This document shows, in pieces, positions 1 through 30,250 of a DNA stretch of 30,250 nt; position 1 is the stretch's first letter, and each line of letters opens with the position of its first letter. The position numbers were made by a program, and so were the translations under genes. A model generated the notes under the pieces. The model was not told the origin of the DNA. It did no database searches and saw nothing but the letters and a program-made list of their open reading frames with translations. This DNA comes from a virus. Location of the stretch: positions 1 through 30,250 of IMG/VR virus record IMGVR_UViG_3300042301_000402; one strand, given 5' to 3'.

Positions 1-1
1 C

Positions 2-79
2 CAGAAGGCTGAGCCTATTCGGGCTACGCTTACTGAGCGGGTTGTGAAATGGTTCCGCAAACTGTGGAAACGTGCTTGA
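2..79 (+). CDS. C-terminal end of an unidentified protein (partial)
   Basis: An open frame enters from the left edge and stops at TGA 77-79, giving the last 25 residues of a protein. The visible tail is basic and aromatic (ends WFRKLWKRA). The frame overlaps the next start, the GTG at 72, by 8 bases, which is the tight coupling seen throughout this genome and the main reason to believe it is coding. Too little is visible to assign a family. Confidence 0.6.
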   Translation, partial: QKAEPIRATLTERVVKWFRKLWKRA

Positions 80-866
80 CCTTAGCTCTTGGCAGCAGCA
101 CACTACCAACCTAGAGCATGGTCGTAGTGTACGGGTAGACCATACATGCGGACCCGGTAGGACTATGACTGTCCGCCGTACCGATGATGGCTACTCTGCC
201 TATTGCTTTAGGTGTAGCTTACCGGGCTGGCTACCGCTACCACCAGAACCGTTAGCCGTTAGGCTAGCGCGTATGCAGAAGCAGCAGCAAGCTGACGATA
301 AGGTGTGCCAGTCTGTCGAGCTACCGGCCCCGGCTGTGCGTGAGTGGGATAAGTGGCCCGCGCCGTGCCGCCTGTGGCTCCTGAAAGCGGGGCTTTCTAG
401 GGCCGATCTGCCAAAGCTGGGGGCATACTACCACCCACCCACAAACAGGGTCGTCCTGCCCGTTCTAGACCCCTTGCTGGGGCCGTTGTTCTGGCAGGCC
501 CGCGCCGTGGATGGGCGGCAACCGAAATATCTTGCGCCGGGAGTAGACAAAGCCACTGTGATACCGCGCTACGGTAAGGCGCAGCACGTAACCTTAACAG
601 AGGATATGCTGTCCGCTTACAAAGTTGGCAAGGTGGCAGAGGGTTGGGCTATGTTAGGAACAAGCATCAGTAAGCATGCTATATCCCTACTCTCGGCGCG
701 GGGTTGCAAGGTTAACATCTGGCTGGACCCTGATAAGGCTGGCCGCAGGGCTGCTACTAAGGTGGCGGCTACGTTACGTAGTGTGGGTGTAGAGTGCGAC
801 ATTATACGTAGCACTGTGGACCCTAAGCTGGTTCATAGTTCAGACATCAAGGAGTTGTTAGCATGA
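72..866 (+). CDS. DNA primase (zinc-binding domain plus TOPRIM)
   Basis: Predicted to lay down RNA primers for lagging-strand synthesis with the helicase encoded at 1850. A short N-terminal zinc module is suggested by H24, C26, C45 and C48, the last two as CFRC; this is like the T7 gp4 primase zinc finger but with one Cys-x2-Cys pair replaced by His-x-Cys. The TOPRIM catalytic core is visible as E177 in LTEDML and the acidic pair D219/D221 in WLDPDKAG. At 264 residues it is a stand-alone primase, as in phiKMV relatives, where T7 has a primase-helicase fusion. GTG 72 is the only start in the open frame upstream of the zinc ligands; the next Met (residue 32) would remove H24 and C26. It overlaps the next gene by 4 bases (ATGA). 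Confidence 0.88.
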   Translation: MLDLSSWQQHTTNLEHGRSVRVDHTCGPGRTMTVRRTDDGYSAYCFRCSLPGWLPLPPEPLAVRLARMQKQQQADDKVCQSVELPAPAVREWDKWPAPCRLWLLKAGLSRADLPKLGAYYHPPTNRVVLPVLDPLLGPLFWQARAVDGRQPKYLAPGVDKATVIPRYGKAQHVTLTEDMLSAYKVGKVAEGWAMLGTSISKHAISLLSARGCKVNIWLDPDKAGRRAATKVAATLRSVGVECDIIRSTVDPKLVHSSDIKELLA

Positions 867-1390
867 GTAAGTTCAAAGCAGGTGATAAGGTTATGTGTGT
901 GTGCTCTGCGCCGGGCCACCCTCGCGGGCCTGAAAGCGATACGGTCTACGTGGTTGACTCTTGCGGCCCTAGCAGAGTGTGTGCTTCGGACGACACAGAG
1001 TACATCCGTTTGGTAGATTCGCCTGAGGATGGTTGGCTAACTTCTCGATTCGAGTTGGTAGAGTCAGCGCCTACTGTACCAACAGTCAACAACAACAACC
1101 CAGCCTATGTAGAGCGCATGGATAAGTTTGTTAATGGCGCAGCACGTACCAACGACAAGGACACCAGCTTGGTAGCAGCTAAGAAGGTCAAGCGCGTGAA
1201 GATCGCTGACGTTATCTTGGACCTGCTTGATCGCTACACTGCTGGTCTTACTGGGCAGGAGATTGCAGAGCGCACAGGCTTCCGCCTCAACAGCGTGACT
1301 CCACGCTTTGCTCAGCTTAGCCGAGGCTCCGCTAAGATCAAGGACTCAGGCTTGCGCCGCAGCGGTCAGATCGTGTGGGTGCGGGCGTGA
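863..1390 (+). CDS. Unknown protein with SH3-like N-terminus and winged-helix-like C-terminus
   Basis: A 175-residue protein with two visible parts. Residues 1-68 look like a small beta-barrel (KFKAGDKV, then VYVVDS and FELVES) and resemble the N-terminus of the protein starting at 9685. Residues 108-175 are basic and predicted helical, with a TGQEIAERTGFRLNSV stretch that reads as a winged helix-turn-helix, followed by a strand-like GQIVWVRA end. A low-complexity linker containing NNNN joins them. DNA binding is an inference from the C-terminal half; no enzymatic motif is seen. The start overlaps the primase stop (ATGA), so it is translated as part of the replication operon. It could be an accessory replication protein or a regulator. 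Confidence 0.75.
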   Translation: MSKFKAGDKVMCVCSAPGHPRGPESDTVYVVDSCGPSRVCASDDTEYIRLVDSPEDGWLTSRFELVESAPTVPTVNNNNPAYVERMDKFVNGAARTNDKDTSLVAAKKVKRVKIADVILDLLDRYTAGLTGQEIAERTGFRLNSVTPRFAQLSRGSAKIKDSGLRRSGQIVWVRA

Positions 1391-1563
1391 TAGTGCGCTC
1401 AGTCCCAGTACGCAAACCACGCGTTTACTTTCAAGGTGGTCAGTGGTATGTCATGTTCCCTGCAATTAGCCTGCCAAATCAGGTGTACACAAAGCTGCAT
1501 GCCTATGTTGGGTGGCTTAATAAGCTAGAGGTACACAGTAGGCGTAACAAGGTGCTGTCATGA
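1387..1563 (+). CDS. Small unknown protein (58 residues)
   Basis: A 58-residue frame. I place the start at GTG 1387, which overlaps the previous stop as GTGA, in keeping with its neighbours; a GTG four codons earlier (1375) is possible but overlaps more. The protein is basic and aromatic, with a RVYFQGGQWYVMF core and no Cys or recognisable motif. The next small protein has a comparable G-x-W-x-V core (HGRWVV), so the two may be distant copies of one tiny fold, but this is weak. No function can be assigned. Confidence 0.55.
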   Translation: MIVRSVPVRKPRVYFQGGQWYVMFPAISLPNQVYTKLHAYVGWLNKLEVHSRRNKVLS

Positions 1564-1715
1564 TGCTTCCACATATTGCACTGCGCCACGGTAGGTGGGT
1601 TGTAGAGTCTAGACCTAGACGGTTCTTCAGCCTTATCCTAACACGGCCATACGTACTAGCTGATGCTTGGTGCCACCGAAGGAACATGTTGGAGCAACGT
1701 CATGGAACAACTTAG
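1560..1715 (+). CDS. Small basic unknown protein (51 residues)
   Basis: ATG 1560 overlaps the preceding TGA as ATGA, and the frame runs 51 codons to TAG 1713-1715. The product is Arg-rich, beginning MMLPHIALRHGRWVVESRP and continuing with a short hydrophobic stretch (FFSLILTRPYVLADAW). It is too short to place in a family. The overlap arrangement and its position in an unbroken chain of small coupled genes are the evidence that it is real. Its last 14 bases overlap the following gene. Confidence 0.45.
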   Translation: MMLPHIALRHGRWVVESRPRRFFSLILTRPYVLADAWCHRRNMLEQRHGTT

Positions 1716-1905
1716 TCTGGGCCTTACTCACAACTGGGGCGACGCTATCAGTAGCTGCTCCACCTGCCAACACTCTGTTAGTGCAGACCCTAAGTGCGGG
1801 CTGTGCTGCGGACCCTACTCAACAACAACCCGTTACATAAGGATGACCAATGTCGTTAGACATCACAACCCTACGCCTTCTCAAGTACCGGGACAGGCAC
1901 GATAG
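1702..1905 (+). CDS. Small Cys-rich, zinc-ribbon-like protein
   Basis: A 67-residue product with a compact cysteine cluster: C19, C22, C32, C35 and C36 (CSTC then CGLCC). The CxxC-x9-CxxC spacing suits a zinc knuckle or ribbon. The start at ATG 1702 is chosen because GGAG at 1691-1694 is well spaced before it; a longer frame back to 1663 lacks a comparable site. The 3' part overlaps the helicase gene by 56 bases in another frame, which is long for this genome, so the C-terminal half may be poorly conserved. Function unknown; nucleic-acid or protein binding through a zinc site would be the simplest guess. Confidence 0.5.
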   Translation: MEQLSLGLTHNWGDAISSCSTCQHSVSADPKCGLCCGPYSTTTRYIRMTNVVRHHNPTPSQVPGQAR

Positions 1906-3178
1906 GCTTCGACGCAGCGTACCCAAGGGCGCACTGCAACCCATGACTGCCGAGCTACTCGACGACTTCGGCATGTTCTTCCGCGAGTTTCCTAACGCTA
2001 GCCGTATCGAGCATGGCCCGTTCCTCATGTGGTTCCGTGGCTTCCGCCACCCCAACATGAATGACGACGCCCTCGCCCTGTACTCTACGGTTATCTCCAA
2101 GAGCATGGAGGATGTTAGCCCAGAGCTTGAGGCTGGGTTGATGGAGCGTCTAGTAGCAGCGGAGACAGCAGCGCGTGTCACCACCCTGCTTGAGAAGTGG
2201 AATGCAGGCGATGAGGTAGACCTGTACAAGGAGCTACGCAACAACATCGAACGCTTCGAGCAGCAGCTTGATCGCAAGGTTAAGAACCCGCAGGTGCTGG
2301 ACCCTATCGAGGACTTGCTCAAGGCAGAAGAGAACGACACTGGCTTGCACTACCGCTTGCCGTGCCTCAACCGTCACCTCAAACCTCTGCGTGCTGGTGA
2401 CTTCGTGATCGTGGCGGCTCGACCAGACAAAGGTAAGACTACCTTCTGTGCCTCCGAGCTTACGCATATGGCGGCGCAGCTTGACACCTTGTTCCCCGGT
2501 GAGAACCGTAGCATCTTGTGGTTCAACAACGAAGGACCGGGCAAGAAGATCGTGATGCGTAACTTCCAAGCTGCGCTCGGTGCTACCACCGAAGAGCTAG
2601 TGCAGCTTAGCAACACACCTGCCGACCCTGAGTGGAACGCAAAGCACAAGCGAGAGTACACTACAAAGGTGCGGCAGGCTTATGCCGAGGCGCTTGGCGG
2701 TAGGCCCGGTGCGCTGCGTATCTTCGACATCCACGACATGTGGAACCATGAGGTCGAGGACATCATGAAGCAGTACCGACCTGCGCTTGTGCTGTTCGAC
2801 ATGGTGGACAACATCAAGTTCGGCGGTGACACAAACAACAACGGGCAGCGCACTGACCAGCTACTCGAAGCCATGTACCAGTGGGCACGGTTGATGGGTG
2901 TGAAGCATGACTGCGCTGTCATGGCTACATCGCAGATCAGTGCGGACGGTGACGGTGTAGGCTACCCTACCCTGCCCCAGTTGAAGGACAGCAAGACAGG
3001 CAAGCAGGGTGCTGCCGATGTCATCATCACCATAGGTGCAATCAATGACCCGGTGCTTGAGAACAGTCGATACATAGGCACTACTAAGAACAAGCTGGTC
3101 CGTACAGGCAAGAAGGCTAGCCCGCAGCAGGAAGTGTTCTTCGATTCACAACGTGGTAGGTATAAGGAGGCAACATGA
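1850..3178 (+). CDS. Replicative DNA helicase, DnaB/T7 gp4B-like
   Basis: Predicted hexameric 5'-3' helicase that unwinds the fork ahead of the polymerase. The RecA-like core begins near residue 175. Walker A is ARPDKGKTT, with K196, T197 and T198; the usual first Gly is replaced by Ala. The catalytic Glu is in FNNEGPG (E228), and Walker B is LVLFDMVDN (D317). The N-terminal 150 residues are helical and have no primase motifs, consistent with the separate primase upstream. At 442 residues it is close to the helicase half of T7 gp4. AAGGA at 1839-1843 precedes ATG 1850. The stop overlaps the next start as ATGA. The family call is firm; details of hexamer formation are inferred from relatives. 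Confidence 0.92.
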   Translation: MSLDITTLRLLKYRDRHDRLRRSVPKGALQPMTAELLDDFGMFFREFPNASRIEHGPFLMWFRGFRHPNMNDDALALYSTVISKSMEDVSPELEAGLMERLVAAETAARVTTLLEKWNAGDEVDLYKELRNNIERFEQQLDRKVKNPQVLDPIEDLLKAEENDTGLHYRLPCLNRHLKPLRAGDFVIVAARPDKGKTTFCASELTHMAAQLDTLFPGENRSILWFNNEGPGKKIVMRNFQAALGATTEELVQLSNTPADPEWNAKHKREYTTKVRQAYAEALGGRPGALRIFDIHDMWNHEVEDIMKQYRPALVLFDMVDNIKFGGDTNNNGQRTDQLLEAMYQWARLMGVKHDCAVMATSQISADGDGVGYPTLPQLKDSKTGKQGAADVIITIGAINDPVLENSRYIGTTKNKLVRTGKKASPQQEVFFDSQRGRYKEAT

Positions 3179-3462
3179 AAATCTGTAGCGTTCATCTAAC
3201 AGTAAACAAGTTAGCGATCAAGCATGCCATTGATGGTTCGCTTATCCGCCGATATATGCACAAGCTGGTAATGGAAGAGGTTGCCGATAACTTGAGCCGA
3301 GACGCCATCAAGCAGGTGGAGAACTCTGACTCAATTGACTACAGCATTCAAGTGTATGTGGTTACACCCAACCAGCTTGAAGAATACGTCAAGCGTAGGA
3401 TTGAACTACATAACACACAAGTGAGAAACAAAGATGCGAAAGACAAAGTTCACACGTCTTGA
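3175..3462 (+). CDS. Unknown small protein (95 residues)
   Basis: ATG 3175 overlaps the helicase stop, so it is translationally coupled to it. The 95-residue product is mixed helix and strand, with a Lys-rich C-terminus (VRNKDAKDKVHTS), no Cys cluster, no signal peptide and no membrane segment. AAGGAGG at 3165-3171 gives a strong ribosome binding site. I do not recognise a family. Position right after the helicase suggests a DNA-replication accessory role, but nothing in the sequence shows it. Confidence 0.7.
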   Translation: MKICSVHLTVNKLAIKHAIDGSLIRRYMHKLVMEEVADNLSRDAIKQVENSDSIDYSIQVYVVTPNQLEEYVKRRIELHNTQVRNKDAKDKVHTS

Positions 3463-3553
3463 GTGGTACTACACTGGCGCTGACGAGAACCTATTTGATC
3501 TGAGTACCGATCAACGTACTTGGTTCAGGTTACTGGTAGCGGGGGCACTATGA
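3434..3553 (+). CDS. Tiny unknown protein (39 residues)
   Basis: ATG 3434 opens 39 codons to TGA 3551-3553 and overlaps the end of the previous gene by 29 bases. The product contains LEWYYTGADENLFDLSTD and a short hydrophobic tail. The stop overlaps the next ATG as ATGA, which is the main support. It is too short for a family call, and it could be a chance frame. Confidence 0.4.
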   Translation: MRKTKFTRLEWYYTGADENLFDLSTDQRTWFRLLVAGAL

Positions 3554-3693
3554 ACCCAGCAGAACTCACAGCCGAAGAGTACCTCAACCACCTTATCTCT
3601 GTCAGCCACCTGCCCGGTGCAGTGCAGACCCACCACCTAGTCCTGCTGCGTAAGCTGATCGCAGAAGGTAACACAGGAGTATACGTACCATGA
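3550..3693 (+). CDS. Tiny unknown protein (47 residues)
   Basis: ATG 3550 overlaps the preceding TGA (ATGA) and the frame runs 47 codons to TGA 3691-3693. The product is predicted largely helical (MNPAELTAEEYLNHLI, then HHLVLLRKLIAEG), which looks like a real small protein rather than random translation. There is no known motif. It is the last gene before the putative phage promoter at 3711, so it would close the preceding transcription block. Confidence 0.45.
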   Translation: MNPAELTAEEYLNHLISVSHLPGAVQTHHLVLLRKLIAEGNTGVYVP

Positions 3694-3710
3694 GCTACGT
3701 TACTAACCTA

Positions 3711-3728
3711 TTCAGTACCTATACTAAA
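3711..3728 (+). promoter_or_regulatory. Putative phage RNA polymerase promoter 1
   Basis: TTCAGTACCTATACTAAA, one of five copies in the window of the core AGTACCTATA(G/C)TA. It lies just upstream of the HNH and DNA polymerase genes. The repetition at starts of gene blocks, together with a phage RNA polymerase in the same genome, suggests a phage-specific promoter. This copy has C in place of G in the second half. Strand is inferred from gene direction. Confidence 0.65.
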
Positions 3729-3741
3729 GTAGGAGATTACA

Positions 3742-4137
3742 ATGGACTCAGCACAAGCGCGGTATAGGGAGAAGAACCGAGAGGCTCTTAGATATAAGAA
3801 TAGGCTAGCAATGGCAGAGCGTAGGGCAGACCCAGATAAAAGGGCCTCTTTACTTGCATCACAGCAACGCACTTACTTCCGTTCTAAATATGGACTAGAG
3901 TTAGAGCAATTAGAAAGTATGTGGGAAGATCAAGGCAGATGTTGTGCATTGTGCGACAGGCTTGCACCAGCACCTCACCATAAAGTAGGAAAACCTACTG
4001 AGAGGTTGTGTGTAGATCACTGCCACGATAGAAACCAAGTTCGTGGCTTGCTATGTTACGACTGTAATACCTCCCTTGGTAAATTAGGTGACTCACCTGA
4101 TAGACTTCAGAGGGCCTTAACATATGTAGGAGGATAA
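3742..4137 (+). CDS. HNH endonuclease, endonuclease VII-like (probably a mobile free-standing homing endonuclease)
   Basis: A 131-residue His-Me finger nuclease. The C-terminal half carries zinc ligands C68, C71, C105 and C108, and the catalytic motif LCVDHCH (D92, H93, H95) followed by RGLLCYDCN with N109. The N-terminal half is basic and helical. The end is closely similar to the protein encoded at 21597 (shared LCVDHCH, RGLLC and CNT). Codons such as AGA, AGG, ATA and TTA are more frequent here than in the flanking helicase and polymerase genes, a sign of separate origin. It sits between a promoter and the DNA polymerase gene, a favoured place for homing endonucleases. GGAG lies upstream of ATG 3742. 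A resident Holliday-junction role is less likely because another endonuclease VII is encoded at 8390. Confidence 0.85.
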   Translation: MDSAQARYREKNREALRYKNRLAMAERRADPDKRASLLASQQRTYFRSKYGLELEQLESMWEDQGRCCALCDRLAPAPHHKVGKPTERLCVDHCHDRNQVRGLLCYDCNTSLGKLGDSPDRLQRALTYVGG

Positions 4138-4139
4138 CA

Positions 4140-6548
4140 TTGTCTTATAGCACTTGGGACACAGAGACAACCATCACAACCAGCTTCAAGCGCAAGGCTA
4201 ACCCCTTCGACAAGGCTAACTGGGTTGTGACACATGGCGTCAAGCACAAAGGTGAGCAAGTCAAGGAGTACCGCTTTGGTAAGCAACCACCTAAAGCAGG
4301 CTGGCTATACAACGCCCTGCACAACGACCAAGGTGAACGCATCAAGCTGCTTGTCGGATTCAATATCAAGTTCGACTTGCTTCATGCGCTACAAGATGCT
4401 GACAACCTAGCCCTCTGGATGGACTACGTTGCTAACGGTGGCAACGTGTGGGACTGCCAGCTTGCTGAGTACCTACTCAACGGCATGGGCCAGAAGGACC
4501 AGATGCTCAGCCTCGACGAGACAGCACCGCGCTATGGCGGCAACGTCAAGGTCGATGAGGTCAAGGCTTTGTGGGAGGCTGGCGTCAACACCCACGAGAT
4601 TGAGCCTGAGCTACTCAGCCGCTACTTATGCGGCGGGCTTGATGAGCATGGTACATTCCAGCTTGGCGACATCGAGAACACAGAGAAGATTGCACTGGCA
4701 CAGATCGACAGGGCGCGGCAGTGCGGACAGCTTAACAGCATCTTGCTCAACATGGGCGCACTGCTGTTCACGGTAGAGGCTGAGCGCAACGGTATGTACG
4801 TTGACAAAGAGCGCGGCATGGTGCTGGCAGCGGAGCTTGAGGCAGCAGTAGACAAGCTGACCAAAGGCTTGGTGCAGTACCTACCTACCGACCTACCGTT
4901 CGACTTCAACTGGGGTAGCCCAGTGCAGCGCAGTGCGTTGTTCTTTGGCGGCACCGTCAACTACGACTGCCGCGAGTACGACCTCAAGGATGGTACGACC
5001 ACCTTCGATGAGCCGCATCCAGAGAACCACAACCAGCACTACGCTTATGCTCAGAAGGATGAGACGCACTGGTTGCTTGAGGATGGCACAACCACGCCGC
5101 TCGACCCGTTCAATACTTGCGGGCTTAGCTACGCAATGTACAAGAGTGGCAAGCAGGCAGGTGAGTACAAGACCAAGAAGGTCAAGGTAGACGACTACAC
5201 CAAGCCCAAGTCCCGCATTGTCAAGCGCCCTTACACGTTCACTGGGTACACCAAGCCTGATCGTAAGTGGGCAGGCGCTGACCCTAGCGTGTGGAGTACG
5301 AGCAGCGAGGTCGTCGAGGAACTCAAGACGCGAGGCGTCCCGTTCCTGTCAGCCTACGCCGAACTCATGTCCATGTCCAAGGACTTGGGCACGTACTACT
5401 ACCGCAAGGATGCGGACGGTAAAGAGTCAGGCATGCTTACGCTGGTTGGTGCTGATGGTATCATCCACCACAAGCTGAACATGTGCAGCACGGTGACAGC
5501 GCGGCTGTCTAGCTCGGACCCCAACCTGCAGAACATCCCTAAGGGTAACAAGTCTGACGTTAAGACACTGTTCGTATCCCGCTTCAAGAATGGTAAGGTC
5601 ATACAGTCTGACTTCTCTTCACTTGAAGTGTACGTGCAGGCTATCCTTACGCTGTGCAAGCAGTTGATCGCTGACCTCAAGGCTGGCCTAGACATGCACT
5701 GTGTACGCCTTGCTGCCAAGGAAGGCATGGAGTACCAAGAGGTATTCAATCTTGCCAAGGGCTACACCGATGCTAACGGTGTGTACCATGAGGCCGAGAA
5801 GGAGTGGGACTACAAGCGCACTGGTGCCAAGGGCTACAGTTTCCAGTCTGCCTTCGGTGCAGGTGACAAGGCTATTGCAGCAGCTACCGGCATGGACATA
5901 GAAGAGGTAGCCCGCCTCCGTGAGGCCGACAACAAACGCTACCCGGAGATTCAGCAATACTACGACGATGTTACTGTCAGCATCAAAGGTAGTAGGAAGC
6001 AGGGACGCACCTTGCCACACCCTGACCTACCCGGCGTCATGTGCCACTTAGGTGTAGGCTACTACCGCACACCAGATGGTAAGCTGTACTCGTACAACGA
6101 ACAACCAGCGCCTGAGTACCTAGTCAAGCGCGGCATCACGGCTAGCTTTATGCCGACCGAGATTCGCAACTACGTTGTGCAAGGTACTGGCGGTGAGTGG
6201 GCTAAGGCCGCTATGTGGTTGAGCGTCCGTGCCTTCTATGCACGCCGCAACTTTGACCACAAGGCGCTGCTAGTCAACCAAGTACACGATGCCGTGTATG
6301 CTGATGCTGACGACTCAGTGGCTATCGAAGCTGCGTCATTGCTCCATGCTTGTATGGAGGGAGCCAGCGACTTCATGGAGTGGTGGTTCAAGTGGTCTAT
6401 CCCGGTGCCTGTACCAAGCGACACAACGTGGGGCAAGAGCATGATGGACGAAGAGAAGATTCCCGGCATCAAAGAACATGCAGCTAAGCTGCGTACCGAA
6501 CTTCGAGAGAAGTACATGGGTGGCTACGTGCCATCTTTCATTAACTAG
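4140..6548 (+). CDS. DNA polymerase, family A with 3'-5' exonuclease
   Basis: Replicative polymerase, predicted to copy the phage genome with proofreading. The exonuclease domain shows motif I WDTET (D7, E9), motif II NIKFD (D79) and a motif III aspartate near D168. The polymerase domain has motif A QSDFSSLE (D491), motif B RTGAKGYSFQSAFGAG (R560, K564, F568) and motif C QVHDAVY (H716, D717). Two positions are notable: the Glu normally following the motif C Asp is Ala718, and the residue aligned with T7 Tyr526 is Phe568. At 802 residues it is about 100 longer than T7 gp5; the extra length is largely between residues 270 and 400. The start is TTG 4140, placed by an AGGAGG at 4128-4133; D7 and E9 leave no room for a later start. 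Confidence 0.95.
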   Translation: MSYSTWDTETTITTSFKRKANPFDKANWVVTHGVKHKGEQVKEYRFGKQPPKAGWLYNALHNDQGERIKLLVGFNIKFDLLHALQDADNLALWMDYVANGGNVWDCQLAEYLLNGMGQKDQMLSLDETAPRYGGNVKVDEVKALWEAGVNTHEIEPELLSRYLCGGLDEHGTFQLGDIENTEKIALAQIDRARQCGQLNSILLNMGALLFTVEAERNGMYVDKERGMVLAAELEAAVDKLTKGLVQYLPTDLPFDFNWGSPVQRSALFFGGTVNYDCREYDLKDGTTTFDEPHPENHNQHYAYAQKDETHWLLEDGTTTPLDPFNTCGLSYAMYKSGKQAGEYKTKKVKVDDYTKPKSRIVKRPYTFTGYTKPDRKWAGADPSVWSTSSEVVEELKTRGVPFLSAYAELMSMSKDLGTYYYRKDADGKESGMLTLVGADGIIHHKLNMCSTVTARLSSSDPNLQNIPKGNKSDVKTLFVSRFKNGKVIQSDFSSLEVYVQAILTLCKQLIADLKAGLDMHCVRLAAKEGMEYQEVFNLAKGYTDANGVYHEAEKEWDYKRTGAKGYSFQSAFGAGDKAIAAATGMDIEEVARLREADNKRYPEIQQYYDDVTVSIKGSRKQGRTLPHPDLPGVMCHLGVGYYRTPDGKLYSYNEQPAPEYLVKRGITASFMPTEIRNYVVQGTGGEWAKAAMWLSVRAFYARRNFDHKALLVNQVHDAVYADADDSVAIEAASLLHACMEGASDFMEWWFKWSIPVPVPSDTTWGKSMMDEEKIPGIKEHAAKLRTELREKYMGGYVPSFIN

Positions 6549-6562
6549 AGATAGGAGTTCTC

Positions 6563-7450
6563 ATGGTAGATTTCAAGAAGCTGGCCGCTCAGGCCGTGGC
6601 GTCCGGTAAGGACATGACCCAAGCTACCCAAGGCGGTGGAGACTATACCCCACCTGCCGAGGGGCCGGGGTTGTGCCGCCTTGTTGCTTACGTTGAGTTG
6701 GGCAAGCAGAAGGTTCTGAACAAGGGCAAGGAAGAAATCAAGGAGCGTGTGCAGCTTGTGTTCGAGTTGGTAGGCAAGCGTCATGCAACACCCGAAGATC
6801 AAGAGCCTCACCGCATCACTGTAACGGAGAACCTCAGCCTCAACGAGAAGGCCAACCTGTTCAAGCTGTTCAATCGCATGAACTACACCCAGTCTGCCAA
6901 GCATATGGCCGAACTGTTGGGCGAAGGCTTCCGCTGCGAAGTGCTGCACGACAAGTGGACTGACCGTGGAGGCAAGGAGCGCATCTCTGCTGTGTTGAAA
7001 AGCGACTCGGGATACAACGTGTTCCCGCCTCGTCGCGAGGATGAGGACAGCGAGACTGGATGGGTTACAGTCGAAGTGCCTAAGGCCCGGTCTGATATCC
7101 GCGTGTTCTTGTGGGACCATGCTGACATGGAGCAGTGGGCATCGCTCTACATCGAGGGCGGCTACGCAGAGAAGCGCAACGACAAGGGTGAGGTGACTTC
7201 ACCTGCCCGTAGCAAGAACGTATTTCAAGACCAGATCAAGCGTGCTGTCAACTTCGTTGGTTCACCGATGCACACCTTGCTGCTTGCGTCCGGTGCCAAG
7301 ATCGACATCCCCGAAGTGGGTGAGGACGATGAGCCGGGAAACGGTGGGCGGCAGACAACCAACCAGACTGGTGCGAGTGGCACCGCAGGCGCGGGTGCTG
7401 CCAGTTCGACGACATCCCCTTCTAACGACGCACTGGGCGGCATCGTCTAA
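6563..7450 (+). CDS. Probable DNA-metabolism protein, candidate ssDNA-binding protein
   Basis: A 295-residue soluble protein between DNA polymerase and the 5'-3' exonuclease. Residues 30-130 alternate strands and charged loops (GLCRLVAYVELGKQK, then ERVQLVFELVG), which would fit an OB-like fold. The C-terminal 50 residues are acidic, then Gly/Ala/Ser/Thr-rich (VGEDDEPGNGGRQ onwards) and look disordered, as in many phage SSBs. No catalytic motif is visible. The ssDNA-binding call is an inference from location, shape and acidic flexible tail; it is not motif-based. TAGGAG precedes ATG 6563. The stop shares one base with the next start (TAATG). Confidence 0.7.
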   Translation: MVDFKKLAAQAVASGKDMTQATQGGGDYTPPAEGPGLCRLVAYVELGKQKVLNKGKEEIKERVQLVFELVGKRHATPEDQEPHRITVTENLSLNEKANLFKLFNRMNYTQSAKHMAELLGEGFRCEVLHDKWTDRGGKERISAVLKSDSGYNVFPPRREDEDSETGWVTVEVPKARSDIRVFLWDHADMEQWASLYIEGGYAEKRNDKGEVTSPARSKNVFQDQIKRAVNFVGSPMHTLLLASGAKIDIPEVGEDDEPGNGGRQTTNQTGASGTAGAGAASSTTSPSNDALGGIV

Positions 7451-8463
7451 TGAGTAAGTTTGCCGACGCTATTGCAGCGGCAGCAGCGGCCACACCGATG
7501 GGTAACGGTTCAGTACCTATAGTACTTGGAAGAACTTTGTTCATTGATGGTGATGGCCTTGCCTACTACTGCGCTGGGCGTGATGGTACCACGGCAGGCG
7601 AAGCGCGTGAAATGTTAAGGAACAAGATCGCGTCAGCCCGCCGTGCGTCAAGTGCTGAGAACGTAGTGGTCCTTCTTACGGCTAGCGGTAGCAACAAAGG
7701 GCACCGCTATGCTATAGCTCGGGCCAAGCCGTACCAAGGGCAGCGGGTTAACAGCCGCCGCCCAGCTAACTGGCAGGTACTGCGTGACTACATGACAAGC
7801 ACGGACTTCCCGTACCCTGTTGTGTCAACTAGCGTAGCTGAGGCTGATGACTTGTTTGCACTCAACGCCTACCAGAACCCTAGCGGTACTGTCATATACA
7901 CCCAAGACAAAGACATGCGTATGCTGCCCGGTTGGCACCTTAACTGGTCCGACCACCGTATGTACTACTCAGGTGTTGTTGGTGGCTCTGTGATCGACAG
8001 CGTGTTCGATGGCAAGCAATACGGTATCAAGTGGTTCTGGTTGCAGATGCTACAAGGGGACCAAGCTGACAACATACCCGGACTACCGAAGTACAGACCA
8101 GCCCCCGGTGATGCACCCAAGCTGATAGGCGAAGCCACAGCAGCAAAAGAGCTTATCAACCACACCAACAGCACCTACCCATACCACGTAGCTTCGTTAT
8201 ACCGCAGCTACTACGAGGATAGGTGGCTTGTGGAAATGCTTGAGCAGGCAGCACTACTGTGGCTACGTAGAAAGCCCGAGGCTTGGGATGATTGTGCGCT
8301 AGCAGGTGGCCCGATGTACCCGCTTATGGAAGTGTATGCTGACAGCGAAGAGCGCCTAAAGGCATACGAAGAAATACAAGGGAGAGTAGATGCAGCAAAC
8401 GAACTCAACGCCTGTGCGGCTCAAGTCAACGCAGATAGCCAAGGCACGGCAGGAACTAGCTGA
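7450..8463 (+). CDS. 5'-3' exonuclease (FEN/PIN-like, T7 gp6-type)
   Basis: Predicted to remove RNA primers and to degrade DNA into nucleotides. All metal-binding clusters of the family are visible: FIDGDG (D33, D35), AEADD (E131, D133, D134), TQDKDM (D153, D155) and GDQADNIPG (D204, D207). At 337 residues it is slightly longer than T7 gp6 (300), partly through an Ala-rich N-terminus. ATG 7450 overlaps the upstream stop by one base. A copy of the putative phage promoter lies inside codons 20-26, and the residues it encodes (GSVPIVLG) precede the first catalytic motif, so the site is tolerated in a non-conserved leader. The 3' end overlaps the endonuclease VII gene by 74 bases. Confidence 0.92.
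   Translation: MSKFADAIAAAAAATPMGNGSVPIVLGRTLFIDGDGLAYYCAGRDGTTAGEAREMLRNKIASARRASSAENVVVLLTASGSNKGHRYAIARAKPYQGQRVNSRRPANWQVLRDYMTSTDFPYPVVSTSVAEADDLFALNAYQNPSGTVIYTQDKDMRMLPGWHLNWSDHRMYYSGVVGGSVIDSVFDGKQYGIKWFWLQMLQGDQADNIPGLPKYRPAPGDAPKLIGEATAAKELINHTNSTYPYHVASLYRSYYEDRWLVEMLEQAALLWLRRKPEAWDDCALAGGPMYPLMEVYADSEERLKAYEEIQGRVDAANELNACAAQVNADSQGTAGTS
7509..7525 (+). promoter_or_regulatory. Putative phage RNA polymerase promoter 2 (inside the exonuclease gene)
   Basis: TTCAGTACCTATAGTAC, identical over 17 bases to the copies at 13982 and 17262. It is inside the coding sequence of the exonuclease gene, codons 20-26. If it acts on the + strand, its transcript would serve endonuclease VII and downstream genes, since no good in-frame exonuclease start follows it before the first catalytic motif. 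Confidence 0.65.
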
Positions 8464-8794
8464 CATGCAGGGAGGTAGATGTGCCATGTGCCATCTACCG
8501 CTAAGCAAGCCAGTGCTAGATCATGACCATAGCACAGGGGCTGTTCGTGGTACGTTGCACTCAGGGTGTAATTCCCTGCTGGGCAAGGTCGAGAACAACT
8601 ACAAACGCTACGGTGTAATGAACCTGTCCGCTTTCCTTAACGGGGCGGCGGCTTACTTGCAACGTCATACTACCAATCAAACCGGGTGGCTTCACAACAC
8701 TCACAAAACAGATGACGAAAAACGAATCAATCGAAACGCAAAAGCCAGAGCCGCAAGAGCAATCAGCAAACTTGTCACCGACAGACACGGATGA
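8390..8794 (+). CDS. Endonuclease VII, Holliday-junction/debranching nuclease
   Basis: A 134-residue His-Me finger nuclease predicted to resolve branched DNA before packaging. Zinc ligands are C31, C34, probably H57, and C60; the catalytic set is VLDHDH (D44, H45) and N61 in GCNSLLGK. This matches the T4 endonuclease VII layout, with His in place of one Cys. Unlike the other two HNH proteins in the window, its composition matches its neighbours and its site among replication genes is the standard one, so it is taken as the resident enzyme. The start overlaps the exonuclease gene by 74 bases, supported by GGGAGAG a few bases before ATG 8390. The C-terminus is basic and predicted helical. Confidence 0.88.
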   Translation: MQQTNSTPVRLKSTQIAKARQELADMQGGRCAMCHLPLSKPVLDHDHSTGAVRGTLHSGCNSLLGKVENNYKRYGVMNLSAFLNGAAAYLQRHTTNQTGWLHNTHKTDDEKRINRNAKARAARAISKLVTDRHG

Positions 8795-8852
8795 CTTCGA
8801 GCTAGGACAGGCTTGCACCACACAGCATGAAACCTGCGAGAGTTGCCAATGA
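8712..8852 (+). CDS. Small acidic unknown protein (46 residues)
   Basis: ATG 8712 opens 46 codons ending at TGA 8850-8852, which overlaps the next start as ATGA. The product is rich in Glu, Gln, Pro and Thr, then ends with a Cys-containing tail (C36, C42, C45). The first 83 bases lie inside the endonuclease VII gene in another frame. The exact stop-start coupling argues for a real gene; the long overlap argues against. No family is recognised. Confidence 0.45.
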   Translation: MTKNESIETQKPEPQEQSANLSPTDTDDFELGQACTTQHETCESCQ

Positions 8853-9631
8853 CCGGACCACGCATCAAGACGCTGGACATTGAAACCAGCCCCATTGTTG
8901 CGTATGTCTGGTCGTTGTGGAAGGTCACGGTAGGTCTGAACCAGATCGTTAAGGAGTGGACTATCCTCTCCTATTGCGTGAAAGACTTAGGCAGCAAGCG
9001 CCTGCGTTATGTGGACACAAGCAAGAAGGCGGACCCGCGTGATGACTACGACTTGCTCGTGTCGTTGCACGCTGAGCTTACTGATTGCGACATTGTGATT
9101 GCACAGAACGGTAAGGCGTTTGACTTGAAGAAGATCAATGCACGCTTCATCGAGGCTGGGCTACCGCCCGTACCACCGCTCAAGGTTATCGACACCATGC
9201 TAGTGGCTAAGGATGTAGCCAAGTTCACAAGCAACAAGTTGGAGTGGCTTAGCAAGCATCTGACTGATACGCCGAAGTACGCACACTCTGAGTTCCCAGG
9301 CATGGAGTTGTGGACGGAATGCTTAAAGGGAAACCCTAAGGCATGGCGCGTCATGAAGAAGTACAACTGCATTGACGTACCTGCTACTGAGAAGTTGTAC
9401 CTCAAGCTGCGCCCATACATGGTTGGTCATCCCAACCTTGCCAACTACTACGACGACGACACCATGCGGTGTCCACGTTGTGCTAGTACAGACCTCAAGG
9501 TTATGCACAAGCCAGCCCTTACACAGGCCGGTAAGTATAGCCTATACCAATGCTCATGCTGCGGTGGATTTGCTAGAAGCAGGTACACCAAGAACAGCAA
9601 GAGTAAGAGGCTGAGCCTACTTAGTAACTAG
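8849..9631 (+). CDS. DnaQ-like 3'-5' exonuclease with C-terminal zinc ribbon
   Basis: Predicted metal-dependent exonuclease of the RNase H-like/DnaQ fold. Motif I is LDIET (D10, E12), motif II is GKAFDLKKIN (D92), and motif III is YNCID (Y172, D176), the YxxxD form. A four-cysteine ribbon follows at C208/C211 and C235/C238, a likely nucleic-acid-binding module. It is separate from the polymerase's own proofreading domain and may trim DNA or RNA in recombination or host DNA breakdown; the substrate is unknown. The start is ATG 8849, overlapping the previous stop (ATGA); TTG 8843 two codons earlier is less likely. A strong hairpin follows the stop. Confidence 0.85.
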   Translation: MTGPRIKTLDIETSPIVAYVWSLWKVTVGLNQIVKEWTILSYCVKDLGSKRLRYVDTSKKADPRDDYDLLVSLHAELTDCDIVIAQNGKAFDLKKINARFIEAGLPPVPPLKVIDTMLVAKDVAKFTSNKLEWLSKHLTDTPKYAHSEFPGMELWTECLKGNPKAWRVMKKYNCIDVPATEKLYLKLRPYMVGHPNLANYYDDDTMRCPRCASTDLKVMHKPALTQAGKYSLYQCSCCGGFARSRYTKNSKSKRLSLLSN

Positions 9632-9632
9632 G

Positions 9633-9662
9633 ATAGATACGGCCCTGAGTGGTCGTATCTAT
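9633..9662 (+). terminator. Strong hairpin after the DnaQ-like gene (possible terminator or RNA processing site)
   Basis: ATAGATACGGCC (9633-9644), a 6-base loop, then GGTCGTATCTAT (9651-9662): a 12 bp stem with one G-U pair. It fills most of the 53-base gap before the next gene. No T-run follows, so a classic intrinsic terminator is unlikely; an RNase III-type processing site or mRNA-stabilising structure fits as well. Confidence 0.5.
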
Positions 9663-9684
9663 TCGGCATTCGGAGAATGAAAGC

Positions 9685-10191
9685 ATGTCCACAAAGTTCA
9701 TAGCGGGGGAAAGAGTGCGGCGTATAGCTCCCCGCAACGCGCTAGACATTGGAGAAGTATACACCGTTAAGTCGGCTAACACGCTGGGTCAACTAACCTT
9801 CGTAGATCGCATAGGGATTTACGAGCAGTGCAACTTCAAATCTGTGGAAGATACACCAGCAGCGAATAAGCCTATGGTGCTACCTACAGACGCTGCTGTG
9901 CGTAAGGGATTACCTATCACCACAGGCGTACTCGACTACTTCCCGCTAGCTATCGCAGCAGTGGCAGAAGTCAGCAAGGCAGGCAACGACCAGCACAATC
10001 CCGGTCAGCCTCTGCACTGGGCACGGGATAAGTCTACCGACCACCATGACTGCATCGCCCGTCACTTGATTGATCGTGGTACCAAGGACACGGACGGTAT
10101 GAGACACAGCGCCAAACTTGCATGGCGTGCCTTAGCTGCATTGCAGGTAGAGCTTGAGCAAGAGCAAGGGCTGTATCTCGATGCAAAGTAA
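9685..10191 (+). CDS. dATP/dGTP diphosphohydrolase-type protein (DUF5664) with an SH3-like N-terminal module
   Basis: A 168-residue protein with two parts. Residues 60-160 match my recollection of the phage family called DUF5664 or dATP/dGTP diphosphohydrolase N-terminal domain, a MazG-like helical nucleotide pyrophosphohydrolase fold; visible signatures are the AEVSKAGNDQHNPGQPLHWA stretch and, after it, HHDCIARHL and RHSAKLAWRALAAL. Residues 1-55 (KFIAGERVRRIAP, EVYTVKS) form a small beta-rich module resembling the N-terminus of the protein at 863. The likely role is adjusting dNTP pools, by inference from the family. ATG 9685 is chosen because CGGAG at 9670-9674 lies ten bases before it; the longer frame from 9649 would begin in the hairpin. 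It overlaps the next gene by 11 bases. Confidence 0.72.
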   Translation: MSTKFIAGERVRRIAPRNALDIGEVYTVKSANTLGQLTFVDRIGIYEQCNFKSVEDTPAANKPMVLPTDAAVRKGLPITTGVLDYFPLAIAAVAEVSKAGNDQHNPGQPLHWARDKSTDHHDCIARHLIDRGTKDTDGMRHSAKLAWRALAALQVELEQEQGLYLDAK

Positions 10192-10405
10192 ACGACACAG
10201 CCTGTACGAATCTTTGGTAGGTACGCTTGTAGGATACGTGATTAACCTCTGCGTACAGCTTATCGTGTACCCACTATACGGTGCCACTTTCACGTTCTTT
10301 CAGAACATCCAGCTTTGCCTTATCTTCTTGGTGGTCAGCTTAGTGCGCGGATACTGCATCCGTCGCTACTTCAATCGAAAGGTTCGCAATGAGCAACAAG
10401 TTTAA
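10181..10405 (+). CDS. Small membrane protein with two helices (DUF7220-like)
   Basis: A 74-residue protein with two hydrophobic segments, about residues 12-34 (VGTLVGYVINLCVQLIVYPL) and 42-60 (FFQNIQLCLIFLVVSLVRG), flanked by basic residues, so a two-pass inner-membrane protein. The pattern of an SLYES-like start, a GY...Q..V.PL first helix and SL.R.Y..RR.F after the second matches a widespread small phage protein family that I recall as DUF7220. Its function is unknown to me. ATG 10181 is preferred to TTG 10154, because the family pattern begins right after it. It lies inside the replication block and overlaps both neighbours. Confidence 0.75.
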   Translation: MQSKRHSLYESLVGTLVGYVINLCVQLIVYPLYGATFTFFQNIQLCLIFLVVSLVRGYCIRRYFNRKVRNEQQV

Positions 10406-10676
10406 TGCGTATGCGCTGGCTATGGCTATCTATGCTGGGCACGAGGAACTCAGCATCGAGGACTTGGAAGAACGACTGTACAAAACCATGAACGCAGTAT
10501 TCATAGGTAGCGATGAGGTTAAGGCCGACATCTATGCACAGCTAGCAGAAACGCTCACAACCACAACACCTTTCGTAGAAGCAGTGTCTATCATCGAAGC
10601 AGCGATGGACTCAACGCTGTATTACGCCAACACACCACGGAGAAGCAATGGACTACCTAGTACACAAAGCCGTTGA
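10389..10676 (+). CDS. Unknown small acidic protein (95 residues)
   Basis: A 95-residue, mostly helical, acidic protein (HEELSIEDLEERLYKTMNAV, later EAVSIIEAAMDS). There are no Cys residues, no membrane segment and no known motif. It overlaps the membrane protein gene by 17 bases and the ligase gene by 29. The ligase start and its ribosome binding site are inside the 3' end of this gene, so translation of the two is probably coupled. Function not recognised. Confidence 0.6.
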   Translation: MSNKFNAYALAMAIYAGHEELSIEDLEERLYKTMNAVFIGSDEVKADIYAQLAETLTTTTPFVEAVSIIEAAMDSTLYYANTPRRSNGLPSTQSR

Positions 10677-11541
10677 GCTAAGCGCACTGAGTCGCAAGAT
10701 TCAAGATGACCAGACTGAGCACATCTACATCATAAGCCCTAAGTACGATGGTTGTCAAGCCTTGTTCTACTTTGAGGGAGGTAAATACATTTGCTGTAGA
10801 AGCCGCACTGGCGAGTTTGTGCTCAGCATGGACCATATCGGTCGCAGCCTTGTTGACCACTACGGCTCGTACCTTCTGGAAGTACCAACAGTCATATGTG
10901 GGGAGGCGTGGATTCCCGGCCAAGAGTTTCACACAATCAGCGGAGCGTTCCGCAGACACTCCCCGCAACCGCAGCTAGGCTTTGTACCATTCGATAAGGT
11001 TTATAACCTACCCACAGGTCTGACCTGCACCACACCGTACCGGGATAGACTGAGCGATCTTGTAAACTATCGCACCGAAGTACCATCTTTGGTACTGCGC
11101 CCTAAGCGCACGGAAGTATTCGGTACTCTGGCTTACGCCTACGATCAGGCAGTAGAAGCAGCTAAGCACTTCAAGTCCTTGACCGATCAGGGTTACTTTG
11201 ACGGCGTTGTGCTTGCCCGTGCCGATGGTACGTACAAGGCCGGTGCCGGTAAAGGGGGCGAGTTCATAAAGGTCAAGCCACTGCTTAGCGAAACCGTCAA
11301 GGTTACTGCCGTGGTGTCAGACATCGGCGGCAAGACTGGCAAGAACACTTGCGTGCTTATGTTCGAGCTTGACGGTCAGATTCAAAAGGTCAGCACAGGG
11401 CTTACTCAAGCGCAGGCCGACGAGTACGCACAGTACCCAGAGAACATCATCGGCAAGTATATCGAGGTAGAGGCTATGGGTCGCACAGCCACAGACCTGC
11501 TACGTGAGCCGCGCTTCAAAGGAATTCGAACAGACGTATGA
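10648..11541 (+). CDS. ATP-dependent DNA ligase
   Basis: Seals nicks between Okazaki fragments and in repaired DNA through a ligase-AMP intermediate. The adenylated lysine is K32 in PKYDGCQA (motif I). Other motifs are GEAWIPG (motif III Glu), FDGVVLAR (motif IV) and EFIKVKP (motif V), followed by an OB-like C-terminal domain ending in DLLREPRFKGIRTDV. At 297 residues it is somewhat shorter than T7 ligase (359). The usual Arg of motif I (KxDGxR) is Gln37. CGGAGA precedes ATG 10648. Its stop overlaps the RNA polymerase start (ATGA), the same neighbour relation as in phiKMV-type phages. Confidence 0.9.
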   Translation: MDYLVHKAVELSALSRKIQDDQTEHIYIISPKYDGCQALFYFEGGKYICCRSRTGEFVLSMDHIGRSLVDHYGSYLLEVPTVICGEAWIPGQEFHTISGAFRRHSPQPQLGFVPFDKVYNLPTGLTCTTPYRDRLSDLVNYRTEVPSLVLRPKRTEVFGTLAYAYDQAVEAAKHFKSLTDQGYFDGVVLARADGTYKAGAGKGGEFIKVKPLLSETVKVTAVVSDIGGKTGKNTCVLMFELDGQIQKVSTGLTQAQADEYAQYPENIIGKYIEVEAMGRTATDLLREPRFKGIRTDV

Positions 11542-13979
11542 CACTCAAGACGCAGCAGGAGATTGAAGAGACAATGTACTTCGGTGGCATACGTCGCGCC
11601 GAAGCCTCTATGGCCCGAGCAGAAGAGCAGGGCCGTGCCCATCAGAACCCTTACGCTAAGGATATTTTTCGTGAGTACACCCTACCTCTTGCAGCCACCA
11701 TCAAAGCGGACATTGAAGCCAAGCGGGCAGGCCGGCGCCAAGCCCACGTGGCCTTACTTGAGCCGCTCGACCCAGAGGCAGTTGCCGTCCTTGCTGTGCG
11801 CCACACACTCAGCACACTACTTTCCGCCAAGCCCTGCCACCACCGAGAGCTTGCCTCAGGCATCGGCTTGACGGTACACCGAGAGCTAGTCCTAGCCCAG
11901 CTTCATCACGAAGCACCTGACCTGTATCAGACTCTAGCTATGGACTTCGGTAGGCGTATGTCTAAGGATGCACGTCACCGCATGCGTGTGTTCGTTATGC
12001 AGGCCAACAAGAATGGCATCGACATCACCAAGTGGGACTTGGGTAGCCGTGAGCAGGTTGGGTTCTACATCATGGGCTTGCTTGAGGCAGCAGGATTGAT
12101 CGTGCTAGGCAAGGAGATACGCACAGGCCATCGCCGCGATGCGCGTGAGGTACTGGTTCACCCTGAGATTATCGAGGAGATAGACAGGGTTAAGAACTAT
12201 GTGTCCATCACCATGCCCGTGTACGGGCCTTGCGTAGAGCCTCCTCTTGACTGGGGCTTCGGCGTAGTGGGTGGCTTCTATACCCCACAGATGCGCCGAG
12301 TAAACAACCATCTGGTACACGGACGGAGTAAGGCGCGTGAGTTGGGGCGCACTACGGATATGCCTACGGTATTTGCAGCAGTTAACGCGTTACAGCGTAC
12401 AGCCTGGGCAGTTAACACCCGCGTACTAGATACGGTTTACGCCATTGCCAAAGAGTTCTCCACTAAGGAAATAGTGAGTCTGAGCGATAGCCCAGCACCA
12501 CCTAAACCCGAGTGGCTCAAAGAAGAGTGGACTAAGGCACCCCGAGAAGAGTGGCCTGCCGACAAGAAGGTTGAGTTCAAGGACTGGAAGCATGCAACGG
12601 CTGAGTGGCACACACAGCGCAAGTTGATGGGTGTAAAGTACGCACGCTTCTATGCTGCTACTCGCGCTGCTGAAATGTTCAGGGGCTACCCTGCGATTTA
12701 CTTCGTGTACTTTGCAGATAGTCGAGGACGCTTGTACCCGCTGACATACGGACTGAACCCACAAGGCTCTGACCTCAGCAAGGCGTTGACTCATTTCAGC
12801 GAAGCCCTGCCGGTGGATACGCCTGACGCTAAGCGATGGTTCCACGTACAAGGAGCTAACAAGTGGGGCTTCGACAAGGCTACACTAGATGACCGCATGG
12901 CGTGGGTTGTAGAGCGCACTGACCTCATCTTGTCCTTTGCCGACAACCCGGTGGACAACCAAGGTTGGTTAGAAGCTGGCGACCCGTTACAGTTTCTGGC
13001 TTGGTGCTTTGAGTATGCCGATTACGTGCGTAACCCGACCACCTTCAAGTCCCGTATCCCTATCAGCATGGATGGTAGCTGCAATGGGTTGCAGAACCTG
13101 AGCGCCATGTTCCGTGACGAGATTGGTGGCAAGGCTACCAACCTCACTAACAATGCGGTGATGCAAGACATCTACTCCAACGTTGCAGCAGCAGCGACCA
13201 AGCGACTACAGAACGCTGTGGTCGAGGATAGCGAGAAGCACCTGAAGGACATGTGGCTTGCACACGGCATTAGCCGCAAGGCTGTAAAGCGTAGCGTCAT
13301 GACTACTCCCTACGGTGTGACCGAGCGCACTGCTACCGAGTACATCATCGACGACTACCTGCGTGAGGGCCTCGGCCCTACGTTCGATAGCCAAGAGTAC
13401 CGCCGCGCAGCCAAGTTGCTTATGTCTGTTGTGTGGCCTGCTATCGGGGACGTTGTGGTCAAGGGCCGTGAGGCTATGGACTGGCTCAAGAAGTGTGCTA
13501 GGGTTATCATGAAGTCCCGCAAGGATGACGACGAGGTAATCACTTGGACTACGCCTAGCGGTTTTCCTGCTTGCCAGGACTACTTCAAGGCCGAGGTACA
13601 TCGCATCAACACTTGGCTTCATGGCCCCATCAAGATCAGGGTGCTATCAGAGACAGACGAGCCCGACATCAACCGCCACGCCAATGGCTTAGCCCCGAAC
13701 TTCGTTCACAGCCTAGATGCAGCGCACCTGCACCTTACTGCTGCCGATTGTGCTAAGCGCGGTATACCTGCATTGGCTATGATTCACGATGACTACGGGA
13801 CCCACGCAGCGCATGCCCAGGCCCTGTTCGAGTCTATCCGCCAGCAGTTCGTGGCAATGTACCTTGCATGCGACCCGCCTGCCTTGTTGTTGGAGAAGTA
13901 CCCGATGTGTCCTAAACCCCCTGAAAAAGGGTCGTTGGACATTATGGAGATTCTCGAAAGCGACTACTTCTTCTCTTAA
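11538..13979 (+). CDS. T7-like single-subunit DNA-directed RNA polymerase
   Basis: Transcribes phage genes from phage-specific promoters. Motif A is SMDGSCNGLQ (D512, T7 D537), motif B is KRSVMTTPYG (K584 and Y592, T7 K631 and Y639), and motif C is IHDDYGTHA (D751, T7 D812). The C-terminus SDYFFS aligns with the T7 foot residues SDFAFA. In the specificity loop, HRINTWLHGPIKIR keeps the T7 R746 and N748 equivalents (R689, N691) but has R701 where T7 has Q758, which predicts a different promoter sequence. At 813 residues it is shorter than T7's 883, mostly N-terminal. It lies directly before the structural genes, the hallmark of the phiKMV group. A promoter copy begins just after its stop. Confidence 0.96.
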   Translation: MTLKTQQEIEETMYFGGIRRAEASMARAEEQGRAHQNPYAKDIFREYTLPLAATIKADIEAKRAGRRQAHVALLEPLDPEAVAVLAVRHTLSTLLSAKPCHHRELASGIGLTVHRELVLAQLHHEAPDLYQTLAMDFGRRMSKDARHRMRVFVMQANKNGIDITKWDLGSREQVGFYIMGLLEAAGLIVLGKEIRTGHRRDAREVLVHPEIIEEIDRVKNYVSITMPVYGPCVEPPLDWGFGVVGGFYTPQMRRVNNHLVHGRSKARELGRTTDMPTVFAAVNALQRTAWAVNTRVLDTVYAIAKEFSTKEIVSLSDSPAPPKPEWLKEEWTKAPREEWPADKKVEFKDWKHATAEWHTQRKLMGVKYARFYAATRAAEMFRGYPAIYFVYFADSRGRLYPLTYGLNPQGSDLSKALTHFSEALPVDTPDAKRWFHVQGANKWGFDKATLDDRMAWVVERTDLILSFADNPVDNQGWLEAGDPLQFLAWCFEYADYVRNPTTFKSRIPISMDGSCNGLQNLSAMFRDEIGGKATNLTNNAVMQDIYSNVAAAATKRLQNAVVEDSEKHLKDMWLAHGISRKAVKRSVMTTPYGVTERTATEYIIDDYLREGLGPTFDSQEYRRAAKLLMSVVWPAIGDVVVKGREAMDWLKKCARVIMKSRKDDDEVITWTTPSGFPACQDYFKAEVHRINTWLHGPIKIRVLSETDEPDINRHANGLAPNFVHSLDAAHLHLTAADCAKRGIPALAMIHDDYGTHAAHAQALFESIRQQFVAMYLACDPPALLLEKYPMCPKPPEKGSLDIMEILESDYFFS

Positions 13980-13980
13980 A

Positions 13981-13998
13981 TTTCAGTACCTATAGTAC
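13981..13998 (+). promoter_or_regulatory. Putative phage RNA polymerase promoter 3
   Basis: TTTCAGTACCTATAGTAC in the 34-base gap between the RNA polymerase stop and the first gene of the structural block. It is identical over all 18 bases to the copy at 17261. Placement right after the polymerase gene suits a late promoter driving head genes. Confidence 0.72.
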
Positions 13999-14013
13999 GC
14001 AACTAGGAACACT

Positions 14014-14211
14014 ATGACACAACTGTTACAACAAAGCGTAGTTAGGCTTCAGGCAGAAGTCTATCAACAACTTGAAGACAAGCTCTCACGGAGCATGGTA
14101 TCGGCCACAACAACAGAACTAGAAGCTGGCTTCAAGCTTGGCGTGGAGCATGTGCTACAGCACTTGCGTAAGGGTTTTGTGGTTAACACGAGTGGGCCGA
14201 GGCCGGTATGA
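14014..14211 (+). CDS. Unknown small helical protein (65 residues)
   Basis: First gene after the promoter at 13981. The 65-residue product is helical, with long amphipathic stretches (QSVVRLQAEVYQQLEDKL, then ELEAGFKLGVEHVLQHLRKG), and has no membrane segment or Cys. Phages of the phiKMV type usually have a small gene of this kind between RNA polymerase and the virion genes, but its role is not known to me. AGGAA precedes ATG 14014; the stop overlaps the next start (ATGA). Confidence 0.65.
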   Translation: MTQLLQQSVVRLQAEVYQQLEDKLSRSMVSATTTELEAGFKLGVEHVLQHLRKGFVVNTSGPRPV

Positions 14212-14642
14212 ACCTAGTCACGGATAAGATGTGGCCTGAGATTAGGGCCGCCTTGGTTAAGTTCTACGAGCTTGTGCAGAAGCATCCTGAGTACTACACT
14301 TGGGCGTACGGTCTTGAGTTCGAGAAGGCGTGTTGGTCTATACGTCACGCTGTAGCAATGGGCAAGGTCTACTACATTGACGGCTACATAGTGTGCATTG
14401 ATGTAGTAACTCCTTGGTACAGCGAAAAGCCTGTCCTACAAGAGTGGTTGACGTTACGCATAGAGACAAATCGCAGTAACGGTGGGTGCGAAAGAATCCC
14501 TCAAGCTCTGCGCGACCTAGCTGTAGAACTTGGCTGTGCTATTGTGATGACTGCTGATAGCTCTGCTGTTAGTGTCATGGAGGATACATACAAGGCCAAT
14601 GGCTACAAGCCTTTGACCCGTTCTTTTTACTCGGAGGTATAA
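14208..14642 (+). CDS. GNAT-fold-like protein, possible virion-associated protein
   Basis: A 144-residue protein whose order of elements resembles a GNAT acetyltransferase: strands around YYIDGYIVCIDVVTPW, then LRIE, a helix LRDLAVELGC, a strand AIVMTAD, and an EDTYKANGYKPL segment before a final strand. The classic acetyl-CoA loop (Q/R-x-x-G-x-G/A) is not clear, so enzymatic activity is doubtful. In T7-like phages a GNAT-like protein occurs among the internal virion or head-assembly proteins, and its position just before the portal block would fit. It overlaps both neighbours (ATGA, TAATG). Confidence 0.55.
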   Translation: MNLVTDKMWPEIRAALVKFYELVQKHPEYYTWAYGLEFEKACWSIRHAVAMGKVYYIDGYIVCIDVVTPWYSEKPVLQEWLTLRIETNRSNGGCERIPQALRDLAVELGCAIVMTADSSAVSVMEDTYKANGYKPLTRSFYSEV

Positions 14643-15004
14643 TGGGATTTTTGAAGCAGCTAGTGTCGGACCCCGGCAAAGCTATACAAGATACAGTTGG
14701 CAAGGTTACTGGCGCAACTCAGCAAGCCGATGCTATGCGGGATGCTGCCAGTCAGCAAGCAGCGGCTACCCGTGCGGCGGCAGAACAAGCAGCGGCAGCA
14801 ACAAATGAGTCTGCCAAGCAAAGCGCAGCACAGATAGCGGCTACGGCGCAACGTGCCGCCGCAGCGTCCGCAAGCGCAGAGGCTTTGAGCAAGGCACCTG
14901 AAAACCCGGACGTTCAGATTGGTACACCGGCCAGCGGCTCGGCTGTCAAGAAGCGACGACAACAGTTTGGTATCGGCTCAGCCGGTACGGGGGTTAACAT
15001 CTAA
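14642..15004 (+). CDS. Ala-rich virion protein, possibly T7 gp7.3-like
   Basis: A 120-residue protein with an Ala/Gln-rich coiled-coil-like middle (roughly residues 28-82) and a basic Gly-rich end (KKRRQQFGIGSAGTGVNI). Small proteins with this layout, a helical middle followed by an Arg-rich and then a Gly/Ser/Thr-rich end, stand before the portal gene in many T7-like phages and include the T7 gp7.3 tail-assembly and adsorption protein. The assignment rests on location and composition rather than on a motif. CGGAGG precedes the start and TAATG joins it to both neighbours. Confidence 0.6.
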   Translation: MGFLKQLVSDPGKAIQDTVGKVTGATQQADAMRDAASQQAAATRAAAEQAAAATNESAKQSAAQIAATAQRAAAASASAEALSKAPENPDVQIGTPASGSAVKKRRQQFGIGSAGTGVNI

Positions 15005-16512
15005 TGTACCGCACAGCATCCGAAGCGTGGACCTCGCTTAACAGTTTGCGTAGTGGTATGCTGACTAGGGTGGAGCGTTATGCTGCACTCACTGTCCCCA
15101 AGGTGTGTCTGCCTGATAACTTCGACGAAGTAAATACCGACGAGACGCACGACTATCAGAGCATCGGGGCACAGGCTGTTAACCACTTGGCCAACAAGTT
15201 GATGCTTGCCATGTTCGCACCGTCACGTCCGTTTCTCAAGCTACAACCCGGTCCTGTTGCCGCTAAGAAGCTAGCGGCTCTGAACATGACCGAGACCCAG
15301 CTTAACAACATCCTTGCAAAAGGTGAGCGCGACGCTATTAAAGCTCTTGACAAGAAGGCACAGCGACCAACCCTGTTCCGTATCATGCGGCACTTGATCG
15401 TGGCAGGCAACGTGTTGCTCAGCCGTGAGAAGCGTGGTATGCGAGCTTATGGTTTGAAAAACTACGTAGTCAAGCGTAACATCTGGGGCAAGGTACAGCA
15501 ACTTGTTATCCGCGAGAACATCAAGTTTGACGAGCTTGAGCCTAGCGTAAGGAAGTTATTTGGTAGGTTGTACCAAGACGACTCCAAGGTTAACTTCTAC
15601 AAGTGGATTGTGCTTGGCCCTAACGGCTACACCATGACGCAATGGGTTGACGAGAGGCAGCTACCAAAAGAGTGGAACGGACGTTGGCCCGAAGATCGGT
15701 TGCCTTACAGCGCGATCACTTGGGACTTGGCTGACGAGTCGGACTACGGCACCGGCTTGGTTGAAGAGTACATCGGAGACCTTGAAGCCATCAGCGTAAT
15801 TAGCGAGTCTGTTGTGGACGGTGGCGTGCTGGGAACAGAAATGCGCTGGCTTGTCAACCCATCCGGTACAACTAGCGTAACCGACCTGAACAACAGTAAG
15901 AACGGTGATGCACTACCCGGCCTAGCGTCGGACGTAGCGGCAACCCAAGGTGGCAACCCGCTAGCTATTCAGACTGCCAGCGAAATACTTGACCGCTACG
16001 AGCGACGAGTTAGTCGTGGCTTCTTGATGGGCAGCGCAGTAATCCGCGATGCGGAGCGTGTGACCCAAGAAGAAGTACGCATGACTGCACAAGAGCTTGA
16101 GACAGCTTACGGCGGTGTGTACTCATCGCTGGCAGCTAGCCTACAGTACCCAGTGGCACAATGGTTGTTTGATGAGATTGACCTGCCGGTCAAGCAGTCC
16201 GGTCTAGAGATTACCATTATCACTGGGCTTGACGCACTCAGCCGCAACGGCGACCTAGACAACTTCCGTCTTGCGATGGAGGATATGGCTAGGGTCACTA
16301 ACGTACCACCTGAGGTAGCAGGGCGTATCAAGTGGGAAGAAGTAGCCAGCTTCATCGGCCAAGGCCGCAACATAGACCTCGCCCGGTTTATCATGACCGA
16401 CGCGGAATATGCACAGGTTCAGCAAGCGCAGGCAGAAGCCCGCGTAGCAGAGCAAGTAGTAACAGACACAGGTAGCGCGATGGGCGCTGCCGCAGCACAA
16501 GGACAAGCATGA
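15004..16512 (+). CDS. Portal (head-tail connector) protein
   Basis: Predicted dodecameric ring at the capsid vertex through which DNA is packaged and ejected. The 502-residue length and the N-terminal run (RYAALTVPKVCLPDN, then YQSIGAQAVNHLANKLM and FAPSRPFLKL) match T7 gp8-type portals (536 residues). A helix-rich C-terminal half includes RVTQEEVRMTAQELE and an Ala/Gln-rich tail. It is followed by the scaffold and capsid genes in the standard order, with a one-base overlap upstream (TAATG) and an ATGA overlap downstream. Confidence 0.95.
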   Translation: MYRTASEAWTSLNSLRSGMLTRVERYAALTVPKVCLPDNFDEVNTDETHDYQSIGAQAVNHLANKLMLAMFAPSRPFLKLQPGPVAAKKLAALNMTETQLNNILAKGERDAIKALDKKAQRPTLFRIMRHLIVAGNVLLSREKRGMRAYGLKNYVVKRNIWGKVQQLVIRENIKFDELEPSVRKLFGRLYQDDSKVNFYKWIVLGPNGYTMTQWVDERQLPKEWNGRWPEDRLPYSAITWDLADESDYGTGLVEEYIGDLEAISVISESVVDGGVLGTEMRWLVNPSGTTSVTDLNNSKNGDALPGLASDVAATQGGNPLAIQTASEILDRYERRVSRGFLMGSAVIRDAERVTQEEVRMTAQELETAYGGVYSSLAASLQYPVAQWLFDEIDLPVKQSGLEITIITGLDALSRNGDLDNFRLAMEDMARVTNVPPEVAGRIKWEEVASFIGQGRNIDLARFIMTDAEYAQVQQAQAEARVAEQVVTDTGSAMGAAAAQGQA

Positions 16513-17243
16513 GCGATACGAGTACCCCAGCACCAGAAAAAACTACACCACCAGTAGAGTTGGACATCGGAGCAGCGACACCTGCCGTTGTCCCACCTAC
16601 GCCACCTGTCAAGGAAGAGCCTATCGACACCAGCCCCGTCGAGTACGAAAAGACTGGCGACCCCGGCCTTGACATGGCCTTGGAGTTTGTAGGTAAGGCA
16701 GGCATCGGTGAGTCCCACCCTGCTATGAAGGCCGCCCGCGAAGGCGACTTCTCTATCCTCAAGGCCGAGCTTGCTGCAAAGAACATCCCAGGATGGGAAC
16801 AATACGTAGCGTTGGGCGAGGCAGCATATGCCCGCGAGAAGGCCGAGGTAGCCAAGAAAGCTGCGGAGACTCGGGACGCTGTGGTCAAGGCCGCTGGCGG
16901 CGAAGAGACTTGGAAGGCTGTACGCACTTGGGCAGCGGCTAACGCTACCGATGCGGAAAAGACCGAGATTAACGCAATGCTCAACCAAGGCGGTGTGCAA
17001 GCTGCCGCTGCCGTCAAGTACCTGCTCGGTGCTTATGAGCGGGCCAACAATGTTGAGGTTACGCCTCCCGATGCCCGCTCCGACAAGGCAGGCCGGGACA
17101 GCGGACGCAGTGATACCAAGCCCCTCAGTGCCCGCGATTACGCCGCCGAAGTGCAGCGCCTGAACGTCAAGCTGGGTGGGCGTCTAGAAGGTAGCCCTGA
17201 GTACGAGGCGTTACAGCGCCGCCGAGCAGCAGCAATGCGATAA
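16509..17243 (+). CDS. Capsid assembly scaffolding protein
   Basis: A 244-residue acidic, Pro-rich then helical protein between portal and major capsid genes, the fixed position of T7 gp9. The N-terminal 60 residues are disordered (TPAPEKTTPPVELD and similar), the middle is helical and Ala/Lys/Glu-rich, and the C-terminus is basic (YEALQRRRAAAMR), as expected for the capsid-binding tail of scaffolds. It is shorter than T7 gp9 (307). It overlaps the portal stop by 4 bases and is followed by a promoter copy. Confidence 0.88.
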   Translation: MSDTSTPAPEKTTPPVELDIGAATPAVVPPTPPVKEEPIDTSPVEYEKTGDPGLDMALEFVGKAGIGESHPAMKAAREGDFSILKAELAAKNIPGWEQYVALGEAAYAREKAEVAKKAAETRDAVVKAAGGEETWKAVRTWAAANATDAEKTEINAMLNQGGVQAAAAVKYLLGAYERANNVEVTPPDARSDKAGRDSGRSDTKPLSARDYAAEVQRLNVKLGGRLEGSPEYEALQRRRAAAMR

Positions 17244-17260
17244 GTCGGCCTGAGGCAGAG

Positions 17261-17278
17261 TTTCAGTACCTATAGTAC
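17261..17278 (+). promoter_or_regulatory. Putative phage RNA polymerase promoter 4 (capsid gene)
   Basis: TTTCAGTACCTATAGTAC in the gap between scaffold and major capsid genes, identical over 18 bases to the copy at 13981. The position corresponds to the strong T7 promoter before gene 10. A 7 bp hairpin begins 6 bases downstream. Confidence 0.75.
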
Positions 17279-17284
17279 AAGAAC

Positions 17285-17305
17285 CAAGCCCTAGTGCTGG
17301 GCTTG
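17285..17305 (+). promoter_or_regulatory. 5' leader hairpin of the capsid mRNA
   Basis: CAAGCCC (17285-17291), loop TAGTGCT, GGGCTTG (17299-17305): a perfect 7 bp stem lying 6 bases after the promoter motif and upstream of the TAGGAG ribosome binding site. No T-run follows. A hairpin so near the expected 5' end may protect the most abundant late mRNA. Confidence 0.5.
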
Positions 17306-17331
17306 TGTTTATCAACTATTTAGGAGCTACT

Positions 17332-18321
17332 ATGCCTCTTGACGACAGCTATGCCATTGTCCGGCCTGGACAATCGAACCAAGCCGGAAGCGTGTCTGCG
17401 CTGCATCTTGAAGAGTACACCGGAGTGGTTGAATCCGCCATTGAGCGCAAGTCTGTGCTTACCGGATGGATTCCCGTTCGCCGTGTTGTAGGTACCTCGA
17501 CCATCACCAACTTCGCGGTGGGTGAGTCTACCTTGCAGAAGGCTACCCCCGGTATGCCTATCGACGGTACCGGAACCGACTTCGCAAAGCGAATCCTGAC
17601 CGTGGATACGGTTATCTTGGCACGTGCAGTCTTGCCCTTGCTCGAAACTTTCCAGACTTCTTACGATGCCCGCAAGGAAATCGGCATGGAGCATGGCAAG
17701 AAGATCGGCAAGTTCAAAGACCAATCGTTCTTCATTCAAGCAATCAAGGCCGCCTTGCTGGCGGACTCCGCCTACAGAGGCTCTGGCGCTGCTGGCAAGC
17801 CGCTCGGTCACTTCGGCGGTTCGCAGCAAGTCCTCGCCGCTGGTAGTGACTCGCAAGACCCGGCCAAGCTGTATGCAGCTATCGCCAACCTCTTCGTGAA
17901 GATGGAGAACAAGGACGTTGACCCGCGCACCGATGATGTGATGATCGCCGTGCGCCCTGACGAGTTCTACACCTTGTTGCAGAACGAGCAGTTGATCGAC
18001 GGTACCTACAAGACCAGCGAAGGCGTTGACATCAAGGCCCACCTGCTCAAGGCATACGGCGTGCCTGTGGTCAACTCCGTGAACTTCCCCGGTGGCAGCA
18101 CCATCGCAAGTCACTTGCTCGGTACCGCCTATGACGGTGACTACACCAAGGTGGTTGCCTCTGCTTTCTCTCCACGGGCCTTGCTGGCCGGTGAAACCAT
18201 CCCCCTGACCACCGACGTGTTCTGGGATAAGGTTACGAAGCAGTGGTTCGTTGATGCTCACATGAGCTACAACGTTACCCCCAATCGCGCCGAGTTTGCC
18301 GGTGTCATCTTGAAACCCTAA
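17332..18321 (+). CDS. Major capsid protein
   Basis: Predicted HK97-fold shell protein, 329 residues against 345 for T7 gp10A. The N-terminus (DSYAIVRPGQSNQAGSVSAL, then EYTGVVESAIERKSV) and the FSPRALLAGE region near the end are typical of T7-like capsids, and the gene lies between scaffold and tail tubular A. ATG 17332 is chosen over the GTG at 17305, because TAGGAG lies just before it and the GTG falls within the leader hairpin. Codon choice is strongly biased here (many GGC, ACC, AAG), as expected of a highly expressed gene. There is no slippery site at the 3' end that would give a longer minor form like T7 gp10B. Confidence 0.95.
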   Translation: MPLDDSYAIVRPGQSNQAGSVSALHLEEYTGVVESAIERKSVLTGWIPVRRVVGTSTITNFAVGESTLQKATPGMPIDGTGTDFAKRILTVDTVILARAVLPLLETFQTSYDARKEIGMEHGKKIGKFKDQSFFIQAIKAALLADSAYRGSGAAGKPLGHFGGSQQVLAAGSDSQDPAKLYAAIANLFVKMENKDVDPRTDDVMIAVRPDEFYTLLQNEQLIDGTYKTSEGVDIKAHLLKAYGVPVVNSVNFPGGSTIASHLLGTAYDGDYTKVVASAFSPRALLAGETIPLTTDVFWDKVTKQWFVDAHMSYNVTPNRAEFAGVILKP

Positions 18322-18338
18322 TCAGGTTCCAGACGCTT

Positions 18339-18360
18339 GGCCCTTCCGCAAGGAGGGGCC
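18339..18360 (+). terminator. GC-rich hairpin with GCAA loop after the capsid gene
   Basis: GGCCCTTCC (18339-18347), GCAA loop, GGAGGGGCC (18352-18360): a 9 bp stem with one G-U pair and a GNRA tetraloop. It is followed by TTGTGCC, so the T-run is poor. It may stabilise the 3' end of the capsid mRNA or assist the terminator just downstream. Confidence 0.55.
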
Positions 18361-18381
18361 TTGTGCCTGTACCCTAACAAT

Positions 18382-18419
18382 AGCCCCTTTGTCCCTCGCT
18401 GGATGAAGGGGCTTTTTTT
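18382..18419 (+). terminator. Intrinsic terminator after the capsid gene
   Basis: AGCCCCTT (18382-18389) pairs with AAGGGGCT (18406-18413), with a small inner TCC/GGA stem, and is followed directly by a run of T to 18419. This is a classic intrinsic terminator in the place of T7 T-phi. No promoter copy lies between here and 29633, so tail genes must be reached by read-through. Confidence 0.85.
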
Positions 18420-18440
18420 CGCCTTTTACATGGAGCCGCT

Positions 18441-19046
18441 ATGGCAACAACTCTAGACGTAGTTAACGAATGCCTAGCCTCTATGGGCGAGGCCCCACTC
18501 AATACACTTACCGAGCCTCACGAGTTCCGTGGCTCTGCTCAGCGTTTGCTTGCTCGCACCAATACCCGCTTGCAGGAGCAGGGTTGGTGGTTCAACACAG
18601 AGTATGCAACCCTTGAGCCTAGCCCCACAAACGGCAACATTCAGCTACCGGGTGACTGCATTAAGTGGTTGTCTGGTGTACGTGCTCCAGACACCTTAGT
18701 CCTAGGTACACCGCAGCCGTGGCTTGTGCAACGTGGTAGCCGTCTTTACGATACACGTAACCGTACCTTTGTTATAACAGAGGACGCCGTAGGTAGCCTT
18801 GTCCGGGAGATTGCGTTCGAGGACTTGCCGCCTGTTATGAACGATTACGTTGCGGCTGTTACGGTATTACGCTTCCAATCCAACTTCGACGCAGACAACA
18901 ACAAGCGCCAAGAGCTTGAGCTACATGTACGCGAATGCCGTACTGCCTTGCAGGCTGAACATATCCGCCAGAGCAAGACGAACCTCTTGGACAACAACGT
19001 GCGCCTAACCCGCGTCAAGGCGGCTACGCGCCGACTCCGTTACTAA
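18441..19046 (+). CDS. Tail tubular protein A (gatekeeper/adaptor)
   Basis: Forms the ring joining portal and nozzle in T7-like tails. The 201 residues compare with 196 in T7 gp11. The N-terminus (LDVVNECLASMGEAPLNTL) and the QEQGWWFN stretch are characteristic of the family, as is the neighbouring nozzle gene. GGAG precedes ATG 18441. Seven bases separate it from the next gene. Confidence 0.94.
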   Translation: MATTLDVVNECLASMGEAPLNTLTEPHEFRGSAQRLLARTNTRLQEQGWWFNTEYATLEPSPTNGNIQLPGDCIKWLSGVRAPDTLVLGTPQPWLVQRGSRLYDTRNRTFVITEDAVGSLVREIAFEDLPPVMNDYVAAVTVLRFQSNFDADNNKRQELELHVRECRTALQAEHIRQSKTNLLDNNVRLTRVKAATRRLRY

Positions 19047-19053
19047 GGTCAAT

Positions 19054-21600
19054 ATGAAAGCAGCAGACAGTTACGCATCCCTGCTAAAGGGCGTCAGCCA
19101 GCAGGTGCCGCAAGATCGTGCTGAGGGTCAGCACTCTGAACAGGTCAACATGATAAGTGACCCGGTGAACGGGCTTACCCGTAGGCACGGCTCGGTGTGG
19201 CAGGCAGAGTCTTGGCTCACCAGCTTGAGCGCCGCGCAGATGGCGACTTATCAGGCAGATGTAGCTAACTGGCGCAGCTACGACCTAGATAGCGGCGGCA
19301 AGGAATACCTAGTGCTGTATCGCACACAGGCCCGCCCTGCTGGGGCTAGCCCTCTGCCATTCGCGCTTGTGTACAACAAGACGGACAAGGTGTTTCTCAC
19401 CACTGTCCGCCCAGCAGTTGATGCAGGCTTGGACAATCTTGAGGCTAACGGTGTTGCCGCGCTCACTGGTGTGGGTAAGTACCTGTTTATGACCAGCAAG
19501 GGCAGTACGGTGACAGGCTCCACAACTGAGCTATGGAACACACCTACAAACCTAGGCCGCGCTGTTGTATGGGTGCGCGGCGGAGCCTACAGCCGTACGT
19601 TTAAGATAACCGTTAGGACACAGGCTGGTGGCACTGTTACAGTAAGTCATGCTACTCCGAGTAGTAGCTTCCAAGGAACGTTGAGTACAACCGATATCTT
19701 GACCAGTGACCCAGACTACGTTAAGAAGGTCAACGATAGAGTCAACGCCTACAACAGTTCCGTGACGGCTTGGATAGGTACAGCAACCGCTGCTATACAA
19801 CCATCGGCTATTGCGACTGCTTTGGCGACCCTGCTAAACTCCTCTGGTGTTGCTTGTTCTGCAATAGGTTCGCACATCTGCTTCACCACCGCCAACCAAG
19901 TAAGGTCTATTGAAGTAGACGATGGTGGGGACGGTAGCCTTATGCGCGGTGTTGCTGACGAAGTAGAGTCTGCCGACCGTGTAAGCCCAGTGCATTTTGT
20001 AGGCAAGGTAGTTAAGGTCCGCAGCAGAAACGCGCAAGAGGCGTACTACCTACAAGCAGTGGCGAAGTCCGCCAATGCTACTGGTTACGCTGAGGTAACG
20101 TGGATTGAGGCAGCAGGTGCGACACACAGCATAGGCGGCGGTATACTTTACGGTACCGTAAGCGGTAGTAGCTTCTATGCTGCTAGCTCGGCTACGTTGC
20201 TGAACTCAATACTTCCAGGCGATCATCCCACCTTTGCGACAAGCGCTGCTGGTGATGCTGAGTCTAACCCGATGCCGTTTTTCGTTGGCCGCAAGGTCAC
20301 GTATCTTGGTACGTTCCAGAACAGGTTGTTGGTCGGTAGTGGCGGTGCCTTGGCGGTATCGCGCACTGACGATTACCTCAACTTCTTCCGCAGCACAGTG
20401 CTTACTCTACCGGCTAGTGACCCATTTGAAATGCTGCCACAAGGTAGCGAGGATGATGAGCTGTTTCACAGCACGCTGTACGACCAGGACTTGGTTATCT
20501 TTGGCAAGCGTAGGCAGTACCTGATAAGCGGTACTGTGGCGCTCACCCCCACATCGGCTAACATGCCAGTCATGTCCAGCTATGAGGGTGTGGCTGATGC
20601 TGCCCCGGTATCTGCCGGTGGCTTCATCTTCTATGCAAAGCGCGGCACCGAGTCCTCTGGCGTGTTCCAGATACAGCCCGGACAGAACGATAAGAGTCCT
20701 GAGTCTTTCCCTGCTTCAAGCCAACTTACTGACTACATCAAAGGTGGGGTAGTGGAGCTAGCCAGTATAACGGGTACTCCGAGCATGCTCATGCTTAGGA
20801 CTGACGCATCGCCTAACATCCTTTATACGTTCACCTACCTAGACCGCACTGACGGTCGTAAGATGGACGCGTGGGGCCGCTGGGACTTTAACTCAGCCCT
20901 TGGGCCGTTTGTCGGTATGTCTGTTGTCAAGGACGGTTTGCTTACTGTGAGCCTGCGGCTTAGTGGCAGCAAGGTGTACGCAGTGGCGGACTTTGCTACT
21001 GTCCGCACAGGACTGAGCACCAGACCGTACCTAGACAGTGTCCGGCCTTGGGCTCAAGTGTTGGAGGGTACCGGGTCGGTTACGACCACTAGCGGCGTAC
21101 AGTGGGCAGCAGCCTTCGGTGCAGGCTCTAGTCGTAGGTTTACTGGCATCTTGCTACCAAGCGTGGCTACGTTACAGACGAACTATCCGGGTGAGCCTGA
21201 CCTACAGGTTGGGGCTTTACAGACTGCGTACTTTACGCCTACTAATCCCTACATGCGGGATAAGAAGGACCGCGCTATCCTGAGTGGTAGGCTAACGATC
21301 ACCAAGATCATTGTAGCTTTCAAGGACTCTAGCGGGTTCTCTTGGGAGACTAAGTACAGAGGTCAGACAGACTCGTCGGTGGAGTACCTAGGTTCTTCGA
21401 TCACGTTCGGTGGTCGGTTGCTTGGCGACCCGAACAACATCATTGGCGTAGAGCCTGTGACAACAGGCCAATACAGTGTACCAATTGGTAGAGAGACTCG
21501 ACAATACACACTGAGCCTATCCGCTAGGGCGTGGCATCCATTAACAGTAACAGGTCTTGAGTGGTCTGGTCAATTCTTCAACAGGGTAAACCGATTTTGA
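19054..21600 (+). CDS. Tail tubular protein B (nozzle)
   Basis: Predicted hexameric tail nozzle, 848 residues against 794 for T7 gp12. The N-terminal SYASLLKGVSQQVPQDR and EQVNMISDPVNGLTRRHG are family signatures, and a later stretch (FFVGRKVTYLGTFQNRLL followed by VGSGGALAVSR) is also typical. The protein is strand-rich, with no signal or membrane segment. Its stop TGA 21598-21600 overlaps the TTG start of the next gene, an HNH endonuclease probably inserted at this junction. Confidence 0.95.
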   Translation: MKAADSYASLLKGVSQQVPQDRAEGQHSEQVNMISDPVNGLTRRHGSVWQAESWLTSLSAAQMATYQADVANWRSYDLDSGGKEYLVLYRTQARPAGASPLPFALVYNKTDKVFLTTVRPAVDAGLDNLEANGVAALTGVGKYLFMTSKGSTVTGSTTELWNTPTNLGRAVVWVRGGAYSRTFKITVRTQAGGTVTVSHATPSSSFQGTLSTTDILTSDPDYVKKVNDRVNAYNSSVTAWIGTATAAIQPSAIATALATLLNSSGVACSAIGSHICFTTANQVRSIEVDDGGDGSLMRGVADEVESADRVSPVHFVGKVVKVRSRNAQEAYYLQAVAKSANATGYAEVTWIEAAGATHSIGGGILYGTVSGSSFYAASSATLLNSILPGDHPTFATSAAGDAESNPMPFFVGRKVTYLGTFQNRLLVGSGGALAVSRTDDYLNFFRSTVLTLPASDPFEMLPQGSEDDELFHSTLYDQDLVIFGKRRQYLISGTVALTPTSANMPVMSSYEGVADAAPVSAGGFIFYAKRGTESSGVFQIQPGQNDKSPESFPASSQLTDYIKGGVVELASITGTPSMLMLRTDASPNILYTFTYLDRTDGRKMDAWGRWDFNSALGPFVGMSVVKDGLLTVSLRLSGSKVYAVADFATVRTGLSTRPYLDSVRPWAQVLEGTGSVTTTSGVQWAAAFGAGSSRRFTGILLPSVATLQTNYPGEPDLQVGALQTAYFTPTNPYMRDKKDRAILSGRLTITKIIVAFKDSSGFSWETKYRGQTDSSVEYLGSSITFGGRLLGDPNNIIGVEPVTTGQYSVPIGRETRQYTLSLSARAWHPLTVTGLEWSGQFFNRVNRF

Positions 21601-21995
21601 AAACCTGCAAAACTTGCGGCTCGGTGAAGCCGTTATCAGAGTATCACCGAGCAGCAGGTTACGCGGGTGGCTATAAACCACAGTGCATAACGTGCTACAG
21701 GGGGTATCAGAAAGAACAACGCGCAAAGATTACGCCTGCAATACGGAGAGACTACTGGGTTAAGCACAAGTACGGTATAAGTCTTGAGCAACAGGAGTCG
21801 CGCCTATTAGCGCAAGGCGGTGTGTGTGCTATATGCAAGAAACCTATGGCTAGGTTATGTGTAGACCATTGCCACACTACCGGCTACTTTCGTGGGTTAC
21901 TGTGTACTCCGTGTAACACCGGCTTAGGTGCATTCAAGGACGATGTGAGTAACTTGATTAGGGCAGTAGATTATCTAAAGGGGCGGCATTTATGA
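21597..21995 (+). CDS. HNH endonuclease with N-terminal zinc ribbon (probably mobile)
   Basis: A 132-residue nuclease with two zinc-binding parts. The N-terminal ribbon has C4, C7, C30 and C33 (KTCKTC ... CITC), common in phage HNH homing endonucleases. The endonuclease VII-like core has C77, C80, C103 and C106, the catalytic LCVDHCH (D90, H91) and N107. The core closely resembles that of the protein at 3742. TTG 21597 is proposed as start, since it overlaps the nozzle stop (TTGA) and gives the usual M-x-x-C ribbon start; a GTG at 21561 would add 12 residues inside the nozzle gene. It interrupts the standard order of nozzle followed by internal virion protein B. Its stop overlaps the next ATG. 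Confidence 0.85.
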   Translation: MKTCKTCGSVKPLSEYHRAAGYAGGYKPQCITCYRGYQKEQRAKITPAIRRDYWVKHKYGISLEQQESRLLAQGGVCAICKKPMARLCVDHCHTTGYFRGLLCTPCNTGLGAFKDDVSNLIRAVDYLKGRHL

Positions 21996-22705
21996 GTTCA
22001 GGCGCAGCAGCAGCCGACTTTGGTATGAAGGCGATCATAGGCATTGGCCGTGGGGTGATGGAGCAGGGTCAGGTAGACGCTGCTAACATTGTCAACGAGG
22101 CTAACGCATACGCTCAAAACCTAGTACGTGCTGCTAACAACAACCTACGAGGAAGCAGGGCTTCCTTGTCTAGGTTCAATCAAAGCATCAACAACCAGCG
22201 GGTTATGGAGAACGCCGGGTCGGCAATGGAGGCGGCGGTGGTGAACTATCGCCGTGCCCGCGACAACGCCATCAACGACGACATAGAAGCCCAGCTTGCC
22301 TTCTCGGAGCAGGCCGGGGCGCAGGCCGCTGCAAGCGCCCTATCGGGCCTTGTAGGCGGTGCTGCCGACATCGTGGCCGGTACTACCGCCCTGCGAAAAT
22401 CGCGTCTTAAACAGCGTTCTGACGAGGCCCTGAGGCTTGCTGACTATGACGCCGCGAAGCGAAGCCAGCAGATTATGCAGGCCGGTTGGGATAGCTTGGA
22501 TAGCAGCGAAATCTCTGCCGACTTGGATTACAGCGTAGACGTTGCAACCAAGCAGACACGCGCTGGTAACTTGCTGTTTGACATTCTGGGCGGGCAGGAC
22601 ACAAAGACTGTGGCTAATCTGTCCAGTTCTTCCGGTAGCTGGTTCCGCACAGTACCTAGCAACAACGAAACAACTATTCCTATGCAACGCGGAGGCGGCT
22701 ACTAA
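21992..22705 (+). CDS. Internal virion protein B (T7 gp14-like)
   Basis: A 237-residue ejection protein predicted to form part of the channel assembled in the host envelope. It is Ala-rich with long helices (VDAANIVNEANAYAQNLVRA onward) and a hydrophobic helix near residues 110-130 (ASALSGLVGGAADIVAG). T7 gp14 is 196 residues. The call rests on the position after the nozzle, the following gp15- and gp16-like genes, and this composition. It is coupled by ATGA upstream and TAATG downstream. Confidence 0.85.
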   Translation: MSSGAAAADFGMKAIIGIGRGVMEQGQVDAANIVNEANAYAQNLVRAANNNLRGSRASLSRFNQSINNQRVMENAGSAMEAAVVNYRRARDNAINDDIEAQLAFSEQAGAQAAASALSGLVGGAADIVAGTTALRKSRLKQRSDEALRLADYDAAKRSQQIMQAGWDSLDSSEISADLDYSVDVATKQTRAGNLLFDILGGQDTKTVANLSSSSGSWFRTVPSNNETTIPMQRGGGY

Positions 22706-25008
22706 TGGCTAAAGACAACACGCTAGGTGCCCCAACAGAGGGCCTAGGACAGACAGTTACGTTCTCTGCACAAGGCAGGCAGTCGGTGCCACAAACCTCT
22801 GCTATGCAGCGCGGCATGTTGCGTAACGATTCTCAAGGCGGCGGTGCAGTACGTACTGCCCAAGCCTTGCAGATACAAACCCCGGTTGGTCAGGACGCGC
22901 TGTTCAAGACTATCCAGCGGCTAGGTGGAGACCTTATCAAGGACCGCCTAGAGACAGAGCGCACGGTGCAGTACGCTGCCGGTATGCAGAAAGCAGCGCA
23001 GGGGCAAGCCCTCGAAGAGATAGTGGATGAGCAACCTTGGTACTCCAAGCTGTTCGGGTCTACTAGCTTGGTCGACGGTGCCCGTGCCTATTCTGCCTCC
23101 AATGCAGCTATGGCTGTAGCTACTGAGCTTGAGGCTAACATGCCTGAGCTTCGCAAACTATCTGCCAGCGAAATGGCCCGAGTAGCCGCCGAGAAGATCG
23201 GCTCTGTCAAGACAGGCGATGACGTAGCGGACGCCATGGTTATCCACCAGCTTGGCCGTGAGCTACCCAGCGTCCTAAAGGCGCAGGCCAAGGCACATCT
23301 ACGCTACAAGCAGGAGACTCTTGAGTCTGCCATTGGTGACAATGTAACAGGTGCTGCCACACGGCTCAGGTCTGTAGGTTCTGCGTCCCGCGCAGGGGGC
23401 GCTACGGTTGACCCTGCCGATGTGGTTCAAGCTGGGCAGAGCTTTCTGGCCGCGCTGACACGCCCTGCTGAAATGAGCAAGGAAGTTCACGAGCGGTTGG
23501 TTACTGATCGCATAGCGCGGCAAGTGTATGCGGGCAACTTCGACGTATTCAACGCACTGACAGACAGTGGCTACATTGACAGCTTGCCTGCTGAGGCACA
23601 GTTCACACTGCGTAGGGCACACAATGCTGCCAGCAATGAGGCACGCGGCAAGATGCCGTTGTCCTTCATCGAAGAACAGGCGGCTTGGGCAGTGCTTAGC
23701 TCTGACCCCAGCACCAAGCCCGAGGCCATCTTAGCGGGGCGTGAAGCCTTACAAGCTAAGTACACCCGCGTTACTGGCGACAGGTCTGAGATTATCAGCG
23801 GGTCCGCCACAGTACGTGAGCTTGAGCAGCTACGTCGCACACAAGATACTTACCGCAAGCAGCTAGCGGCAGAGGCAGCGCGGCAGTCCGCCCCTGACTT
23901 GAAGAGGGCAGCAGAGATTGCGGTCTACGACCACGACATTGCACGCATGCTTAACGTGGCTGAGCCGTACTTCCTGACCCACCTTGACGCCAAAGATCGT
24001 CAGGCAACACTCGACCACCTAGCTGCTACTCAACCCACTGAAACTCGCATGGCTATTCTGGCTAGGCAGGCTGACGTGGGCGTGTTCGACAAGAGCTTGC
24101 AGACGATCATCAATGCAGGAGTTAATGGCGCAGTACGTACTAACGACCCTGTGATGCTCAGCAAGGTGTACCAGACTCAGGTGCTGCCGCTTATTGTGGC
24201 TGGCGGTGATCGCGGTCTTGCTGTGGCTATGTCCTACATGGACAAGGACGCTGCCGAGATTATGGCACGGTACCACAAGGTAGCGCAAGGTGCTGACATT
24301 ACGCCGGAGAACGTGGGCCTTATCTACAGCAACGCGGTGCTGCCTCAACCAGCTAAGATGGAGTCCAAGGCCGATCTGGCTATTGTGGCAGAAGTTGCCA
24401 GCGGGCGTACAGGCCGATTCTTTAAGGCCGTAGGGCGTGGGCTAGGTTACGATACATACCCAGTGGAGAACGCTACTGCTGTAGCAGGTTGGCTCAAGCC
24501 GCATCTGAGCGATGCAGTCGATGACCCAGCAGACAACGTGGCGCAAGCTACTAAGCGTGCTGTGAACCTCAGCATTGTTGGGGGCTACGGGTGGCTCAAG
24601 AGCGCCAAGGCCAGTAGGCTAGATCAGTACATGCTGAACCTACCGGCTGATGTTGGAGTCCCGAGTAATCGTATCAACTACGCATTTCGCCAACACCTTG
24701 ACGGTGTGCGCGAGGCTAACGGGCTGGTTGGTGACATTCAGGTGGGGCAGGATGCTGATGCTGCTGACGGTAGCCCTCGGCTTTATGTCGTAGGCACCAA
24801 CTCCGCAGGTAGCGTCAAGATCGTATCCTTCACCGGCTCCGAGATAGTTGATAGTTACCGCAAGCGTGAAGCTGCTGACGAGTTTGACCCGACGCTAGGT
24901 TCTCCCAAGCTGACCATTACGCCTGACGTAGAGGCTCCGAGTATCTACGATAGCCCGGCTAAGTGGCAAGCCTACCGAGAGGCGCAGGCACGTAAACAAT
25001 CTAAATAG
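22705..25008 (+). CDS. Internal virion protein C (T7 gp15-like)
   Basis: A 767-residue helical protein, close to T7 gp15 (747 residues), predicted to form the periplasmic part of the ejection channel. The N-terminus is Gln/Thr-rich, followed by a helical body with IKRLGGDL-like repeats of amphipathic character; no enzymatic motif is visible. The gene order (gp14-, gp15-, gp16-like) is the main evidence, with size and composition in agreement. A 27-base segment at 24121-24147 nearly repeats one at 1130-1156, in the same reading phase. Confidence 0.85.
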   Translation: MAKDNTLGAPTEGLGQTVTFSAQGRQSVPQTSAMQRGMLRNDSQGGGAVRTAQALQIQTPVGQDALFKTIQRLGGDLIKDRLETERTVQYAAGMQKAAQGQALEEIVDEQPWYSKLFGSTSLVDGARAYSASNAAMAVATELEANMPELRKLSASEMARVAAEKIGSVKTGDDVADAMVIHQLGRELPSVLKAQAKAHLRYKQETLESAIGDNVTGAATRLRSVGSASRAGGATVDPADVVQAGQSFLAALTRPAEMSKEVHERLVTDRIARQVYAGNFDVFNALTDSGYIDSLPAEAQFTLRRAHNAASNEARGKMPLSFIEEQAAWAVLSSDPSTKPEAILAGREALQAKYTRVTGDRSEIISGSATVRELEQLRRTQDTYRKQLAAEAARQSAPDLKRAAEIAVYDHDIARMLNVAEPYFLTHLDAKDRQATLDHLAATQPTETRMAILARQADVGVFDKSLQTIINAGVNGAVRTNDPVMLSKVYQTQVLPLIVAGGDRGLAVAMSYMDKDAAEIMARYHKVAQGADITPENVGLIYSNAVLPQPAKMESKADLAIVAEVASGRTGRFFKAVGRGLGYDTYPVENATAVAGWLKPHLSDAVDDPADNVAQATKRAVNLSIVGGYGWLKSAKASRLDQYMLNLPADVGVPSNRINYAFRQHLDGVREANGLVGDIQVGQDADAADGSPRLYVVGTNSAGSVKIVSFTGSEIVDSYRKREAADEFDPTLGSPKLTITPDVEAPSIYDSPAKWQAYREAQARKQSK

Positions 25009-25016
25009 GATAGACA

Positions 25017-28000
25017 ATGAGCAGGACTGCTTTTGAGTTACAGTACCGACCAGTGGCCGAGAAGGTTGCTGATGAGTTGGGTACAACCCCGGAAGTCCTC
25101 TTGGCCCAATGGGGCCTTGAGACGGCTTGGGGTAAGTCCGTTGTTCCGGGTACCAACAACCTAGGCAACATCAAGGACTTTAGCGGCAAGGGCGTCACTG
25201 CTGTTGACAACGCCACCAAGTCTACGGATAAGTACCGCGCATATGCTAGCGTTGAAGAGTTCGGCAACGACTTCGTTTCGCTAGTCAAGCGCCGGTACCC
25301 GCAGGCTGTAGGCAAGAAGTCTGCTGTTGAGTTTGCTTCGGCGCTCAAGGCAGGCGGTTATGCTGAGGATAAAGACTACGTTGCCAAGATTGCACAGCTT
25401 GCTGGTCAACCCGTTCCTAAGATAGCTGCGGCCTACGATGCCGCCATTGACAAGTCCCGGTACGCCGGTGCTGTTCCAGCAACCGACCCGGCTAAGCGTG
25501 AGGCTGACCTCGCAGAGGTACGCTTCCAGCAGGCGGTTCAGGAAGAGGCACGACCTACCGGGATTGAAATGTTTGGTGCGGCTATGGCAGGTAACACCAC
25601 GAACAGCATCTTCGGCGCTATCTTCAAGGACCGCTTCGAGCCTGTAGAAGGCTTCAAGCCGGACATGAAGAACCTGCCTAAGGGTTGGGACACCGACCTT
25701 GCCGACGATTACGGTAGCGCACGTAGCCCGGAAGAGGCGGCGGCTGTGCTGCAACGTCACCAAGAAGAGCAGGCCCGCATCAAGGCTGTGATGGACAACG
25801 GCACGGCTCCCGGCATGGCGCTCATGTTGGGCGGTGAGATTGCCGACCCGCTCAACTGGGCGGTGCCGTGGGGTGCTGCCCGCGCTATTGGCCGACCCGC
25901 ACAGGTAACTATGGGCGGCGCTATTGCTGAGAACCTTGTGGGCGGGACGGCCCTAGAAGCCACCAAACAGGCCCTACAAGGGGACTTTCGGCCAGCAGAC
26001 CTCGCTATCAGCTTGGTTGCGGATTCACTCATTGGCGTGGCTCAGGGAGCCTTGGGCATGCGGGCGGCTGAGCAGCTTATTGAGCGCGGTAGTGAGACAG
26101 CCTTGGAGCGCACCACAGACTACGCACGCAGGGCAGAACAGCAGCTTGGGCAGGGCGCATCTACTTCGGAGCTTCGGCAGGTTATGCAGGAGCTTGAGGC
26201 CAAAGACCTGAACGAGGTTATCTCTGGCGCTATGGCTGATGTACCTACTGAGCGCAAGCTGATTGTAGACCAAGAGCCACCGGCTTCCATGAGCGTTGAT
26301 ATGCCGCAACCTAAGGCGGTGTTCGAGTCGCCCGAGACTGCGATGTGGACGGAGATAAAGTACAAGAGTCGGACGGGTAGCAAGTATGTTGAAGAGTACA
26401 CTGGCGGAACCGCTAAGACCTTTGACGAGCTTGCTGCGCTACCGCCGGGTGTCCACACTTCGCCAACGGTTACGCCGGGCCTTAGCCTGAGCGTGCGGGC
26501 TGCTGAGCAGATCGCCAAGAAGTTCTTGGACAAGGATACGGTAATCACTATCCACGCTGCTGATGTTGCTGTACCTTGGGACACAAGCCGCAAGGTCAAT
26601 GCTATCGTTAATCAGGTCAATCCAAAGATTGCGATGATTCGCGTTAACCCCGATCTACCGGCTGAGGCACAGCTTCGGGCTACAGTTCACGAAATGGGTC
26701 ACGTTATCTTCAACCAGAAGATTTCTGTGCTTACCCCTACCGATAAGGACAAGCTGGCACAGGCGTTCACGCGCTTCGTCGATAAAGCTGTCAAGCCCGA
26801 TACGGCGCAAGAAGCGCGGGCTATGCGATATAGCGTGCTGGATGGTAACGCAGTAGACACTGCACCACCTACCCAAGCATACGACCTTAACTGGGATGAG
26901 TTCAGCGCTGAGCAGTTTAGCAAGTTCTTGGCTGAGGACGTTGCCTCTGGCGCAAACGCCATCGGGCTTAGCGGCTCTGCTATTCGCATCATAAAGCGGG
27001 CTATAGAGCAGGTGCTTGAGTTCCTGCGGCTAGCTAAGCGCGAGGATATACCAGTCTCGCAAGAGTACCGAGAGTTCTTTGAGAGCCTTATCCAAGGCAC
27101 ACTCATTGAGAACGCACCGGCTCCGCGTGAGGTTAACGTACCGCAGATGTCCGTGACCACAAACCCAGCAGGTGTTGTTGACGAGTTGATGACCGACCCG
27201 GATGCTGTCCGCTTTGGTATCAACCTAGCCCCGGTAAGCACACCTGCTGAGCGCAAGCAGGCTCAAGCCATGCTGGCACTGCACAAACGTGCTGAGCAAT
27301 GGGCAGCGGCCAACCCTATGGATGGGGCTTGGATGAAACGGGCCAAGAACTTGGCAGACAATCAGGTGTTCAACGTAGCCTCGACTGGCTTGCAGATGTT
27401 GACCTCGCCTAGTCCATTGGTGCGTATGATCGCAACCAACTTGGTCGAGGATGCTTCTGGTGTAGCAGGTAAGCGCAAAGCTACCGCCGCCATCAGCAAG
27501 CACATGACCGAGCGCCTGATGATGGGTAATGCCATCAACGATGTGCAGCGTGCTTACGACCTTTGGTCAGCCAAGCGCCCCGGTGTGCATCTTGATAACT
27601 GGAACGGTGGGAAGATTCGCAAGGAGTTCGACCTAGCTGTGGCAGCAGAGATTGAGGCACGCAGGACTAGCTCCGCTGACTCGACCGACGAGCATATCAA
27701 AGCAGCGGCTGACAGCTTGCAGGCAGCGTACCAACGCATTGCCGACGCACAGCGCAAGGTTAACACACTTGGCTCAGAAGGCTTGCCCAAGACTAGCCGT
27801 GGCTATATGCCACACCGCATGAGTCCAAAGGCTGTGATGAACCTGACCAACGAGCAGAGCCAGATTCTGCACTCTGCGTTGGTAGACCAGTTCATTACCA
27901 TCGAGGGCTGGGACATGAGCTTCTCGGACAAGCTGGCAACGGCTTATATGAAGCGCATCCGTGACCGTGCCGCTGGTGACTACGGCAGTAACGTCGGTGG

Positions 28001-29630
28001 TGGTGCTAGCCACGTAGAGCTTGAAGAGGCTCTGCGCGGTATGGACTTGCCACAAGACGTTATCGACAAGCATATGGCTAGCTTCACTAAAGGTGCAGCA
28101 GGCTTCACCAAGGGCCGTATCGAGTTGGACTTAAACAAGGTCTACACTACGTCAGCCGGTGAGTTCCGCCTCATGGACATCTTCGAAACAAACCAGCTAG
28201 AGCTTCTTCGGTCACAAGCCGGTAGGGCTAGCGGCGAAGTTGCGTTGACCAAGTTCGGTGTGCGTGGTAAGCCCGGAGCCAAGCTGTTGCGTGATGCTAT
28301 GCAGTACGGTGCTGATGGGCAGAAAGCCTTGAACCGCGACCTTGAGTCCTTCGATCAGGTTACGGCTGAGTTCTTCAATGAGCCGTTTGGTGGGCACACC
28401 GGCAAGTTCGTTGAGCGTGCTATGGCCGCTAACTCGCTGGTGCGGTTGGGCGGCATCGTCTACAACCAGTTCGCGGAAAGCATCAACGGCATCGTACACG
28501 TAGGAGCAGCTAACGCTATGCGGAGCGTAGCAGGTATCCCTAGGCTACGCGCTGAGATTATCGCGCTGGCTAAAGGCGAGAAGGTGGACAACGGTTTGTT
28601 GCAGAGCATAGAGCAAGTGGGTGGGGCCGAGTTCGGTACAGATTCCTACAAGTTCGTTATGCCCTTTGACAGCCCAGACCACGCCTACCCGACCTATGGG
28701 CAGGATACCGTGACAATGGCAGATCGGCTACTGCGCGGAGGCGGCTACCTACAAGGTAAGCTGTCAGGCTGGCGTCTTATCCACAGCGCCCAACAGCGCG
28801 GTATGGCAGAGCAGATCGTTCACAAGATGGCACGCTACCTGCGCGATAGTACGGAACGTGTTACTCCTGATGGTATCTACATACGTGAGGGTAAAGAGGA
28901 CGTTGCCCTTGAGCAGTTCGGCATCAACGCCGAGGTACGTACAGCACTGCGCGGCGAGCTTGACAAGATCGCTAAGTGGGATGGTGGCAGGTTGGTCGAA
29001 TGGGACGTTACCAAGATCAGCAACCCTGACATCCGTGAGCAGGTTATTCAAGCTGTGTGGCGAGGTACTGCTCAGATTATCCAAGGCACCTACATCGGTG
29101 AGCGCGGTAAGTGGGCGCATGATGGTCTGATGAAGCTGCTAACGCAGTTCCGCACGTTCTCTATCACTTCGATGGAGAAGCAGTGGGGCCGTCAGCGCAA
29201 CAGTCGCGGTAAGTTCGCAGCAGCAGGTATCGTGCTTGGTGCTATGTCGCTAGCTGCGCCAATCTACATGGCGCGGACCTATGTGTCCAGTATCGGGCGA
29301 CCAGATCAAGAAGCCTACCTCGAAGAGCGGCTGGCCCCACAGCATATAGCTAGGGCTACGATGAACTACGTAGCAGGTGTTGGTATGGCTGGGGATTTCC
29401 TAGACCTAATCAGCGCCACTCTGCCTACTGACATTGGCATCAAGCCTACTGGTGGCCGTGCTGGTGTTGAGACTGAGTTTGTGGGTAACTACATTGCGCC
29501 GTCTCTGAGCCTTGTCGATGACGCTTGGAACTACGTACAAAGTCCGCTGAGTCTTGAGGATGCTACCCGTATCCTGCCCGGTAAGAATCTACCATACCTT
29601 GTTCCTATCCTGAATGCTGCCAAAGAGTAG
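25017..29630 (+). CDS. Internal virion protein D: ejection protein with peptidoglycan hydrolase and metallopeptidase-like segments
   Basis: The largest protein in the window, 1537 residues against 1318 for T7 gp16. Residues 1-135 form a glucosaminidase/muramidase-like domain, with a catalytic-type Glu35 in AQWGLETAWGKS and the following NNLGNIKDFSG and YRAYASVEEFGNDFVSLVKRR; it would open the cell wall for DNA entry. Near residues 440-690 lies a segment with VHEMGHVIF (H558, E559, H562) and, 66 residues on, DEFSAEQF with E628 as possible third ligand, the pattern of a zinc metallopeptidase. The C-terminal third (LVRLGGIVYNQFAESINGIV, later RTFSITSMEKQWGRQ) resembles the gp16 membrane-associated part. 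Whether the peptidase segment is active is unknown. Confidence 0.92.
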   Translation: MSRTAFELQYRPVAEKVADELGTTPEVLLAQWGLETAWGKSVVPGTNNLGNIKDFSGKGVTAVDNATKSTDKYRAYASVEEFGNDFVSLVKRRYPQAVGKKSAVEFASALKAGGYAEDKDYVAKIAQLAGQPVPKIAAAYDAAIDKSRYAGAVPATDPAKREADLAEVRFQQAVQEEARPTGIEMFGAAMAGNTTNSIFGAIFKDRFEPVEGFKPDMKNLPKGWDTDLADDYGSARSPEEAAAVLQRHQEEQARIKAVMDNGTAPGMALMLGGEIADPLNWAVPWGAARAIGRPAQVTMGGAIAENLVGGTALEATKQALQGDFRPADLAISLVADSLIGVAQGALGMRAAEQLIERGSETALERTTDYARRAEQQLGQGASTSELRQVMQELEAKDLNEVISGAMADVPTERKLIVDQEPPASMSVDMPQPKAVFESPETAMWTEIKYKSRTGSKYVEEYTGGTAKTFDELAALPPGVHTSPTVTPGLSLSVRAAEQIAKKFLDKDTVITIHAADVAVPWDTSRKVNAIVNQVNPKIAMIRVNPDLPAEAQLRATVHEMGHVIFNQKISVLTPTDKDKLAQAFTRFVDKAVKPDTAQEARAMRYSVLDGNAVDTAPPTQAYDLNWDEFSAEQFSKFLAEDVASGANAIGLSGSAIRIIKRAIEQVLEFLRLAKREDIPVSQEYREFFESLIQGTLIENAPAPREVNVPQMSVTTNPAGVVDELMTDPDAVRFGINLAPVSTPAERKQAQAMLALHKRAEQWAAANPMDGAWMKRAKNLADNQVFNVASTGLQMLTSPSPLVRMIATNLVEDASGVAGKRKATAAISKHMTERLMMGNAINDVQRAYDLWSAKRPGVHLDNWNGGKIRKEFDLAVAAEIEARRTSSADSTDEHIKAAADSLQAAYQRIADAQRKVNTLGSEGLPKTSRGYMPHRMSPKAVMNLTNEQSQILHSALVDQFITIEGWDMSFSDKLATAYMKRIRDRAAGDYGSNVGGGASHVELEEALRGMDLPQDVIDKHMASFTKGAAGFTKGRIELDLNKVYTTSAGEFRLMDIFETNQLELLRSQAGRASGEVALTKFGVRGKPGAKLLRDAMQYGADGQKALNRDLESFDQVTAEFFNEPFGGHTGKFVERAMAANSLVRLGGIVYNQFAESINGIVHVGAANAMRSVAGIPRLRAEIIALAKGEKVDNGLLQSIEQVGGAEFGTDSYKFVMPFDSPDHAYPTYGQDTVTMADRLLRGGGYLQGKLSGWRLIHSAQQRGMAEQIVHKMARYLRDSTERVTPDGIYIREGKEDVALEQFGINAEVRTALRGELDKIAKWDGGRLVEWDVTKISNPDIREQVIQAVWRGTAQIIQGTYIGERGKWAHDGLMKLLTQFRTFSITSMEKQWGRQRNSRGKFAAAGIVLGAMSLAAPIYMARTYVSSIGRPDQEAYLEERLAPQHIARATMNYVAGVGMAGDFLDLISATLPTDIGIKPTGGRAGVETEFVGNYIAPSLSLVDDAWNYVQSPLSLEDATRILPGKNLPYLVPILNAAKE

Positions 29631-29632
29631 CA

Positions 29633-29649
29633 ATTAGTACCTATACTAC
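29633..29649 (+). promoter_or_regulatory. Putative phage RNA polymerase promoter 5 (tail fibre gene)
   Basis: ATTAGTACCTATACTAC, three bases after the stop of the ejection protein gene. It keeps the core AGTACCTATA(C)TA shared with the copy at 3711. T7 also has a late promoter just before its tail fibre gene. A hairpin follows 4 bases downstream. Confidence 0.6.
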
Positions 29650-29653
29650 AACC

Positions 29654-29687
29654 GCCCCTACCTAACCCGTAGGGGCTTTCTTTCTTC
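29654..29687 (+). terminator. Hairpin with T-rich tail before the tail fibre gene
   Basis: GCCCCTAC (29654-29661), loop CTAACCC, GTAGGGGC (29669-29676), then TTTCTTTCTTC: a perfect 8 bp stem with a pyrimidine-rich tail. It looks like an intrinsic terminator for transcripts from the virion block, yet it lies downstream of the promoter motif, so it could instead be a leader hairpin of the tail fibre mRNA. Confidence 0.7.
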
Positions 29688-29696
29688 TGGGACTTT

Positions 29697-30250
29697 ATGC
29701 CTACGATTACCGAACAAATGAATAGCCGCACGGTGTACAACACTGACGGCACCACGACTAGCTGGGAGTTTTCTTTCAGCGGCGGTTATCTGTCAACTTC
29801 CCATATCAAAGCGTTCGTTTACAACGCAAATGGATTAAAGACAGACTTGGTGGTTACACCGGGGATGCTTACTGGTCCCTTTACGTTGAGCATTGTACCA
29901 CCATTGGCGGCTGGGCAAGAGCTTACGATTTACCGCGATACACCTAAAGACTTACCGCTGGTAGACTTCACAGACGAGTCCGGCTTTAGCGAGTTATCGC
30001 TAGACACTAACGCCAAGCAGGCTGTGTTCATTGCTGCCGAAGTAGCTGATGCAGTTACTGCTGCTGACTACGCTGCCGCTGTTGCGTCTAGTGTAGCTAT
30101 GGCGCAAGCTGCTGCCGATGAGGCCGAGGTCGCTGCTGCTGCCGCCTTGGTATCACAGAACGCTGCCGCTACTAGTGCCGCATCTGCGTCCAGTAGCGCA
30201 ACATCTGCTAGCTCTTCGGCAACAAGTGCAACAGCTTCTGCAAGCACAGC
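29697..30250 (+). CDS. Tail fibre protein, N-terminal part (cut by window edge)
   Basis: The frame opens at ATG 29697 and stays open to the end (184 codons visible). Residues 1-125 resemble the T7 gp17 tail-attachment domain: TVYNTDGTTTSWEFSF at the start and ELTIYRDTPKDLPLVDFTDE followed by LDTNAKQAVFIAAEVAD, parallel to the T7 VDFTDGS and LNVAQIQTMHVAEEARD region. From about residue 130 an Ala/Ser/Thr-rich stretch follows, typical of the slender coiled-coil shaft. The receptor-binding part is outside the window. Only a weak GGGA lies before the ATG. Confidence 0.9.
   Translation, partial: MPTITEQMNSRTVYNTDGTTTSWEFSFSGGYLSTSHIKAFVYNANGLKTDLVVTPGMLTGPFTLSIVPPLAAGQELTIYRDTPKDLPLVDFTDESGFSELSLDTNAKQAVFIAAEVADAVTAADYAAAVASSVAMAQAAADEAEVAAAAALVSQNAAATSAASASSSATSASSSATSATASAST

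Follow-up and report, generated by a model that had tools for sequence, protein, structure and literature searches.

The gp16-type gene and its surroundings

The window analysed here, the whole of a 30,250-base IMG/VR virus record, has a T7-like organisation. It carries genes for DNA polymerase, RNA polymerase, a head-tail adaptor, scaffold, major head protein, tail proteins, internal virion proteins and a tail fiber. The gp16-type open reading frame follows two other internal virion protein genes, the same gene order as for T7 gp16, and this position supports a virion location of its product. The genes and the main parts of the gp16-type protein are:

21992..22705, + strand, internal virion protein in gp14-like position (phrog_5745, E 1.3e-34)
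22705..25008, + strand, internal virion protein in gp15-like position (phrog_3883, E 1.1e-70)
25017..29630, + strand, gp16-type internal virion (ejection) protein, 1537 aa (phrog_342, E 2.1e-170)
25050..25400, + strand, N-terminal peptidoglycan hydrolase domain, residues 12-128 (Pfam Glucosaminidase PF01832, E 2.8e-20)
26004..26156, + strand, site B, residues 330-380, empty in the window (alignment comparison)
26253..27197, + strand, insert at site A, residues ~413-727 (alignment with T7, P14, VSW-3, Cd1, Scott, ERS and others)
27216..29627, + strand, conserved gp16 core, residues 734-1537 (core alignment, gp16 structure matches)

The phrog_342 match spans the full length of the protein, which is 50% identical to gp06 of Curvibacter phage P26059B, and the window core profile matches the solved T7 gp16 structure 7eyb (E 2.9e-13). 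The Glucosaminidase match bears out the N-terminal wall hydrolase that an earlier note on this DNA had named. The N-terminal wall-hydrolase part is interchangeable as well: where the window has Glucosaminidase, L023, f20-Xaj and Cd1 have an SLT transglycosylase, and in L020 no hydrolase was detected (genes compared: L023:5984-10891, L032:990-5897, L028:1923-5921 and L020:6042-10880). Core residues 1244-1465 (28746-29411) also match the 2087-position family phrog_37474, which has no assigned function (E 1.3e-7), hinting that the core is perhaps common to other giant phage proteins.

The earlier note had put the protein about 220 residues above T7 gp16 and compared this excess with the size of a zincin domain. 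The difference in length is indeed 219 aa (T7 gp16 has 1318 aa), but since the protein is shorter than T7 gp16 elsewhere, this figure understates the insert of about 315 aa. The note's remark that T7 gp16 is not known to have such a domain agrees with the alignment, in which site A comprises 19 residues in T7 gp16 and 330 in the window; P14, VSW-3, Cd1, Scott, DoCa7 and ERS have 35-49 residues at this site.

A predicted zincin domain in the insert

The insert contains a segment with the sequence and predicted structural features of a zinc metallopeptidase:

26373..27107, + strand, predicted zincin metallopeptidase domain, residues ~453-697 (AlphaFold2 model, PDB matches, conservation)
26688..26702, + strand, HEMGH, residues 558-562, with H558 and H562 as predicted zinc ligands and E559 as predicted general base (invariant in 54/54)
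26880..26882, + strand, Y622, candidate catalytic tyrosine, resembling the M34 Tyr before Glu (Tyr in 53/54)
26895..26918, + strand, DEFSAEQF, residues 627-634, with E628 as predicted third zinc ligand (invariant in 54/54)

The translated open reading frame contains HEMGH, E628 (codon 26898-26900) and the spacing of 66 between H562 and E628 as the earlier note gave them. H558, E559, H562 and E628 are kept in close and distant relatives alike, being invariant in all 54 non-redundant homologues, which were picked and anchored by HExxH, while E628 played no part in their selection. Across relatives whose domain identity ranges from 19% to 51%, HExxH and DEF[SA]AEQ are retained without exception. 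The spacer between the second histidine and the glutamate varies from 51 to 117 residues, and a tyrosine precedes the ligand glutamate by 5-7 residues in 53 of the 54 homologues.

A zincin fold, suggested earlier from the motif and the strands upstream of it, was also obtained by structure prediction. The AlphaFold2 model based on 37 aligned homologues (pLDDT 86.5, pTM 0.85) consists of a helix, strands, the HExxH-bearing helix, more helices and the E628-bearing helix; KIAMIRV, upstream of HEMGH, is a predicted beta strand. Among the matches listed by VIA-align 2, the best PDB chains are zincins (M34 peptidases, YbeY, M1 and M61), with lethal factor (M34) at Z 8.3 over 159 aligned residues (4.4 A), PPEP-1/Zmp1 (M34) at Z 7.3 over 147 residues (3.8 A) and YbeY structures at Z up to 7.8, where by the program's own calibration a Z near 8 is only moderate. 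Foldseek of the same model against PDB gave nothing below E 0.001, and the assignment as a zincin is accordingly based on conservation, the VIA-align matches and the fold anatomy. Weak Foldseek matches of a first model (11 sequences, pLDDT 66.6), including nuclear receptors, were rejected as noise, and profile matches to pentatricopeptide proteins, confined to the C-terminal helices, look like repeat artefacts.

Known sequence families cover the domain poorly. A weak local profile match to Peptidase_M78/IrrE (Pfam PF06114) around HExxH was found in 5 of 11 relatives; the likeness is limited to the HExxH region, and the window scores 18 bits, below the curated cut-off of 22. The window protein does not match the Pfam MPTase-PolyVal profile up to E 10, no NCBIfam model matches the zincin domain, and the match of the domain profile to 'Lethal factor', at E 0.25, is not significant. 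Since fold class, catalytic motif and third ligand agree, we regard the assignment as firm: residues ~453-697 very probably form a zincin-type zinc-metallopeptidase domain as modelled. H558, H562 and E628 would bind zinc, and the domain would be proteolytic.

Two sites with exchangeable inserts

We compared 62 non-redundant gp16 homologues from an IMG/VR scan and from named phages; they were selected for their similarity to a window-centred core alignment, and the counts are not population frequencies. Inserts of at least 250 aa were found in 46 of the 62, 41 at site A and five at site B, and never at both sites together. Some phages, among them P. putida and Providencia phages, have a zincin at site B and an empty site A. 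HExxH is present in all 46 large inserts. Fourteen homologues have neither an insert nor HExxH, and in the remaining two, L078 and L088, the insert is shorter and contains no HExxH.

In a core tree made by a quick method, the site-A zincins require at least two changes, and the site-B zincins fall in a separate lineage, other members of which have no zincin. By the tree and the alignment, inserts were gained at least twice, at two sites. In the main clade, the zincin is present in 40 of 40 members. The core and zincin identities are 81% and 32% between L014 and L042, 70% and 26% between the window and L033, and 60% and 59% between L036 and L040. Because these identities disagree in both directions, the pattern can be read as exchange of the zincin module between phages. 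The domain was not found in contigs of bacterial and archaeal genomes, and a plasmid search started from the L074 zincin was negative too; a single-sequence scan of viral contigs with the domain alone gave no matches, and relatives emerged when an alignment was used.

Other enzymatic domains are present at the same site. An ART-PolyVal domain lies just upstream of the zincin in L019 (E 2.9e-21), which is the same contig as L042. In L020, which is the same contig as L043, the domain in this position is GNAT (E 9e-6), with a score that exceeds the curated cut-off. In L078, the insert itself matches GNAT (E 8e-6) and the zincin is absent. Matches of the L042 ART stretch include a protein of a crAss-like phage with the annotation 'putative RNAP associated protein fused to zincin protease'.

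Several further stretches were noticed by eye. About 130 extra residues at site B of L088:3061-4500 contain a GNAT-like RRRGANTLMYDLL motif and have no Pfam acetyltransferase match. Upstream of the zincin, L054:2701-4500 and L038:2401-4500 look ADP-ribosyltransferase-like (VHGST...GAGFY, VYHGG...) with no Pfam ART match; the ART-like stretches in L017 and L038 were likewise recognised by eye alone, without a supporting Pfam match.

HExxH-bearing gp16 proteins or matching inserts also occur in cultured phages of P. putida, P. syringae, Xanthomonas, Stenotrophomonas, Achromobacter, Bordetella, Burkholderia, Providencia, Variovorax and Curvibacter. Among the entries seen, these proteins are annotated only as internal virion protein, transglycosylase or hypothetical protein. 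P. putida phage vB_PpuP-BotAed and Curvibacter phage P26059B are two of the cultured relatives that have the domain. The window-type zincin profile matches that of the Xanthomonas phage f20-Xaj type (93% probability; E 3e-7, calculated for one comparison), and HExxH and E628 line up. A tblastn search with the f20-Xaj zincin region gave matches to Serratia phage Parlo, in a DarB-like protein (E 3e-8), and to N4-like Vibrio phages, in their virion RNA polymerases (E 2e-3 and 7e-3); here too HExxH and the downstream glutamate are aligned. In one Schitoviridae virion RNA polymerase, that of Vibrio phage PG11 (L115:3001-3750), two HExxH motifs (HELVH and HEMTH) are 237 residues apart, suggesting tandem zincins.

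Possible role and relation to known systems

T7 gp16 is stored in the capsid core, is ejected, and builds a trans-envelope channel with local wall-degrading activity (PMC11440229); in the N4-like phage DEV, vRNAP takes the place of gp16 and has been proposed to reach into the cytoplasm (PMC10925440). By analogy, the zincin would be packed in the capsid core and ejected with gp16, and would arrive before any phage gene is expressed. It would be a passenger module in a linker, with the wall hydrolase and N-terminal helices on one side and the channel-forming core on the other, and might refold in the envelope or cytoplasm of the new host. A catalytically competent domain would hold zinc on H558, H562 and E628 with E559 as general base, and Y622 would probably stabilise the transition state, as in M34 peptidases. 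The most likely substrates would be host proteins, e.g. a defence or regulatory factor, making the domain a pre-loaded early effector. We consider a competent, injected passenger zincin acting on host proteins to be the best explanation of the whole, with about an even chance of being right.

Other explanations differ in whether the domain is an enzyme and in what it cuts. A chance HExxH in a helical linker would require no enzyme. T7 gp16 shows that bare HExxH can arise by chance in this family, as it holds one (HERLH, residue 559) that aligns to window residue 831, in the core and outside the insert, so the motif by itself is insufficient evidence. However, the chance expectation is 0.009 per 330-aa insert, against the 46 of 46 observed, and the 54/54 conservation, the third ligand, the persistence of four catalytic residues in divergent homologues and the fold prediction make this explanation extremely improbable. 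A zincin fold serving as a binding or envelope-anchoring module, or acting on RNA like YbeY, would be in line with the YbeY structural matches (Z up to 7.8). It is unlikely, given that HExxH, the third glutamate and the tyrosine 5-7 residues ahead of it are kept across very divergent sequences and that the best structural matches are M34 peptidases.

The main rival, a strong one though somewhat less likely than action on host proteins, is self-processing, in which the zincin cuts gp16 or its gp14- and gp15-like partners, in the capsid or after ejection, and frees the wall hydrolase and any further N-terminal cargo from the core. The domain is placed exactly between the N-terminal enzymatic parts and the core, and ART or GNAT cargo adjoining the zincins could need release. 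The polyvalent protein P1 DdrB, which has a zincin, is cleaved ahead of packaging, and its own zincin has been proposed as the cutter (PMC5512222), which favours self-processing in some cases and counts against the effector reading; the retention of the zincin in 40/40 of the main clade likewise fits self-processing and speaks against a dispensable effector. On the other hand, N4 vRNAP, which has such a domain, is packaged uncut (PMC5512222). Zincins have apparently been exchanged between proteins with similar cores, L078 has GNAT without a zincin, and 14 of the 62 gp16 proteins have none. These last three observations, together with the presence of ART and GNAT at the same site, favour action on host proteins, and we infer host targets rather than self-processing.

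We speculate that gp16 of T7-like phages has two cargo sockets that swap zincin, ADP-ribosyltransferase and acetyltransferase domains, and that the injection channel delivers pre-made enzymes acting on host proteins before expression, a proposal that seems to us evenly balanced between right and wrong. Studies of T7-type ejection proteins treat them as builders of a channel that also bear a wall hydrolase. Should injected protease, ART or GNAT domains be present at defined sites in many of them, T7-like phages would have an arsenal of effectors in place before expression, directly testable in cultured phages including those of P. putida KT2440. In the open-access literature searched, we found no report of a zincin or peptidase domain in a T7-type gp16, or of gp16 as a two-site exchange platform.

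The window protein shares with T7 gp16 the homologous core, the N-terminal wall hydrolase and the gene order; T7 gp16, unlike it, has no insert at site A. The M34 peptidases (lethal factor catalytic domain, PPEP-1/Zmp1) are the best structural matches and have in common with the domain a tyrosine 6-7 residues before the third-ligand glutamate, which we take to be the catalytic tyrosine of M34; the spacer between HExxH and the glutamate is longer and variable here (51-117 residues).

Zincins in injected giant phage proteins are already known. Zincin-like MPTase domains of polyvalent proteins were described in the C-terminal region of N4 vRNAP, in P1 DdrB and in ArdC, the N4 domain was tied to lethal factor, and the domains of such proteins were proposed to act by processing or as effectors (Iyer 2017, PMC5512222). 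Polyvalent proteins combine at least two disparate enzymatic domains in one polypeptide; here the window has a wall hydrolase and a predicted zincin, relatives add ART or GNAT, and the window gp16 would be injected as a polyvalent protein. Both groups have HExxH and a glutamate in a second helix within a giant protein injected with DNA (presumed for the window), and in both the zincins have ART, GNAT or lysozyme-type domains as neighbours. PMC5512222, the text of which contains neither 'gp16' nor 'T7-like', describes for one phage clade an Asp at the third position after HExxH; this Asp is missing from the window. Our observations extend the polyvalent protein theme to T7-type gp16 and connect it, through the cargo they have in common, to N4-type virion RNA polymerases, the difference being that the carrier here is the T7-type channel and ejection protein.
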